From the NCBI GenBank assembly GCA_017936785.1, contig JAGBEV010000015.1, positions 1-64,000 of the forward strand: a stretch of 64,000 nt of DNA, in the 5' to 3' direction. The notes beneath the pieces are model-generated. The model saw nothing but the letters and a program-made list of their open reading frames with translations. It had not been told where the DNA came from and made no database searches. The stretch comes from Lachnospiraceae bacterium. GTDB taxonomy: Bacteria > Bacillota > Clostridia > Lachnospirales > Lachnospiraceae. Position 1 is the first letter of the stretch. Each line of letters begins with the position of its first letter. Below, in pieces: positions 1 through 64,000 of the stretch. Position numbers and translations under genes: made by a program.

Positions 1-860
1 ATATAGGGTCAACCATGGCAGTCAGCGATGAAGCTGGAAATGTCATCTATCGTTTTGTTTATGATACCTATGGGGAATTAAGTGATATCCGGACAGATGA
101 CGGTATCAGCTTAAAGACGGCAGAAGCAGTACAGGATGCTGTGAAGGATATAACCCTTGCGGAGTTAGCAGATGCTGCCGGAATTGCATATCTGTATAAT
201 GGGCAGTATGGCGTTACTACTGACAGGAACGGTCTGTATTACATGAGGGCGAGATATTATGACCAGGATATCAAGCGTTTCATCAACCGGGATGTGGTAA
301 GCGGAGATATCACTAATAGTCTCAGCCTGAACAGGTACTGCTATGTACAGGGAAATCCTGTGAGCCTGGCAGACCCGTTTGGATTGTGTCCTGATGGGAA
401 CAGTACCATGCAGGGATTAGCCGGTTCGTTGGCGAATACCACAGAAGAATTGTTAGGTGTTGGAAAACGGATGTTGAATTCAAATACCTATGGACATAGT
501 GTGCTGGCGCGGATAGGAAATTACTGGCACATGGCAAATGTAATCAATGTGGCATGGTATATAGCAGAAAGTGATTATGAAACGATCAGCACCTATGGAC
601 ATGCGGCACTGGATCTGGCAGGAATCGTCTGGGACGGAGCAGATGTGATCAATGCAGTCTGGTATGCGGCAGAAGGCAACTATGAGATGGCGGCGATATG
701 TGCATTGCCGTTTGTGGGATCGCTAGTGGGTGGTTCAGCTGGACTGGCGATGAAAATGATGGGACATGGGCTGACATTTGCCATGGCAACAGAAGGAACC
801 ATAGAAGCCGTGGGAAGAGCGATGGACGCATATGAAAATGGTGGAATGCGCTGGATGTAG
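1..860 (+). pseudogene. RHS core end and pretoxin region, 5' end outside window, 3' end frameshifted
   Basis: The reading frame is open from the first base, so the gene begins upstream of the window. It encodes the end of an RHS repeat-associated core: an HIGS-type motif, GLYYMRARYYD around residue 75, RFINRD, and the DPFGL boundary near residue 120. After DPFGL comes a pretoxin region with two related WY-rich segments (VINVAWYIAE and VINAVWYAAEG) and a glycine-rich hydrophobic stretch. In other RHS proteins this core ends in a variable C-terminal toxin. Here the frame stops at TAG 858-860. Compared with the second copy, 13 bases are missing at about 840-844; without that loss the frame would run into the TNT toxin domain that follows. 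RHS identity is clear. Whether the frameshift is biological or a sequence error cannot be told here. Confidence 0.85.
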
Positions 861-897
861 GGATCAATGCGCTGGGAATGGGACTTGCAGGAAGGGC
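1..897 (+). repeat. Direct repeat, copy A of RHS core/pretoxin
   Basis: This stretch is homologous to 2085-3015. The first ~145 bases are identical, and similarity then declines through the variable pretoxin region but resumes around 580-897. Such same-orientation copies are substrates for recombination that would swap or delete the toxin-immunity segment between them. Confidence 0.9.
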
Positions 898-1369
898 ATT
901 TGGCAACAGCTTGGGAAGTGCGTTAGCTGGCAAGACGGAAACTGGGGTTTTCAGCAATGCGATTTCACGGGTTAAGGAGCGGGTTGCAGCAAATAAGAGT
1001 GGTAGTAAAAAAATAAGAACTGATGAATTAGTTGTAAGAGACAGCAGATTTTTAGATGCAGATGGAAATATTAACTGGGAGAAATGGGCTCCGAATGGTG
1101 GTCGAGTACCAGGAACGATCAAGGAAAATCAAACTATTCCTGTAGGAACTATTATTGATAGATATGGAAGTCAATGGGGAAAATATACATCACCAGTAGG
1201 TGTACCATATGAACAAAGGGCACTGCCTTATATTGAGAATCCAAATGCATATCATAAATATGAAGTATTAAAACCGATTGATAATGTTACAATATCAAAG
1301 ATTGCTCCGGCATTTGATCAAGTAGGGGTGGAATACAGTATGAACTGCCATACAATATTAAAAAATTAA
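878..1369 (+). pseudogene. TNT-family toxin tip (NAD+ glycohydrolase-type), separated from its RHS carrier by a frameshift
   Basis: The first in-frame ATG is at 878, but the frame continues the RHS pretoxin sequence from about 845 (ALDVGIN, GLAGRA), so this is the 3' part of one original gene rather than an independent start; no convincing ribosome binding site precedes 878. Residues ~65-160 resemble the tuberculosis necrotizing toxin domain: DRYG...GKY, then QRALPY, YHKYEV, and a final FDQVGVEY. The Arg, Tyr, Arg, His and Gln that I recall as conserved in TNT domains are all present. TNT enzymes hydrolyse NAD+ in the target cell. The tip is more AT-rich than the core, as is usual for exchangeable RHS tips. 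The next gene is the likely cognate immunity gene. Confidence 0.8.
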
Positions 1370-1401
1370 AAGACCTAGGTTATATAAAGGAGATTAATTA
1401 A

Positions 1402-1623
1402 ATGACTAGAGGAATATTAGAAAAAAAATTAAAAAAAGCTGGGGTTCCAGATTATGTCTATAATCTTACAGAACAGGGAAAAAAAGATGAGCGTTTGTGC
1501 TTAGAAAAAATTAAAGATAAGTGGTCTGTTTACTATTTAGAAAAGGGTATTAAGACAACAAATGAGTTTTTTGATTCGGAAGATGATGCGTGTCAATTTT
1601 TGTATGAACAATTAATGAATTAA
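1402..1623 (+). CDS. Candidate immunity protein for the TNT-type toxin
   Basis: A 73-residue, charged, probably cytosolic protein starting at ATG 1402 behind AAGGAGATTAATTAA. It begins 32 bp after the toxin stop codon. It has no signal peptide or membrane segment; the C-terminal motif FDSEDDACQFLYEQL is acidic. Its position straight after a TNT tip, its small size and its AT-rich composition match immunity genes of polymorphic toxin systems, where a small protein binds and neutralises the adjacent toxin. I do not recognise a named immunity family with certainty. It remains intact although the toxin is frameshifted, which fits continued need for protection against siblings carrying the intact toxin. 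Confidence 0.65.
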   Translation: MTRGILEKKLKKAGVPDYVYNLTEQGKKDERLCLEKIKDKWSVYYLEKGIKTTNEFFDSEDDACQFLYEQLMN

Positions 1624-2002
1624 AGGAATATTTTAACTTTATTATTGTTATTTATTCAGACTTACTTCAACCTAAACTCCATGACCTATGATGAGGACAA
1701 CCGCCTGCTGACCTATAACGGACAGAATGTGGAATACGATGCAGTGGGTAACATGACCAGAGGAACCTTAAAGGTTGGCATGGCAGAATTTACTTATGAC
1801 TGCCGGAACAGGCTTATTCGGGTTGAGGAAGAAGACGGAACGGTCACAGCCTATGAGTATGATGCGGAAAATATCAGGACAGCAGTCATTACGAATGGCA
1901 TCCGTACGGAATACATCACTGACAGGGAAAGCACCTACAGCCGGGTACTGATCAGGACGGAATATGAGAAGAATTTCCTTGGATTCTATACAGAACAGCG
2001 CA

Positions 2003-2006
2003 CCCC
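2003..2006 (+). other. C4 run at the RHS frameshift
   Basis: One C too many here breaks the RHS frame. Homopolymer C runs are common places for slippage, and also for sequencing error. Confidence 0.6.
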
Positions 2007-2084
2007 GGACTGTATATACTTATGGGATCGGTCTGATTAGTGAAAGGAGAGATGATAACCAGGAATTTTATTACCATTATAACC

Positions 2085-3015
2085 ATATAGGGTCAACCAT
2101 GGCAGTCAGCGATGAAGCTGGAAATGTCATCTATCGTTTTGTTTATGATACCTATGGGGAATTAAGTGATATCCGGACAGATGACGGTATCAGCTTAAAG
2201 ACGGCAGAAGCGGTACAGGATGCGGTGAAGGATATAACCCTTGCGGAGTTAGCAGATGCTACCGGGATTGAATACCTTTACAACGGACAATATGGCGTTA
2301 CTACTGACAGGAATGGTCTGTATTATATGAGGGCGAGATATTATGACCAGGATATCAAGCGTTTCATCAACCGTGATGTGGTCAGCGGGGATATCACAAA
2401 CAGTATCAGCCTGAACAGATACCGCTATGTGCAGGGAAATCCGGTGAGTCTGGTAGACCCGTTTGGATTGTGTCCTGATGGAAACAGCACCATGCAGGGG
2501 TTAGCCAACTCGATGATGGGAAGCATGGGTGGAATGTTTAACATTACAGGTCAGTTAAGAGGCTCATATAATCCATCAAGTATTGTTGGACATATGTTAT
2601 TGAGCCGAATAGGAAATTACTGTCATGGAGCGGATATCATCAATGAGGTGTGGTATGCAGCAGAAAGAAACTATGATGCAATAAGTACCTATGGACATGC
2701 AGCACTGGATCTGGCAGGAATTGTCTGGGACGGAGCAGATGTCATCAATGCGTTATGGTATGCAGCAGAAGGCAACTATGATATGGCAGTAGTCAGCGCA
2801 AGCTGTGCACTGCCATTTGTAGGAAATATTGTCGGCGGTTCGGCAGGACTGGCGATGAAAATGATAGGACATGGGCTGACATTTGCTATGGCAACGGAAG
2901 GAACCATAGAAGCCGTGGGAAGAGCGGTGGATGCATATGAAAATGGAACCCTGAGCTGGTGGAATGCTCTGGATGTGGGGATCAATGTGCTGGGAATGGG
3001 ACTTGCTGGAAGGGC
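2085..3015 (+). repeat. Direct repeat, copy B of RHS core/pretoxin
   Basis: Homologous to 1-897 at an offset of 2084 bases at the left end. Copy B keeps bases around 2945-2961 that copy A has lost (13 bp between TGG triplets) and has a different middle of the pretoxin region. Confidence 0.9.
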
Positions 3016-3037
3016 GGCATATTTCAGCGGAAAGTAG

Positions 3038-3490
3038 CTTGCAAGCTGTGTGGTATCAAGTGATGTGGGACAGAAAATTTCTAATAATATTAGAAGTTTT
3101 ATGGCAGACAATAGAGGCTACGTTGATTTGGATGCCTTTAGGAGTGGTAGGAATACTATCAAGCCTAATAGATGTTAACTCCATGCAGAGTTCAACTAAA
3201 AATCAAACTGGTGAGCATACTGTACTTGGAAATGCAGCAGCATTTAAAAATGCTACATTACAAGCCACTGATTTTCCAGAAATACGAATATGGCAAGATG
3301 CGGATGGTAAGTTATGGACACTTGATCATAGAAGGTTAGCAGCATTTTGAATAGCTGAATTGGATAGTGTACCGTTTAGATGGGCGACAGATGAGGAAAT
3401 AGCAAGCCAAATGTGGAAATGATCACAAAAACAAATGGAACTTCTATTAGGTTAAAATTAGGAAATGGAGAAAGTATGATAATACAATAG
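3038..3490 (+). pseudogene. Eroded RHS toxin tip remnant
   Basis: Downstream of the stop at 3037, toxin-like text is scattered over three frames. One piece runs VSSDVGQKISNN to a stop near 3175. A second carries GEHTVLGNAAAF and IWQDADGKLWTLDHRRLAAF up to TGA 3348-3350. The same frame continues sensibly after it (IAELDSVPFRWAT), so that TGA is probably a mutated CGA arginine codon. After TGA at about 3420 the next frame continues with TNGTSIRLKLGNGE to TAG 3488-3490. The WTLDHRRLAAF text is reminiscent of tips seen in RHS proteins, but I cannot assign an activity. Several independent lesions make this a dead toxin. Confidence 0.7.
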
Positions 3491-3502
3491 AGAGGTAAGC
3501 AG

Positions 3503-3757
3503 ATGGATTTTAATAGTATAATAAATGGTGTTAACTCTAAAGAAGACTTTATGAATTTTTTGGTTGAATTACGACGTGATAAGGAACAAAAGAGTGAAGA
3601 GTGGGAAAATAATGAGATAACATCATATCTTGAAGGAATATGTTCTTGGGTCGATGATATGGAGGGATATTTTGATAATATGCATATTGATATGCCAACT
3701 AACATTAATTGGAGGTTCATTGCTACTTTGCTTTATGTGGGAAAAATTTATGAGTAG
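3503..3757 (+). CDS. DUF7660-like protein, probable immunity protein of the displaced toxin
   Basis: An intact 84-residue acidic protein with ATG 3503 behind GAGAGGTAAGCAG, 12 bp after the toxin remnant ends. The layout SKEDFMNFLVELRRD, then EEWENNEITSYLEGICSWVDDMEGYF, then W and a final KIYE, matches my recollection of the small DUF7660 family, which occurs beside polymorphic toxins. No signal peptide or membrane segment is visible. By position it is the partner of the eroded toxin at 3038-3490. It has kept an open frame while the toxin has collected stops, the usual fate of orphan immunity genes that still protect against related strains. Confidence 0.65.
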   Translation: MDFNSIINGVNSKEDFMNFLVELRRDKEQKSEEWENNEITSYLEGICSWVDDMEGYFDNMHIDMPTNINWRFIATLLYVGKIYE

Positions 3758-3835
3758 GATTACATATCAAATTCGGAGATAAAGACTTGAGTTATATATT
3801 TAATTATATCTCCACATAAGGACGCCTACCAATCT

Positions 3836-3873
3836 AAAGTCATTACAGTCTTTATATTAACTGTAATGACTTT
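3836..3873. repeat. Perfect 14-bp inverted repeat (hairpin)
   Basis: Arms AAAGTCATTACAGT (3836-3849) and its exact reverse complement (3860-3873) flank a 10-base loop. It lies between the DUF7660-like gene and the next immunity-like fragment. The right arm ends in TTT, so it may end transcription of the toxin locus, or it may be a scar of a mobile element; neither is proven. Confidence 0.6.
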
Positions 3874-3882
3874 CGCCGAAGG

Positions 3883-4155
3883 CTGTTCATCATTGATTTA
3901 GAACAAGAGATTGGAAATGATCTGATTGCAAAACTTTTTTGTGAAGAATACCAGATGCTGTCAGATGAAAAGATAGATGGAATATGGTACAGTATGACAA
4001 AATTACATAAGGATTCTACAGAATATCATTTAATTTGGCAGGAAGATGTGGGAAATTATATATTCGACCCAAAACAGGATGAAGAATCAATATTGGAATT
4101 AGAAAAAAGGCTTGAAGTCATAGTGGGTAACTTGAATCTTCAACATTCAAGTTGA
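3883..4155 (+). pseudogene. Third immunity-like fragment, start missing
   Basis: The frame reads FIIDLEQEIGND...LFCEEYQMLSDEKIDGIWYSMTKLHKDS...YHLIWQEDVGNYIFDPKQD and ends at TGA 4153-4155. The sensible text begins upstream of the only in-frame ATG (3955), and that ATG has no good ribosome binding site, so the natural 5' end seems lost right after the inverted repeat. It is acidic and soluble, like immunity proteins, and sits at the end of the toxin-immunity string. I do not recognise the family. It may be the last trace of a still older toxin-immunity pair. An internal start giving a 66-residue protein is possible but less likely. Confidence 0.45.
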
Positions 4156-4179
4156 TTTATTCCAAATGAATGTTATAAT
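4152..4179 (+). promoter_or_regulatory. Sigma-A-type promoter upstream of the vanY-like gene
   Basis: TTGATT and TATAAT are separated by 16 bp. Transcription would start near 4186, about 92 bp before the gene, and would run through the hairpin at 4223-4249. Confidence 0.6.
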
Positions 4180-4222
4180 AAAAACGAGCAAAAGCCCACT
4201 GACCCAAAAGCAGTATAAAACC

Positions 4223-4254
4223 TAGAAGAGTTGCAATCTGGCTCTTCTATTTTT
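4223..4254 (+). terminator. Intrinsic terminator in the vanY leader
   Basis: An 8-bp stem TAGAAGAG/CTCTTCTA with an 11-base loop is followed by TTTTTC. It lies downstream of the promoter at 4152-4179 and 24 bp before the ATG, so it could attenuate vanY or end a short RNA of about 65 nt. Confidence 0.7.
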
Positions 4255-4277
4255 CTGTTAAATAACTGAGGAAAAAC

Positions 4278-5195
4278 ATGAAGTCTAATCAACAAAGGAA
4301 AACCGGATCTTTATTTTATAAATACAAGTTCATATGTTTTTTTGCTATGGTATTTCTTTATGCCATAGGCTGCAGCTTTGTCTGGAATGCCTTGTCCGTC
4401 CATGTATTTGCCTTCAATCAGGAAGAAATTGAACTGGCGGAAGAGATGAGCGGTGATTATGTGCTGCTTTCTGAAGATGATTTCTTAGACGGTTATGAAA
4501 ACGGCGAAGGGGAATATGTAAGCGGCAGCGATATGATGTCCGCAGAGGATATTCTGTCCAACAATTCCATTGACGAGCTATATGAAATGGAGGAGGAAGC
4601 AGAGTTGTCCGTAGATGACTGGCGGCTGGTGCTGATCAATAAGTCCCATTCCATTCCGGAAGACTATACATTTACCTTAGGTTCCATTAAAACAGAAAAA
4701 GGAACCATGAAATGCGACGAACGCATCATTCCTGATGTGCTCAAGATGCTGCAGGCGGCAAAGGATGACGGGATCAATCTGCAGATTTCCTCTCCCTATC
4801 GGGATATGGAAAGGCAGGTATATTTATTTGATAAGCATATAAAGGCTTATATGAAACAGGGAATGTCCTATATGGATGCGTATGCTCTTACATCCCAGGC
4901 GGTTACAGTGCCGGGAGCATCGGAGCATCAGATCGGACTGGCACTGGATATTGTCTGCGACAGCTATATTTATCTGAATGAAGGCTTTGGAGATACTGAT
5001 GCGGGAAAGTGGCTGGCAAAGCACAGCTATGAATATGGTTTTATTCTCCGCTATCCCAAGGGAAAGGAATATATAACCGGAATTGAATACGAACCGTGGC
5101 ATTTCCGCTATGTAGGAACGGAAGCGGCAACGATCATTACAAGTGAAGATTTAACGCTGGAGGAATTTGTAGATTCCCTGGAGGATTGGAGATAA
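4278..5195 (+). CDS. D-alanyl-D-alanine carboxypeptidase, VanY family, membrane-anchored
   Basis: A 305-residue protein with a short basic N-terminus, one hydrophobic segment at about residues 17-40 and an acidic linker to about residue 115. The VanY (peptidase M15B) domain follows. Its zinc/catalytic signature is visible: SEHQIGLALDIV supplies His and Asp ligands, and EPWHFRYVG supplies the catalytic Glu and last His. Family members trim the terminal D-Ala from peptidoglycan stem peptides outside the membrane. The gene ends 3 bp before tgt, so the two are probably co-transcribed. The leader contains a promoter and an intrinsic terminator. No vancomycin-resistance genes lie nearby, so a housekeeping wall role is more likely than resistance. 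Confidence 0.9.
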   Translation: MKSNQQRKTGSLFYKYKFICFFAMVFLYAIGCSFVWNALSVHVFAFNQEEIELAEEMSGDYVLLSEDDFLDGYENGEGEYVSGSDMMSAEDILSNNSIDELYEMEEEAELSVDDWRLVLINKSHSIPEDYTFTLGSIKTEKGTMKCDERIIPDVLKMLQAAKDDGINLQISSPYRDMERQVYLFDKHIKAYMKQGMSYMDAYALTSQAVTVPGASEHQIGLALDIVCDSYIYLNEGFGDTDAGKWLAKHSYEYGFILRYPKGKEYITGIEYEPWHFRYVGTEAATIITSEDLTLEEFVDSLEDWR

Positions 5196-5198
5196 GGA

Positions 5199-6338
5199 AT
5201 GTACGAACTGTTAAAAAAAGACGGAAGAGCAAAGAGAGGAAGGTTTCATACAGTACATGGTACGGTGGAGACTCCCGTATTTATGAATGTGGGGACGGTA
5301 GCAGCCATTAAGGGCGCTGTTTCCACAGAGGACCTGGAGCAGATCGGTACGCAGATCGAGTTATCCAATACTTACCATTTACATGTAAGACCGGGAGATG
5401 AGATTGTCAAAAAAATGGGAGGGCTTCATAAGTTTATGAGCTGGGAAAAGCCGATCCTGACAGATTCCGGTGGATTTCAGGTCTTTTCTCTGGCAGGACT
5501 TCGCAGTATCAAAGAGGAAGGCGTGACTTTTCATTCCCATATAGATGGCAGAAAGATTTTTATGGGACCGGAGGAAAGTATGCAGATACAATCCAATCTT
5601 GCCTCTACCATTGCCATGGCATTTGATGAATGTGCTCCTGCACTGGCGGACAGGGATTATGTGACCAAATCCGTGGAGCGGACCACCCGTTGGCTGGAAC
5701 GGTGCAAAAGGGAAATGACCAGACTGAACGGTCTGGAAGACACTATCAATAAAGATCAGATGTTGTTTGGTATCAATCAGGGAGCGATTTTTCCGGATAT
5801 CCGTATTGAACATGCCAAACGGATCGCAGAATTTGATCTGCCCGGCTATGCCATCGGCGGACTGGCAGTAGGAGAAAGTCATGAAGAGATGTATCATATC
5901 CTGGATGAAACGGTTCCCTATCTGCCTGAGAACAAGCCTACTTATCTGATGGGAGTGGGAACTCCAGCCAATATATTGGAAGCAGTGGAACGGGGAGTGG
6001 ATTTCTTTGACTGCGTTTATCCCACCAGAAACGGCAGACATGCCCATTTATATACCCGGTTTGGCAAGATCAACCTGCTCAATGCCAAATATGAGACCGA
6101 TGACAGACCCATAGAGGAGGGCTGCGGGTGTCCTGCGTGCCGCAGGTATTCCAGAGCTTATATCAGGCACTTGCTGAAGGCAAAGGAAATGCTGGGCATG
6201 AGGCTTTGTGTACTGCACAATCTCTATTTTTATAACCATCTGATGGAAGAGATTAGAAATGCTCTGGATGAGGACCGCTTTGGCACATTCAAAAAAGAAA
6301 TGCTGGCATCCATGGAAGCCGGGGAGATAAAAAAATAA
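5199..6338 (+). CDS. tgt: Queuine/preQ1 tRNA-ribosyltransferase
   Basis: A 379-residue protein of normal family length that exchanges guanine-34 for preQ1 in GUN-anticodon tRNAs, the first committed tRNA step of queuosine synthesis. Visible signatures are LTDSGGFQVFSL, FDCVYPTRNGRHA, and the zinc site C309-x-C311-x2-C314 with H340 in VLHN. ATG 5199 lies 3 bp after the preceding stop. In many Firmicutes tgt is followed by yajC, as here. No queuosine-biosynthesis genes (queCDEF) are in the window. Confidence 0.97.
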   Translation: MYELLKKDGRAKRGRFHTVHGTVETPVFMNVGTVAAIKGAVSTEDLEQIGTQIELSNTYHLHVRPGDEIVKKMGGLHKFMSWEKPILTDSGGFQVFSLAGLRSIKEEGVTFHSHIDGRKIFMGPEESMQIQSNLASTIAMAFDECAPALADRDYVTKSVERTTRWLERCKREMTRLNGLEDTINKDQMLFGINQGAIFPDIRIEHAKRIAEFDLPGYAIGGLAVGESHEEMYHILDETVPYLPENKPTYLMGVGTPANILEAVERGVDFFDCVYPTRNGRHAHLYTRFGKINLLNAKYETDDRPIEEGCGCPACRRYSRAYIRHLLKAKEMLGMRLCVLHNLYFYNHLMEEIRNALDEDRFGTFKKEMLASMEAGEIKK

Positions 6339-6367
6339 GTGCTAAAATGTTAAATTTTTAAAAATAC

Positions 6368-6396
6368 TTGAAGAAATTGTACAATTTGTGTATGAT
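6368..6396 (+). promoter_or_regulatory. Promoter of yajC
   Basis: TTGAAG, 17 bp, TATGAT, ending 34 bp before ATG 6431. It gives yajC its own transcript in addition to read-through from tgt. Confidence 0.6.
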
Positions 6397-6430
6397 GTGT
6401 TTTAGTTAATTACAGATTTGGAGGTCCGTT

Positions 6431-6748
6431 ATGGGAATTTTATTAAGTGAAACAACAACTGATGCAGCCGGATATAACCCGATTTTAATGATTGTTGTCT
6501 GGGTGATTGTCATTGCCGCAATGTTCTGGGTCATGGGCGGTTCACAGCGTAAAGAACAGAAAAGATTAAATGCAATGCTTGCAGATTTACAGATTGGTGA
6601 CAATGTTTTGACAACCAGCGGCTTTTACGGAATGGTGATCGATATTTCCGAAGATTCCGTGATCGTTGAATTCGGCAGCAACAAGAACTGCAGAATTCCA
6701 ATGAAGAAAAATGCAATTGCGCAGGTTGAGAAACCCGGTGCGGAATAA
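6431..6748 (+). CDS. yajC: Preprotein translocase subunit YajC
   Basis: A 105-residue protein with one membrane segment (about residues 16-36, ILMIVVWVIVIAAMFWVM), followed by RKEQKRLNAML and the conserved GDNVLTTSGFYGMV turn. YajC associates with SecDF at the inner face of the membrane. RBS GGAGG with start ATG 6431. It lies downstream of tgt, a frequent arrangement, but has its own promoter. Followed by a probable terminator at 6785-6836. Confidence 0.95.
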   Translation: MGILLSETTTDAAGYNPILMIVVWVIVIAAMFWVMGGSQRKEQKRLNAMLADLQIGDNVLTTSGFYGMVIDISEDSVIVEFGSNKNCRIPMKKNAIAQVEKPGAE

Positions 6749-6784
6749 GCCGGTTCTTAATTGAATAAGTTGCATGATTGTAAA

Positions 6785-6836
6785 GAGAGCTTAAGCAAGA
6801 TCGCATGAAATTGTGAGTTGTAAAGCTCTTTTTTTA
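6785..6836 (+). terminator. Probable terminator after yajC
   Basis: AGAGCTT (6786-6792) pairs with AAGCTCT (6823-6829), followed by an uninterrupted run of T. The loop is long (30 bases), so this is a weaker call than others in the window. Confidence 0.45.
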
Positions 6837-6842
6837 TATAAA

Positions 6843-6858
6843 ATAACTGTTATTTATA
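6843..6858. promoter_or_regulatory. Weak candidate LysR operator upstream of leuB
   Basis: ATAAC-N6-TTATA matches the core shared by the stronger sites at 48253-48273 and 53883-53903, but the outer bases differ. Its centre is about 78 bp before the -10 box, roughly two helical turns further than at the other sites. Confidence 0.3.
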
Positions 6859-6905
6859 AAGAGTATTCCTTGAAGTTATACAAAGCGGTTTTAATATGAA
6901 ATGTA

Positions 6906-6934
6906 TTGATATTTACAGCAGTTTCCGATATGAT
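6906..6934 (+). promoter_or_regulatory. Promoter of the leuB-ilvD-ilvB genes
   Basis: TTGATA, 17 bp, TATGAT. The leader of about 75 nt contains a small perfect hairpin (TCCTGA/TCAGGA, 6984-7001) just before the leuB ribosome binding site. I see no T-box. Confidence 0.6.
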
Positions 6935-7018
6935 AAGAAAGATAGAGTGTACAATCTGTTTCGTGTATACAAAATCAATAGAATCCTGACATGGATCAGG
7001 AAAAGCGGAGGATGAAAA

Positions 7019-8119
7019 ATGGAATTAAATATTGTATGTATTCCGGGAGACGGAATCGGTCCGGAAATTGTGGCAGAAGCTAAAAAGGTGCTGGATGCAG
7101 TAGGAAGCAAGTTCGGACATACTATGAAATATACGGATATCTTAATGGGAGGAGCATCTATTGATGTGCATGGCGTTCCCCTTACAGATGAAGCTATAGA
7201 GACTGCAAAGTCTGCAGATGCGGTTTTAATGGGTTCTATCGGCGGTAATACGACTACCAGTCCATGGTATCAGCTTCCGCCTGACAGGAGACCGGAAGCC
7301 GGATTGCTGAAATTAAGAAAGGCATTAAACCTATTTGCTAACTTAAGACCGGCAGTCTTATATGATGAATTAGCAGGTGCATGTCCATTAAAGGAAGAAA
7401 TCTCCAAAGCAGGTTTTGACATGATGATCATGAGGGAACTGACGGGTGGTCTATATTTCGGAGAGCGGAAAACCGAAGAAGTGGACGGCAAGCTGGTGGC
7501 AGTGGATACGCTGACTTATTCTGAGGATGAGATCAGAAGAATTGCGGTCAAAGGCTTTGATATTGCCATGAAAAGAAATAAAAAAGTAACCAGCGTTGAT
7601 AAAGCCAATGTATTGGATTCCTCCAGACTTTGGAGAAAAATCGTGGAAGAGGTAGCAAAGGCTTATCCGGAAGTGACCTTAGAGCATATGCTGGTTGATA
7701 ACTGCGCCATGCAGCTTGTAAAGGACCCGGCACAGTTTGATGTGATCTTAACAGAGAATATGTTTGGAGATATTTTATCCGACGAAGCAAGCATGGTAAC
7801 CGGTTCTATCGGTATGCTTGCATCCGCTTCCCTGAATGATACCAGGTTCGGTCTTTATGAGCCCAGCCACGGAAGTGCACCGGATATTGCAGGATTAGAC
7901 ATTGCTAACCCTATTGCAACCATACTTTCCGCATCCATGATGCTGCGCTATTCCTTTGATCTGGACAAAGAGGCAGATGCCATTGATGCAGCGGTCAAGC
8001 AGGTGTTAAAGGATGGATACCGTACTGTGGATATCATGCCGCAGGAGGAAAGTGAAAAAGCGAGATTCTCCCAGGTGGGATGCAGCAAAATGGGTGACCT
8101 GCTGGCTGAGAGAATTTAA
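7019..8119 (+). CDS. leuB: 3-isopropylmalate dehydrogenase
   Basis: A 366-residue NAD-dependent dehydrogenase that oxidatively decarboxylates 3-isopropylmalate in leucine synthesis. Family signatures are GDGIGPEIV at the N-terminus, the [10 protein letters not shown] loop, [13 protein letters not shown] near residue 245, and [18 protein letters not shown] 7019 follows AGCGGAGGATGAAAA. It heads a run leuB-ilvD-ilvB on one strand with gaps of 48 and 80 bp. The other leucine genes leuCD are at 54-55.8 kb; leuA is not in the window. Confidence 0.97.
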
Positions 8120-8167
8120 TATACAAATGAGGGAATAGATTAAAAATATGAGAAAGGATGAAATGAA

Positions 8168-9832
8168 ATGAGAAGTGATAGTGTAAAAACAGGAGTGGCA
8201 CAGGCACCTCACAGAAGCTTATTTAATGCATTAGGCTATACGGAGGAGGAGAGACAGAGACCTCTGATCGGTATTGTGTGCTCATATAATGAAATTGTTC
8301 CCGGTCATATGAATCTGGATAAGATCTGTGACGCAGTTAAGATGGGAGTGGCAATGGCAGGCGGTACACCGGTCATGTTTCCGGCTATTGCTGTATGTGA
8401 CGGTATTGCCATGGGACATATCGGCATGAAGTATTCTCTGGTTACCAGAGATCTGATTGCGGACAGTACGGAATGTATGGCAATGGCTCACGGTTTTGAC
8501 GGGCTGGTAATGATTCCCAACTGTGATAAAAATGTTCCCGGTCTTTTAATGGCTGCGGCAAGAGTCAATATCCCTACGATCTTTGTTTCCGGCGGACCCA
8601 TGCTTGCCGGGCATGTAAAAGGAGAAAAGAGAAGTCTTTCCAGTATGTTTGAAGCTGTAGGAAGTGTTGCGGCAGGTACAATGACTATGGAAGATCTTTG
8701 TGAATTTGAGGAAAAGGTTTGTCCTACCTGTGGTTCCTGTTCCGGTATGTATACGGCGAACTCCATGAACTGTCTCACAGAAGCCCTTGGTATGGGATTA
8801 AAAGGAAATGGTACGATCCCTGCTGTTTACAGTGAAAGAATCCGTCTTGCAAAACATGCAGGCATGAAGATCATGGAACTGGTAGAAAAGAACATTAAGC
8901 CCAGAGATATCATGACAGAAAAGGCATTTATGAATGCCCTGACCGTTGATATGGCTTTGGGATGTTCCACAAACTCCATGCTGCATCTGCCGGCAATCGC
9001 CCATGAAGCAGGCGTAGAGCTGAATCTGGATATTGCCAATGAATTGTCTGCAAAGACCCCGAACCTTTGTCATCTGGCTCCTGCAGGTCCTACCTATATG
9101 GAAGATTTAAATGAAGCCGGCGGCGTTTATGCGGTCATGAATGAGTTAAATAAGAAGAACCTGTTATATACGGATTTACTTACCGTAACAGGCAAGACCA
9201 TAGCAGAAAATATTGAGGGATGTGTCAACAAAGATCCTCAGGTTATCCGTCCTATTGATAATCCCTATTCCGAAACAGGCGGCATTGCTGTTTTAAAGGG
9301 TAATCTGGCTCCTGACAGCGGCGTTGTAAAACGTTCCGCAGTAGTGCCTGAAATGATGGTCCATGAAGGACCTGCAAGGGTATTTGACTGTGAAGAAGAT
9401 GCCATTGATGCTATTAAAGGCGGTAAGATCGTGGCAGGTGATGTGGTTGTTATCCGTTATGAAGGACCAAAGGGCGGTCCGGGTATGAGAGAAATGCTGA
9501 ATCCGACTTCGGCAATTGCCGGAATGGGCTTGGGTTCCAGTGTTGCTTTGATCACGGACGGACGTTTCTCGGGAGCTTCCAGAGGCGCCTCTATCGGACA
9601 TGTTTCTCCTGAAGCGGCAGTGGGCGGGCCTATTGCTCTTGTGGAAGAAGGCGACATCATCAGTATCAATATTCCGGAAAATAAACTGGAAGTTAAGATT
9701 TCCGATGAAGAAATGGCAGCAAGAAAAGCAAAATGGCAGCCCCGTGAACCTAAGGTAACTACCGGTTATCTGGCACGTTACAGGGAACTTGTTACAAGCG
9801 GCAACAGAGGCGCTATTCTTGAGATCAAATAA
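8168..9832 (+). CDS. ilvD: Dihydroxy-acid dehydratase
   Basis: A 554-residue Fe-S dehydratase for valine and isoleucine synthesis, converting 2,3-dihydroxy acids to 2-keto acids. The cluster-binding cysteines are visible in NCDKNVPG (after MIPN) and [16 protein letters not shown], and the C-terminal [11 protein letters not shown] motif is intact. ATG 8168 has an AAAGGATG ribosome binding site. It follows leuB by 48 bp and precedes ilvB by 80 bp, so the three probably form one operon. Confidence 0.97.
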
Positions 9833-9912
9833 CTGAAACAATACATTACAATGCTTGGACATGAGGATATAATGGACAAGATATAAAAGTCTATAAGGGA
9901 GAGGATTGAACT

Positions 9913-11583
9913 ATGCAGTTAACAGGTGCGGAAATTGTAATAGAATGTTTAAAGGAGCAGGGAGTTGATACCGTATTCGGTTATCCCGGCGGAACCATTT
10001 TAAATGTATATGACGCATTGTATAAACACAGCGATGAGATCAGACATGTGCTCACATCCCACGAACAGGGCGCAGCACATGCGGCAGACGGTTATGCAAG
10101 AGCAACGGGCAGGGTTGGCGTATGTATGGCTACAAGCGGTCCCGGCGCCACTAACCTGGTTACAGGTATTGCAACAGCCTATATGGATTCCATTCCGGTA
10201 GTTGCAATTACAGCAAACGTAAATCTGCCGGCTTTGGGCAAGGATTCTTTTCAGGAAGTGGATATTGCAGGTGTTACAATGCCTATTACCAAGCACGGTT
10301 ACATTGTAAAGGATGTAAACCAGCTTGCAGACACATTGAGGAAGGCGTTTTATATTGCCAAAAGCGGAAGACCCGGCCCGGTTCTTGTGGACATTACCAA
10401 AGATGTAACAGCCAATAAGGCTGAGTTTACACCTATGACACCGGAACCTGTAGAAAGAAAATCCGCTTATACCGATGCAGACATTGATAAAGCCCTGGAA
10501 TTGATTGAAAAGGCAGAAAAACCTTTTATCTTTGTGGGCGGCGGTGCAATCTTATCCGGTGCTGCAGAAGAAGTACGAAAGCTGGCAAAGAAAATTGATG
10601 CACCTGTCTGTGATTCCCTGCTTGGCAAGGGCGCTTTTGACGGTCATGATCCTTTATATACAGGAATGCTTGGCATGCACGGAACAAAGGCATCCAATCT
10701 GGGCGTATCTGAATGTGACCTGCTCATTGCCCTGGGTGTCAGATTTTCAGACCGTGTTATCGGCAATCCTAAGAAATTTGCAGAAAACGCCAGAATCATA
10801 CATATCGATATAGATGCTGCGGAAATCAATAAAAACATTAAGACAGATGCAGCAATTGTGGGTGATCTGAAAGAGGTTTTGACAAAATTAAATGAGAAGG
10901 CTGCTTCCAAGGAGCACAAGGAATGGACGGCTCATGTGGAAGCTTATAAAGAAAAGTATCCTTTAAAATATGATGAAACTACATTAAGCTGTCCATACTT
11001 TATCGAGCAGCTGGATAAGGCTACAGAGGGAAAAGCGATCATTACGACTGACGTAGGACAGCATCAGATGTGGGCAGCCCAGTTTTATCAGTATTCAGAG
11101 CCAAGGACCTTCCTGTCATCCGGCGGTCTTGGCACCATGGGATACGGATTGGGCGCATGTATCGGGGCAAAACTGGGCAGACCGGATAAGACTGTTATCA
11201 ATGTGGCAGGAGACGGCTGTTTCCGTATGAACATGCAGGAACTTGCAACAGCAAGCCGCTATCAGATTCCCATTATCGAGGTTGTGATCAATAATCAGGT
11301 ATTGGGCATGGTAAGGCAATGGCAGACTCTGTTTTATGGACATCGCTATTCACAGACCATCCTCAATGATGAGGTAGACTACTGCAAAGTAGCAGAAGCT
11401 TTAGGATGCAAAGCGTATAAGGTAACTACAAAGGAAGAGGCGCTTCCTGCTATTCAGGATGCGATTGCCTGCGGAAAGCCTGCATTGATCGAAGTAGTGA
11501 TCCATGAAGATGATAAGGTATTCCCTATGGTTTCACCGGGAGCGCCCATCAGTGAAGTTTTTGATGCAGATGACATACAATAA
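9913..11583 (+). CDS. ilvB: Acetolactate synthase, large catalytic subunit (copy 1)
   Basis: A 556-residue thiamine-diphosphate enzyme that condenses pyruvate with pyruvate or 2-ketobutyrate. Visible are the catalytic Glu in SHEQGAAHAADGYARATG, CMATSGPGATNLVTGI, the ThDP/Mg motif VAGDGCFRMNMQE...NN, and VLGMVRQWQ with the Trp that in studied AHAS enzymes favours 2-ketobutyrate. No small regulatory subunit gene is next to it; both ilvN-like genes are at 47.7-48.9 kb beside a second large subunit. RBS GGGAGAGG, ATG 9913. Confidence 0.95.
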   Translation: MQLTGAEIVIECLKEQGVDTVFGYPGGTILNVYDALYKHSDEIRHVLTSHEQGAAHAADGYARATGRVGVCMATSGPGATNLVTGIATAYMDSIPVVAITANVNLPALGKDSFQEVDIAGVTMPITKHGYIVKDVNQLADTLRKAFYIAKSGRPGPVLVDITKDVTANKAEFTPMTPEPVERKSAYTDADIDKALELIEKAEKPFIFVGGGAILSGAAEEVRKLAKKIDAPVCDSLLGKGAFDGHDPLYTGMLGMHGTKASNLGVSECDLLIALGVRFSDRVIGNPKKFAENARIIHIDIDAAEINKNIKTDAAIVGDLKEVLTKLNEKAASKEHKEWTAHVEAYKEKYPLKYDETTLSCPYFIEQLDKATEGKAIITTDVGQHQMWAAQFYQYSEPRTFLSSGGLGTMGYGLGACIGAKLGRPDKTVINVAGDGCFRMNMQELATASRYQIPIIEVVINNQVLGMVRQWQTLFYGHRYSQTILNDEVDYCKVAEALGCKAYKVTTKEEALPAIQDAIACGKPALIEVVIHEDDKVFPMVSPGAPISEVFDADDIQ

Positions 11584-11615
11584 AGTGATGAAGTGATTGA
11601 TTACAGGGGACACTT

Positions 11616-13022
11616 ATGAGGAAAAAGATTCTGACGGTTTTGGGAATTATCATCATGACACCTGTTTGTATGGTGTTGCTGATCTACCTGGGACTGGCAT
11701 GGTATTATTCCGATACTTTTATGAACGGCGTTATGATCAACGGTGTTTATGCGGCAGGAATGACGCCGGAGGAGTTGGACGTACTGTTGTTGCAAAGAAC
11801 CGAAGAGGCTTCCTTTACCGTTATGGATAAGTATGACAAGACCTATGAAATACCCATTGCGGACATGGATTTCGCCTATACTTATCTGGATGAATTGAAT
11901 CAGATCAAATCAGGACAAAATCCCTTCCACTGGGGGCTGGCATTGGTCAACGGCACAAGTGAGAATTATACTATTACACCGGAGGGGGTATGTGATACCC
12001 AAAAGCTTCATGATTATCTGATGTCCATGGAACTTATTAAAAATCAGGCAGATCCGGACAATATCAGGGTTGAGATCGTCAAGGAAAAAAACGGCTATGC
12101 CCTGATCGATGATACGGAAAATCTGTTAGATGTGGATGCTGCCGTGGAAACCATTGAACAGGCAGTACTTGACGGGGAAAGGCATTTGGATCTGGAGGAT
12201 GCCGGATGTTATGTGGAGATCGACTATACCAAAGATATGCTTGACACCCTTAACGTCTGGAAGAAAGTAAAAAAACTGCAGGATGTGGAAATCGTATGTC
12301 AGTTTTATGACAGCGACGAGACTGTGGATGGTTCAGTGATCTGTGACTGGATATCACTGGATGAAGATGGAAATTTCCAATTGGATGAAAACGGGGAGCT
12401 GACCCTGGATGAAGAAAGTGTAGCGGAATATGTGGAACAGCTTGCCGGAAAACATGACAGCGTAAACGGTCCATGGACCTTCAGCCCTACCCGGGGAGGA
12501 ACCGTTACCATTGAAAAGGGTACATATGGCTATAAACTGAACCAAAAGAAACAAAAAGAATATTTCATGGAACAGGTCTGTGCCCATGAAAGTGCAGTAA
12601 CAGAAGCGATTTACAGCCAGAGGGGCTGGGGTGATGCCTCAGGGGATATCGGTTCCACCTATATTGAAGTGGATATGTCCAATCAGATGATGTATTATTA
12701 TAAAGATGGTCAGATGCAGTTATCCACACCGGTAGTAACGGGAAATACATCCAGAGGCAACGGAACGCCCCAAAGGGTATGTTATATTTATTTTAAACAG
12801 CGAAACAGGACTCTGATCGGAGAGGATTATGAAACTCCTGTATCCTATTGGATGGCTGTTTACGGCAATATCGGTATTCATGATGCTACATGGAGGGGGA
12901 AATTCGGCGGAACCATTTACAAGACAAACGGTTCCCACGGCTGTATCAACACCCCCATGAAAGCAGTGAGCCAGCTATATGAAATGGCGGAAGAAGGAAC
13001 ACCGGTGATCATGTTTTATTAA
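11616..13022 (+). CDS. L,D-transpeptidase with N-terminal peptidoglycan-binding-like domain
   Basis: A 468-residue protein with an N-terminal membrane anchor (about residues 6-30), a middle region of the PG_binding_4/VanW-associated type (GVYAAGMTPEEL opens the first repeat-like unit), and a C-terminal YkuD domain. The catalytic signature SHGC is complete, with H441 and C443 (NGSHGCINTPM). YkuD enzymes make 3-3 cross-links or attach proteins in peptidoglycan outside the membrane. ATG 11616 lies 33 bp after ilvB, so it may share that transcript although its function is unrelated. Confidence 0.9.
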   Translation: MRKKILTVLGIIIMTPVCMVLLIYLGLAWYYSDTFMNGVMINGVYAAGMTPEELDVLLLQRTEEASFTVMDKYDKTYEIPIADMDFAYTYLDELNQIKSGQNPFHWGLALVNGTSENYTITPEGVCDTQKLHDYLMSMELIKNQADPDNIRVEIVKEKNGYALIDDTENLLDVDAAVETIEQAVLDGERHLDLEDAGCYVEIDYTKDMLDTLNVWKKVKKLQDVEIVCQFYDSDETVDGSVICDWISLDEDGNFQLDENGELTLDEESVAEYVEQLAGKHDSVNGPWTFSPTRGGTVTIEKGTYGYKLNQKKQKEYFMEQVCAHESAVTEAIYSQRGWGDASGDIGSTYIEVDMSNQMMYYYKDGQMQLSTPVVTGNTSRGNGTPQRVCYIYFKQRNRTLIGEDYETPVSYWMAVYGNIGIHDATWRGKFGGTIYKTNGSHGCINTPMKAVSQLYEMAEEGTPVIMFY

Positions 13023-13030
13023 ATTAACCA

Positions 13031-13059
13031 TTGACGAAAAAAATATAGAAATGTACAAT
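13031..13059 (+). promoter_or_regulatory. Promoter of serC-serA
   Basis: TTGACG, 17 bp, TACAAT, ending 33 bp before the GTG start of serC. Good match to the sigma-A consensus. Confidence 0.7.
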
Positions 13060-13092
13060 GGAACTTAGATTTTATAAGAGGAGGGACCAAAA

Positions 13093-14175
13093 GTGTCCAG
13101 AGTTTACAATTTTTCAGCAGGTCCGGCAGTTTTACCTGAAGAAGTATTAAAAGAAGCTGCAGATGAAATGTTAGATTACAAAGGAAGCGGAATGTCCGTT
13201 ATGGAAATGAGCCACCGCTCCAAGGTATATGATAACATTATCAAAGAAGCAGAAGCAGATTTAAGGGAATTAATGAATATTCCCGACAACTACAAAGTAC
13301 TGTTCTTACAGGGCGGAGCCAGCCAGCAGTTTGCCATGATCCCCATGAACCTGATGAAAAATAAAAAAGCAGGTTATATCGTAACAGGACAGTGGGCGAA
13401 GAAGGCATATCAGGAAGCTAAGATGTATGGTGAAGCAATTGAACTTGCTTCCAGCGCTGACAAGACATTTTCCTACATACCTGATTGCAGCGATCTGGAC
13501 ATTCCTGAGGATGTAGATTACGTTTATATTTGTGAAAACAATACGATCTATGGGACAAAGTATCATACATTGCCGAATACGAAGGGACATACACTTGTTG
13601 CGGATCTCTCATCCTGCTTTTTGTCAGAGCCTGTAGATGTATCCAAATACGGTATGATCTATGGTGGTGTTCAGAAGAATATCGGACCGGCAGGCGTTGT
13701 GATCTGTATTATCCGTGAAGATCTGATCACAGAAGATGTTTTACCGGGTACACCCACTATGCTGCGCTATAAGATTCATGCAGATGCAGAATCCTTATAT
13801 AACACACCGCCATGTTATGGTATCTATATCTGTGGCAAGGTATTCAAATGGTTAAAGAAAATGGGCGGTCTTTCCGTTATGAAAGAAAGAAACGAAGAGA
13901 AAGCTAAGATTTTATACGATTTCTTAGATGAGAGCAAGATGTTCAAAGGCACTGTTGTAAAAGAAGACCGTTCTCTTATGAATGTTCCTTTTGTAACAGG
14001 TGATGCTGATCTGGATGCAAAATTTGTAAAAGAAGCTACAGAAGCCGGATTTGTGAACCTGAAAGGACACAGAACCGTAGGCGGTATGAGAGCTTCCATC
14101 TATAATGCCATGCCAAGGGAAGGCGTTGAAAAGTTAGTTGCTTTCATGAAAGAGTTTGAAGCAAAAAATTCATAA
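13093..14175 (+). CDS. serC: Phosphoserine aminotransferase
   Basis: A 360-residue PLP enzyme converting 3-phosphohydroxypyruvate to phosphoserine. Recognisable text: YNFSAGPAVLPEEVL at the N-terminus, GGASQQFAMIPMNL, the PLP-lysine region YGGVQKNIGPAG, and GHRTVGGMRASIYNAMP near the end. The start is GTG 13093 behind GAGGAGGGACC. It is followed 44 bp later by serA, so the two make the serine pathway operon; serB is not in the window. Confidence 0.97.
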   Translation: MSRVYNFSAGPAVLPEEVLKEAADEMLDYKGSGMSVMEMSHRSKVYDNIIKEAEADLRELMNIPDNYKVLFLQGGASQQFAMIPMNLMKNKKAGYIVTGQWAKKAYQEAKMYGEAIELASSADKTFSYIPDCSDLDIPEDVDYVYICENNTIYGTKYHTLPNTKGHTLVADLSSCFLSEPVDVSKYGMIYGGVQKNIGPAGVVICIIREDLITEDVLPGTPTMLRYKIHADAESLYNTPPCYGIYICGKVFKWLKKMGGLSVMKERNEEKAKILYDFLDESKMFKGTVVKEDRSLMNVPFVTGDADLDAKFVKEATEAGFVNLKGHRTVGGMRASIYNAMPREGVEKLVAFMKEFEAKNS

Positions 14176-14219
14176 GCATACAGAAAACAGAATTTCATTT
14201 TAGAAAGAAGGATAAAAAC

Positions 14220-15383
14220 GTGTTTCAGTATTATTGTCTTAACCCCATCGCACAGGTTGGTCTTGACAACTTCGGCGAAGGATATGTAAAAACAGATGAT
14301 GTAAATGCAGCAGACGGCATTCTGGTAAGAAGTGCTGATATGCATTCCATGGAATTTTCTGACAATCTTTTAGCTGTTGTAAGAGCAGGAGCAGGTGTCA
14401 ACAACATTCCTTTAGAGGATTGTGCAAAAAAAGGTATTGTTGTATTTAATACGCCGGGAGCAAATGCCAATGCAGTAAAGGAACTGGTTCTTTGCGGAAT
14501 GCTTCTTGCATGCCGTGATATTACAGGCGGTATCGACTGGGTGAAATCCCAGGCAGAAAATGCAGATGTGGCAAAAGCTGCGGAAAAAGAAAAGAAAAAA
14601 TTTGCCGGAACTGAGATCCAGGGAAAGAAACTGGGTATCATCGGTCTGGGTGCCATTGGTGTAAAAGTGGCAAATGCAGCAAAACATCTGGGAATGGAAG
14701 TATATGGTTATGATCCTTATCTTTCTGTAGATGCTGCATGGAATTTAAGCCGTGATGTAAAGCATGTTTTGAATGTGGAAGATATTTATAAAGAATGTGA
14801 TTTTATTACCGTTCATGTACCGGCGCTGGATTCTACCAAAGGTATGATCAATAAAGATGCCATAGACATGATGAAAGAGGGCGTTGTGATCTTAAACTTT
14901 GCAAGAGACGTACTTTGCAATGAAGAAGATGTTCTTGCAGGGATTGCCTCCGGTAAGGTACGCAAATATGTAACAGATTTCCCGAATACCATTACAACAG
15001 GAAAAGACGGCTGTATCGTAACACCTCATATCGGTGCTTCCACAGAGGAGTCTGAAGATAACTGCGCAGTTATGGGTGTTAAGGAAATGGTAGACTATCT
15101 GGAAAACGGCAATATCAAGAACAGTGTCAACTATCCTGCACTGGATATGGGTGTCTGCACAAAGGCAGGCCGTGTTGCAGTGTTCCACAAAAATATTGCA
15201 AATATGATCACCAAACTGGCAGGATGCTTTGGGGATGTAAATATCAATATTTCCGATATGAGCAATAAATCCAGAGGTGATTATGCCATTTCCATGTTCG
15301 ATATTGAAGCACCTGCAACGGAAGATGTGATCAATAAACTTTCTGCTATTGACGGAGTATTCCGTGTACGCGTTGTAAAATAA
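14220..15383 (+). CDS. serA: D-3-phosphoglycerate dehydrogenase
   Basis: A 387-residue NAD-dependent dehydrogenase for the first step of serine synthesis. It has RAGAGVNNIP, the Rossmann motif LGIIGLGAIGVKVAN near residue 140, an IVTPHIGASTEESEDN motif with the catalytic His, and a C-terminal ACT domain (FGDVNINISDMSNKSRGDYA) that in related enzymes mediates serine feedback. The start is GTG 14220 behind AAGAAGG. The transcript is ended by a strong terminator at 15431-15515. Confidence 0.97.
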   Translation: MFQYYCLNPIAQVGLDNFGEGYVKTDDVNAADGILVRSADMHSMEFSDNLLAVVRAGAGVNNIPLEDCAKKGIVVFNTPGANANAVKELVLCGMLLACRDITGGIDWVKSQAENADVAKAAEKEKKKFAGTEIQGKKLGIIGLGAIGVKVANAAKHLGMEVYGYDPYLSVDAAWNLSRDVKHVLNVEDIYKECDFITVHVPALDSTKGMINKDAIDMMKEGVVILNFARDVLCNEEDVLAGIASGKVRKYVTDFPNTITTGKDGCIVTPHIGASTEESEDNCAVMGVKEMVDYLENGNIKNSVNYPALDMGVCTKAGRVAVFHKNIANMITKLAGCFGDVNINISDMSNKSRGDYAISMFDIEAPATEDVINKLSAIDGVFRVRVVK

Positions 15384-15430
15384 GTGAATTTTATTTCATT
15401 GGGAATAGAATTTATTTTAAAAGAAAATTG

Positions 15431-15515
15431 AGAGACTGTTATTTGAACTGCTCTGAAAAGTCAGACATATTTAGTCTGACTTTGGGCAGTTCGCTGTAGC
15501 AGGCTCTTTTTATTT
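15431..15515 (+). terminator. Strong terminator of serC-serA
   Basis: A long interrupted stem with three paired segments: AGAGaCTGtT with AGCAGGCTCT at the base, AACTGC with GCAGTT, and AAAGTCAGAC (15457-15466) with GTCTGACTTT (15474-15483) at the tip. It is followed by TTTTTATTTT. Confidence 0.85.
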
Positions 15516-15520
15516 TATGG

Positions 15521-15549
15521 TTGAATGAAATCTGCACTTTGTTTATAAT
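15521..15549 (+). promoter_or_regulatory. Promoter of the TPR/hscC pair
   Basis: TTGAAT, 17 bp, TATAAT (consensus -10), starting just after the serA terminator and 41 bp before ATG 15590. No HrcA CIRCE element is seen. Confidence 0.7.
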
Positions 15550-15589
15550 AAATTAGGTAATTGTAAATTATAGTCATTGGGGGAATATT

Positions 15590-18500
15590 ATGGAACAATA
15601 TTTGATCTGGAAAGTTTTGGGAATAGATGAAACTAAGGACGAAAATGTGATCAGGCAGGCATACCGCCAAAAGTTATCAGGGGTTAATCCGGAAGAAGAC
15701 CAGGCAGGCTTTATGCGGCTGAGGGAGGCATATGAGCAGGCTCTTGCATATGCCAATGTAACAGCGGAAAAAAGTGATGACATAGAAGAACTGAAAAACG
15801 GAGATGAGGTGGATCAGTGGATTTACCGCATCAGCCGGATCTATGAAGATGTGGATAAGAGACAGAATCCGGCAAAATGGCAGGAAGCGTTTGAAGATGA
15901 TGTATGCAGGGAACTGGATCTGGATGCGGAGATCGCAGAGCGGCTTCTGGTGTTTATTATGAGCCATCATTATATGCCCATGGAAGTGTGGCAGACCATT
16001 GATGCAAAGTTTCATTATGTGGATGATCTGGAGCTTTTAAAAGAAAAATTCCCGGAAGATTTTCTGAATTATGTACAATATAAAGTTTCTCATGAGGAAT
16101 TTATTGATTTCACCATATTCGGCGGAGATACCACGGAGCATGTGGATGATTATCTGTATAAATATTTTGATCTGAAAAATCTTGTGGACAGATCAGATGG
16201 CAGCAATCTTGAGGAAATCAAAACAGCCATAAAGGCTTTGGATGATTATGATACCTATTATCCATATGCAGATGCGGAAATCATCAGATACTATCTGTTG
16301 GCAGGAGATGAAGAAATGCTGCAGAAAGCAGTGGAACTTGCCGATGACTTATACAGCCGGTACCCGGATAATTCTTATATTGCATATTATTGCGGCGAAG
16401 CCATGGAAAAAAGCAGCCGCCTGCAGGAAGCGGAGGATATCTGGCAGAAACTGTTGGAAGAAGATCCTGACCATTATATGGCAAAATATGGTGTAGCAAA
16501 GATCATGGCTGACAGAGGTGAACTGGCAGAAGCAAAGGAATTTTGTCTGGATTTATTGGATATAGATGACAGGAATCCTGATTTAAGGGAATTTTTGGAC
16601 AGCTTAAATGATAAGCTGGTGGAAATTTATAAAGAAAAACTGGCTGAGAATGCCGATGACTTTGAGACCGTCAATAAGCTGGCATGGTGTTACTTCCAGA
16701 TGCAGGACTTTAAAGCAGTGGAAAATCTCTTAAACCAGGTAGATGTAAAATATCATGAAGAATATGATTATATCAATCTGATCGGGCGGAATTATCTTGC
16801 CATGGATGAGTATGATAAGGCAATGGAGTATCTGCCCAAATGGAGGGATATCATAGACAATACCGTGGATGATGGTACAAAAGAGGCAAAAAAACGTCTG
16901 AACAGAAAAGGATTTGCTTATTTTGCCATTGGCTATTGCCAGTGGAATCAGAATCTGATCCCTGAAGCAACGGCAAATATGTATAAGAGCTTTGAACTGG
17001 AGGACAAATTGCTGACAAAGCTTTCTTATATGGATCAGATGGCATTGTTTTATCTGGATGCCAGCAGCTTTGACCAGGCAATCGGAATGTGCAATCAGAT
17101 CATAGAGCTGGACCGCAATTATTTCCCGGCATATGTGAAGAGACAGCAGGCATATTTTGAGCAAAAGAACGGACAGGGTATCATTGATGATTTCTATGAG
17201 TGCATCAGATTGTATCCGGGCTATGTAAAGCCCTATGTGCTGGCATATAAGACTTTTTATTTTTACAGACAATATGAGGATGCGGCAGGTATTTTGAAGA
17301 GAGCTGAAGAAGCGGGACTTCAAAGTGATGAAATGAAACTTTACCGTTTCAAGATACAGAGACTGACCCGGACCGGAAAAGAAAACTGGCAAAAGACTTT
17401 AGGTGAGGTTATCAAGTTTAAAGAACAGTATTTTGCCAAACAGAATGAAGAAAATCCGGAAGAAGAAAGTGATCTGGAAGAACCCGGGGAATTATATCTG
17501 GAAATCGGTCTGTTATATTGGAATCTGGATGATGTGGAATCCGCAATGAGATCAGTTGAGGAAGGACTTCACAAATATGGAGAGCATACGAATCTTTTGT
17601 GGTTAAAGGCTGATCTTTTAATGGATATGGAGAAATATAATGAAGCATTGGGCTACTATGGCAAAATTGAAGCTACAGATACCCAAAATGCCAATATCCA
17701 TATAAATATCGGCAAATGCTGGGATAAAATGGGTCAGGGTAAAATGAATGACAGAGCTGAAAAGGCTTTGGCAGAATATGAAAAGGCTTATGAGTTAAAT
17801 CCCCATCACTCAGAGATCAATTTCCTGTTGATGCGGTTGTATAAGCGCAAATATGTACATAACTGGTCAAAGAAGGATTCCTTTGAAAAGGCGCTGTTTC
17901 ATGCCAATGCCCAGTTGGAAATTTCCGAAGAGGCTTATTATTATATTGAAAGAGGATTGTTGTATGAAGAGGCACATGAGCTGAACAAAGCTTTGGAGGA
18001 CTTTTTACAGGCGGCAAAGCTGGAACCGGACAATATTTATGCCCATAACAATGCGGGAAATGTATGCCGTAAGATGAGAAAGTTTGAACTGGGGCTTCAG
18101 GAATTTGAGAAAGCCCTGGGACTCCTTGGCAATAATCAGAACGTATGGGTTTATTCCAATATGGCGGATCTATATGAAGCTATGGGCGATAATAAGAAAG
18201 CATTGGAATATACACAAAAGCAGCTGGAGGAATATCCTCACAGCCGTGTACTGCTGGAAGATCTGGCACGTCAGTATGAAAAGACCGGTATTTATACCAA
18301 GGCGATCCAGACTTATGAAAAATTAAGATCCCTTGGTTATATAACGGATTATGAAACTGCATATGATATTGCACACTGCCACTACCTTGCAGGGTCCAAT
18401 CATGCCGCAAAGAAGCAATATTTAAAGGCGATCAGCCTTGCGGAAAAAAGCGCAGACGGTCTTTTGGAATGCTATGATGAGTATGGCGATTTCTGCAGGG

Positions 18501-19003
18501 ATATAGGCAAATTTAAGGAAGCGCTGGAAGCATATCAGAAATGTATTACTTTGGCAAAAGATACCAATAAAAGGATAGTAAAAGACCGGACCAAGGATCT
18601 GGCAGCGGTTTATTATGATATGGGAGACCGCAGTCAGGCGGCAGTATATGCCCGGAAGTATCTGGATCTTGCCACGGAGCTGTATGGGGATCTGGAAGAA
18701 TGGATCATGGAAACCCCTCAATATACTACAGCAAGAGCTTTTTCCATTGCCAGTGCTTTTGTCATGACGGGAGATCTGGAGAAGGCGGAAAAATATCAGC
18801 AGATCGTCAAGAAAAATTTTATGTGTCATGACTGCCATTACTGCAGATGTTTTGAGGCATATTACGGAGAAGGGCTGATCATGGAAGCCAGGGGAGATTT
18901 TCAAAAGGCTGCAGAGTTATTTAAAGCGGCATTGCAGATCAAACAGGATTATCCCGAATGTAAGAGGGCATTAAAACGGGTATCCAAAGGCTTCCGGTTA
19001 TAG
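15590..19003 (+). CDS. Large TPR protein with a degenerate N-terminal J domain, probable HscC partner
   Basis: A 1137-residue protein without membrane segments. Residues ~1-65 look like a DnaJ J domain (YLIWKVLGIDETKDENVIRQAYRQ, then FMRLREAYEQAL), but where the HPD tripeptide should be the text is GVNPEED, so the motif that stimulates Hsp70 ATPase is altered. Residues ~200 to 1130 are mostly tandem TPR-like helical repeats (A...Y..AI.L.P signatures such as YEKAYELNPHHSEINFLL and ALEDFLQAAKLEPDNIYAHNNAGN). A cysteine/histidine cluster CHDCHYCRC lies near residue 1080. It is followed 84 bp later by hscC, and J proteins next to hscC are known in E. coli. I infer a dedicated co-chaperone or client adaptor. 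Client unknown. Confidence 0.75.
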   Translation: MEQYLIWKVLGIDETKDENVIRQAYRQKLSGVNPEEDQAGFMRLREAYEQALAYANVTAEKSDDIEELKNGDEVDQWIYRISRIYEDVDKRQNPAKWQEAFEDDVCRELDLDAEIAERLLVFIMSHHYMPMEVWQTIDAKFHYVDDLELLKEKFPEDFLNYVQYKVSHEEFIDFTIFGGDTTEHVDDYLYKYFDLKNLVDRSDGSNLEEIKTAIKALDDYDTYYPYADAEIIRYYLLAGDEEMLQKAVELADDLYSRYPDNSYIAYYCGEAMEKSSRLQEAEDIWQKLLEEDPDHYMAKYGVAKIMADRGELAEAKEFCLDLLDIDDRNPDLREFLDSLNDKLVEIYKEKLAENADDFETVNKLAWCYFQMQDFKAVENLLNQVDVKYHEEYDYINLIGRNYLAMDEYDKAMEYLPKWRDIIDNTVDDGTKEAKKRLNRKGFAYFAIGYCQWNQNLIPEATANMYKSFELEDKLLTKLSYMDQMALFYLDASSFDQAIGMCNQIIELDRNYFPAYVKRQQAYFEQKNGQGIIDDFYECIRLYPGYVKPYVLAYKTFYFYRQYEDAAGILKRAEEAGLQSDEMKLYRFKIQRLTRTGKENWQKTLGEVIKFKEQYFAKQNEENPEEESDLEEPGELYLEIGLLYWNLDDVESAMRSVEEGLHKYGEHTNLLWLKADLLMDMEKYNEALGYYGKIEATDTQNANIHINIGKCWDKMGQGKMNDRAEKALAEYEKAYELNPHHSEINFLLMRLYKRKYVHNWSKKDSFEKALFHANAQLEISEEAYYYIERGLLYEEAHELNKALEDFLQAAKLEPDNIYAHNNAGNVCRKMRKFELGLQEFEKALGLLGNNQNVWVYSNMADLYEAMGDNKKALEYTQKQLEEYPHSRVLLEDLARQYEKTGIYTKAIQTYEKLRSLGYITDYETAYDIAHCHYLAGSNHAAKKQYLKAISLAEKSADGLLECYDEYGDFCRDIGKFKEALEAYQKCITLAKDTNKRIVKDRTKDLAAVYYDMGDRSQAAVYARKYLDLATELYGDLEEWIMETPQYTTARAFSIASAFVMTGDLEKAEKYQQIVKKNFMCHDCHYCRCFEAYYGEGLIMEARGDFQKAAELFKAALQIKQDYPECKRALKRVSKGFRL

Positions 19004-19087
19004 AAGTAGAAAGAAGTAACTTTTAAAACATGACTTCATGAAAAAGAAACATAAATAAAGAATTTTAAGGAGAAGTTTAAAAGAGAA

Positions 19088-20782
19088 ATGATTGTAGGAA
19101 TCGATTTGGGAACAACCAATAGTCTGGTGGCATATTTTTCGGAAGAAGGACCAAAGATCATTCCCAACAGGCTGGGGAAGAATCTGACTCCTTCCATTGT
19201 CAGTATAGATGAGGATGAACAGGTTTATGTAGGCGAAACAGCAAGGGAACGGATGCTTCTGCATCCCGACAGTGCGGCTGCCGTTTTTAAGAGGGATATG
19301 GGAAGTGACCGCAAGTTTCAGCTCCTTCATAAACAGTTCAGACCCGAGGAATTATCAGCCCTGGTCTTGAAGGCTTTAAAGGAGGATGCCGAGGCATATC
19401 TTCAGGAGCCGGTAACGGAAGCGGTGATCAGCGTTCCTGCATATTTTAATGATGACAGAAGGAAGGCTACCAAGCGTGCAGGAGAACTTGCGGGCTTAAA
19501 GGTGGAGCGTATTATCAGTGAACCCACAGCGGCGGCAATTGCTTATGGTTTATATCAGAGTCATGAAAACGCCAAATTTCTTGTGTTTGATCTGGGCGGC
19601 GGAACCTTTGATGTTTCCATTCTGGAATTATATGATTCCATTATTGAGGTCCGTGCAGTGGCAGGAGATAATTTCCTGGGTGGGGAAGACTTTACCCATG
19701 TGCTGGAACAGATGTTTTTTGATAAAAATAAAGAAATTGATAAAGAAAAGCTGTCCTTCCAGACCCTGCGCCATATAACCAAACAGGCGGAAGCCTGCAA
19801 GAAAGCCTTTGCCGACAGCAATACTTCAAAAATGGTCTGCAATATTGACGGACAGTCTGTGGAAATGAATGTTACCATAGAGGCATATGAAGCTGCATGC
19901 GAGGAACTGTTGGACAAAATGAAACAGCCCATCAAACGCAGTCTGGCAGATGCCCATATTAAGATCAAGGATATCGATAAAGTGGTACTGGTAGGCGGTG
20001 CGACCAAATTATCTTTTGTCAGAAGATTTGTAGGAAAGATTTTCCGTACCATTCCCGATACCAATATCAATCCCGATGAGGCAGTGGCGTTAGGTGCAGC
20101 CGTTCAGGCTGCCATGAAGGAACGCAACTCCATGATCAGGGAAGTGATCCTTACGGATGTATGTCCCTTTACTCTGGGAACGGAAGTAGTTTTGGAGCGG
20201 GAAGAAAATGTGTATGAAGGCGGACATTTCTGTCCTATTATCGAGAGAAATACTACCATTCCTGCCAGCCGCACAGAACGTTTATACACCATACGGGACA
20301 ACCAGACCAAGCTGCGGGTAAAGATTTTACAGGGAGAAAGCCGCTTTGCAGCCAACAATCTGCTGCTTGGAGAAATTAACATCAAAATCCCACCGGCAAA
20401 AGCAGGAGAAGAGCCTGTGGACGTAACCTATACCTATGATATCAATTCCATACTGGAAGTGGAGATCAAGGTTGTGTCCACGGGAGAAAAGGTAAAACAG
20501 ATCATCAAAGGCGGACATACGGATATGAGCGATGAAGAGATCGAAGAGCGTATGAAAGAGATCGCTTACCTGAAAATCCATCCCAGGGAAAAAGAAGAGA
20601 ATAAACTGCTCTTACTTCGGGGAGAACGCTTATATGAAGAAAGCCTTGGAAACGACCGCCGCTTAGTGGAACGTGCCCTCCAGAAATTTGACGATGCCCT
20701 GAACACAAGGGATAATGCAAAGATAGAAGAGGCTCGTGAAGAATTCCGCATTTTCCTGAAGGACTTTATGGAAGATTTGTAA
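19088..20782 (+). CDS. hscC: HscC-type Hsp70 chaperone
   Basis: A 564-residue short Hsp70. It has the phosphate-binding GIDLGTTNS at residues 4-12, FDLGGGTFDVS near 167, and VLVGGATKLSFV near 300. The substrate-binding domain begins with ILTDVCPFTLG and IIERNTTIPASR. Length and text match E. coli HscC better than DnaK: the C-terminal lid is short and AGDNFLGGEDFTH and MGS are shared. ATG 19088, RBS AAGGAG. It stands directly after the degenerate-J/TPR gene and ends at a long convergent inverted repeat. Established for the family: ATP-driven binding of unfolded or specific clients; the client here is not known. Confidence 0.92.
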   Translation: MIVGIDLGTTNSLVAYFSEEGPKIIPNRLGKNLTPSIVSIDEDEQVYVGETARERMLLHPDSAAAVFKRDMGSDRKFQLLHKQFRPEELSALVLKALKEDAEAYLQEPVTEAVISVPAYFNDDRRKATKRAGELAGLKVERIISEPTAAAIAYGLYQSHENAKFLVFDLGGGTFDVSILELYDSIIEVRAVAGDNFLGGEDFTHVLEQMFFDKNKEIDKEKLSFQTLRHITKQAEACKKAFADSNTSKMVCNIDGQSVEMNVTIEAYEAACEELLDKMKQPIKRSLADAHIKIKDIDKVVLVGGATKLSFVRRFVGKIFRTIPDTNINPDEAVALGAAVQAAMKERNSMIREVILTDVCPFTLGTEVVLEREENVYEGGHFCPIIERNTTIPASRTERLYTIRDNQTKLRVKILQGESRFAANNLLLGEINIKIPPAKAGEEPVDVTYTYDINSILEVEIKVVSTGEKVKQIIKGGHTDMSDEEIEERMKEIAYLKIHPREKEENKLLLLRGERLYEESLGNDRRLVERALQKFDDALNTRDNAKIEEAREEFRIFLKDFMEDL

Positions 20783-20815
20783 ATAATAAGCAGAATAATA
20801 TGACATAACTGCAAA

Positions 20816-20880
20816 AAAATATATGCTTTGAGAAACTCAATAAAAACCCGGTGAGGTGTGTTTCTCAAAGCATATATTTT
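20816..20880. terminator. Perfect 21-bp inverted repeat between convergent genes
   Basis: Left arm 20816-20836 and right arm 20860-20880 are exact reverse complements (core ATATGCTTTGAGAAAC) around a 23-base loop. On the + strand the stem ends in TTTTC, and on the - strand in TTTTTTTGC, so it can end transcription from both sides, serving hscC and the small - strand gene. Confidence 0.8.
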
Positions 20881-20912
20881 CTTAGTCATGGTATAACCTT
20901 TTCTCATCAAAA

Positions 20913-21197
20913 CTAATGAAAAGAAAACGGCATTTCATTACCGTCATCATCCGGTATATCCTGCAGACTTTCCTGAAGCTTTTCTTCGGTCTTTACCATA
21001 GCTTCTGAGGCAAGATCCATATAGCGGATAAAAATATCCTCCACACTTTTACCGGATTCATCTGCAATTTCCTGCAAAACAGGCATCAATCGTTCAAGCT
21101 GTACACTGATCTGGGTTTTTTGAGGATCGATATCAGCACATACATCATTGGCATAGCTTGTGATCCTGTCCAGAAATTCTTTGTCCTGATCGGTCAT
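20913..21197 (-). CDS. Hypothetical small acidic protein
   Basis: A 94-residue acidic protein on the - strand. I choose the ATG at 21197 (MTDQDKEFLD) because GGAAGGAAG lies about 8 bp before it; a longer start at 21248 has no such site. The sequence is mostly helical with heptad-like leucines (QLERLMPVLQEIADESGKSVEDIFIRYMDLASEAM) and an acidic tail (DIPDDDGNE). There is no signal peptide, membrane segment or metal motif. I do not recognise a family. It is convergent with hscC and divergent from the DUF1015 gene. Confidence 0.7.
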   Translation of the reverse strand: MTDQDKEFLDRITSYANDVCADIDPQKTQISVQLERLMPVLQEIADESGKSVEDIFIRYMDLASEAMVKTEEKLQESLQDIPDDDGNEMPFSFH

Positions 21198-21260
21198 CTT
21201 ACTCACTTCCTTCCCGCCAATTCTAGCATGTATCCATGGATGTGTCAAAAGACATTTTTC

Positions 21261-21289
21261 TTGTTTTAGGTGTTTATATTTGGTAGAAT
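21261..21289 (+). promoter_or_regulatory. Promoter of the DUF1015-glgB-mscS genes
   Basis: TTGTTT, 17 bp, TAGAAT, ending 27 bp before ATG 21317. Confidence 0.6.
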
Positions 21290-21316
21290 AGAGAAAACTA
21301 CGTTTTGGAGGTAAAT

Positions 21317-22576
21317 ATGGCAGATATCAGACCCTTTCCGGCAATCAGACCTGCTCTGGGCATGGCAGAAAAGATTGCAGCATTGCCTTATGATGTATAC
21401 AGCAGAGCAGAGGCAAAGGAAGTTGTAAAAAATAATGAGGATTCTTTTTTAAATATTGACCGGGCAGAAACCCAGTTTTCCGATGAAGTGGATACTTATG
21501 CCGACTGTGTTTATGAAAAGGCAAATGAGCTGCTTTGGGGCATGGTAAATGATGGAAGATTTATCAGGGATGAAAACCCCTGTTATTACATATACCAGTT
21601 AGAGATGAACGGACGCACTCAGACCGGACTTGCGGCATGCTGCAGCGTTGATGACTATAACCGTCAGGTCATTAAGCGGCACGAAAATACAAGAGCGGAT
21701 AAGGAAGTGGACAGGATCAGGCATGTAGATACCACCAATGCCCAGACAGGTCCTATTTTCCTGGCGTATCACCACGATCATAAGCTTCATTCCATTATAC
21801 AAAAGAACCAGCAGAAAAAGCCGGTTTATGATTTTAAGGCTGAAGACGGCATTTTTCACAGAATGTGGATCGTAGATGAAGAGGCGGATATAAAAGGAAT
21901 CATGGAAGCCTTCCGTGAAATGGACAGCATTTATATTGCGGACGGGCATCACCGTTGTGCATCTGCAGTAAAGGTGGCGATGAACAGAAGGAGTATGTTC
22001 CCGGAAGATGGAGAAAATGAAGCATATAATTATTTCCTTTCCGTACTGTTTCCTGATGATGAACTGGCTATCCTGGATTATAACCGGGTTCTGAAGGATT
22101 TAAACGGAATGACGGAAGAACAATTGATCCACAGGCTGGAAGAACATTTTCTGGTACAAAAGGCTGCAACAGCTCCTTACAGACCGGGGAAAAAGGGTGA
22201 ATTCGGCATGTATCTGGCAGAACAATGGTATGTGGTAACTGCCAAAGAAGATATTTTAAGCACCGATGCAGTAGAGGGACTGGATGTTTCTATTTTGCAG
22301 ACCTATGTGCTGGATGAGCTTTTTGGAATCAAAGATCCCAAAACGGATAAGCGCATTGAGTTTGTAGGCGGCATCCGGGGACTGAAAGAATTGGAGAAGA
22401 GAGTTTCGGAAGGCGGGGCATGTGCTTTTTCCATGTATCCCACTTCCATTCAGGAGTTATTTGCAGTAGCTGACGAAGGCAGGCTGATGCCTCCGAAATC
22501 CACATGGTTTGAACCCAAATTAAGAAGCGGGCTTTTGATCCATGACATTACAAGGGGAGAGAAACAATATGAATAA
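21317..22576 (+). CDS. DUF1015 family protein
   Basis: A 419-residue protein starting at ATG 21317 behind TTTTGGAGGTAAAT. Family signatures are FPAIRPALGMAEKIAALPYDVYSRAEA at the N-terminus, the conserved IADGHHRCASA motif near residue 208, and a C-terminal MPPKSTWFEPKLRSG. Function is not established to my knowledge. In Clostridia DUF1015 genes are often next to serC-serA; here the serine genes are 6 kb upstream with the chaperone pair between, so the association is loosened. Its last 8 bp overlap the start of glgB. Confidence 0.92.
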   Translation: MADIRPFPAIRPALGMAEKIAALPYDVYSRAEAKEVVKNNEDSFLNIDRAETQFSDEVDTYADCVYEKANELLWGMVNDGRFIRDENPCYYIYQLEMNGRTQTGLAACCSVDDYNRQVIKRHENTRADKEVDRIRHVDTTNAQTGPIFLAYHHDHKLHSIIQKNQQKKPVYDFKAEDGIFHRMWIVDEEADIKGIMEAFREMDSIYIADGHHRCASAVKVAMNRRSMFPEDGENEAYNYFLSVLFPDDELAILDYNRVLKDLNGMTEEQLIHRLEEHFLVQKAATAPYRPGKKGEFGMYLAEQWYVVTAKEDILSTDAVEGLDVSILQTYVLDELFGIKDPKTDKRIEFVGGIRGLKELEKRVSEGGACAFSMYPTSIQELFAVADEGRLMPPKSTWFEPKLRSGLLIHDITRGEKQYE

Positions 22577-25037
22577 TAAACTTTACAAATTGATGGACTG
22601 GGCGGCAATCGAGGCAATCGTATATTCAGAAGAGGATGATCCCCATAAGCTGCTGGGCATCCATACAGTTACAGGCGGCAAACTGGCACAGGTTTTTTAT
22701 CCTGAAGCTGTGGAAGCGGTGCTTCATACCAAAAACAAGGATTATCCCATGGAAATGGCAGATGAGGAAGGCTTTTTTGCGGTGCTGATACCCAGAAACA
22801 CTTCTACGGAAGGCTATAGTTTTAACGTGACCATGGAAGACGGAACCAAAAAGGACTTTTATGATCCCTATGGCTTTGAACCGGTGATCAGCAAAAAGGA
22901 TACGGAAAAATTCAATGCAGGTATCCATTATGAGATATATCATTTGCTGGGGGCGCATCCTTATGTGATAGATGGAGTTCATGGTGTTTTATTTGCAGTA
23001 TGGGCACCTAATGCCATGCGTGTCAGTGTAGTGGGAGATTTTAATCACTGGGACGGCAGAGTCCATCAGATGAGACGGCTTTGGGATTCCGGAATTTTTG
23101 AATTGTTTATCCCTATGGCAAATGTGGGTGACCATTATAAGTTTGAGATCAAGGCAAAAGGCGGGCTGACTTTCTTAAAAGCTGATCCTTATGCTTCCTA
23201 TAGTCAGAAAAGACCGGAAAATGCGTCGGTGGTATATGACCTGACCGGTTTCCGGTGGAACGATGACCCATGGATGGAACAGCGGAAAAAGCAGGATATA
23301 CACAAGAATCCCATGAGTATTCTGGAAGTTCACTTAGGTTCTTTTGCAAAACCTGAAGACGGCAGGGATTTCTTTACTTACAGGGAGATTGCGCCTAAGA
23401 TTGTTTCCTATGTGAAGGAAATGGGCTACACCCATATTGAACTGATGCCTGTTATGGAGCATCCTTTTGATGCATCCTGGGGATATCAGGTCATTGGATA
23501 TTATTCACCTACCTCCCGATACGGAACACCGGAGGATTTTCAATATTTTATGAATATGATGCACGAGAATGGAATCGGTGTGATCTTAGACTGGGTTCCC
23601 GCACATTTTCCCAGAGATACTCATGGACTTTCCAATTTTGACGGAACCTGTCTCTATGAGCATGCAGATCCCAGAAAAGGCTCTCATCCTCATTGGGGTA
23701 CCCTGATCTTTAACTATGGCAGACCGGAAGTAAAAAATTATCTCATTGCCAATGCACTGTATTGGGTAAAGGAATTTCATGCAGACGGCATCCGTATGGA
23801 TGCAGTAGCTTCCATGCTCTATCTGGACTATGGCAAAAAAGACGGGGAATGGGTTGCAAATATGTACGGCGGCAAAGAAAATCTGGAAGCCATGGAATTT
23901 TTAAAGCATTTGAATAGTATGATGAAAAAGACAGATCCATCGGTTCTGATGATCGCAGAAGAATCCACAGCATGGCCCAATGTGACGGCAGATGTTAAAA
24001 AAGACGGATTAGGATTTGATTATAAGTGGAACATGGGCTGGATGAACGATTTCCTGGATTACATGAAATGCGATCCTTTATTCCGTGCCGGAAAACATGG
24101 AGAACTGACTTTCAGCATGATCTATGCTTACAGCGAAAAATTTGTCCTTGTATTATCCCATGATGAGGTTGTTCATGGAAAATCCTCCATGATCGGCAAA
24201 ATGCCCGGGGAAATACCGGAAAAATTTGCCAATCTGCGTGCTGCATACGGATTTATGATGATGCATCCCGGCAAGAAGCTGCTGTTTATGGGGCAGGATC
24301 TGGGTGAATTTAATGAATGGAATGAAGAACGCAGTCTGGAATGGGATCTGCTGCAATATGATGATCACAAAAAACTGAATCAATATGTGGCAGCATTGAA
24401 TCAGTTTTATAAAGAGCATCCCGCTTTATATGAACTGGATGAAGATGCCGAAGGCTTTGAATGGATCAACAATATCTCGGCAAATGAAAACGTGATCGTT
24501 TTCCTGCGGAAGAGCGGAAAGGAAAAAGAAAATCTGTTAGTTGTATGCAACTTTTCCGGCGTTGACAGAACGGATTATAAGATCGGAGTACCATTACCCG
24601 GTAAGTATAAAGAAATTTTTAATTCTGATTCCAAAAAGTTTGGCGGAAAAGGTTTTATCAATGCCAAAGCCATAGCCAGCAAAGAGGATGAATGTGACGG
24701 AAGAGAAGAATCTATCCGTATAAAGTCTCCTGCATTCGGTATCAATGTCTTTTCCTATACGCCTTTTACTGCAAAAGAAAAGGCTGAGATCGAAAAGCAA
24801 AAGGAATTGGAAAGACAGCGCAGACTGGAAGAGGAACGGAGAAGAAAAGCTGTAGAAGCGGAAAATGCCGCCAAAGCTGCTGCAAGGGAAGCCAGAGAAA
24901 AGGCAGATGAGGCGGACAGAATGGCAAAAGAGGCTTTAAAGAGAGCCATGGAAGAATCCCAGTATGCACAGGAACTGGAGAAAAAGGCAAGGGAACTGGA
25001 AGAACAGCGTAAAAAAATTGAGGTGGAAAAACCGTGA
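22569..25037 (+). CDS. glgB: 1,4-alpha-glucan branching enzyme with a C-terminal coiled-coil tail
   Basis: An 822-residue protein starting at ATG 22569, overlapping the preceding stop. It contains a CBM48 N-terminal domain (VWAPNAMRVSVVGDFNHWDG near residue 150) and the GH13 catalytic domain. The nucleophile is D411 in GIRMDAV, the acid/base E464 in IAEES, and HD 531-532 in LSHDEVVHG. It forms alpha-1,6 branches in glycogen. Unusual is the tail from about residue 736: EIEKQKELERQRR followed by about 80 highly charged Ala/Glu/Arg/Lys-rich residues of coiled-coil type. No other glycogen genes are near. The stop overlaps the GTG of mscS. Confidence 0.95.
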   Translation: MNNKLYKLMDWAAIEAIVYSEEDDPHKLLGIHTVTGGKLAQVFYPEAVEAVLHTKNKDYPMEMADEEGFFAVLIPRNTSTEGYSFNVTMEDGTKKDFYDPYGFEPVISKKDTEKFNAGIHYEIYHLLGAHPYVIDGVHGVLFAVWAPNAMRVSVVGDFNHWDGRVHQMRRLWDSGIFELFIPMANVGDHYKFEIKAKGGLTFLKADPYASYSQKRPENASVVYDLTGFRWNDDPWMEQRKKQDIHKNPMSILEVHLGSFAKPEDGRDFFTYREIAPKIVSYVKEMGYTHIELMPVMEHPFDASWGYQVIGYYSPTSRYGTPEDFQYFMNMMHENGIGVILDWVPAHFPRDTHGLSNFDGTCLYEHADPRKGSHPHWGTLIFNYGRPEVKNYLIANALYWVKEFHADGIRMDAVASMLYLDYGKKDGEWVANMYGGKENLEAMEFLKHLNSMMKKTDPSVLMIAEESTAWPNVTADVKKDGLGFDYKWNMGWMNDFLDYMKCDPLFRAGKHGELTFSMIYAYSEKFVLVLSHDEVVHGKSSMIGKMPGEIPEKFANLRAAYGFMMMHPGKKLLFMGQDLGEFNEWNEERSLEWDLLQYDDHKKLNQYVAALNQFYKEHPALYELDEDAEGFEWINNISANENVIVFLRKSGKEKENLLVVCNFSGVDRTDYKIGVPLPGKYKEIFNSDSKKFGGKGFINAKAIASKEDECDGREESIRIKSPAFGINVFSYTPFTAKEKAEIEKQKELERQRRLEEERRRKAVEAENAAKAAAREAREKADEADRMAKEALKRAMEESQYAQELEKKARELEEQRKKIEVEKP

Positions 25038-25924
25038 AGTTTTGGTATGAATTGTTAACTCCGGACAATATGACTCCTGAGGAAGTGGAAAAAGAAATCG
25101 GCATTATCAGGCAGTTTTTGGAGGAACTTCCCCAGAAGGCATTAAATCTGGGGGTAAGAATCCTGTTATCCGTTATTTTCCTGCTGATCGGGATCTGGCT
25201 CATTAAGCTGGTCCGCAAGATCGTGAAGAAATCCATGAATCGGGCAAGTGTTGATGTTGGAGTGGTTCAGTTTCTGGATTCTTTTATCAAGGTCTGCCTG
25301 TATATTATTCTGGGATTTATGATCGCAAGCGGTTTCGGATTGGACGCTGCAAGCGTGGTGGCTGTTGTAGGTTCTGCCGGTGTAGCGGTAGGTCTTGCGC
25401 TTCAGGGCAGCTTATCCAATTTTGCGGGAGGCGTTTTAATCTTATTATTAAAGCCCTTTAAGGTAGGTGATTATATTAAAGAGGATTCCAAAGGGAATGA
25501 AGGAACGGTTACGGAAATCCAGATGTTTTATACCAGGCTTCTGACCTTTGACGGAAAGACGGTCATTCTGCCAAACGGATCATTGGCAAATACCAGTCTG
25601 GTCAATTTTACTGCGGCTAATTTCCGCAGGCTGGATCTGACTGTAGGAATTTCCTATGACTCGGATATCAAAAAGGCAAAGGACATTTTAAACGACCTTT
25701 TAAATGAAAATCCTCTTGTTTTGCCACATAAGGATAAAGTAGTGGTTGTGGATGAACTGGCAGACAGCGCAGTGGTCCTTGCCGTAAAGTGTCATGTTAA
25801 AACAGAAGATTACTGGACGCTTAGAGGACAGCTTTTAGAGGACATCAAACTGAGCTTTGATAAGGAAGGGATTGCCATTCCGTTTCCTCAGCTGGATGTA
25901 CATATGGAACATATGGAAAATTAA
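25034..25924 (+). CDS. Small-conductance mechanosensitive channel, MscS family
   Basis: A 296-residue membrane protein starting at GTG 25034, in a GTGA overlap with the glgB stop. Three hydrophobic segments lie at about residues 35-60, 77-100 and 107-135. The last contains the Gly/Ala-rich pore helix (VVGSAGVAVGLALQGSLSNFAGG), then the beta domain signature FKVGDYI and the ILPNGSLANTSLVN motif. MscS channels release solutes on hypo-osmotic shock. The translational overlap suggests coupling to glgB; the functional reason is not evident. Confidence 0.93.
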   Translation: MKFWYELLTPDNMTPEEVEKEIGIIRQFLEELPQKALNLGVRILLSVIFLLIGIWLIKLVRKIVKKSMNRASVDVGVVQFLDSFIKVCLYIILGFMIASGFGLDAASVVAVVGSAGVAVGLALQGSLSNFAGGVLILLLKPFKVGDYIKEDSKGNEGTVTEIQMFYTRLLTFDGKTVILPNGSLANTSLVNFTAANFRRLDLTVGISYDSDIKKAKDILNDLLNENPLVLPHKDKVVVVDELADSAVVLAVKCHVKTEDYWTLRGQLLEDIKLSFDKEGIAIPFPQLDVHMEHMEN

Positions 25925-25934
25925 ATTTTTGTTG

Positions 25935-25963
25935 TTGCACAAAAACCGAAGATTGTATATAAT
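25935..25963 (+). promoter_or_regulatory. Promoter of tRNA-Thr
   Basis: TTGCAC, 17 bp, TATAAT, ending 21 bp before the tRNA 5' end. Confidence 0.7.
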
Positions 25964-25984
25964 ATCATTTGGTAATTGTGCCAG

Positions 25985-26057
25985 GCTGAAATAGCTCAGT
26001 TGGTAGAGCACTTCACTCGTAATGAAGGGGTCGTGGGTTCGAGTCCCATTTTCAGCT
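25985..26057 (+). tRNA. tRNA-Thr (anticodon CGU)
   Basis: A 73-base cloverleaf. Acceptor arm GCTGAAA pairs with TTTCAGC; D arm GCTCAGTTGGTAGAGC; anticodon stem CTTCA/TGAAG with loop CTCGTAA, giving anticodon CGT, which reads ACG (Thr). T arm GTGGG-TTCGAGT-CCCAT. The 3' CCA is not encoded. It has its own promoter and is followed by a hairpin at 26075-26138. Confidence 0.95.
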
Positions 26058-26074
26058 TTTATTGTATAAGATCA

Positions 26075-26142
26075 GACAGGATAAAAGGTGTATGTATCAC
26101 ATAAATAGATGATATATGCACTGTTTTTTTATCCTGTCCTTT
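26075..26142. terminator. Hairpin between tRNA-Thr and the convergent ABC permease
   Basis: GACAGGATAAAA (26075-26086) and TTTTATCCTGTC (26127-26138) are perfect 12-bp complements with a 40-base loop, followed by CTTTTA. It probably ends tRNA transcription, and may also stop the - strand operon. Confidence 0.6.
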
Positions 26143-26144
26143 TA

Positions 26145-26933
26145 CTATATATTCATATTCACACTTTTTTCAAGTTTTTGTATTACAAAGTAAAGTCCAT
26201 AGGCAATAATACATAAAATAATAATAGATGAGATCACCATATCCAGTTTAAAGACCTGGGTTCCGTAAATGATCAGGTAGCCCAGTCCCCGTCTTGCAGC
26301 CAGAAATTCTCCGATCACCACGCCTACCAGGGAAAGTCCTATGTTGACCTTCATGGAGTTGATCAGGGTGGGGACGGAGTAGGGAATGACAATGCGGGTA
26401 TAGACGTTCCACTTGTTACCGCCCAGTGTCAGGATCAGTTTTTCCATTTCCGGATTTGTCTGGTGAAACTGGGTATAGATGCTGATGATAGAGCCGAATA
26501 TTGCAACGGATATACCGGCTACGATAATGGTCTTCATACCGGTTCCCAGCCATACGATAAATAATGGCGCCAGGGCGGATTTGGGAAGGCTGTTCAAAAT
26601 CACCAGCGTAGGTTCAAAGACTGCAGCCATGGACTTGGAAAACCAGAGCAGGGAAGCCAGAATAACAGTCAGTAACATGACAAAAATAAAACTTAATACG
26701 GTTTCTGCCAGAGTGTAGCCTATATGGGTAAAAAGTTCTCCGGTTTTTCCCATGGAAAAAATACATTTTATAATTCGGGAAGGAGAGCTGAAAAAGAAGG
26801 AATCGATCCAGTTCAAATTGGCAGCGGTTTCCCACAGGGCAATAAAAAGAATAAATACCAGAGCGCGGAAAAACTTGATCTTGCGGTGGTATCTTTCCAG
26901 TGACAATAAGTATTGTTTATGCTGTTCGCTCAT
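26145..26933 (-). CDS. ABC transporter permease, SsuC/TauC/ThiX type
   Basis: A 262-residue integral membrane protein with about six hydrophobic segments starting near residue 22 (FFRALVFILFIALWETAA). The inner-membrane coupling motif EAA-like segment is MEKLILTLGGNKWNVYTRIVIPYSVP, and GEFLAARRGLGYLI is typical of the NitT/TauT importer class. Its start overlaps the end of the ATPase gene by 17 bp, so the two are translationally coupled. No substrate-binding protein is adjacent. Possible substrates of the class include sulfonates, taurine, nitrate or pyrimidine precursors of thiamine; the sequence does not decide. Confidence 0.88.
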   Translation of the reverse strand: MSEQHKQYLLSLERYHRKIKFFRALVFILFIALWETAANLNWIDSFFFSSPSRIIKCIFSMGKTGELFTHIGYTLAETVLSFIFVMLLTVILASLLWFSKSMAAVFEPTLVILNSLPKSALAPLFIVWLGTGMKTIIVAGISVAIFGSIISIYTQFHQTNPEMEKLILTLGGNKWNVYTRIVIPYSVPTLINSMKVNIGLSLVGVVIGEFLAARRGLGYLIIYGTQVFKLDMVISSIIILCIIAYGLYFVIQKLEKSVNMNI

Positions 26934-27678
26934 CAGGGGGATTCATCTCCTTCCATAAAATTTGAAAATATTCCCCGAATTTAGGGTGCTCCCTGACAGC
27001 AAGGGAACCTTTCTCCTTACAGGGAATATGGATATCCATGACCTTTATGACTCTGGCCGGTCTGGCTGACAGCACGATGATCTTATCCGAAAGGCTGATG
27101 GCTTCAGAAAGATCGTGGGTAACCAGAATTGCCGTTTTATTTTCACGGCGGATAATTTTGCCGATGTCATCTGCCACCAGCAGACGGGTCTGATAATCCA
27201 GTGCGCTGAAAGGTTCATCCAGAAGAAGGGTATCCGGGTCCAGTGCAAGAGTGCGGATCAGTGCTGCGCGCTGTCGCATGCCGCCGGATAACTGTCCCGG
27301 GTATTTGTCACGGAATTGGGATAATCCGTATTTATACAATAATTCTTCAAGCCTTTTTTTGGTGGATGCATTCATGGTCTTATGAATGGCGGGACCTAAA
27401 GAAATATTTTTCCAGATCGTATTGTAGGGCAATAATAAATCCTGTTGAAACATATAGCCAAAGGAAACATCTTCGTTGATAGTAATGGTTCCTCCGCCGG
27501 CTTCAATGAGTCCTGCAAGAATGGAAAGGATCGTGGACTTTCCACAGCCGCTTGGACCTACCAGGGAGACAAATTCCCCTTGTGAAACAGTAAATGAAAT
27601 ATCGGAAAGCGCTTCGATTTCACCATCCGGACGGTGGTAAGAAAAGGAAACGCCGTTTAATGCAATATAGGGTTCCAT
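26917..27678 (-). CDS. ABC transporter ATPase, NitT/TauT class
   Basis: A 253-residue ATPase with Walker A GPSGCGKST near residue 40, the signature LSGGMRQRAALIR, Walker B LLLDEPFSALD and the switch His in LVTHDLSEA. ATG 27678 on the - strand has an AGGAGG site. It leads the two-gene operon with the permease, and energises import through it. It is divergent from argH. An 8-bp inverted repeat TTTTCTAC/GTAGAAAA (27694-27717) lies in its leader. I see no TPP riboswitch. Confidence 0.92.
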   Translation of the reverse strand: MEPYIALNGVSFSYHRPDGEIEALSDISFTVSQGEFVSLVGPSGCGKSTILSILAGLIEAGGGTITINEDVSFGYMFQQDLLLPYNTIWKNISLGPAIHKTMNASTKKRLEELLYKYGLSQFRDKYPGQLSGGMRQRAALIRTLALDPDTLLLDEPFSALDYQTRLLVADDIGKIIRRENKTAILVTHDLSEAISLSDKIIVLSARPARVIKVMDIHIPCKEKGSLAVREHPKFGEYFQILWKEMNPPDERTA

Positions 27679-27750
27679 GAATATTCTCCTCCTTTTCTAC
27701 TAATGTATGTAGAAAAAATGACTTTGTGAGGGGTTTTTGGTCTGTATTTC

Positions 27751-27779
27751 TTGAAAAACGGCGCTTAGTATGCTATTAT
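27751..27779 (+). promoter_or_regulatory. Promoter of argH
   Basis: TTGAAA, 17 bp, TATTAT, ending 38 bp before the chosen start of argH. Confidence 0.65.
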
Positions 27780-27817
27780 CAAATTTAGTTTTAACATGAA
27801 TTTGGAGGATGAGTATC

Positions 27818-29221
27818 ATGGCACAGCTATGGGGAGGACGTTTTACAAAGGATACAGATGAATTGGTATATAATTTTAATGCATCCATTTCCTTTGACCG
27901 GAAATTCTTTCAACAGGATATTGAAGGCAGCATTGCCCATGTAGTCATGCTTCACAAACAGGGCATTCTCACTACGGAAGAAAAGGATGCGATTGTAAAA
28001 GGGCTTACCGGCATCCGTGAGGATGTGGAAAGCGGTAAGCTGGTTATCACAGAAGAATATGAGGATATTCACAGTTTTGTGGAAGCCAATCTTATAGACA
28101 GGATCGGAGATACCGGCAAAAAACTTCATACGGGAAGAAGCCGGAACGATCAGGTCGCATTGGATATGAAATTATACGTTCGCTCTGAGATCGTGAATGT
28201 AGATGAAATATTAAAAGAACTGCTGACAACCCTTCTTCACATTATGGAAGAAAATACGGAAACCTATATGCCGGGCTTTACCCATCTGCAAAAAGCCCAG
28301 CCCGTAACATTGGCACACCATTTGGGAGCATATTTTGAAATGTTCAAAAGGGACAGACTGCGTATGCGGGATATTTATCACAGAATGAATTACTGCCCTC
28401 TTGGTGCAGGTGCCCTGGCAGGTACAACCTATCCGCTGGACCGGGTTTATACCGCTTCTTTATTGGGATTTGAAGGTCCTACCTTAAACAGCATGGATTC
28501 CGTTGCTGACAGGGATTATGTCATAGAGTTTTTAAGCGCATTATCCACGATCATGATGCACTTAAGCCGTTTTTCTGAGGAGATCATTATCTGGAATTCC
28601 AATGAATACCGTTTTGTGGAAATCGATGATGCATACTCAACCGGAAGCAGCATTATGCCCCAAAAGAAAAATCCGGATATTGCGGAACTGGTCAGAGGAA
28701 AGACAGGGCGGGTTTATGGAGCCCTGATGTCCATGCTTACCACCTTAAAGGGAATTCCCCTGGCTTACAATAAAGATATGCAGGAAGATAAGGAGCTGAC
28801 CTTTGATGCCATTGATACGGTAAAAGGATGCTTAACCTTGTTTAATGGTATGATCTCTACCATGAAATTTTGCAATGATGTCATGGAAAAAAGCGCCATG
28901 AACGGCTTTACCAATGCTACGGATGCGGCAGATTATCTGGTCAATCATGGTGTTCCCTTCAGGGATGCCCACAGCATTATAGGTAAGCTGGTGCTGACCT
29001 GTATTGAAAAGGATAAGGCAATTCTGGATCTTTCCATGGAAGAGTTTAAGGAAATCAGCGATGTATTTGAACCGGATATTTATGATGCAGTCAGCTTAAA
29101 GACCTGTGTGGAAAAGAGACTTACCATAGGCGCACCGGGCAGGGCGGCAATGGAGAAGGTCATTGCCATGGAGAAAGAATACCTGCAAAGTGACTGGAAA
29201 GACAAGGATATGATTTATTAA
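27818..29221 (+). CDS. argH: Argininosuccinate lyase
   Basis: A 467-residue enzyme for the last step of arginine synthesis, splitting argininosuccinate into arginine and fumarate. It shows LWGGRFTK at the N-terminus, [11 protein letters not shown] near residue 105, [15 protein letters not shown], and the [12 protein letters not shown] signature with the catalytic Ser. I prefer ATG 27818 (MAQLWGG) over 27809 because GGAGG directly abuts the latter and is 9 bp from the former. argG is not in the window. asd follows after 53 bp. Confidence 0.96.
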
Positions 29222-29274
29222 GCGGTCTGCCGCTAATAAATATAGTTACAAAATGAAATGAGGAGATTGGAAAA

Positions 29275-30360
29275 ATGAGTGAAAAATTAAAAGTCGGTAT
29301 TTTAGGCGGTACAGGTATGGTAGGACAGAGATTTATATCTCTCCTTGAAGACCACCCCTGGTTTGAAGTGACAACTATTGCAGCAAGTCCCAGATCTGCG
29401 GGAAAGACTTATGAAGAGGCAGTAGGCGGCAGATGGAAAATGGATACACCTATGCCGGAAGCCGTTAAAAATATAATCGTAAAAAATGTAAATGAAGTGG
29501 AAGAGGTTGCAGCAGAGGTTGATTTTGTCTTTTCCGCTGTAGATATGACAAAGGAAGAAATCAGAGCGATCGAAGATGCTTATGCAAAAACAGAAACACC
29601 TGTGGTTTCCAATAACTCTGCACACAGATGGACACCGGATGTACCTATGATCATTCCGGAGATCAATCCTGAGCATACAGACGTTATCGAAGCACAGAAA
29701 AAGCGCCTTGGAACCACAAGGGGTTTTGTTGCCGTAAAACCCAACTGTTCTATTCAGAGCTATGCACCGGTTCTTTACGCATGGCGTGAATTTGAGCCTT
29801 ATGAAGTGATCGCCACCACATATCAGGCAATTTCCGGCGCAGGAAAAACCTTTAAGGACTGGCCTGAAATGGTAGAAAATATTATTCCCTATATTGGCGG
29901 AGAAGAGGAAAAGAGCGAGAAAGAGCCTTTGAGAATTTATGGCAAGGTAGAGAACGGTCAGATCGTTCCTGCCGCTGAACCTAAGATCTCCTGCCAGTGT
30001 ATCCGTGTTCCTGTTTTGAACGGACATACGGCTGCAGTATTTGTAAAGTTCAGAAAACAGCCTACCAAAGAGCAGTTGATCGAAAAGCTTGTTTCCTTTA
30101 AAGGCGTTCCTCAGGAATTGGAATTACCTTCTGCTCCCAAGCAGTTTATCCAGTACATGGAGGAAGATAACAGACCTCAGGTAAAAGCAGATGTGGATTT
30201 TGAAAGAGGAATGGGTGTTTCCATCGGACGTTTAAGAGAAGATACTATTTATGACTATAAATTTGTGGGATTATCCCATAATACAGTCAGAGGTGCTGCA
30301 GGCGGTGCGGTGCTTTGTGCAGAATTATTAAAGGCTAAAGGTTTTATTACAAAGAAATAG
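29275..30360 (+). CDS. asd: Aspartate-semialdehyde dehydrogenase
   Basis: A 361-residue NADP-dependent enzyme of the archaeal/fungal-like branch, giving aspartate semialdehyde for lysine, threonine and methionine. It has GILGGTGMVGQRFI near the N-terminus, the active-site cysteine in VKPNCSIQSY, QAISGAGK, and the His in PVLNGHTAAV. ATG 29275 is preceded by GAGGAG. It probably shares a transcript with argH. Confidence 0.95.
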   Translation: MSEKLKVGILGGTGMVGQRFISLLEDHPWFEVTTIAASPRSAGKTYEEAVGGRWKMDTPMPEAVKNIIVKNVNEVEEVAAEVDFVFSAVDMTKEEIRAIEDAYAKTETPVVSNNSAHRWTPDVPMIIPEINPEHTDVIEAQKKRLGTTRGFVAVKPNCSIQSYAPVLYAWREFEPYEVIATTYQAISGAGKTFKDWPEMVENIIPYIGGEEEKSEKEPLRIYGKVENGQIVPAAEPKISCQCIRVPVLNGHTAAVFVKFRKQPTKEQLIEKLVSFKGVPQELELPSAPKQFIQYMEEDNRPQVKADVDFERGMGVSIGRLREDTIYDYKFVGLSHNTVRGAAGGAVLCAELLKAKGFITKK

Positions 30361-30411
30361 TTTGAAAAAACAGGGATTATAGTGAATGTAAGGAAAGGGA
30401 GGTTGGAACAA

Positions 30412-32139
30412 ATGGATGATCTGCAATTTCAACTGGATATGGTTCGTGCGTTAAATCAACAATTGAACGGTAAGGAGAAAATGTATCAGTTGGTTTGTTC
30501 CACCTCCCAAAATGCCTTTCTTTACATTGATTTTCAAAAGAATACCCTGGATGTACTGGGAAACTGGAAGGGCTTTTTTGACTTTCAGGCTGATACTCCA
30601 AAAGATATGATCAAACTTTTGGATCTGGTTGATGATAAAGATAAAAACAAACTGCAGAAAATTTTATTTCTGGAGAAAACCGGAGCCCAGAGCAAAGTGG
30701 CGGAATGTCATCTTTCTTCTACAGGAAAATGGCTGGAATTTGAATGTACAGTTTGTTATGATGGTAATTTTCCCATAGAAAAAGTAATCCGTATCAGAGA
30801 TATTACCAAATTTAAAAAACAGAATGAAGAATTAAGATATCTGGCATATTATGATATGCTTACAGGTTTATATAACAGAAATTATTTTGTGAGCATTTTA
30901 AGCGACTGGATAAGAGAAGCCCAGGAAAGCGGAGAAACCGTGGCTGTCATGTGTGTGGACATCGATAACTTCAAAAAGATCAATGACGGACTGGGACTTG
31001 TGGCAGGAGATGAATTGATACAGGCATTTGGTCTGTTTCTAAAGGGTTTTATGGATGAGCGGATCATTGTATCTCATGTAACGGATGATACCTATTATAT
31101 AGCAGTCAGAAATCCGGTGGAAAGCCACAGCCCGGAGAAACTTTTTGATGCCATTGTAAAGAGGGTGGAAGAACCTTTCCGTTTAATGGGCGGACATGAA
31201 ATATTCATTTCGGTCTGTGCCGGTGTGGCTGAATTCCCGGAGGCAGCTTCCAACAGTCTGGAGTTGATCAATTGCTCGGAAATCGTCATGTTCCGTGCCA
31301 AGGAACACGGTCCTAACAGCATGAGATATTTTGAAACTCCCATCTTTCAGGATTTTATTGACAATATCAATATAGAAAATAAATTAAAAGAAGCTGTTAA
31401 TATGAACCGCTTTGTATTGTATTACCAGCCTCAATATGATTCCAAATCCCAAAAACTCCGGGGAGTGGAAGCACTGATCCGCTGGCAGGATGAATCCGGC
31501 AAAATGATCAGTCCCGGTGTATTTATTCCCATTGCAGAAAAAAGCGGGATGATCGTGCCTATCGGCATGTGGGTTTTAGAAGAAGGCATCCGCAAATATG
31601 CCGCATGGCGGGAAAACTATAACTGCAACATGGTTTTATCATTAAATATTTCTGCCATACAGTATAAGCGTCCTGATTTTGTCAGCAATCTTTTGGAAAT
31701 TCTGGAAAAATACAAAGTAAATCCCAAGGATATTGAACTGGAAATTACGGAAAGTGTTTTGATTGATGATTTTGAACAGGTCGTTTCAAAGCTGCGTACC
31801 TTAAAGGAGTATGGAATTAAGATTTCTCTGGATGATTTCGGAACCGGTTATTCTTCCCTGTCATATTTGAAGGGACTTCCTATCGATACCCTTAAGATCG
31901 ATAAATCCTTTATTGACACGGTTATTCAGGATGAAAGCACACAGGTCATTACGGAATCCATCGTTTCCATGGTTAAGAAGCTGGGATATGAGACAGTTGC
32001 CGAAGGCGTGGAAACGGAAGAACAATATGAATATTTGAAAAAGATTGATTGTGATAATATTCAGGGATTCTTATTGGGCAAGCCTATGCCGGCAGAAGAT
32101 ATTGCGGGATTGTTGAGACAGAATTGCGCGACAGGCTGA
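30412..32139 (+). CDS. c-di-GMP phosphodiesterase: PAS-like, degenerate GGDEF and EAL domains
   Basis: A 575-residue soluble protein. Start ATG 30412 sits 9 bp behind AGGGAGG; a longer GTG frame at 30382 lacks a site. Residues ~20-140 are PAS-like. The GGDEF domain (~145-300) keeps YYDMLTGLYNRNYF and DIDNFKKIND, but the active-site GGDEF is VTDDT at about 223-227, so cyclase activity is unlikely. The EAL domain keeps EALIRW (E353), NISAIQ, EITES, DDFGTGYSSLSYL and KIDKSFI, the residues needed for metal binding and c-di-GMP hydrolysis. Prediction: a phosphodiesterase, with the degenerate GGDEF possibly binding GTP as a sensor. Confidence 0.9.
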   Translation: MDDLQFQLDMVRALNQQLNGKEKMYQLVCSTSQNAFLYIDFQKNTLDVLGNWKGFFDFQADTPKDMIKLLDLVDDKDKNKLQKILFLEKTGAQSKVAECHLSSTGKWLEFECTVCYDGNFPIEKVIRIRDITKFKKQNEELRYLAYYDMLTGLYNRNYFVSILSDWIREAQESGETVAVMCVDIDNFKKINDGLGLVAGDELIQAFGLFLKGFMDERIIVSHVTDDTYYIAVRNPVESHSPEKLFDAIVKRVEEPFRLMGGHEIFISVCAGVAEFPEAASNSLELINCSEIVMFRAKEHGPNSMRYFETPIFQDFIDNINIENKLKEAVNMNRFVLYYQPQYDSKSQKLRGVEALIRWQDESGKMISPGVFIPIAEKSGMIVPIGMWVLEEGIRKYAAWRENYNCNMVLSLNISAIQYKRPDFVSNLLEILEKYKVNPKDIELEITESVLIDDFEQVVSKLRTLKEYGIKISLDDFGTGYSSLSYLKGLPIDTLKIDKSFIDTVIQDESTQVITESIVSMVKKLGYETVAEGVETEEQYEYLKKIDCDNIQGFLLGKPMPAEDIAGLLRQNCATG

Positions 32140-32186
32140 GAAATTTTAGATAAAAGCCGATGGTTTAAGGGGTTAGGGTAGTTTCT

Positions 32187-33494
32187 ATGTTAGTTGGTCG
32201 CAATCGTGAGTATGGATATTTTGAAGAATATATGAAAAGGCCGGGCAGCCAGCTTGTGGTTTTCTATGGACAAAAGTTCCTTGGAAAGACCTCATTTTTG
32301 CTGGATTTCTGCAAAGACAGGCCTTTTTCTTATTGCCTCGCAAGGCCCGGATGCAAAGGGTGGCTGGAAAAGGATCTGGATCAGGCTGTATCCGGGCTTC
32401 ATGAGTTTTCGGCAGAAGGGAAAAAAATCCTGATCGTGGATGAATTTCAAAACCTTTCTAAAATAGAAGCGTTTATGCCTTTTTGCCTTAAATTGATGGA
32501 ACAGGAGCAAATATTGATCATACTGGTTTCTTCTGCCATTAACTGGGTGGAATCTTCCATGGTAAAATGTTTTGGCAGAAATGCTGTGAGGATCAACGGC
32601 TTTTATAAACTGAAGGAATTATCCTTTGGCGCTGTCTGCAGGCTTTATCCTGATCACTCCGGAAATGATCTGTTTATTCTTTACAGCATATTGGGCGGTA
32701 TTCCCGGTTTGTGGAATTTTATGGATATGGATAAGGAAATACGGGAAAATATACAGGAAAATATTTTGTCTGACCGATCGTATCTCCGCCACCATGGATA
32801 TCTGTACTGCATGGATGGCTTACGGGAAAGAGGCGTTTATGATACGATTTTAGCATCCATGGCAAAAGGGAATATAAAACTAAACGATCTCTATCAGACC
32901 ACGGGATATTCCAGAGCTAAGATCAGTGTCTACTTAAAAACACTGATGGAACAGGGACAGATTGAAAAGGTTTATTCCATAGAATGTCCCGGCATGGAAA
33001 ATACCAAAAAGGGAATCTATGAAATCAGCAATCGTTTTACTGCATTTTGGTTTCAGTTTCTCTATCCCCATGAAAGAGAACTGGCGCTGATGACAACAGA
33101 AGAATATTTTGACCAATATATTAAAGAAGGCTTGTCTGTATATTGCGGAGATTATATCAGAAAGGCAGTCAGAGAATATTTTCTGCTGACAGGAGTCATG
33201 CCGCCGGAAAGAAAAGCGGTTTCTGACCGTTTTGTGGGAAAAAAGCACAGCATTGATATTGTCTGGAAGACGGAAAAGGGATATAGCCTTGTATGGTGCA
33301 GAATGTATAAGGCAATGACTACTTATGAGGATTATAAGGAGCTGGTGGCTGCTGCAAATGAAGCAGGCATTAATGCTGCCGACTACTATCTGGTTTCTTA
33401 CATCAATTTTGACGAGAAGCTGGTCCTGGAAAGCCGGGTAAAAGAAAATCTGCATCTTTTGACCCTTGAAGATATTATGAAAGTATTTGATTAA
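32187..33494 (+). CDS. AAA-type ATPase with DUF234-like C-terminal domain
   Basis: A 435-residue protein. Walker A is GQKFLGKT near residues 29-36 and Walker B ILIVDEFQNL near 92, as in the archaeal-type ATPase_2 family. A winged-helix-like middle (LNDLYQTTGYSRAKISVYLKTL) is followed by a C-terminal DUF234-like nuclease-fold region (FVGKKHSIDIVWKTEKGYSLVWCR), where D-x-V and the later acidic residues resemble the restriction-endonuclease-like core. Family function is unclear. It ends 10 bp before topB, which suggests co-expression with DNA topology functions. The ribosome binding site (GGGGTTAGGG) is moderate. Confidence 0.8.
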   Translation: MLVGRNREYGYFEEYMKRPGSQLVVFYGQKFLGKTSFLLDFCKDRPFSYCLARPGCKGWLEKDLDQAVSGLHEFSAEGKKILIVDEFQNLSKIEAFMPFCLKLMEQEQILIILVSSAINWVESSMVKCFGRNAVRINGFYKLKELSFGAVCRLYPDHSGNDLFILYSILGGIPGLWNFMDMDKEIRENIQENILSDRSYLRHHGYLYCMDGLRERGVYDTILASMAKGNIKLNDLYQTTGYSRAKISVYLKTLMEQGQIEKVYSIECPGMENTKKGIYEISNRFTAFWFQFLYPHERELALMTTEEYFDQYIKEGLSVYCGDYIRKAVREYFLLTGVMPPERKAVSDRFVGKKHSIDIVWKTEKGYSLVWCRMYKAMTTYEDYKELVAAANEAGINAADYYLVSYINFDEKLVLESRVKENLHLLTLEDIMKVFD

Positions 33495-33504
33495 AGGATT
33501 TTAC

Positions 33505-35577
33505 ATGGATAAGAGTTTATATATTGCGGAAAAGCCCAGTGTGGCAAGGGAATTTGCCAAGGCCCTGAAGGAACAGATGAAGTCCTTTAACGGCTATATG
33601 GAGTCCGAAAATGCCGTTGTTACATGGTGTGTAGGGCATCTTGTTACCATGAGCTATCCCGATGCTTATGATGAAAAATTAAAAAGATGGTCTTTACAGA
33701 CGCTTCCATTCTTTCCCCCCGGTGATGAATTTAAATATGAGATCATCGATGGGGTAAAACAGCAGTTTCAAATTGTAAACGGACTTTTAAACAGGGAAGA
33801 TGTGAAACGGATCTATGTGTGTACCGACTCGGGAAGAGAAGGAGAATACATATACAGACTGGTGGAGCAGGAAGCCCATGTTGAAGGCAAGGAGCGGAGA
33901 AGAGTCTGGATCGATTCCCAGACCGAGGAAGAAATCCTGAGAGGAATCCGGGAAGCCAAGGATCTGTCAGAATATGATAATCTGGGTGCTTCGGCTTATC
34001 TTCGCGCCAAAGAAGATTATCTGATGGGCATCAATTTTTCCAGACTTCTGACCTTAAAGTATGGAGATTATATCAAAAATGCCCTTTCCATGGAGAAAAA
34101 TGCAGTTGTATCCGTAGGACGTGTCATGACCTGTGTTTTGGGCATGGTGGTGGACCGGGAAAGGGAAATACGGCACTTTGAAAAAACACCTTTCTACCGT
34201 GTCGTTGCAAGTCTTGATTTAAGCGGAAGCGATTTTGAAGGCGAATGGAAAGCAGTGGAAGGCTCGGAGTACTTCAACTCGCCTCTTTTATATAAGGAAA
34301 ATGGCTTTAAAAAAGAGGAAAGCGCCAAAGAACTGATAGAAAAACTGCAGCCCCATGATAAAATGACAGTTTCCAAAGTGGAAAAGAAAAAAGAGAAGAA
34401 AAATCCCCCTCTTTTATACAATCTGGCGGAACTGCAAAATGACTGTTCACGGTTGTTTAAGATCAGTCCTGATGAAACCCTGCGGATCGCTCAGGAGTTA
34501 TATGAAAAGAAGCTGACCACCTATCCCAGAACTGATGCCAGAGTTTTGTCAACAGCGGTGGCAAAGGAAATATACAAAAATATCAAAGGGCTCTGTTCCT
34601 ATGGCATCATGGCAGAGCGTGCTGCATATGTTCTAAGCAGTAAGAGCTACATTAATATAGCAAAAACAAAATATGTAAATGATAAAATGATCACAGACCA
34701 TTATGCCATTATCCCTACGGGACAGGGACTTGGGGCGTTAAACAGCCTTCATCCTACGGCTGCAAAGGTTTATGAATTGATCTGCGGCAGATTTTTGAGT
34801 ATTTTTTATCCGGCTGCGGAATATGAAAAATTATCTTTGGTACTGCAAAAGGAAAAGGAGTCCTTTTTTGCTTCTTTTAAAGTGTTGGTAAATCCCGGTT
34901 ATCTGACTGCGGTCAGCTACAGTTTTTCCAAAAAGAAAGAAACAGAACAAAGTGAAGGGGATTCCAATGGGGAAAACGGACAGGAAGCCAAAATAGATGA
35001 TTCCTTGCGAAGACAGCTTGCATTGTTGAAAAAGGGAATGGAGATTCCCATTTCCCAAATGACCATTAAGGAGGGAGAAACATCTCCGCCCAAAAGGTAT
35101 AATTCCGGTTCCCTGATCCTTGCCATGGAAAATGCCGGGCAGCTCATAGAAGATGAGGATCTGCGGGAACAGATCAAAGGAAGCGGTATCGGCACTTCCG
35201 CCACCAGGGCAGAAATATTGAAAAAGCTGGTGGCAAACGGCTATCTGAATCTGAACAAAAAGACGCAGATCATTACACCTGCATGTCTGGGAGAAGTGAT
35301 CTATGAAGTGGTCAACTGCTCCATTAAGTCCATGCTGGACCCCAAACTGACTGCAAGCTGGGAAAAAGGATTGACCATGGTTGCACAAGGGGATATCACT
35401 TCTGAGGAATATATGGTAAAATTAAAGGGATTTATATCACGAAGAACCGATTATGTGAAACAGACGGACAACAGAGGTTATCTGAATCAGTGTATGTCCT
35501 ATGTGAGAAGCAATTATACGGATATCGGCAGGAAAAGTTCCGGCAGGTCCAAAGCCGGCGCAAAAGAAAAAGGGTAA
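33505..35577 (+). CDS. topB: DNA topoisomerase III (type IA)
   Basis: A 690-residue topoisomerase. N-terminal Toprim begins YIAEKPSVA, with the metal site CTDSGREGEYIYRL near residue 110. The catalytic tyrosine is Y340 in KLTTYPRTDARVLS. The C-terminal half keeps GIGTSATRAEIL. It lacks the C-terminal zinc fingers typical of TopA, and is closer to the plasmid/Firmicute TopB class. It relaxes and decatenates DNA. ATG 33505 lies 10 bp after the ATPase stop. A chromosomal accessory copy is likely; there are no conjugation genes around it. Confidence 0.93.
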   Translation: MDKSLYIAEKPSVAREFAKALKEQMKSFNGYMESENAVVTWCVGHLVTMSYPDAYDEKLKRWSLQTLPFFPPGDEFKYEIIDGVKQQFQIVNGLLNREDVKRIYVCTDSGREGEYIYRLVEQEAHVEGKERRRVWIDSQTEEEILRGIREAKDLSEYDNLGASAYLRAKEDYLMGINFSRLLTLKYGDYIKNALSMEKNAVVSVGRVMTCVLGMVVDREREIRHFEKTPFYRVVASLDLSGSDFEGEWKAVEGSEYFNSPLLYKENGFKKEESAKELIEKLQPHDKMTVSKVEKKKEKKNPPLLYNLAELQNDCSRLFKISPDETLRIAQELYEKKLTTYPRTDARVLSTAVAKEIYKNIKGLCSYGIMAERAAYVLSSKSYINIAKTKYVNDKMITDHYAIIPTGQGLGALNSLHPTAAKVYELICGRFLSIFYPAAEYEKLSLVLQKEKESFFASFKVLVNPGYLTAVSYSFSKKKETEQSEGDSNGENGQEAKIDDSLRRQLALLKKGMEIPISQMTIKEGETSPPKRYNSGSLILAMENAGQLIEDEDLREQIKGSGIGTSATRAEILKKLVANGYLNLNKKTQIITPACLGEVIYEVVNCSIKSMLDPKLTASWEKGLTMVAQGDITSEEYMVKLKGFISRRTDYVKQTDNRGYLNQCMSYVRSNYTDIGRKSSGRSKAGAKEKG

Positions 35578-35611
35578 AGCAAAAAAATAAAAGAAAAGGG
35601 AGAGAAGCGTT

Positions 35612-36280
35612 ATGTTAGACATGTTCAAAATCGACAAGTACCTGGATGTAAACAAAACCCTGGCACAGTTTTTATTTGAGGGAATCGATTATCCCTGGGA
35701 AGTTCTTCCCAGAATCGAAGCCTTTATTATGCAGCTGGGACCTATGCTTCCGGCAGAAGAATTTGACCGGATCGGTGAAAATGTATGGATCGCAAAATCC
35801 GCAACAGTGGCGGACAGCGCCAGCATTACAGGACCCTGCATCATTGATGCCAATGCACAGATCAGACATTGTGCGTTTATCAGGGGAAATGCCATTATCG
35901 GAAAAGGTGCTGTAGTCGGAAATTCCTGTGAGATCAAAAACAGCCTGCTGTTTGATGAAGTGGAAGTACCTCATTACAACTATGTGGGAGACAGCGTATT
36001 AGGATATAAAGCACATCTGGGCGCAGGAGCCATTACTTCCAATATTAAAAATGATAAGAAGAATGTAGTGATCAAATTCCCGCTGGGCGAAATTGAGACC
36101 GGGTTAAGGAAGCTTGGGGCTGTTGTAGGCGACGGCGTACAGGTTGGGTGCAATACAGTATTGAATCCGGGAACCGTGATCGGAAAAAATACCCGCATTT
36201 ATCCCTTAAACTCTGTAAGAGGATGGGTGGATGAAAATTCCATTTACAAAAAAGAAGGCACTGTAACAGAGATGATTTAG
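35612..36280 (+). CDS. Left-handed beta-helix (hexapeptide repeat) protein, GlmU C-terminal-like
   Basis: A 222-residue protein. Residues ~1-55 are an N-terminal helical segment (FKIDKYLDVNKTLAQFLFEG). From ~60 to 205 hexapeptide repeats of the [LIV]-G-x4 type run through IAKSATVADSASITGPCII, AFIRGNAIIGKGAVVGNS and VGDGVQVGCNTVLNPGTVIGKN. The text resembles the acetyl/acyltransferase half of GlmU-like nucleotidyltransferases (EIKNSLLFDEVEVPHYNYVGDSVLG), but the uridylyltransferase half is absent. Probable sugar-nucleotide or acyltransferase-type enzyme; substrate unknown. ATG 35612, RBS AGGGAGAG. Confidence 0.85.
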   Translation: MLDMFKIDKYLDVNKTLAQFLFEGIDYPWEVLPRIEAFIMQLGPMLPAEEFDRIGENVWIAKSATVADSASITGPCIIDANAQIRHCAFIRGNAIIGKGAVVGNSCEIKNSLLFDEVEVPHYNYVGDSVLGYKAHLGAGAITSNIKNDKKNVVIKFPLGEIETGLRKLGAVVGDGVQVGCNTVLNPGTVIGKNTRIYPLNSVRGWVDENSIYKKEGTVTEMI

Positions 36281-36323
36281 TCAATTTGTCACTGTTTTTT
36301 CATATTTTTAAAAGGTCTTTCTA

Positions 36324-36352
36324 TTGACGAATCTGTAGAAGTATTGTATATT
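36324..36352 (+). promoter_or_regulatory. Promoter of the TrpXYZ-like operon
   Basis: TTGACG, 17 bp, TATATT. The leader (~105 nt) contains an inverted repeat GGTTGAA/TTCAACC (36359-36384) and ACCGCA/TGCGGT arms further down, which could fold; no T-rich tail follows, so no terminator is claimed. Confidence 0.7.
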
Positions 36353-36467
36353 TTATTAGGTTGAAGTGATAAAGAATTTCAACCATTGTCATGCAAATAC
36401 CGCAGACAGGTACGATGAAACATAAGAACCGGCGTTCATGCGGTAAATGAAAAGGGAGGAAGACATT

Positions 36468-37535
36468 ATGAAAAAACTTATGGCAATGCTTATGGTCGGC
36501 ATTCTGTCCGCATCTTTATTAGTTGGCTGTGGTTCTGAACCTGCAGCAGAGACAGAAGCACCTGAAGCAGAAACAACAGAAACAGAAACGGAAGCAGAAG
36601 CTGATGTGGAAACAGAAGCTGAAACAGAAGGCGCTGCAGAAGGTGATACCTATACAGTAGGTATTATCCAGTTAGTTGAGCATCAGGCTCTTGACGCAGC
36701 TACAGAAGGATTTCAGGATGCTTTAAAAGACAAACTGGGAGACAAGGTAACCTTTGATTATCAGAATGCACAGGGTGAAGCTACAAACTGCGCAACAATC
36801 TCTACAAAATTTGTAAATGACGGCGTTGACCTGATCATGGCAAATGCTACACCTGCTCTGCAGTCCGCAGCAGCAGCAACTAATGATATCCCTATTGTGG
36901 GAACAAGTGTAACAGATTTCGTAACAGCAGAGGTTGTAAACAGCAATGAAGAGCCCGGCACAAACGTTACCGGTGTATCTGACTTAGCTCCTGTTGACGA
37001 ACAGATCGCTTTATTACAGAGAGTTTGTCCTGATGTAAAAAAAGTAGCAGTTGTATATTGCTCATCTGAAGCAAACTCCGTATTTCAGGCAGATCTTGCT
37101 GCAAAATATCTGGAAGAAGCAGGTATTGAATATGAAGTATTTACTGCTGCAGATTCCAATGAGATCCAGGCAGTGATCACATCTGCCATTGCAGACGCTG
37201 ACTGTGTATATGTTCCTACAGATAACACTTTTGCTGACAACATGGAAATCGTTAAAAACGTAACCGTTCCTGCAGGAATTCCTGTTATCTGCGGTGAAGA
37301 AAATATGTGCTCCGTAGGCGGTCTTGCTACATTGAGTATCAGCTACTATGATTTAGGATACAAAGCAGGTGAAATGGCTTATGAAATCATGGTAAACGGT
37401 GCTGATCCTGCAACAACTCCTATCGGATTTGTATCTGACGGTATTACCGCAAAATACAATCCTGAAGTTGCTGAATCCATTAACTGGACAATTCCCGAGG
37501 ATTTAGTTGCAATTGAAAAGGCAGAAGAGGAATAA
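36468..37535 (+). CDS. ABC transporter substrate-binding lipoprotein, TrpX-like (PF04392 type)
   Basis: A 355-residue lipoprotein. The signal peptide ends in the lipobox LVGC, so Cys21 would be lipidated. It is followed by an acidic Glu/Thr-rich linker to about residue 60. The binding domain begins YTVGIIQLVEHQALDAA and includes MANATPALQSAA, PIVGTSVTDF and the hinge CVYVPTDNT. This family binds small ligands, in studied cases tryptophan or tyrosine; the ligand here is not determined. ATG 36468 is chosen over 36447 because AGGGAGG precedes it. It is the first gene of the three-gene importer, and a terminator separates it from the permease. Confidence 0.92.
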   Translation: MKKLMAMLMVGILSASLLVGCGSEPAAETEAPEAETTETETEAEADVETEAETEGAAEGDTYTVGIIQLVEHQALDAATEGFQDALKDKLGDKVTFDYQNAQGEATNCATISTKFVNDGVDLIMANATPALQSAAAATNDIPIVGTSVTDFVTAEVVNSNEEPGTNVTGVSDLAPVDEQIALLQRVCPDVKKVAVVYCSSEANSVFQADLAAKYLEEAGIEYEVFTAADSNEIQAVITSAIADADCVYVPTDNTFADNMEIVKNVTVPAGIPVICGEENMCSVGGLATLSISYYDLGYKAGEMAYEIMVNGADPATTPIGFVSDGITAKYNPEVAESINWTIPEDLVAIEKAEEE

Positions 37536-37579
37536 GAAACAGGATTTTCTGTTATTTCAAAATGAAAAGTAATAAATAT

Positions 37580-37614
37580 ACAAAAGGGTGTGTCTGACAC
37601 ATCCTTTTGTTTTA
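37580..37614 (+). terminator. Intrinsic terminator inside the ABC operon
   Basis: A 13-bp stem ACAAAAGGGTGTG/CACATCCTTTTGT with a 5-base loop, followed by TTTTATG. It lies between the binding-protein gene and the permease and probably lowers expression of the membrane parts relative to the lipoprotein. Confidence 0.85.
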
Positions 37615-37732
37615 TGCCATATTTTTTAAATTTTTTTCTTTTTTTATTCCTTCTTTTGCGTATTTTTGATATACTGTCGTTTAGGTGGGATTTTGAATCC
37701 TGTTCTATTGAATTTACTGGAGGTTTTTTTGT

Positions 37733-38644
37733 ATGTTTAATGTTGTTGCGTTATTGAATGCGCTTCCCGGTTCCATTGCACAGGGTGTGATCATGGGAAT
37801 CATGGCAATCGGTGTCTACATAACCTATAAGGTACTTGACTTTGCGGATCTGACAGTAGACGGAAGCCTTTGTACCGGCGGTGCGGTTGCGGTTATGCTG
37901 ATCATGAATGGGGTGAATCCTTATGTTTCCCTGCTGGCAGCATTTGCTTCGGGAATGTTAGCGGGATTATTAACGGGCTTTTTCCATACTGTTATGGGAA
38001 TTCCGGGGATTCTTGCCGGCATTTTAAGCCAGCTGGGTTTATATTCCATCAATATGAGAATTATGGGCAAATCCAATCAGGCGGTCAGCGTAGATAAATA
38101 TGATCTGGTTGTAAGCCTGCGTTTTATCAATATGGCAATTGTTGTAAGCCTGGTTTTTGTAGTGGCGGTTATTCTGGTGCTGTACTGGTTTTTAGGAACG
38201 GAGATCGGTTCCGCAGTACGTGCTACGGGCTGTAATGAAAATATGGCAAGAGCACAGGGGATCAATACCAATATCGGTAAGATCATCGGACTTGTTATTT
38301 CCAACGGACTTGTAGGTCTTGCCGGAGGATTATATGCACAGTATAACGGCAATGCAGATATTAACATGGGGCGGGGTGCCATCGTTATCGGACTTGCATC
38401 TGTTATTATCGGAGAAGTACTTTTTGGAAAGTTATTCCGCAATTTTGGATTAAAACTGTTTTCGGTTGTGATCGGCTGTGTTATTTACTTTGCAGTCATT
38501 GCCATGGTATTGCAATTGGGATTAAGCACTACGGACCTGAAACTGTTCAGTGCCCTGATCGTTGCTATTTTCCTGGCGATTCCCTATTGGAGCGGCAGAT
38601 ATAAAGCGACACATCCGGCAAAAGCAAAGAAGGGAGGAAAGTAA
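37733..38644 (+). CDS. ABC transporter permease, TrpY-like
   Basis: A 303-residue membrane protein with about eight hydrophobic segments of the LivH/branched-chain-type permease superfamily. Visible text: ALPGSIAQGVIMGIMAIGVYITYKVLDFADLTVDGS at the start (the DLTVDGS motif is typical for this family) and GLVGLAGGLYAQYNG near residue 195. ATG 37733 has TGGAGG upstream. It partners the lipoprotein at 36468 and the ATPase at 38646 (1 bp gap). Confidence 0.92.
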   Translation: MFNVVALLNALPGSIAQGVIMGIMAIGVYITYKVLDFADLTVDGSLCTGGAVAVMLIMNGVNPYVSLLAAFASGMLAGLLTGFFHTVMGIPGILAGILSQLGLYSINMRIMGKSNQAVSVDKYDLVVSLRFINMAIVVSLVFVVAVILVLYWFLGTEIGSAVRATGCNENMARAQGINTNIGKIIGLVISNGLVGLAGGLYAQYNGNADINMGRGAIVIGLASVIIGEVLFGKLFRNFGLKLFSVVIGCVIYFAVIAMVLQLGLSTTDLKLFSALIVAIFLAIPYWSGRYKATHPAKAKKGGK

Positions 38645-38645
38645 G

Positions 38646-39440
38646 ATGTTAGAGATCAAAAATTTAAGCAAAACTTTCAATCCCGGAACGGTAAATGAGA
38701 AAAAGGCATTAACAGACGTGTCCCTTACTCTCAATGAAGGGGATTTTGTAACCATCATCGGCGGAAACGGAGCAGGTAAATCCACAATGCTCAATGCCAT
38801 TGCAGGGGTGTGGCCTGTTGACTCCGGAAGCATTTCCGTAGGAGGCGTGGATATTACAAGGCTTCCTGAACATAAACGTGCAAAATATATCGGAAGGGTA
38901 TTCCAGGACCCCATGATGGGAACTGCTGCAGATATGGGTATTGATGAAAATCTTGCCATTGCTGCAAGGCGCGGAAAACACCGTACATTAAGCTGGAGCA
39001 TTACCCGTAAGGAAAGGGAAAGATATATGGAACTGTTAAAATCCCTTGATCTGGGCCTTGAAGACAGACTGACTTCCAAGGTAGGGCTTCTTTCCGGCGG
39101 ACAGAGACAGGCGATCACTTTGCTGATGGCTTCTCTGGAAAAACCGCAGCTTTTACTTTTGGATGAGCATACAGCAGCCCTTGACCCTAAAACTGCAGCA
39201 AAAGTATTGGCATTATCCGATAAGATCATTGAGGAGAACCAGTTGACAGCAATGATGGTCACCCACAATATGAAGGATGCCATTACTCATGGCAACAGGC
39301 TGATCATGATGCACGAAGGCAATATTATCTATGATGTCAGCGGTGAAGAAAAGAAAAAGCTTCATGTTTCTGATCTCCTTACCAAGTTTGAAGAGGTCAG
39401 CGGCGGTGAATTTGCAAACGACCGCATGATGCTCAACTGA
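38646..39440 (+). CDS. ABC transporter ATPase, TrpZ-like
   Basis: A 264-residue ATPase. The start is ATG 38646 (MLEIKNLSKTF) behind AGGGAGGAAAGTA, 1 bp after the permease stop. Walker A is GGNGAGKST near residue 40, the signature LLSGGQRQAITLLMA, Walker B LLLLDEHTAALD (an H replaces the usual P), and the switch MVTHNMKDA. It completes the importer begun at 36468. Confidence 0.93.
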   Translation: MLEIKNLSKTFNPGTVNEKKALTDVSLTLNEGDFVTIIGGNGAGKSTMLNAIAGVWPVDSGSISVGGVDITRLPEHKRAKYIGRVFQDPMMGTAADMGIDENLAIAARRGKHRTLSWSITRKERERYMELLKSLDLGLEDRLTSKVGLLSGGQRQAITLLMASLEKPQLLLLDEHTAALDPKTAAKVLALSDKIIEENQLTAMMVTHNMKDAITHGNRLIMMHEGNIIYDVSGEEKKKLHVSDLLTKFEEVSGGEFANDRMMLN

Positions 39441-39510
39441 TTTTTTGTGATATTCTTCATAAACCACTGGATTTTTTGCATAAAATATGAGAGAATATTT
39501 AAGGTGAGTC

Positions 39511-39535
39511 TAACAAAATATGACATATTTTGTTA
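39511..39535. promoter_or_regulatory. Perfect 25-bp palindrome overlapping the promoter of the scaffold-like/GGGtGRT operon
   Basis: Arms TAACAAAATATG (39511-39522) and its exact reverse complement (39524-39535) around a single A. The right end runs into a -10-like TATGAT (39534-39539); the expected -35 region lies in the left arm and is a poor match. This looks like a dimeric repressor operator placed over the promoter. The regulator is not identified. Confidence 0.6.
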
Positions 39536-39570
39536 TGATATATTTCTACATAATTGAAAGGAGATTTCAC

Positions 39571-40263
39571 ATGATTTATTCAAAAGAAGTGGAAGAAATG
39601 ACTTGTGTAGCACAGGGCGTTCATCATGGCTGTGCTCCAATCCCAGAAGAAGCAAAATGGGTTCAGGCAAAAAGAGTAGAAGATATTTCCGGTTTGACAC
39701 ACGGTGTTGGCTGGTGTGCTCCTCAGCAGGGTGCCTGCAAATTAACCCTGAATGTAAAAGAAGGTATTATTCAGGAAGCATTAGTTGAAACAATCGGATG
39801 TTCCGGTATGACTCATTCCGCAGCAATGGCATCTGAAATTTTACCCGGTTTAACAGTAATGGAAGCATTAAATACCGACTTGGTATGTGATGCTATCAAT
39901 ACAGCAATGAGAGAGCTGTTCTTACAGATCGTTTATGGTCGTACACAGTCTGCTTTCTCCGAAGAAGGTCTTCCTATCGGTGCAGGTCTTGAAGATTTAG
40001 GAAAAGGCTTGAGAAGCCAGGTTGGTACTATGTACGGTACTCTCAAAAAAGGTCCTCGTTATCTGGAAATGGCAGAAGGTTATGTAACAGGTATCGCTCT
40101 TGACAAAGATGATCAGATCATCGGTTACAAATTTGTCAGCCTTGGCAAGATGACAGACTTCATCAAAAAAGGTGATGATCCTAACACAGCATATGAAAAA
40201 GCATGCGGACAGTATGGACGTGTTGATGACGCTGTAAAGATCATCGATCCACGTAAAGAGTAA
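39571..40263 (+). CDS. Fe-S cluster scaffold-like protein, partner of GGGtGRT protein
   Basis: A 230-residue protein starting at ATG 39571 (MIYSKEVEEMTCV) behind AAAGGAGATTTCAC. The central part resembles the NifU/IscU scaffold fold: GWCAPQQGAC (C49, C56), then EALVETIGCSGMTHSAAMASE with C77. C12 and C21 near the N-terminus are extra. The pairing of this gene with a GGGtGRT gene is constant in Clostridia as I recall. The function of the pair is not established. Codon choice (GGT, GCA, CTT, CGT) looks like that of well expressed genes. It lies 18 bp upstream of the GGGtGRT gene. Confidence 0.82.
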   Translation: MIYSKEVEEMTCVAQGVHHGCAPIPEEAKWVQAKRVEDISGLTHGVGWCAPQQGACKLTLNVKEGIIQEALVETIGCSGMTHSAAMASEILPGLTVMEALNTDLVCDAINTAMRELFLQIVYGRTQSAFSEEGLPIGAGLEDLGKGLRSQVGTMYGTLKKGPRYLEMAEGYVTGIALDKDDQIIGYKFVSLGKMTDFIKKGDDPNTAYEKACGQYGRVDDAVKIIDPRKE

Positions 40264-40281
40264 TAGAAGGAGGACAATAGA

Positions 40282-41292
40282 ATGGCTTTATTTGAATCAT
40301 ATGAAAGACGTATTGATAAAATCAATGGCGTATTAAACAGCTATGGTATCGCTTCCTTGGAAGAAGCTGAAAAAATTACAAAAGATGCAGGTCTTGATGT
40401 ATATGAGCAGGTTAAGAAGATCCAGCCTATCTGTTTTGAAAACGCTTGCTGGGCTTACACTGTAGGCGCTGCGATCGCTATCAAAAAAGGCTGTAAAAAA
40501 GCTGCTGACGCTGCTGCAGCAATCGGTGAAGGTCTTCAGGCTTTCTGTATTCCCGGTTCTGTTGCAGATACACGTAAAGTAGGTTTAGGACATGGTAACC
40601 TTGGTAAAATGTTATTAGAGGAAGAAACAGAATGTTTCGCATTCTTAGCAGGTCATGAGTCCTTTGCTGCTGCTGAAGGCGCTATCGGTATCGCTGAAAA
40701 AGCAAACAAAGTTCGTCAGAAACCTTTACGCGTTATCTTAAACGGTTTAGGAAAAGACGCTGCTTTGATCATTTCACGTATCAACGGATTTACATTTGTT
40801 GAGACAGAATATGATCCTTATACAAACGAAGTAAAAGAAGTAAGCAGAACAGCTTATTCTGAAGGTCTTCGTGCAAAAGTTAACTGCTATGGTGCAAACT
40901 CCGTTCCGGAAGGCGTAGCAATTATGTGGAAAGAAAATGTAGACGTTTCCATTACCGGTAACTCTACCAACCCTACAAGATTCCAGCATCCTGTAGCAGG
41001 TACATATAAGAAAGAAAGAATCGAAGCAGGAAAGAAATACTTCTCCGTTGCTTCCGGTGGCGGTACAGGTCGTACACTTCATCCTGATAACATGGCTGCA
41101 GGTCCTGCATCCTATGGTTTCACAGATACTTTAGGACGTATGCACTCTGACGCTCAGTTCGCAGGTTCTTCTTCCGTACCGGCTCACGTAGAAATGATGG
41201 GTCTCATCGGTATGGGTAACAACCCTATGGTTGGTGCTACTGTAGCTGTAGCTGTTTCCATCGAGGAAGCTGCAAAAGCAGGTAAATTCTAA
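40282..41292 (+). CDS. GGGtGRT protein
   Basis: A 336-residue soluble protein named for its motif, visible here as GGGTGRT at residues 259-265 (SGGGTGRTLHPDN). Other conserved-looking text: FCIPGSVADTRKVGLGHGNLGKMLLEEETECFAFLAGHESFAAAEGA, an N-terminal helical part, and a C-terminal GMGNNPMVGATVAVAVSIEEAA. Function is unknown to me; glycine-rich loops suggest nucleotide or phosphate binding. Codon use is strongly biased as in highly expressed genes. It is ended by a strong terminator at 41331-41364. Confidence 0.9.
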   Translation: MALFESYERRIDKINGVLNSYGIASLEEAEKITKDAGLDVYEQVKKIQPICFENACWAYTVGAAIAIKKGCKKAADAAAAIGEGLQAFCIPGSVADTRKVGLGHGNLGKMLLEEETECFAFLAGHESFAAAEGAIGIAEKANKVRQKPLRVILNGLGKDAALIISRINGFTFVETEYDPYTNEVKEVSRTAYSEGLRAKVNCYGANSVPEGVAIMWKENVDVSITGNSTNPTRFQHPVAGTYKKERIEAGKKYFSVASGGGTGRTLHPDNMAAGPASYGFTDTLGRMHSDAQFAGSSSVPAHVEMMGLIGMGNNPMVGATVAVAVSIEEAAKAGKF

Positions 41293-41330
41293 GGTACGAA
41301 CACCTTGGTACAAAAATAGTGTATGTTAAG

Positions 41331-41364
41331 AAATGCCGTAATCCCAGTGATTACGGCATTTTAA
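41331..41364 (+). terminator. Strong terminator of the GGGtGRT operon
   Basis: A 13-bp perfect stem (AAATGCCGTAATC with GATTACGGCATTT) and a 5-base loop, followed by TTTTAAA. The next gene therefore starts after it, which rules out the longer reading frame at 41319. Confidence 0.9.
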
Positions 41365-41378
41365 ATATGGGAGAAGTC

Positions 41379-42023
41379 ATGTCAGAACAAAAAATTTTCC
41401 AAAAAGCCTTATCTGATTTTACTTATGAAGCTGCCAGCGGCGGTGCCATCAGGCATTTGGCGGATTTGGGCTACAGTATAAAGCAGATTGAAGAAAATCT
41501 ATCATTTCCCACTCCTTATGAAAGAATTCAAAAGACGGTCTGGGAACATTTTATGGATACCGGAGTTCTGCTTTTAGAGGAGCCGGGGAAAGAAAGGCAT
41601 TATGAAAAAGTCGATTTTGTGAAGGAGTACGGAAAATACGGAAAAATCAGTTTCAGGCAGATAACCGATAAGACTGTAGACACAAAACAGATTTATTGGA
41701 AAGAACATTATTTTAATGAGGACAGGGATGGAAAGTTAATGGATTATTTATCCGAAAAATGTCAAAAGAACGAACAGGATGAAGCCTATGTTTCCTGTGA
41801 TTTTGGATTCTTCCATATAAATGAACCAAAGAAGTTTGATGAAAGAATGCTGGTTTTAAATAAACGACAGCGGGATTATGTTACAGGGCTTTTCTGCCAG
41901 AAAAAGATGGTTTATCACAGGCTGGACTCCAATATGAGAGAAATTGTAATTCGATTATATGAAAAAGGCGTATATCACGGAAATTGTTATTTTATAAAAA
42001 CAGAAGAGAAGATTGTGCTATAA
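41379..42023 (+). CDS. Hypothetical protein
   Basis: A 214-residue soluble protein. I take ATG 41379 (MSEQKIFQKAL), 5 bp behind GGGAG; the frame opens further upstream but would cross the terminator. Helical text at the start (LADLGYSIKQIEENLSFPTPYERIQKTVWEHF) resembles a small DNA-binding or adaptor helix bundle, and a middle part reads FDFGFFHINEPKK-like (SCDFGFFHINEP). No membrane segment or metal motif. I do not recognise a family. It is 48 bp upstream of the aldose epimerase gene and might be expressed with it. Confidence 0.75.
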   Translation: MSEQKIFQKALSDFTYEAASGGAIRHLADLGYSIKQIEENLSFPTPYERIQKTVWEHFMDTGVLLLEEPGKERHYEKVDFVKEYGKYGKISFRQITDKTVDTKQIYWKEHYFNEDRDGKLMDYLSEKCQKNEQDEAYVSCDFGFFHINEPKKFDERMLVLNKRQRDYVTGLFCQKKMVYHRLDSNMREIVIRLYEKGVYHGNCYFIKTEEKIVL

Positions 42024-42071
42024 TGAGATCACAGATTTATCAAATGCTTTTAAAAAGAAAGGGGTAGAAAC

Positions 42072-42947
42072 ATGCAGGTATTTTTGGAAAATGAACAGTT
42101 AAAGGTACGGATCAATACTTTTGGCGGCGAGCTTGCCAGCATTATCAAAAAAGAAACAAATGTAGAATATATGTGGAATGCAGATGAGAAATACTGGAAA
42201 CGAACCTCACCGGTCTTATTTCCCATTGTAGGAAGCTTAAAAAATAAAGAATTTTTATATGAAGGGAAATCTTATCCCATGGGACAGCATGGATTTGCCA
42301 GAGATATGGAGTTTGCCATAAAGTCCCAGTCGGATAGTGAAGCATGGTTTGTTTTGGAATCAGATGAAGAAACGCTAAAGAAATATCCTTTTGCCTTTCA
42401 ACTGGAATTAGGATACAGACTGGCAGAAAACAAGCTGTACATTCTTTGGCATGTGTACAATCAGGACCGGAAAGAAATGTATTTTTCCATTGGAGGACAT
42501 CCGGCATTTATGTGCCCTCTGGATGGAAAAGGAAAACAAACAGATTATTTCATTTCCTTTGATACGGACAAGGACTTAAAATATTCCGTATTGAATGAAG
42601 AAGGTCTGGTTGCCATAGAAGATGAGGTACTGGATACCCACAATGGAATGATGCCTGTTGATGAACATCTTTTTGACAGGGATGCGTTGATCATAGAAGG
42701 ACATCAGGCAGGGACAGTCAGTCTTTGTGATAGTAATAAAAAGCCATATCTTGCTGTCACCTTTGACTCGCCTTTGTTTGGATTATGGTCCCCGGCTGGG
42801 AAAAATGCACCCTTTATCTGTATCGAACCATGGTATGGCAGATGCGATAAGGCTTCCTTTGACGGAACTTTAAAAGACAGGGAATATGGTAATACTTTAC
42901 AGCCGGATCAAGTATTTGAGGCAGAATATACAGTAGAAATATTTTAG
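42072..42947 (+). CDS. Aldose 1-epimerase family protein
   Basis: A 291-residue GalM-like protein of the shorter YeaD/LACX branch. It interconverts anomers of hexoses or hexose-6-phosphates. Signatures are RTSPVLFPIVGSL, YPMGQHGFARDMEF with the catalytic-type His, FSIGGHPAFMCPL with the second His, and CIEPWYGRCD carrying the Glu. ATG 42072 has an AAAGGGG site. Two hairpins without a T tract lie in the following 177 bp. Confidence 0.88.
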   Translation: MQVFLENEQLKVRINTFGGELASIIKKETNVEYMWNADEKYWKRTSPVLFPIVGSLKNKEFLYEGKSYPMGQHGFARDMEFAIKSQSDSEAWFVLESDEETLKKYPFAFQLELGYRLAENKLYILWHVYNQDRKEMYFSIGGHPAFMCPLDGKGKQTDYFISFDTDKDLKYSVLNEEGLVAIEDEVLDTHNGMMPVDEHLFDRDALIIEGHQAGTVSLCDSNKKPYLAVTFDSPLFGLWSPAGKNAPFICIEPWYGRCDKASFDGTLKDREYGNTLQPDQVFEAEYTVEIF

Positions 42948-42983
42948 AAAGGCTTCCAGGAGTAAAACGAAAATGGATGGTGA

Positions 42984-43062
42984 GTTTAAGTTGCTTTTCA
43001 GGTTGCCTTTGGGCAAGGGGAGTAACTTAAAGTAGCAATTTTACAAGATTTGTGTAAAATTG
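42984..43062 (+). repeat. Two nested hairpins upstream of the DUF4870-like gene
   Basis: TTTAAGTTGCT pairs with AGTAACTTAAA (one mismatch) around TTGCC/GGCAA. Next comes a perfect 10-bp hairpin, CAATTTTACA (43036-43045) with TGTAAAATTG (43053-43062), that ends right at the -35 box at 43063. They may terminate the epimerase transcript or act as an operator. Confidence 0.5.
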
Positions 43063-43091
43063 TTGATGGATTGAAAATAATATGATAAAAT
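43063..43091 (+). promoter_or_regulatory. Promoter of the DUF4870-like gene
   Basis: TTGATG, 17 bp, TAAAAT, 33 bp before ATG 43125. Confidence 0.6.
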
Positions 43092-43124
43092 TTAAAAGAT
43101 TTTTGGAGGGAGGAGGAAACAAAA

Positions 43125-43391
43125 ATGGATAAAAGAACAACAGGGATCGTTGCATATATTACCTGGATCGGACTGCTTATTGCATTTTGCACAGGTGATA
43201 AGGAAGGTGCAAAATTCCATTTAAATCAGGCGCTGGTTATCTTTTTATTCAGCTTGCTCAGTGTTATTCCATGTATTGGCTGGATCTGGGGAATTTTCAT
43301 GATCGTTTGCTGGGTTATGGGATTGATCGCAGCAATCAATGAAGAAGAAAAACCTGTTCCGTTGATCGGTAATATTCAGATTATAAAATAG
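43125..43391 (+). CDS. Small DUF4870-like membrane protein
   Basis: An 88-residue membrane protein with two to three hydrophobic segments (IVAYITWIGLLIAFCTG, ALVIFLFSLLSVIPCIGWIWGIFMIVCWVMGLIAAI). Between them is the family-like text GDKEGAKFHLNQAL, which resembles the F-H-x-x-Q-A-L motif of DUF4870. Start ATG 43125, RBS GGAGGGAGGAGG, an unusually strong site. Function unknown. Single-gene transcript between a promoter and the terminator at 43417. Confidence 0.8.
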   Translation: MDKRTTGIVAYITWIGLLIAFCTGDKEGAKFHLNQALVIFLFSLLSVIPCIGWIWGIFMIVCWVMGLIAAINEEEKPVPLIGNIQIIK

Positions 43392-43416
43392 TCTCAAAAG
43401 AAAATATAAGAATGAA

Positions 43417-43463
43417 AAAACCATTTTGACCGCTATATATAGGTGATCAGAATGGTTTTCTTA
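43417..43463 (+). terminator. Terminator of the DUF4870-like gene
   Basis: AAAACCATT (43417-43425) pairs with AATGGTTTT (43451-43459) with further pairing inside, followed by CTTAT. Confidence 0.65.
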
Positions 43464-43465
43464 TA

Positions 43466-43494
43466 TTGTGATTATAAAAAATAAATGCTATAAT
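43466..43494 (+). promoter_or_regulatory. Promoter of metH
   Basis: TTGTGA, 17 bp, TATAAT, about 49 bp before the metH start. No S-box or B12 riboswitch fits in the short leader. Confidence 0.6.
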
Positions 43495-43542
43495 ACTTAC
43501 CGTATATGTTTTTAAAGGATTTGACAGAATCGAGGAGTCATG

Positions 43543-46050
43543 ATGACAAAAGAAGCTTTTCGTAAATTATGCAGTGATAAAATCATATATTTGGACGGAG
43601 CTACCGGTTCCAATCTGATGAAAGCGGGCATGCCTGTAGGAGTCTGCCCGGAGCAGTGGATTTTGGACCATGAAGACGCTTTATTGGATTTACAAAGGGC
43701 ATATGTGGATGCGGGAACCAATATTGTATATGCGCCTACTTTTACTGCCAACAGGATCAAACTTGCCGAGTATGATCTGGATGAAAGAATACAGGAAATT
43801 AACGAAAGGCTGGTTAAATTATCTAAAAAAGCAGTGGACGGCAGGGCTTTGGTTGCCGGAGACCTGACCATGACAGGTAAGCAGTTAAAACCATTAGGAC
43901 CCTTGGAATTTGAAGAATTAATTGATGTTTATAAAGAACAGATCCGTTTTCTGGAGGAAGCGGGAGCAGATCTGCTGGTCATTGAAACCATGATGAGTTT
44001 ACAGGAAACAAGAGCGGCAGCTATTGCGGCCATGGAGGTAAGCAGTCTTCCGGTTATGGCAACCCTGACCTTTGAAACGGATGGCAGGACCCTGTTTGGT
44101 TCCGATGCCCGTTCAGCGGCTATTGCATTGACAAGCCTTCATGTGGATGCCATTGGGGCAAATTGTTCTACGGGACCGGATCAGATGTGCGAGGTGATCC
44201 GTGCCATGGCAGAGGTAACAGAGCTTCCTTTGATCGCCAAGCCCAATGCGGGACTTCCTTCTTTAGATGAAGAGGGAAAAACGGTATATGATATGGACAG
44301 CGATACCTTTGCTTTAGAAATGATACAGATCGTGGAAAGCGGAGCTTCCATTCTGGGCGGATGCTGCGGTACTACACCGGAATATATTGAGAAGCTGGTA
44401 AAGCAGACAAGCTCATTGAAAGTCAGCCGCAAGTCCCTTAGAGGGCGGCATTTTCTCTGTTCAGAAAGGCAGTCTTTGGAATTTGGCCTGGATGACCGTT
44501 TTATGATCGTGGGTGAGAGGATCAATCCCACGGGAAAGAAAAAACTGCAGGCAGAGCTTCGGGAAGGAAAACTGGATCTGGTAGGACAGTTCGCCAGAGA
44601 ACAGGAAGAATGTGGTGCCAGGGTTCTTGATATCAATATGGGTATGAGCGGTATTGATGAACAGGAAATGATGCTTACGGTTTTGGAAGAGGTTGCAAAT
44701 ATTACTTCTTTGCCCCTTGCCATTGATTCCAGCCATGTGGAAGTGATCGAGGCGGCGCTGAGGAGATATCCCGGCAGGGCATTGATCAATTCCATTTCCT
44801 TTGAAAGCGCAAAAATAGCCCCCTTGCTTCCTATTGCCAAAAAATATGGAGCCATGTTCATTCTGCTTCCCCTTTCGGACGCAGGACTGCCAAAGGATCT
44901 GGCTGAAAAGAAAGAGATTATTCATGAAATTTTAAATAGAGCCCTGGATCTGGGCATGACTAAGGATGATATTGTAGTGGATGGTCTGGTTGCCACAGTA
45001 GCAGCCAACCCAAAAGCGGCAATTGAGACATTGGAAACGATACGGTACTGCAAAGAAATGGGACTTGCTACCATTTGCGGATTATCCAATATTTCCTTCG
45101 GACTTCCTGAAAGAATGAATGTAAACAGCGCATTTTTGACTATGGCGATCCAATCGGGACTTACCATGGCAATTGCCAATCCCAATCAGGAAATGTTAGT
45201 CCATGCTGCATTGTCTGCGGATCTGCTTATGGCAAAGGAAGAAAGCGATCTTGCCTATATCGAACGAATGAATGCGGTAAAGGAGGCAAGGGAAGCATTT
45301 CTAAAGGACAATCCGGGCGCAGTGGTTTCTGTGTCTTTAGGAAACGGTGCAGCGGGTCAGAACGGTTTGGGCGGAAAAGCCGGAGCAGGAACAGGAGATG
45401 CAAAAAAAGATGAAACCTTAGGCGGTTCACTGGGACAGGTAAAGGAAGCCGTCCTGAAGGGTAAGCAAAGGGATATCCTTTCACTTACCCGAAAAGCAAT
45501 AGAAGAAAACATTCAGCCTCAGGATATTTTAAATGAGGCACTGCTGCCGGCAATCGAAGAAGTGGGTGATTTGTTTGACTGTGGGAAATATTTTCTACCC
45601 CAGCTGATCGCCAGTGCCGAGACCATGAAAAAATCCATTGAATATCTGGAACCTCTGTTAAAGGCAGAAGGTGCGGATTCTACCATGCCCACCATAGTGA
45701 TCGCTACGGTAAAAGGAGATATTCATGATATCGGCAAAAATCTGGTCGCACTGATGTTAAAAAATCATGGTTTTTCCGTTATAGATCTGGGAAAGGATGT
45801 TCCCAGGGAAGAAATTATCAAAGCGGCAAGAGAAAATCATGCCAAGATCATTGCCCTTTCCGCATTGATGACAACTACCATGCAGGAAATGAAAAATGTT
45901 ATTGACCTTGCGAAACAGGAAGGTCTTGAAGCAAAGGTTATGATCGGCGGCGCAGTCATTACCCAGGAATATGCTGATGAGATCGGTGCTGACGGATATT
46001 CCAGGGATGCGGCAGATGCGGTGAAACTGGCACAGAAACTTTGTGACTGA
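43543..46050 (+). CDS. metH: Cobalamin-dependent methionine synthase, without the reactivation domain
   Basis: An 835-residue enzyme transferring a methyl group from methyltetrahydrofolate via cobalamin to homocysteine. Domains: homocysteine S-methyltransferase (1-~300, zinc cysteines in GANCSTGP and GGCCGTTP), pterin-binding (~320-580, GERINPTGKK and SAIDSS-type text), a Gly/Ala/Lys-rich linker (~595-630), B12 cap and B12 fold with DIHDIGKN as the cobalt-ligand motif. The AdoMet-binding activation domain of E. coli MetH is absent, as is common in Firmicutes where it may be a separate protein. Of two adjacent ATGs I prefer 43543 for its spacing to GAGGAG. Confidence 0.95.
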   Translation: MTKEAFRKLCSDKIIYLDGATGSNLMKAGMPVGVCPEQWILDHEDALLDLQRAYVDAGTNIVYAPTFTANRIKLAEYDLDERIQEINERLVKLSKKAVDGRALVAGDLTMTGKQLKPLGPLEFEELIDVYKEQIRFLEEAGADLLVIETMMSLQETRAAAIAAMEVSSLPVMATLTFETDGRTLFGSDARSAAIALTSLHVDAIGANCSTGPDQMCEVIRAMAEVTELPLIAKPNAGLPSLDEEGKTVYDMDSDTFALEMIQIVESGASILGGCCGTTPEYIEKLVKQTSSLKVSRKSLRGRHFLCSERQSLEFGLDDRFMIVGERINPTGKKKLQAELREGKLDLVGQFAREQEECGARVLDINMGMSGIDEQEMMLTVLEEVANITSLPLAIDSSHVEVIEAALRRYPGRALINSISFESAKIAPLLPIAKKYGAMFILLPLSDAGLPKDLAEKKEIIHEILNRALDLGMTKDDIVVDGLVATVAANPKAAIETLETIRYCKEMGLATICGLSNISFGLPERMNVNSAFLTMAIQSGLTMAIANPNQEMLVHAALSADLLMAKEESDLAYIERMNAVKEAREAFLKDNPGAVVSVSLGNGAAGQNGLGGKAGAGTGDAKKDETLGGSLGQVKEAVLKGKQRDILSLTRKAIEENIQPQDILNEALLPAIEEVGDLFDCGKYFLPQLIASAETMKKSIEYLEPLLKAEGADSTMPTIVIATVKGDIHDIGKNLVALMLKNHGFSVIDLGKDVPREEIIKAARENHAKIIALSALMTTTMQEMKNVIDLAKQEGLEAKVMIGGAVITQEYADEIGADGYSRDAADAVKLAQKLCD

Positions 46051-46093
46051 TATATAACAGGAATTCAATAAAGAAAGGTTTAGGTGAAATAAA

Positions 46094-47710
46094 ATGATAG
46101 GTGCAGACGCAATGGTAAAATGTCTGGAAGCAGAAGGGGTAAAAGCGGTTTTTGGTTATCCCGGAGTTGCTATCTGTCCGTTTTATAATAGTATTTTGGA
46201 ATCGGATATTGAGAGTGTACTTGTAAGAACAGAGCAAAATGCAGCCCATGCAGCAAGCGGTCTGGCAAGAGTAACTGATGGAATCGGTGTATGTGCAGTT
46301 ACAAGCGGTCCCGGCGCCACCAATCTGATCACAGGAATTGCAACAGCCTTTGCTGACAGCATTCCCATGATTTGTATTACCGGTCAGGTAAACAGTGAAC
46401 TTTTGGGAAGCGATGTATTTCAGGAAGCGGATATTACCGGTGCTGTGGAATCTTTTGTAAAATACAGCTATCTGGTTAAAAATGTAGAAGATATTCCCAG
46501 GATTTTTAAAGAAGCTTTTCATATTGCCACAACAGGAAGAAAGGGACCTGTGCTCATTGATGTCCCCATTGATGTCCAGAATGCACAGATCAGCAAATTC
46601 AAATATCCTGAAGAGGTATCCTTAAGGACCTATAAGCCTACGGTAAAGGGACATATCCAGCAGATCAAAAAAGTCATCAAAGAGCTGGAAAGAGCAAAGA
46701 AGCCGATTATCTGTGCCGGAGGCGGCGTTTCCTTATCCCAGGCAGGAGAGGATTTGATCAAATTTGCAGAGAAAAATCAGATTCCCGTTGTTTCAACTAT
46801 GATGGGTATCGGAGTTATGCCTACCAAACATCCTCTTTATTTCGGAATGGTGGGAAATAATGGTAAGCCTTATGCCAACCGTGCCATGAATGAAGCGGAT
46901 CTGATCATCATGGTGGGTGCAAGGGTTGCGGACCGTGCCATCAGCCAGCCGGATCTGATCGTTGATAATAAAACACTGGTACATATTGATGTGGACCCTG
47001 CGGAAATCGGCAAAAATGTAGGTCCCAATATTCCGTTGGTAGGGGATGCAAAACATATTTTCGGGGATTTTGAGAAACAGGAGTTTGAAGGTGATTACAG
47101 CCAGTGGCTGGAAACATTGAAAGAGTACAGGGAAGCAATGGAACCTAAGAGAAAAGAGCATCCCGGTTTTGTGGACCCTGCAGCTTTCATTACCAGATTA
47201 TCCGAAAAAATGGATGATGATGCAGTTTATGTAGCGGATGTAGGTCAAAATCAGATCTGGTCCTGTGGGTATCATATTGTAAAAAAAGGTAAATTCCTTA
47301 CTTCCGGCGGTATGGGAACCATGGGTTATTCCATACCTGCTGCAATGGGTGCAAAATATGCCTTAAAGGATAAGCAGGTCATTGCCGTATGCGGTGACGG
47401 TTCTTTCCAGATGTCCTTTATGGAGCTGGCTACCATGAGACAGCACGGCATACAGAGCAAGGTTATCGTATTAAAGAATAATTATCTGGGAATGGTCAGG
47501 GAATATCAGCACTATACCTATAAAGATAACTATTCGGTTGTAGATTTATCGGGAAGCCCGGATTTATCCAAGATTGCAGAGGCTTATGGAATGCCCTTTA
47601 TCAGATTGACGGATATGAAGGATGCGGATAAGGCAATTGATGAGTTCTTAAGCTGTGACCGGGCATGCCTTATGGAATGTCTGATCGACCCCATGGATTT
47701 AGTAAAATAA
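46094..47710 (+). CDS. Acetolactate synthase-type large subunit (copy 2)
   Basis: A 538-residue ThDP enzyme. The catalytic Glu is in VRTEQNAAHAASGLARV, the second motif is CAVTSGPGATNLITGI, and ThDP/Mg binding is CGDGSFQMSFMELA...NN. At the AHAS selectivity position it has LGMVREYQ, with Tyr in place of the Trp of copy 1 (RQWQ). It is 43 bp after metH and 10 bp before an ilvN-type gene. I infer acetohydroxy acid synthase, possibly with altered preference for 2-ketobutyrate; another ThDP lyase or carboligase activity is possible. Confidence 0.88.
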   Translation: MIGADAMVKCLEAEGVKAVFGYPGVAICPFYNSILESDIESVLVRTEQNAAHAASGLARVTDGIGVCAVTSGPGATNLITGIATAFADSIPMICITGQVNSELLGSDVFQEADITGAVESFVKYSYLVKNVEDIPRIFKEAFHIATTGRKGPVLIDVPIDVQNAQISKFKYPEEVSLRTYKPTVKGHIQQIKKVIKELERAKKPIICAGGGVSLSQAGEDLIKFAEKNQIPVVSTMMGIGVMPTKHPLYFGMVGNNGKPYANRAMNEADLIIMVGARVADRAISQPDLIVDNKTLVHIDVDPAEIGKNVGPNIPLVGDAKHIFGDFEKQEFEGDYSQWLETLKEYREAMEPKRKEHPGFVDPAAFITRLSEKMDDDAVYVADVGQNQIWSCGYHIVKKGKFLTSGGMGTMGYSIPAAMGAKYALKDKQVIAVCGDGSFQMSFMELATMRQHGIQSKVIVLKNNYLGMVREYQHYTYKDNYSVVDLSGSPDLSKIAEAYGMPFIRLTDMKDADKAIDEFLSCDRACLMECLIDPMDLVK

Positions 47711-47720
47711 GAGGTGTAAT

Positions 47721-48206
47721 ATGAAAAAAATATATTCGGTTTTAGTAGAAAACAGATCCGGTGTACTGGCAAAGGTTGCCGGCTTATTCTCCAGAAGATG
47801 CTTTAATATCGATTCTCTTGCGGTGGGTGAAACCGATGATCATGCGGTGTCCTGTATGACCATTGTCAGCAGTGGAAACGAAAGGACTATTGAACAGATT
47901 GAAAAGCAGTTAAACAAAAAACTGGATGTTATCAAGGTTAAGACCTTTGATGAAGAAAACAGCATTTCCAGAGAATTGATGTTGATGAAGGTCAAGTATA
48001 ACAAGTCAAACCGCAGGGATATTATGGAAATCTGTGAGATCATGAAAGCTGAAATCGTAGATATGAGCAAAAGCTTTATGGTCATCCAGATCTGTGATGT
48101 TCCTGAAAAGATCAAGCTGATGATCGACATGTTTGCGTCCATCAGCATTGTAGAAGTGGCAAGGACAGGAACTCTTGCACTTCCCAAATGCAGCGAGAAT
48201 GAATAA
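47721..48206 (+). CDS. ilvN: Acetolactate synthase small (regulatory) subunit, first copy
   Basis: A 161-residue protein with an N-terminal ACT domain (YSVLVENRSGVLAKVAGLFSRRCFNIDSLAVG) and a C-terminal second domain (ELMLMKVKYN). It would bind valine and modulate the catalytic subunit. ATG 47721, RBS GAGGTG, 10 bp after the copy-2 large subunit, which is therefore its likely partner. 151 bp with an operator-like palindrome and a promoter separate it from the next small-subunit gene. Confidence 0.92.
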   Translation: MKKIYSVLVENRSGVLAKVAGLFSRRCFNIDSLAVGETDDHAVSCMTIVSSGNERTIEQIEKQLNKKLDVIKVKTFDEENSISRELMLMKVKYNKSNRRDIMEICEIMKAEIVDMSKSFMVIQICDVPEKIKLMIDMFASISIVEVARTGTLALPKCSENE

Positions 48207-48252
48207 ACAATGAAAGCAGCGGAATGGGTGAAAATGAATAGAAAAGCAAATT

Positions 48253-48273
48253 ACTATAACTATATGTTATAGT
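48253..48273. promoter_or_regulatory. 21-bp palindrome, candidate LysR-type operator of ilvN-ilvC
   Basis: ACTATAAC (48253-48260), five bases, GTTATAGT (48266-48273): perfect dyad symmetry. The same 8-5-8 pattern with two changes lies between lysR and leuC (53883-53903). The centre is 57 bp before the start of the -10 box at 48320. Confidence 0.7.
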
Positions 48274-48295
48274 TGGCATAAGACCTGTTCATACG

Positions 48296-48325
48296 TTGAC
48301 AAAGCAGTAAATATGCTGATAAAAT
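48296..48325 (+). promoter_or_regulatory. Promoter of the second ilvN-ilvC
   Basis: TTGACA (consensus -35), 18 bp, TAAAAT, about 33 bp before the ATG at 48358. Confidence 0.7.
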
Positions 48326-48357
48326 AAGGTTCAGCACATAGGAAAGCGGGGAAAAAG

Positions 48358-48855
48358 ATGCAGAAAAAAGTGTTTCAGTTATTGGTGGATAATACCTCCG
48401 GTGTTTTAAGCCGTATTTCAGGATTATTCAGCAGAAGAGGTTATAATATCGAAAGCATTACCGCGGGTGTGACCGCAGATCCCAGATTTACCCGAATTAC
48501 CATTGTGACCAGCGGAGATGATGAGATTTTAGATCAGATTGAAAAGCAGGTAAGCAAGCTGGTGGATGTACGGGATATTAAAGTCCTTGAACCGGATTCT
48601 TCCGTATACAGGGAACTGGTCATGATCAAGGTAAAGGTAGGAGCGGACAGCAGACAGGCAGTCATTGCCATGGCGGATATATTCCGTGCCAAGATCGTTG
48701 ATGTGGCGGCAGACAGCTTAATGGTGGAGATTACCGGTAATCAGAACAAGATCGATGCCTTTATCAATCTGCTGGATGGATATGAAATCCTTGAATTGGC
48801 AAGAACAGGTATTACAGGTCTTGGAAGAGGAACGGATAACGTCACCTATTTATAA
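48358..48855 (+). CDS. ilvN: Acetolactate synthase small subunit, second copy
   Basis: A 165-residue paralogue of the preceding gene. ACT domain: FQLLVDNTSGVLSRISGLFSRRGYNIESITAGVT; C-terminal part: ELVMIKVKVG. The ACT text is closer to canonical IlvN/IlvH than that of the first copy. ATG 48358, RBS AAAGCGGGG. It heads a transcript with ilvC (76 bp apart) from its own promoter and operator. It may serve the ilvB at 9.9 kb, which has no neighbouring small subunit; that is inference. Confidence 0.92.
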   Translation: MQKKVFQLLVDNTSGVLSRISGLFSRRGYNIESITAGVTADPRFTRITIVTSGDDEILDQIEKQVSKLVDVRDIKVLEPDSSVYRELVMIKVKVGADSRQAVIAMADIFRAKIVDVAADSLMVEITGNQNKIDAFINLLDGYEILELARTGITGLGRGTDNVTYL

Positions 48856-48889
48856 TTTTTATTATTGGGAATTGGTTAGCAAATACTAA

Positions 48890-49957
<1,068 letters not shown>

Positions 49958-50004
49958 AACTGATCAACAGCTAATCCAGATGATTTAATTTTATGAAATC
50001 TTAA

Positions 50005-50030
50005 GTCCCGGACCATGTCCGGGGCTTTTT
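50005..50030 (+). terminator. Strong terminator of ilvC
   Basis: A 9-bp stem (GTCCCGGAC with GTCCGGGGC, one GU pair) and a 3-base loop, followed by TTTTT. Confidence 0.92.
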
Positions 50031-50117
50031 GTGTGATTTTATATCCATATATGGTATTTTCAAACTTGATTCATATGTGATATGATAATCAAAATTTTAC
50101 TTTTAGAGGAGAGAACG

Positions 50118-50855
50118 ATGAATACATATGATAAGAATTCGGGAAATGCCCGAAGTGAAAATGCTGCTAATGGATACGAAGAAGAGGATTTATTTTTATC
50201 AGGCGGTTTTGACTCTTTCAGTCAGGATAGTACTTCTTTTAACGGAACAGGAAATACCCTGGGAACCGCTTCACCGGAGTATGGCAATACATATTATGGG
50301 AATACCAATACAAATTCAAATATCTGGACAAGACAGCAGGATTTGAGCTTTTGGGAGCAACTGCTCAATTCATTTATGCCCACGAAATACCACAGATATA
50401 AAGGCATATCCGTAGAGGGGGCTAAACAATTTGTAAGATCTTTTTCATGGCTCTATATGGTAGCAGGACTTATTTTGACTTCAGGATTCTTTTTGGGCAA
50501 TGCTGATATGAGAGCATATTTGCAATATTATAACTTGCTCAGCTTAAAAACAATCATTGTTTATATGATTGCGTTTGCTATTGCGGCATCGATCTATCCT
50601 TTTATATTCAGGTTAGGCGCATTGATCATGAGGCTGGTTGGCAAATTGATCGCTCTCATAGAAGGGAAAAGTATTACGGATCAAAATATGTACCTGATCT
50701 CTGTTTATTCGCTGGTGCCGTGGCTGATCATAAAAATGTTTTTTATTTTTCTTCCCATTCCCATCCTGCTTTCACTTGAAACATTCATATCCATTTTGGA
50801 TGCGGTTGTCCCGATCATCATTATGGCAATAGCAATACCTCATATGGAAAACTAA
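50118..50855 (+). CDS. Multispanning membrane protein with disordered N-terminus (Yip1/DUF1189-like)
   Basis: A 245-residue protein. Residues 1-85 are polar, Asn/Ser/Gly-rich and without structure signals. From ~105 there are about five hydrophobic segments (SWLYMVAGLILTSGFFLG, TIIVYMIAFAIAASIYPF, VYSLVPWLIIKMFFIFLPIPILLS and others), resembling Yip1-type membrane proteins. The N-terminus (MNTYDKN...GGFD) and the FMPTKYHRYKG segment before the first membrane span match the next gene (MNTYDGN...GGFD, FVPPKYAGF), so the two are paralogues. Start ATG 50118 behind GAGGAGAG; function unknown. Confidence 0.78.
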   Translation: MNTYDKNSGNARSENAANGYEEEDLFLSGGFDSFSQDSTSFNGTGNTLGTASPEYGNTYYGNTNTNSNIWTRQQDLSFWEQLLNSFMPTKYHRYKGISVEGAKQFVRSFSWLYMVAGLILTSGFFLGNADMRAYLQYYNLLSLKTIIVYMIAFAIAASIYPFIFRLGALIMRLVGKLIALIEGKSITDQNMYLISVYSLVPWLIIKMFFIFLPIPILLSLETFISILDAVVPIIIMAIAIPHMEN

Positions 50856-50869
50856 ACAAATAACGTCAG

Positions 50870-50900
50870 ATGCCCGGGCTTTTCAAGTCCGGGTATTTTA
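50870..50900 (+). terminator. Terminator between the two paralogous membrane-protein genes
   Basis: A 12-bp stem (ATGCCCGGGCTT with AAGTCCGGGTAT, two GU pairs) and a 3-base loop, followed by TTTTAT. Confidence 0.88.
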
Positions 50901-50949
50901 TGATACAATGACAGGGAATTCTTATTAACAAAACAAGGGAGGAAATGAT

Positions 50950-51951
50950 ATGAATACTTATGACGGTAATAATACCCAAAAGGGACCGCAGCAGCCGGAT
51001 CATGAAAACAATATGATGCTGAATGGCGGCTTTGATGCTTCAGCTAATAGTGCACAGGGAAATCCATACCAGCAGGGAAATCCCTATCAGCAAGGAAATC
51101 CCTATCAGCAGGCAGCTCCTTATCCCAATAACGGATATCAGAATTTTAATAATAATTACGCTTACAACAATAGCGCAGCACAGAAGGCACCCAATATATT
51201 TCAGCAATTTGCTTATTCTTTTGTGCCGCCCAAATATGCCGGTTTTGCAAATGTAAAGACCGGAAGCATGATCGGCTTTGTCACTTTGCTGACCCTGATA
51301 GCTACCCTGATCACTTTTCTGCAGGTAGTGATCAGTTATGTTTCTTTTGGTGGTGTTGAGACTATATTGGATGAGGTGCCGGATTTTTACATAAGTAATG
51401 GGGAATTTTCTATTGAGGAAGATTTTGTATTGGACGAGGGCGATGTATACATATATTTTACGGAAGATATTGATGAGTTTACCTATGATGATGCAAAAAG
51501 TCTTTCTGATCAGGGTTATGACAATATTCTTTTGATAGGCCGTGACAAATATTGTCAGATGCAGAATGAGAAATATCAGGAAATTTATTTTGATAAAATG
51601 GGAAATATCACTTTGGACAAAGACTGGATCATCAATTCCCTGATGCCTGTGATCTGGGGATGTATCGGAGTCGGATTCCTGATCTTCTTTGTATGCAGGA
51701 CATTGTGGTATTTTGTATGCGCAGCTTTATATATGCTCATCGCAATGATAATCGCATCCTGTTTCCATAAAAAAATTTCAAGCGGAAACTTGTTTAAAGC
51801 GGCAGTATATGCTAAAGTACTTATGTTTGTAGCGGCATTGCTTCTGAGCCTGATTCCTGTTGTGAATATTTCGGTACCGGGAATTCTCAGAACCATTATT
51901 ACCATTGTATTCCTGGCTTTTGCAGTTCAGTATATGCCACAGAAAAGATAA
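50950..51951 (+). CDS. DUF1189-like membrane protein
   Basis: A 333-residue protein. An N-terminal low-complexity region contains three tandem QGNPYQ units (residues ~36-53) and an Asn/Tyr-rich stretch. A membrane helix at about residues 107-130 is followed by an extracytoplasmic-looking acidic region (~135-225, VYIYFTEDIDEFTYDD). Three further spans follow (IWGCIGVGFLIFFVCRTL, FVCAALYMLIAMIIASC, VLMFVAALLLSLIPVV). The layout helix, soluble domain, helices is that of DUF1189. Start ATG 50950, RBS GGGAGG. cysK follows by 18 bp. Function unknown. Confidence 0.8.
   Translation: MNTYDGNNTQKGPQQPDHENNMMLNGGFDASANSAQGNPYQQGNPYQQGNPYQQAAPYPNNGYQNFNNNYAYNNSAAQKAPNIFQQFAYSFVPPKYAGFANVKTGSMIGFVTLLTLIATLITFLQVVISYVSFGGVETILDEVPDFYISNGEFSIEEDFVLDEGDVYIYFTEDIDEFTYDDAKSLSDQGYDNILLIGRDKYCQMQNEKYQEIYFDKMGNITLDKDWIINSLMPVIWGCIGVGFLIFFVCRTLWYFVCAALYMLIAMIIASCFHKKISSGNLFKAAVYAKVLMFVAALLLSLIPVVNISVPGILRTIITIVFLAFAVQYMPQKR
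51055..51108 (+). repeat. Three 18-bp tandem repeats encoding QGNPYQ
   Basis: Units at 51055-51072, 51073-51090 and 51091-51108 differ by a few bases only. They lie in frame, so gain or loss of a unit keeps the protein open. Confidence 0.9.
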
Positions 51952-51969
51952 GATTCGGAGGAAATAACA

Positions 51970-52902
51970 GTGATTTACGATAATGTTCTTGATTGTATGG
52001 GGAGAACACCTGTCATACGTTTAAACAGAATGGTGCCGGAGGATTCAGCGGAAGTTCTGGTAAAATTTGAAGGGTTGAATGTAGGAGGCTCCATTAAAAC
52101 AAGAACAGCCTACTATATGATCAAGCAGGCGGAAAAAGAAGGAAAAATTCATAAGGATACCATTATTGTGGAGCCTACCAGTGGAAATCAGGGAATCGGA
52201 CTGGCTCTGGTAGGTGCAGTAAAAGGATATAAAACCGTGATCATCATGCCGGATTCAGTCAGTGAGGAGCGCAGAAAACTGGTAAGGCATTATGGCGCAG
52301 AAGTTATTGTAGTTCATGATGACGGAAATATCGGGGACGCCATTGAGGAATGTACCCAGATTGCCCTGAAAATGGCGGCAGAAAATCCCAATGTATATGT
52401 TCCCCAGCAATTTGAGAATCCTGCCAATCCCATGGTACATAAACGGCATACGGCACTGGAGATATTAGAGCAGGTGGCAGGCCCCATAGACGGCTTTTGC
52501 TCCGGCATCGGCACAGGAGGAACCTTAAGCGGAATCGGAGAAGTGTTAAAGGCACACAATCCGGATATTACGATCTGGGCGGTTGAGCCGGAAAATGCTG
52601 CGATCCTTGCCGGCGGAACGGTGGGAACACACTTGCAGATGGGAATCGGGGACGGATTGATTCCCCAAAATCTCAATCAGAATATTTATGAAGATATTTA
52701 CGTGGTAAGTGATGAAGAGGCGATCAAAACAGCCAGGGATCTGGCTAAAAAAGAAGGCTTGATGTGCGGTATATCCAGTGGTACAAATGTTGCTGCAGCG
52801 CTGGAAATGGCAAAAAAACTGGGAAAAGGCAAAACTGTCGTAACAGTCCTGCCTGATACTGCAGAGAGATATTTTTCTACACCTCTGTTTGAAGGGGAGT
52901 AG
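51970..52902 (+). CDS. Cysteine synthase family protein (PLP), variant motifs
   Basis: A 310-residue fold-type II PLP enzyme. The start is GTG 51970 behind GGAGGAAATAACA. The PLP lysine sits in GGSIKTRTA, where cysteine synthases usually have GGSVKDR; the substrate loop is TSGNQGIG instead of TSGNTG. The PLP-phosphate loop GIGTGGTLSGIGEVL and the GISSGTN serine motif are normal. Cysteine synthase A (O-acetylserine plus sulfide) is the simplest reading, but the loop changes leave room for another beta-replacement substrate. The last 26 bp overlap the convergent lysR gene. No cysE is near. Confidence 0.85.
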   Translation: MIYDNVLDCMGRTPVIRLNRMVPEDSAEVLVKFEGLNVGGSIKTRTAYYMIKQAEKEGKIHKDTIIVEPTSGNQGIGLALVGAVKGYKTVIIMPDSVSEERRKLVRHYGAEVIVVHDDGNIGDAIEECTQIALKMAAENPNVYVPQQFENPANPMVHKRHTALEILEQVAGPIDGFCSGIGTGGTLSGIGEVLKAHNPDITIWAVEPENAAILAGGTVGTHLQMGIGDGLIPQNLNQNIYEDIYVVSDEEAIKTARDLAKKEGLMCGISSGTNVAAALEMAKKLGKGKTVVTVLPDTAERYFSTPLFEGE

Positions 52903-53794
52903 AGTGCTGTCTGATAAATTCCATGAATTTTTTCATGGTATCTGACATGGGAATGTCTTCTCTATAGGCAAACCCCACCTTACGTTTTGGAATGGTACGT
53001 TTAAAGGTTAATTCTTTAAATGTACCATTTTTAATGTCATCTTTTACAAAATCCCTGATCACACAGGCAATTCCCAGATCGATTTTTGTCAGCTCGATCA
53101 AAAGGTCCATGGTGTTGATCTCCAAAATGTTGTTCATGGTAATCTGATGGGAAGCCAGATAATTGTCAACATATTTACGGGAAATATTTTCTTTGTTCAG
53201 CATCATAAAGTTAGCATTGGCTAATAATGAGGTTTTGTTTCCGTTTTCCCGGATACGGAGATTTTTTAAATAAGTATCCGTAGCCACAAAGGTGTCCTGG
53301 ATCTCACAGACAGGTTCATAATGAAGGGTATCTGTGTTGGAAGGGATTCCCACAAGACCGATTTCCGTTATTCCGTTTTCGATATCCCTGATGGTCTCCA
53401 TGGAAGGATGACAGGTAATGGAAATGGTAATATGTGGATTTTCTTTGATAAATTCTTTTAAATAGGGGAGCAGAACATACTTGCACAGAGTGATGCTGAC
53501 GCCGATAGATAAATGGGAAACGCCCAGCCTTGCGATTTTGTGAAGCTGTTCCTCTCCGCTGTTAATGGAGGCAAAGGCATTTTTTACCTGTTCATAAAGA
53601 ATAGCGCCTTTTTCGGTCAATGTTACCCCCCGGGAGCTGCGAATAAATAAGGTAGTCTCCAGATTATTTTCCAGCTTGGAGATCGCTTTGCTGATGGCAG
53701 GCTGGCTGATAAAAAGCTCCTTTGCAGCAAGAGAAATATTTTTATTTTTTGCTACCGTATAAAAAATATGATACAGATTCAGATTGTTTTCCAT
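52877..53794 (-). CDS. LysR-family regulator, probable regulator of leuCD and ilv genes
   Basis: A 305-residue protein with an N-terminal winged helix (FYTVAKNKNISLAAKELFISQPAISKAISKLEN, residues ~10-42) and a C-terminal effector-binding domain from ~90 (LSIGVSITLCKYVLLPYL, GLVGIPSN). ATG 53794 on the - strand, RBS GGAGG. It is divergent from leuCD, with 195 bp between. Its own predicted promoter (TTTACT, 17 bp, TATTAT, - strand) has a 21-bp palindrome exactly over the spacer, which suggests autorepression; a second copy of the palindrome is at ilvN-ilvC. The effector is unknown; in other LysR regulators of this pathway it is a pathway intermediate. Confidence 0.92.
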   Translation of the reverse strand: MENNLNLYHIFYTVAKNKNISLAAKELFISQPAISKAISKLENNLETTLFIRSSRGVTLTEKGAILYEQVKNAFASINSGEEQLHKIARLGVSHLSIGVSITLCKYVLLPYLKEFIKENPHITISITCHPSMETIRDIENGITEIGLVGIPSNTDTLHYEPVCEIQDTFVATDTYLKNLRIRENGNKTSLLANANFMMLNKENISRKYVDNYLASHQITMNNILEINTMDLLIELTKIDLGIACVIRDFVKDDIKNGTFKELTFKRTIPKRKVGFAYREDIPMSDTMKKFMEFIRQHSTPLQTEV

Positions 53795-53877
53795 GGAAAC
53801 CTCCGTTATCCCCCTTTTGGGAAATCCTTATTTTGACAGTTGGTCCGGGGTGAATTTTTACAATTAAGATGTATTTT

Positions 53878-53906
53878 ATAATACCATAACTGCAAATTAT
53901 AGTAAA
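53878..53906 (-). promoter_or_regulatory. Promoter of lysR
   Basis: On the - strand, TTTACT (53906-53901), 17 bp, TATTAT (53883-53878). The spacer is the operator palindrome. Confidence 0.55.
53883..53903. promoter_or_regulatory. 21-bp near-palindrome, candidate LysR operator of lysR-leuCD
   Basis: ACCATAAC, five bases, ATTATAGT. It differs from the 48253-48273 site at one base in each arm. The centre is 56 bp before a leuC -10-like TATACT at 53949-53954, almost the same as at ilvN-ilvC. TTGACT (53935) with GATAAT (53960) is an alternative leuC promoter with a 19-bp spacer. Confidence 0.7.
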
Positions 53907-53989
53907 CATAAATAATATGTATTTTAATTATGCTTTGACTTATGATAGTATACTGATAGGATAATAAAGATCATAAGGAGGACTATGGA

Positions 53990-55252
53990 ATGGGAATGAC
54001 AATGACGCAAAAGATCCTTGCTGCACATGCCGGGCTGGATAAAGTAGAAGCCGGACAGTTGATCGAGGCAGATCTGGATCTTGTTTTGGGAAATGATATT
54101 ACCAGCCCTGTTGCCATTAAGGAAATGGAAAAGATGAAGGTGGACGGGGTTTTTGATAAGGATAAAATCGCTCTTGTTCCGGATCATTTTGTGCCGAACA
54201 AAGATATAAAATCAGCACAGCATTGTAAATGCGTAAGGGAATTTGCCTGCAAAAATCAGATCACCAATTATTTTGAAGTAGGACAGATGGGGATCGAACA
54301 TGCCCTGCTTCCTGAAAAAGGTTTGACCGTTGCAGGAGATGTGATTATCGGTGCAGACTCCCATACCTGTACTTACGGAGCATTAGGAGCATTTTCCACC
54401 GGTGTGGGAAGTACCGATATGGCTGCGGGAATGGCAACAGGAAAAGCCTGGTTCAAGGTGCCCAGTGCCATTAAATTTAATCTCATTGGAGAACTGCCGG
54501 AATGGGTAAGCGGTAAGGACCTGATCTTACATATTATCGGTATGATCGGTGTAGACGGAGCTTTATACAAATCCATGGAATTTGTAGGAGAAGGTGTGAA
54601 AAGCCTTTCCATGGATGACCGTTTTACTGTAGCGAATATGGCAATCGAGGCAGGAGGCAAAAACGGCATTTTCCCTGTTGATGATCTGGCAGTTGCTTAT
54701 ATGAAAGAACATTCCACTAAAAATTATACTATTTATGAAGCTGATGAAGACGCAGTATATGATGAGGAATATACCATTGATCTGAGCAGTCTCAGACCTA
54801 CCATTGCATTTCCCCATCTGCCTGAAAATACCAAAACCATCGATGAGATCACAGAAGATATTAAAATCGACCAGGTTGTCATCGGTTCCTGTACCAACGG
54901 ACGTATTGACGATTTAAGATGCGCTGCCAAAGTGCTGGAAGGCAGACATGTGGCAGAGGGCATGAGATGTATCATTATCCCCGCAACCCAGGCTATTTAT
55001 CTCCAGGCAATGGAAGAAGGATTATTAAAGATCTTTATCGAAGCAGGTGCGGTTGTTTCCACACCCAGCTGCGGTCCCTGTCTTGGAGGATATATGGGAA
55101 TCCTTGCTGAAGGAGAACGGTGCGTATCCACTACCAACCGTAACTTTGTGGGACGTATGGGACATGTAGATTCGGAAATTTATCTGGCAAGTCCGGCAGT
55201 AGCCGCTGCCAGCGCCGTAGCAGGAAAAATTTCCTGTCCATGCAGATTATAG
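53990..55252 (+). CDS. leuC: 3-isopropylmalate dehydratase, large subunit
   Basis: A 420-residue aconitase-family subunit isomerising 2- to 3-isopropylmalate. The 4Fe-4S cysteines are visible in [14 protein letters not shown] and [13 protein letters not shown], and [23 protein letters not shown] is intact. ATG 53990 is 8 bp behind AAGGAGG. The length is that of the short LeuC class. leuD follows after 12 bp and supplies the second subunit. Confidence 0.96.
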
Positions 55253-55264
55253 GAGGAATGGAAT

Positions 55265-55753
55265 ATGAAAAACGCAAAAGGTATTGTATTTAAATATGGC
55301 GATAACGTGGATACGGACGTTATCATCCCGGCAAGATATCTGAATTCTTCCGACCCGGCAGAGCTTGCCACCCATTGTATGGAAGATATTGATAAGGAAT
55401 TTATTCATAAGGTCAATAAAGGCGATATCATTGTTGCCACCAAAAATTTCGGCTGCGGTTCTTCCAGAGAGCATGCGCCCATTGCCATCAAAGCAGCAGG
55501 GGTCAGTTGTGTTATTGCGGAGACCTTTGCAAGAATTTTTTACCGCAATGCCATTAACATCGGGCTCCCCATCATTGAATGTCCCCAAGCAGCAAAGGCA
55601 ATTGCGGCAGGCGATGAGGTAGAGGTTGATTTTGATTCCGGCAGGATTTATGACAGGACGAAAGGAACCGAATACCAGGGGCAGGCATTTCCGCCCTTTA
55701 TGCAGAAGATCATCGATGCGGAAGGACTGGTAAATTACATCAATGCCAAATAA
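55265..55753 (+). CDS. leuD: 3-isopropylmalate dehydratase, small subunit
   Basis: A 162-residue swivel-domain subunit with [15 protein letters not shown] near the start and the [12 protein letters not shown] substrate-binding motif near residue 62. It works with LeuC in the cytosol. ATG 55265, RBS AGGAGG. It is 12 bp after leuC and followed by a terminator. Confidence 0.96.
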
Positions 55754-55778
55754 AATTTAAATTGTTATTGATATCAGA

Positions 55779-55823
55779 ATATCTGTCAGCAAAATATATT
55801 TTTTGCCGGCAGATATTTTTTTG
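55779..55823 (+). terminator. Terminator of leuCD
   Basis: AATATCTG (55779-55786) pairs with CAGATATT (55810-55817), with GCAAAA/TTTTGC inside, followed by TTTTTTG. Confidence 0.85.
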
Positions 55824-55975
55824 TAATATTAAAGTGGTTTGATTGGTGGCTGTGTGATAAAATAGAAAAGTAATCAGGGTTATCTGCCCAAAATAAAACT
55901 TTCAGTTATGATATGAGATATTATGTACCTCGGAAAGTGTGATAAAAAAAGCAGAAATAGAGAGGAGTTTGGATT

Positions 55976-56794
55976 ATGGATATCAATCATTTTTTCCACA
56001 GGCTGGATGAAATGTTTACCCAGGGGAAAAGCCCCGAAGAAATTGATGCCTATTTATGTGACAGCCTTACAAAGGCAAATGAGGAAAGGGATTACGGCGC
56101 TTACGTTTCCATAGGCAATGAAATGATCGGCTTTTACCGCAGCATTTCCCAATATGAAAAATGTTTTCAGATTTCAGAGGATATTTTAATGCTTATGGAA
56201 GAATTACAGTTGGACGGTACGGAACATTTTGCTACCACTTTGTTAAATGTGGCTACAGGATATCGTGCCGCAGGAAGGCTCAATGAAAGCCTCTCTTATT
56301 ATACCAGGGCATTGCAGATCTATGAACAGATACTGCAGCCTAATGACTATCGGTTTGCAGGGCTTTATAATAATATCAGTATCTTACTGGAGCAGTTAAA
56401 TGACAATGAAAAAGCGGTTGTTTTTTTGGAACGGGCCATGGACATTATCGATGGGATTCCTGAAGGCGCATCAGAACAGGCATCTACCCGTACCAATCTG
56501 GCTTTAGTCAAAATGAAGATGGGAAAGGTGGAAGAGGCTGAAAACCTGCTGCAGGATGCGCTGAAACGTTATGAAGCTTTGGAAGGAGAAACCAGTGATG
56601 CACATTATTCCGGAGCCCTGGCAGGACTGGCGGAAGTATATTTCAAAAAAGGAAAATACCAGGAGGCTTTGGAATACTATGATAAAGCTGCCCAGGAAGT
56701 GAAAAAACATTTTGGAGAAAATGAAAGTTATCATTTGCTGCTGCAGAACGGGGAACTTGTAAAAAAACATCTTTCATCAAGGGGGGAATGTTAA
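55976..56794 (+). CDS. Tetratricopeptide repeat protein
   Basis: A 272-residue soluble helical protein starting at ATG 55976 behind AGGAG. At least three TPR-like units are visible from ~85 to 245 (ATTLLNVATGYRAAGRLNESLSYYTRALQIYEQ, ARTNLALVKMKMGKVEEAENLLQDALKRYE, ALAGLAEVYFKKGKYQEALEYYDKAAQEV). It shares a stop/start overlap (TAATG) with the following DUF4037 gene, so the two are translated together and probably act together. TPR repeats mediate protein contacts; the partner may be the DUF4037 protein. Confidence 0.85.
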   Translation: MDINHFFHRLDEMFTQGKSPEEIDAYLCDSLTKANEERDYGAYVSIGNEMIGFYRSISQYEKCFQISEDILMLMEELQLDGTEHFATTLLNVATGYRAAGRLNESLSYYTRALQIYEQILQPNDYRFAGLYNNISILLEQLNDNEKAVVFLERAMDIIDGIPEGASEQASTRTNLALVKMKMGKVEEAENLLQDALKRYEALEGETSDAHYSGALAGLAEVYFKKGKYQEALEYYDKAAQEVKKHFGENESYHLLLQNGELVKKHLSSRGEC

Positions 56795-57744
56795 TGAAAG
56801 GATTAAAATTATCACAATTATATTATGAAGAATATGAAAATGGCATAAAAGAAATCTTAGGAGAAGATTTTGATAAGGTTTCCATAGGACTTTGCGGACA
56901 AGGTTCAGAATGTTTTGGGTTTGATGATGAAATTTCCCAGGACCATGATTTTGGACCGGGATTTTGCATTTTTACGGATGATGCGATTTACAAAAAGTAC
57001 GGAAAAGAATTAAAAAAATATTATAGAGAGCTTCCCAAGGAGTTTATGGGGATAAAACGGCATACATCTGTCCATGGCAGAGGACGGGTGGGCGTTTTGA
57101 AAACAAAGGATTTTTATTTTTCCAATCTGGGCATCGATCATGAACCGGATTCTCCGGCTCAATGGTATCAGCTTTCAGAAGCACGTCTTGCCATGGTCAC
57201 CAATGGGAAAATCTTTCATGAAGGAGATGACGAATTCATGAAACTCAGACGTACCTTTCAAGGGTTCTATCCCGAAGAGGTAAAACTGAAGAAAATGGCT
57301 TCCCGTTTTGCTGTTATTGCCCAGGCAGGCCAGTATAATTGGCAGAGATGCATGATGAGAAAGGATTATGTGGCAGCTCATTTTGCGCTGGATCTATTTA
57401 TGAAAAATGCCATTTCCGCTATTTATCTGCTCAATGATAAATATATGCCATTTTACAAATGGGCACATTACGGAATGGAAAATCTGAGAATCCTGAAAGA
57501 TATGAAAGGGGTCTTTACATGGCTGGCTACTGCCGACAAAGAAGTGGCAGAAATCGCTACTTTCAACGGTGTGGTAAAATATGATGTATCCATTCTCATC
57601 GAAACAGTGTCAGGAGAAATTGTAAAAGAATGTGTGGAGCAGGGACTTTTACAGAAGCCGGTGGATTTCCTGGAAACCGGAGCTGCAAGAATGCAGGCAT
57701 CCATAAAGGATGAACTGTTGAAAAAGCTTCCTTTGGAAATGTAA
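56794..57744 (+). CDS. DUF4037 protein, putative nucleotidyltransferase-like enzyme
   Basis: A 316-residue protein. I take ATG 56794, 7 bp behind a GGGGGG run; 56788 is the alternative. Near residue 30 it has GLCGQGSECFGFDDEISQDHDFGPGF, which resembles the G-S-x9-D-x-D core of nucleotidyltransferases. A helical C-terminal part follows (FALDLFMKNAISAIYLLNDKYMPFYKW), like the substrate-binding helices of aminoglycoside-type transferases. Substrate not known. It overlaps the TPR gene at TAATG. Confidence 0.85.
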   Translation: MKGLKLSQLYYEEYENGIKEILGEDFDKVSIGLCGQGSECFGFDDEISQDHDFGPGFCIFTDDAIYKKYGKELKKYYRELPKEFMGIKRHTSVHGRGRVGVLKTKDFYFSNLGIDHEPDSPAQWYQLSEARLAMVTNGKIFHEGDDEFMKLRRTFQGFYPEEVKLKKMASRFAVIAQAGQYNWQRCMMRKDYVAAHFALDLFMKNAISAIYLLNDKYMPFYKWAHYGMENLRILKDMKGVFTWLATADKEVAEIATFNGVVKYDVSILIETVSGEIVKECVEQGLLQKPVDFLETGAARMQASIKDELLKKLPLEM

Positions 57745-57789
57745 TATGGATTTATGGAAATATATGTTCGATTATGTTACAATAGCTCC

Positions 57790-58155
57790 ATGAGTAAACA
57801 AAGAATCAGAAGTCTCTTTATTTTAACAGGAATTTTTTTGATTTCCGGCATTTTTATATTGATCAATGGGACAAGGGAGCAAGGCGGCAGGGCAGTCATA
57901 ACGGTTGAGGGACAGGTGTATAAAACCCTGCCGGTTCAGATGGATACTACTTTTACTGTGGAAACGGATAAGGGGTACAATGTTGTTGTCATCAAAGACG
58001 GACAGGTTTTTGTATCTCATGCCGACTGTGCCAATCAGATATGTGTCAACAGCAGAAGTATTTCCAAAAACGGAGAAGTCATTGCATGCCTTCCTCATGG
58101 TCTGGTCATAACCATAACTTCTTCCGATGAGGAGGTGGATGCGGTTGCGTACTGA
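57790..58155 (+). CDS. NusG domain II-like secreted/anchored protein
   Basis: A 121-residue protein starting at ATG 57790. A hydrophobic N-terminal segment (~8-28, LFILTGIFLISGIFILING) anchors or exports it, and a NusG domain II-like beta domain follows. It contains ADCANQICV...ACLPHG, two cysteine sites that could bind a metal or form a disulfide outside the cell. These proteins are regularly encoded just upstream of Gx transporter genes, as here with an 11-bp overlap. Precise role unknown. Confidence 0.82.
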   Translation: MSKQRIRSLFILTGIFLISGIFILINGTREQGGRAVITVEGQVYKTLPVQMDTTFTVETDKGYNVVVIKDGQVFVSHADCANQICVNSRSISKNGEVIACLPHGLVITITSSDEEVDAVAY

Positions 58156-58630
58156 TAAATTGGCGAAAATGGGACTGCTCCTTGCGCTGGGGATGATTTT
58201 ATCCTATGTGGAGTTCCTGTTTCCCATTGCTCCTGCCATGCCCGGTGTAAAAATCGGGCTTTCCAATATGCTGGTAGTGCTGTTGCTCTATTCCTATGGC
58301 ATGGGATATGGCATCTTTTATCAAGTGTCCAGGATTATCCTGACAGCGGTTCTGTTTGGCAATCCCTTCAGCATGGTTTATTCCCTGGCGGGAGCTGCCC
58401 TTAGCATGATCCTAATGTGGTCTTTAAAGAAGTCCCGCTTTCTGGATATACCAGGAGTCAGTATGTCAGGAGGAATCGCCCACAATACAGGACAGCTTGT
58501 TGTGGCATATTTCTTTGTACAAAATACCGCTATTGCCTGGTATATTCCTGTTTTACTCATAACAGGGGCAGTCAGCGGATATGTGATCGGTATGATCAGC
58601 GAAATATTATTAAAACGGAGAGTGTTATGA
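58145..58630 (+). CDS. Gx transporter family protein (HepI-like)
   Basis: A 161-residue membrane protein with about five spans. I take TTG 58145 (MRTDKLAKMG), 9 bp behind AGGAGG; ATG 58139 is only 3 bp from that site. Signatures: GLLLALGMILSYVEFLFP and the glycine-rich GVKIGLSNMLVVLL and GGIAHNTGQLVVA. It was annotated earlier as heptaprenyl diphosphate synthase component I, but the fold is ECF-S-like; substrate unknown. It overlaps the NusG-II gene in front and ruvA behind. Confidence 0.85.
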   Translation: MRTDKLAKMGLLLALGMILSYVEFLFPIAPAMPGVKIGLSNMLVVLLLYSYGMGYGIFYQVSRIILTAVLFGNPFSMVYSLAGAALSMILMWSLKKSRFLDIPGVSMSGGIAHNTGQLVVAYFFVQNTAIAWYIPVLLITGAVSGYVIGMISEILLKRRVL

Positions 58631-59229
58631 TAGCATATTTAATCGGAACGGTTGCCGAAGTTTCAGAGGATAACATTGTTGTAGAAATGAACGGCATGGG
58701 ATTTAATGTACGGGTTCCTTATGGATATGGTTTTAAGGTGGGCTCGGAAATCAAAGTACATACGTACACTTATGTAAAAGAAGACGCTTTTCAATTGTTT
58801 GGGTTTGATACCAAAGATCAGTTGGAACTGTTTAAAAAACTGATTACTGTAAACGGCATCGGGCCCAAAGGAGCATTGGCAATTTTATCTGTTATGTCTG
58901 CCAATGACCTGCGTTTTGCCATTTACAGCCAGGATGCTTCTGCCATTGCCAAAGCGCCGGGAATTGGTAAGAAAACAGCAGAAAGAGTGATCCTGGATTT
59001 AAAGGATAAAGTGAAACTGGAAGAGATCAATGAACTTCCCGGTCAGCTGACAGGCAGTTCAAAAGCGGCAACAGAACATTTTGATGCAGCCAGAAAGGAT
59101 GCCATAGACGCTCTGGCAGCCTTGGGATACGGTGTCAGCGAAGCAGCCAAGGCAGTTTCCCGGGTAACAGTGACAGAGGATACTACTGCTGAAGAAATCC
59201 TGAAAAATGCACTGAAGTTTTTGTTTTAA
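58627..59229 (+). CDS. ruvA: Holliday junction DNA helicase subunit RuvA
   Basis: A 200-residue protein starting at ATG 58627 in an ATGA overlap with the Gx gene. N-terminal OB-fold (MIAYLIGTVAEV), two helix-hairpin-helix motifs (NGIGPKGALAIL, PGIGKKTAERVILDLK), and a C-terminal domain for RuvB contact. It binds four-way junctions and loads RuvB. Confidence 0.97.
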   Translation: MIAYLIGTVAEVSEDNIVVEMNGMGFNVRVPYGYGFKVGSEIKVHTYTYVKEDAFQLFGFDTKDQLELFKKLITVNGIGPKGALAILSVMSANDLRFAIYSQDASAIAKAPGIGKKTAERVILDLKDKVKLEEINELPGQLTGSSKAATEHFDAARKDAIDALAALGYGVSEAAKAVSRVTVTEDTTAEEILKNALKFLF

Positions 59230-59277
59230 TACTTTATAAGAAAAATAACCATTAGAAATTATCATAAAGGATGTACC

Positions 59278-60276
59278 ATGGCACAGAGAATTATCGAAAC
59301 TTCCATTACAGAAGAAGACAAGAAAATTGAAGGTTCCCTTCGTCCCCAGAGGATGGATGACTATATTGGTCAATCAAAAGCAAAAGAAACCTTAAAAATT
59401 TATATTGAAGCTGCCAAAAGAAGAAATGATCCCCTGGACCATATTTTGTTTTACGGTCCGCCCGGACTTGGAAAAACCACTTTGGCAGGTGTAATTGCCA
59501 ATGAAATGGGAACCCATATGAAGGTGACAAGCGGTCCCGCCATTGAAAAGCCGGGAGATATGGCAGCCATACTTAGCGGGCTTTCCGATGGGGATGTGCT
59601 CTTTGTAGATGAAATCCACCGTTTAAACCGTCAGGTGGAAGAGGTCTTATATCCTGCAATGGAAGATTATTGTATTGATATTATGATAGGAAAAGGTCCT
59701 ACAGCAAAATCCATTCGTCTGGATCTGCCCAGGTTTACCCTTGTAGGCGCTACTACAAGAGCCGGTCTTTTGTCTGCTCCTTTACGTGATCGCTTTGGGG
59801 TGATCAACAGGCTGGAATTTTACAGCATTGAAGAACTGGTTCAGATCATTATGAATTCAGCAGATGTGCTTCAGGTTGAAATCCAGCCCGAAGGTGCGGT
59901 GGAAATGGCACGCAGGAGCCGCGGAACCCCCAGACTTGCAAACAGAGTGTTAAAACGTGTCCGGGACTTTGCCCAGGTACGTTTTGATGGGGTCATAACC
60001 GAAGAAGTGGCAGCACAGGCTTTAGATCTTTTGGATGTGGACAAGCTGGGACTGGATCATGTGGACAGGAATCTGCTTATGACCATGATCGAAAAATTCG
60101 GCGGAGGTCCTGTAGGGCTGGATACCCTTGCTGCAGCAACAGGAGAAGATCCGGGAACCATTGAAGATGTAAATGAACCTTATTTGATCAAAAATGGTCT
60201 GATCAACAGAACACCCCGGGGACGTGTAGTGACTCCTGCGGCATATCTGCACTTTGGATTGTCTCAGCCGGAGTAA
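59278..60276 (+). CDS. ruvB: Holliday junction branch migration ATPase RuvB
   Basis: A 332-residue AAA+ motor with [11 protein letters not shown], Walker [10 protein letters not shown] near residue 60, Walker [13 protein letters not shown], sensor [18 protein letters not shown], and the C-terminal winged helix ([24 protein letters not shown]). ATG 59278, 48 bp after ruvA, as usual. Confidence 0.98.
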
Positions 60277-60305
60277 AGAAAAACATATTTTTTCTGCAAA
60301 AACAG

Positions 60306-60333
60306 TTGTTTTCTCTTTTGGTTTTGATATAAT
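60306..60333 (+). promoter_or_regulatory. Promoter of zapA
   Basis: TTGTTT, 16 bp, TATAAT. The leader holds a small hairpin GCACA/TGTGC near 60364-60376. Confidence 0.6.
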
Positions 60334-60400
60334 AGATATTGTATATGACTTGTGATGAACGGAGCACATCTTGTGCCGGTGTACAAGGGAGAGAAATTAT

Positions 60401-60805
60401 ATGTCAGCAAAAACCGAAACAGAAGTAATGATTGGCGGAAAAGTATTTACCTTAAGGGGTAATGAAAGCGAAGAGTATTTACAGAGAGTTGCCATTTATA
60501 TCAATAATAAGCTTGCAGAATACAATAAGATCGAATCCTTCCGCAAACAGTCGGTGGATTATAAAAACGTCCTGTTACAGTTGAATATTGCCGATGATTA
60601 TTTTAAGGCAAAAAAGAAAATTTCCAATCTGGAAGAAGAACTGGAACGCAAAGAAAAAGAATTGTACGATCTGAAGCATGAGCTGATCGCCAGCCAGATC
60701 AAGCTGGAGAGTACAGAAAAGACCATGAAATCCATGCAGGACGAGATCAATGAGGGAACTAAAAAGATCGTTCGTCTGGAAGCTGAACTGAAAGAAAGTA
60801 AATAA
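60401..60805 (+). CDS. zapA: Cell division protein ZapA
   Basis: A 134-residue protein starting at ATG 60401 behind AAGGGAGAG. The N-terminal globular part has the ZapA text TEVMIGGKVFTLRGNESEEYLQRVA, and the rest is a long coiled coil (~65-134, ISNLEEELERKEKELYDLKHEL). ZapA stabilises FtsZ bundles at the division site. In Clostridia it is often followed by a U32 peptidase gene, as here, with a weak terminator between. Confidence 0.92.
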   Translation: MSAKTETEVMIGGKVFTLRGNESEEYLQRVAIYINNKLAEYNKIESFRKQSVDYKNVLLQLNIADDYFKAKKKISNLEEELERKEKELYDLKHELIASQIKLESTEKTMKSMQDEINEGTKKIVRLEAELKESK

Positions 60806-60838
60806 CAACAGGATATAGGGATGAAAGTAAATAATTGT

Positions 60839-60875
60839 GGGTTGTTGTAATGGCGAATTGCAACAGCCTTTTTCT
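60839..60875 (+). terminator. Weak terminator between zapA and the U32 gene
   Basis: GG..TGTTG pairs with CAACA.CC, followed by TTTTTCTTT. The stem is interrupted, so read-through into the U32 gene is likely. Confidence 0.55.
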
Positions 60876-60893
60876 TTAGAACAGGAGAGAACA

Positions 60894-63167
60894 TTGGGTA
60901 AGGTTGAATTACTGGCACCTGCAGGAGATATGGCATGTTTTAAGGCTGCTGTCAATGCCGGGGCAGATGCCGTTTATTTAGGTGGAGAAGAATATGGTGC
61001 AAGGGCTTACGCTTCCAATTTCACAAAAGAAGAATTGTGTGAAGCCATCCGCTATGCCCATTTATTTGAAGTTAAGGTGTATTTAACAGTAAATACTTTG
61101 GTCAAAGAGCGGGAAATAGGCGGATTATGCAGCTTTATAGCCCCCTTCTATGAAGCCGGGCTGGATGGTGTCATTGTACAGGATCTTGGCGTTTTACAGG
61201 TTCTGCAGGAAAACTTTCCGGGTCTTTTGCTCCATGGAAGCACGCAAATGTGCATTACAGGGAAATATGGGGCAGAGCTGTTAAAGGAATCCGGCATCAG
61301 CCGGGTTGTTCCTGCAAGAGAGCTTTCTTTGGAAGAAATAAAGGAGATAAAAGAAGAAACGGGCATTGAAATAGAAACTTTTATTCATGGTGCCATGTGT
61401 TATTGTTATTCCGGACAATGTCTCTTCAGCAGCTTTCTGGGAGGAAGGAGCGGTAACAGAGGCAGATGCGCCGGTCCATGCAGGCTTCCCTATTCCCTTA
61501 CGGATCAAAAGGAAGTTTATCCTTTCAGTTTAAAAGATATGTGTACCCTGCCCATTTTACCGGAATTAATGTCAGCAGGAATTGACTCCTTTAAAATTGA
61601 AGGAAGAATGAAAAATCCTTATTATGTTGCAGGTGTTACCGGCGTTTACCGCAAGTATATGGATCTTTATGAAGAAACTTTAAAAGGTAAAGGGGTCTAT
61701 GAGCTGGATAAAAAGGATATGGAACTGCTTCGCAGCTTATATGTCCGTACGGAATTGGAGACCGGATATTATCACCGTCATAACGGGAAAGAAATGGTCA
61801 CTCTCGAAAAGCCCGGATATGTAACGGGAAATGAAAAAGATTTTTTGTGGCTGAAAGAACGTTTCCTGGATCATGATAAAAAGGCAGAGCTGCAATGTGA
61901 ACTGGTGGCACACATAGGCAGCCCTCTCAGGATCACAGTCTGTGCTCACAATGGAATACAGGTGACTTTGGAAGGCACCACAGAAGTTTCCAAGGCGCTT
62001 AACAGACCGCTCAGTGAAGCTGATATGAAAAAACAACTTTCAAAGACCGGGAATACACCATTTTATTTTCAGTCCGTTTCGGTTATAATGGACGAGGATC
62101 TATTTATTCCTTTAAAAGAAATCAACGAGCTGCGCAGACATGCCCTGGAGGAAATGAAAAAGCGTCTTTCCTTTGTGCCGGGCAGAGCAGTTCATGATAA
62201 AAATACAGATAAAAACGGTAATAGTGAAAATGGCGGAAAAGCCCGGATAAAGAAATCGTCTGCAGACACAGAAATTAAAATTCCGTCTGATGGGATCAAA
62301 AAATTCCGTATTTATGTTACAACACCGGAACAATTAAAAACAGTGCTGGACTTTGGGAAAGATCGCCGGAAAGCCTCCGGCGGGGCTGAAAACAAAATCA
62401 CGGGACTGCAGCTTCATTTCACGCTGCTGGAAACCCTCAGTGAGAATAAAGATCTGGCAGAGCAGTTAAAAGAAAGTGGTATGGCTGTTTATTTATGTAT
62501 GCCTCAGGTATGCCGGAAGAAAGGGACAGCCTATTGCGACAGGTTTTTAACTGCAGAATTGCTGGAAACTTTTCAGGGCTTCTATTGCGGCAGTCTGGAT
62601 GGTGCAGGATATATGATAAAAAGGATGAAGTCTGCCAAAATCCCTTTGGATTCTAAAGAAATCATGGCAGATTACAGCTTATACACTTATAATTCCAAAG
62701 CAGTATCTTTTCTGGAAAAGCTTCATATTACCGGTATTGTGGGCTCCTATGAGCTGAATCGCTATGAGTGGAATGAGTTGTTACAAAGTTATCATATAAA
62801 AGAAAACAAACAGTTCACAAAAGAATATCTGGTTTATGGACATATCCCTTTTATGCAGTCAGCCGGCTGCGTAAAAAAAACTTTTGATCAATGTGATGGT
62901 AAAAATACCATTACGTATCTGAAAGACCGTATGGGCAAAAAACTGCCGGTCATGAACTTTTGTCAGGTATGTGAAAACACTGTTTTTAACGGAGTCCCAT
63001 TGGTGCTGTATCAGGAAATGGAACAGATTGATTGTGATGAATACAGAATATGCTTTACGGTTGAAGACCGGAAAGGAATAGAGGCAGTATTAAACAGCTT
63101 TATTCTGAATATGCCCCTGTCAGTTCCGGAGTTTACCAAAGGGCATTATAAGAAAGGTATTGAATAA
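60894..63167 (+). CDS. U32 family peptidase-type protein with DUF3656
   Basis: A 757-residue protein. I take TTG 60894, 5 bp behind AGGAGA, since VELLAPAGDMACFKAAVNAGADAVYLGG then follows directly; longer frames begin inside the terminator. The U32 core has HGAMCYCYSGQCLFSS and GNRGRCAGPCRLPY with four cysteines that could hold an Fe-S cluster. A DUF3656-like C-terminal half follows. Relatives hydroxylate nucleotides of 23S rRNA (RlhA) or tRNA (TrhP); an RNA-modifying role is more probable than proteolysis. Subject: prephenate-dependent hydroxylation is known for those relatives only. Confidence 0.88.
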   Translation: MGKVELLAPAGDMACFKAAVNAGADAVYLGGEEYGARAYASNFTKEELCEAIRYAHLFEVKVYLTVNTLVKEREIGGLCSFIAPFYEAGLDGVIVQDLGVLQVLQENFPGLLLHGSTQMCITGKYGAELLKESGISRVVPARELSLEEIKEIKEETGIEIETFIHGAMCYCYSGQCLFSSFLGGRSGNRGRCAGPCRLPYSLTDQKEVYPFSLKDMCTLPILPELMSAGIDSFKIEGRMKNPYYVAGVTGVYRKYMDLYEETLKGKGVYELDKKDMELLRSLYVRTELETGYYHRHNGKEMVTLEKPGYVTGNEKDFLWLKERFLDHDKKAELQCELVAHIGSPLRITVCAHNGIQVTLEGTTEVSKALNRPLSEADMKKQLSKTGNTPFYFQSVSVIMDEDLFIPLKEINELRRHALEEMKKRLSFVPGRAVHDKNTDKNGNSENGGKARIKKSSADTEIKIPSDGIKKFRIYVTTPEQLKTVLDFGKDRRKASGGAENKITGLQLHFTLLETLSENKDLAEQLKESGMAVYLCMPQVCRKKGTAYCDRFLTAELLETFQGFYCGSLDGAGYMIKRMKSAKIPLDSKEIMADYSLYTYNSKAVSFLEKLHITGIVGSYELNRYEWNELLQSYHIKENKQFTKEYLVYGHIPFMQSAGCVKKTFDQCDGKNTITYLKDRMGKKLPVMNFCQVCENTVFNGVPLVLYQEMEQIDCDEYRICFTVEDRKGIEAVLNSFILNMPLSVPEFTKGHYKKGIE

Positions 63168-63169
63168 CA

Positions 63170-64000
63170 ATGGCATTGGTAATATCGGATCTATCCAAAT
63201 ATGTAATTGCGGTTTTTATGGCATTTTTTACTTATGAATCATTTGCCGCATTCCGGGGACATAAAGAAGAGAAGAAGGAGGGGATTTATACCCGCCAGAT
63301 CATTTGTATGTTCCTGGTTCATTTTGTGTCTTTTGCGGCGATCTGCCTGGAAACAAGCGACCTGACCTATATTATTTTCTATGGCTTCCAGCAGATTCTG
63401 CTGTTTGCTACCATTGCTTTGTTTCGGGCAATCTATAAAGATGCCAGCAGGCTTTTGATCAACAATATGTGTATGCTTTTGTCCATTGGCTTTCTGATCC
63501 TGACAAGACTTGATTTTGACAAAGCGCTGAAACAGTTTAAGATCGTGGCATTATCCCTTGTAGTGGGCATTTTTATTCCTTACCTGATCCGCAGATTCCG
63601 GTTTTTGGAGAAATTTACATGGATCTTCGGTCTGACAGGCGCCATGGCATTAACGGCGGTATTGGTGCTTGGAGCTGTTACCAACGGTTCCAAGATCTCT
63701 TATTCCATTGGCGGCTATACCTTCCAGCCTTCTGAATTTGTAAAAATTCTTTTCGTCTTTTTTGTGGCGGGAATGTATACAAAATCCAAGTCCTTTATGC
63801 AGGTGGTCATTACTACCATTGCAGCGGCATTTCATGTCATTGTGCTGGTTTTATCCAAGGATTTGGGAAGCGCATTGATTTTTTTCGTAGTTTATGTGGT
63901 CATGGTCTTTGTAGCTACCAGAAACTATTTTTATCTGATCGTAGGAACCCTTGCAGGATGCGGTGCGGGCATTATGGCTTCCAGGATTTTTTCCCATGTA
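63170..64000 (+). CDS. SEDS-family protein FtsW/RodA, 3' end outside window
   Basis: ATG 63170 follows the U32 stop by 2 bp, and the frame stays open to the window end (277 residues seen). Residues 1-~70 form an N-terminal extension with a membrane helix (VIAVFMAFFTYESFAAF), and at least seven further spans follow. The family text SIGGYTFQPSEFVKILFVFFVAG, with the conserved PSEF, and LSKDLGSALIFF are typical of glycan polymerases FtsW, RodA and SpoVE. Which of the three cannot be decided from the part present. The long N-terminal region is unusual for FtsW. Confidence 0.9.
   Translation, partial: MALVISDLSKYVIAVFMAFFTYESFAAFRGHKEEKKEGIYTRQIICMFLVHFVSFAAICLETSDLTYIIFYGFQQILLFATIALFRAIYKDASRLLINNMCMLLSIGFLILTRLDFDKALKQFKIVALSLVVGIFIPYLIRRFRFLEKFTWIFGLTGAMALTAVLVLGAVTNGSKISYSIGGYTFQPSEFVKILFVFFVAGMYTKSKSFMQVVITTIAAAFHVIVLVLSKDLGSALIFFVVYVVMVFVATRNYFYLIVGTLAGCGAGIMASRIFSHV

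Follow-up and report, generated by a model that had tools for sequence, protein, structure and literature searches.

A 21-bp sequence found before two branched-chain amino acid operons of a gut-type bacterium of the Lachnospiraceae is very probably the high-affinity operator of a LysR-type regulator, which is encoded divergently from leuCD and would control lysR, leuCD, ilvN2-ilvC and leuB-ilvD-ilvB. The regulator is most likely a feed-forward activator; from the sequence we infer binding, activation and autorepression as well as the mechanism and the effector proposed below. The window, i.e. the whole stretch of DNA that was analysed, comprises 64,000 nucleotides and belongs to a genome of 3.41 Mb in 66 contigs.

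Branched-chain genes of the window and the regulator

Branched-chain genes form four groups in the window: leuB-ilvD-ilvB (7019-11583), ilvB-ilvN1 (46094-48206), ilvN2-ilvC (48358-49957) and the divergent lysR-leuCD (52877-55753). lysR is located on the minus strand (52877-53794), and the plus strand carries leuC and leuD, encoding the large (53990-55252; TIGR02083) and the small subunit (55265-55753; TIGR02084) of 3-isopropylmalate dehydratase, ilvN2, the second copy of the gene for the acetolactate synthase small subunit (48358-48855; TIGR00119), ilvC for ketol-acid reductoisomerase (48932-49957; TIGR00465), leuB for 3-isopropylmalate dehydrogenase (7019-8119; TIGR00169), ilvD for dihydroxyacid dehydratase (8168-9832; TIGR00110) and a second ilvB for the acetolactate synthase large subunit (9913-11583; TIGR00118), each over the cut-off of the family given.

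ilvN2 stands in tandem with ilvN1 (47721-48206), and the two encode differing acetolactate synthase small subunits, which are about 37% identical in relatives; the tandem pair is also present in most of the named relatives. A metH-like gene (43540-46093) with S-methyl_trans, Pterin_bind and B12-binding domains has its end 43 bp before ilvB, and the order metH-ilvB-ilvN1 is found again in many relatives. The region 15-3037 contains two ORFs (15-860 and 1964-3037) with a long, near-identical shared stretch, which we take to resemble RHS repeats, followed by differing tails.

The lysR product (305 aa) has the domains of a LysR-type regulator, i.e. HTH_1 (PF00126, E = 3.2e-20) and LysR_substrate (PF03466, E = 4.5e-30), and divergent transcription from a target, another mark of this family, is seen with leuC in 48 of 52 loci. 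None of the best 25 of the 58 NCBIfam families matched is over its cut-off, including the CcpC, CidR, CynR and GltC equivalogs. The regulator is not recognized as an orthologue of IlvY, NF008722 reaching 86.3 bits against a cut-off of 246 with 28% identity over 145 aa, nor of LeuO from E. coli, with which the HTH domain alone aligns (37% over 71 aa). As it is orthologous to neither protein, the effector can be proposed by analogy only. A paralogous LysR-type regulator with 37% identity is encoded elsewhere in the genome (G000:C19:11575-12456) and recurs in most of the genomes from this genus. No description of the regulator was recognized in the open-access literature, to which our search was confined (subscription journals and RegPrecise being outside its scope). 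In the accessible part of a start-site map of Clostridium phytofermentans (PMC5171806) LysR is mentioned once, where a supplement legend gives class counts, and PMC9068703, as far as its accessible part goes, concerns E. coli.

The shared element and the predicted operator boxes at leuC

The sites before leuC (box 1; 53883-53903, plus strand, ACCATAACTGCAAATTATAGT, AT-N11-AT core 53886-53900, centre 53893) and before ilvN2 (box 1; 48253-48273, plus strand, ACTATAACTATATGTTATAGT, core 48256-48270, centre 48263) lie exactly where the preliminary description had placed a shared 21-bp element. They have the pattern ACYATAAC-N5-RTTATAGT in common, and the site at ilvN2 is indeed the perfect 8+8 palindrome that had been reported. 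A scan of the whole genome (3.41 Mb) returned exact matches to the 21-mer at these two places and no third, the match at both being exact by construction, as the pattern was made to fit them. Within the window, six matches with up to three mismatches (at four places, two of which match on both strands) compare with 1.46 expected, and six were reached in one of 100 shuffled windows. When up to two mismatches are allowed, the whole genome shows no enrichment of the 21-mer (8+5 matches vs. 16+15 for the reversed control). Thus, taken alone, it is notable only by exactness and placement, and it is the phylogenetic evidence that decides.

Several further matches were considered. The single place in the genome with one mismatch (C61:69534) was rejected as a site, being located inside a 376-aa ORF, and four of the five one-mismatch composite matches also lie inside ORFs. 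The fifth (G000:C41:366-391, i.e. L041:366-391; matrix score 13.9) precedes an S30AE-type ribosome-hibernation gene and may be a chance match.

For the comparison we used 52 loci, i.e. the window, 11 named Lachnospiraceae loci with lysR relatives of 56-92% identity and 40 regions chosen from 136 regulator-carrying genomes. In 48 of these loci, less than 1.5 kb separates lysR from a divergent leuC; three of the four exceptions (L155, where lysR stands beside ilvC, L164 and L168) contain no leuC in the region, and in the fourth (L169) both genes are on the same strand, about 3 kb apart. One stretch of genome is represented twice (L034 and L143), giving a single duplicate in the lysR-leuC set and likewise in the ilvN2 set; L028 and L036 are very closely related to each other.

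All 48 divergent gaps are over the threshold with a matrix trained on those gaps. One of them (L160) was missed by the EM fit, as only 4 bp separate its box from the lysR start and the flanking columns extend beyond the gap, and is recovered by a shorter matrix, completing the 48. The AT-N11-AT core of box 1 is present in every gap, and the invariant columns are A0, T1, A13 and T14 in box 1 and A22 and T23 in the first half of a second box; in the second half of the latter, A35 is found in 47 and T36 in 46 of the 48 gaps. In the window, this predicted box 2, again AT-N11-AT, is located at 53908-53922 (plus strand, ATAAATAATATGTAT) with its centre 22 bp downstream of that of box 1, and it is present in 46 of 48 gaps. 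A predicted box 3 of the same type (53917-53931, plus strand, ATGTATTTTAATTAT) is centred another 9 bp further on and occurs in 37 of 48 gaps.

Downstream of the boxes, conserved TGnTAnAAT columns in the 48 sequences define an extended -10 element of leuC, which in the window reads TG-A-TAGTAT (53943-53951, plus strand; TG 53943-53944, TAGTAT 53946-53951). No -35 consensus is seen across the 48 aligned leuC promoters, as would be expected for an activator-dependent promoter. The preliminary description had put the centre of the element 56-57 bp before the -10 at both operons. This holds for ilvN2, where TAAAAT follows at 57 bp, but not for leuC: the hexamer chosen there, TATACT (53949), begins 56 bp past the box 1 centre and is 3 bp off the conserved -10, TAGTAT, the first base of which is at 53 bp. 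By convention the first base of the -10 is counted as -12, which places the three leuC boxes near -65, -43 and -34 of the inferred start, i.e. box 1 would be centred at about -65. Taken together, T-N11-A dyads, a box near -65 and a second box about two helical turns on are found here as in operators of the LysR family.

Box 1 also overlaps the predicted lysR promoter on the minus strand (53878-53906), which consists of the -35 hexamer TTTACT (53906-53901), a 17-bp spacer and the -10 hexamer TATTAT (53883-53878). The claim that the site fills the -35/-10 spacer of lysR, a layout suited to autorepression, is borne out in the window and in all seven gaps of the window's genus, each of which has TTTACT and a -10-like hexamer at this position, but it does not extend to the family. 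In 11 of the 48 gaps the box is at most 21 bp from the lysR start codon, and 14 of the remaining 37 match both lysR promoter hexamers in at least four of six positions at the spacing of the window. Judged by these predicted promoters, the spacer-overlap layout for lysR autorepression is not general in the family.

A probable regulon across three operons

Since the leuC boxes are part of their own fit, the independent data are those from ilvN2 and leuB only. A weight matrix was built from columns -1 to 24 of the lysR-leuC sites only, and 350 bp before other genes were scanned with a threshold score of 8. It found matches before ilvN2 in 24 of 37 regions and before leuB in 22 of 36 regions from regulator-carrying genomes, and in eight of 294 control upstream regions. 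At matched stringency, the threshold being set for each matrix separately at its eighth-best control score, the real matrix recovered 23 ilvN2 and 22 leuB regions, and the reversed matrix one and none; 200 column-permuted matrices reached at most six and seven, respectively (means 1.1 and 1.7). Moreover, columns 35 and 36, which are outside the matrix, carry A35 in 100% and 95% and T36 in 83% and 95% of the ilvN2 and leuB matches, respectively. Dinucleotide-shuffle p-values proved too lenient, as two leuB regions from regulator-free genomes (L184 and L188) gave 0.000 and 0.010 despite low matrix scores, and we therefore rely on the 294 real upstream regions.

On both strands of the window, the three highest matrix scores are those at leuC (32.2), ilvN2 (22.9) and leuB (13.1). 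Across 950 kb, i.e. the window and 51 loci, 112 matches reach a score of 11 or more when overlapping boxes are counted and both strands read, and 100 of them are at the three targets; the best of the other 12 precedes another leuB. The two top-scoring controls, upstream of leuB in L169 and upstream of a CBS-domain gene in L165, were kept in the 294, and both are probably real sites. The element in L165 (L165:3602, score 18.9) lies near an ilvB-ilvN pair, and the CBS-domain gene may be an extra target in that lineage.

Before ilvN2, a predicted box 2, AT-N11-AT (48278-48292, plus strand, ATAAGACCTGTTCAT), lies 22 bp downstream of box 1, as it does in 19 of the 24 regions having box 1; a third box is rare (3 of 24). 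The boxes are followed by a predicted promoter, TTGACA-N18-TAAAAT (48296-48325, plus strand; TTGACA 48296-48301, TAAAAT 48320-48325), and TTGACA occupies the same position in most aligned relatives.

The leuB-ilvD-ilvB operon, which was absent from the preliminary description, is a third member. Its predicted upstream box (box 1; 6843-6857, plus strand, ATAACTGTTATTTAT) is the third-best match in the window, and the site scores 8.7 to 15.4 in all seven genomes of the genus with lysR, including the one studied here. A predicted second box, AT-N11-AT, is centred at 6872 (6865-6879, plus strand, ATTCCTTGAAGTTAT), and such a box is found in 20 of 21 leuB regions. The boxes thus span 6843-6879, or 6843-6934 together with the predicted promoter TTGATA-N17-TATGAT (6906-6934, plus strand). 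Here it is box 2, not box 1, that is centred 57 bp before the -10, box 1 being another 22 bp upstream.

Below the threshold are 13 of the 37 ilvN2 regions and 14 of the 36 leuB regions, and a second leuB copy in one genome (G275, L218), excluded from the 36, has no site (score -8.0). Regulon membership thus varies among lineages. leuA (TIGR00970, over cut-off) and three leuA-like loci carry no site, the best matrix score being 5.5. Overall, the comparative evidence supports the proposal of one LysR regulon linking leuCD and ilvN-ilvC, and the regulon is larger than had been claimed, as leuB-ilvD-ilvB joins it.

Site presence follows the regulator

Phylogenetic footprinting of the sites, which had been suggested as a check, showed them to be conserved in relatives keeping both the genes and the regulator and gave no site in genomes for which the regulator had not been found either. 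The two outcomes named beforehand as refuting the proposal, i.e. many unrelated matches in the genome and loss of the sites in relatives with the genes, thus did not occur, apart from the lack of enrichment at two mismatches. In the window's genus, seven of nine genomes, including the one studied here, have a lysR orthologue with at least 78% identity, and in each of the seven the composite precedes leuC as well as ilvN2, with no more than one mismatch. The other two (G004 and G005) keep leuC and leuB without a lysR orthologue and have no site at leuC, none at leuB (scores 5.3 and 2.7) and, in G005, none before ilvN2. Their four and two one-mismatch composite matches are elsewhere, none at leuC or leuB, and were rejected: four of the six are inside ORFs, one is at a contig edge and one (L092) lies in no long ORF.

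A regulator relative at E 1e-70 or better is present in 136 of 397 sampled genomes, and in 36 of the 40 genomes of these 136 for which regions were read it is divergent from leuC. As a control we took 20 of the 261 genomes in which the regulator search gave no match; 19 of them have leuC, and 22 matches gave 20 loci, one of which lacks upstream sequence, leaving 19 readable. In 18 of the 19 readable leuC upstream regions from these genomes, first scored as regulator-free, no site is present (best score 6.8), five of the 18 being upstream of distant leuC paralogues (44-48% identity) and hence a weaker control. The exception, L230, has a site with a score of 28.7 and a divergent lysR with 42% identity, below the cut-off of the regulator search.

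Control by RNA elements was also considered. T-box leaders, which control the same genes in branched-chain operons of Firmicutes, act by RNA antitermination in response to uncharged tRNA, unlike control by a LysR-type protein. Neither a T-box (RF00230, gathering threshold) nor another riboswitch was found in the window, at leuC of G004 and G005 or in the 20 leuC loci from genomes first scored as regulator-free, which gave one match to an unrelated sRNA family. This is a Clostridiales-1 sRNA (RF01699, 110.8 bits; L229:307-476) in the vicinity of leuCD, from a genome in which the regulator had no match. Among 12 of the 14 site-free leuB loci scanned with Rfam, two contain a T-box leader (L199:1126-1426 and L200:2612-2887). 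Both keep lysR and have the T-box at leuB in place of the operator, which suggests an exchange of control mechanisms.

Proposed mechanism and effector

Known LysR systems offer a model for the three boxes at leuC. According to the accessible part of PMC5002191, OxyR has three boxes at -66, -44 and -35 at oxyS, and inducer binding is modelled to move the second dimer from box 3 to box 2. The boxes predicted at leuC, at about -65, -43 and -34, match this pattern; OxyR differs in having a redox signal and unrelated targets, and in our regulon the third box is common at leuC only. We propose that a first dimer would bind box 1 (T-N11-A; near -65 at leuC) and a second one box 2, 22 bp downstream, with the overlapping third box at leuC, 9 bp further on, serving as alternative seat for the second dimer. 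With the effector absent, the tetramer would occupy boxes 1 and 3 and cover the lysR promoter, keeping leuC off and lysR autorepressed. With the effector present, the second dimer would shift to box 2, and RNA polymerase would be recruited to the extended -10 of leuC, which lacks a -35. ilvN2 and leuB, having two predicted boxes and a -35, would be activated in a simpler way.

The effector is probably a pathway intermediate. 2-Isopropylmalate is our favoured candidate, with about an even chance of being the right one, because leuC is the usual partner of lysR, leuB is a target and leuA, the source of 2-isopropylmalate, has no recognizable site. The output of LeuA would then turn on the steps below it (leuC, leuD, leuB) together with the precursor supply (ilvN, ilvC, ilvD, ilvB). 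Two systems are comparable in this respect. LeuO, as far as the accessible part of PMC12494820 goes, is a LysR-type protein that activates leuABCD of E. coli, and 2-isopropylmalate enhances its binding. It resembles our protein as a LysR-type regulator adjoining leucine genes and differs from it as a pleiotropic H-NS antagonist of gammaproteobacteria.

Leu3 of yeast is an activator that senses 2-isopropylmalate and controls leucine and ILV genes, the analogy being one of logic only, as Leu3 is a eukaryotic zinc-cluster protein.

It is possible, though clearly less likely than 2-isopropylmalate, that the same operator and regulon respond to acetolactate or acetohydroxybutyrate. These substrates of IlvC are the compounds to which IlvY of E. 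coli responds (PMC5002191, accessible part), and ilvC is among the targets here. In the same source, the IlvY-ilvC pair of gammaproteobacteria is, like our system, a LysR-type regulator divergent from a branched-chain target with several inverted-repeat boxes, and it combines activation by a pathway intermediate with autorepression, the scheme that we propose. Moreover, lysR is close to ilvN2-ilvC in many relatives and stands beside ilvC in L155, where leuC is missing from the region. Yet the usual divergent partner is leuC (48/52 loci), the site at leuB would control a leucine-only step, and the identity to IlvY of 28% over 145 aa gives no sign of orthology; the partner leuCD, the regulon of three operons and a different operator sequence further separate our system from IlvY-ilvC.

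A regulator that acts on the same operator chiefly by repression, leucine or some other end product being the co-repressor, is improbable. Such a role would fit the overlap of the leuC boxes with the lysR promoter and the closeness of box 3 to the leuC promoter, but box 1 is found at activation positions, i.e. centred near -65 at leuC and, at ilvN2, 57 bp upstream of the -10, and a -35 consensus is missing from the conserved leuC promoter. Still less is to be said for the element being the operator of another regulator and the adjoining lysR a bystander, which we regard as very unlikely: the role of LysR at the element is predicted from sequence, but T-N11-A boxes 22 bp apart are a signature of the LysR family and the site tracks the presence and absence of the divergent lysR. 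Finally, a match due to chance or to common AT-rich promoter sequence, for which the lack of enrichment of the 21-mer over the reversed control at up to two mismatches might speak, is rejected as next to impossible in view of the conservation across genera, the held-out columns and the permuted and reversed matrix controls.

Biological meaning

A feed-forward LysR activator acting through the predicted operator is the most likely reading. Control of branched-chain amino acid synthesis in Firmicutes is usually described via CodY and T-boxes. Here, a LysR-type regulator with a defined predicted operator appears to control most of the branched-chain pathway across many Lachnospiraceae. Mechanistically the arrangement is the usual one for LysR proteins, with no new principle involved; as a regulon it seems to be new, and it recurs within a single bacterial family. 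Predicted operator, promoter and targets are now given at base resolution, so that binding, effector and autorepression are directly testable, and the regulon may be annotated in many uncultured genomes.

In its fullest form, to which we give slightly less than even credence, our reading is that of a LysR master activator new to description and spread through the Lachnospiraceae, which would sense 2-isopropylmalate and drive leuCD, leuB-ilvD-ilvB and ilvN-ilvC via an operator with three boxes and a sliding dimer at leuC, and which would be replaced by a T-box at leuB in some relatives. If this is true, the regulator would be a Gram-positive counterpart of LeuO, and its logic would parallel that of Leu3 in yeast.
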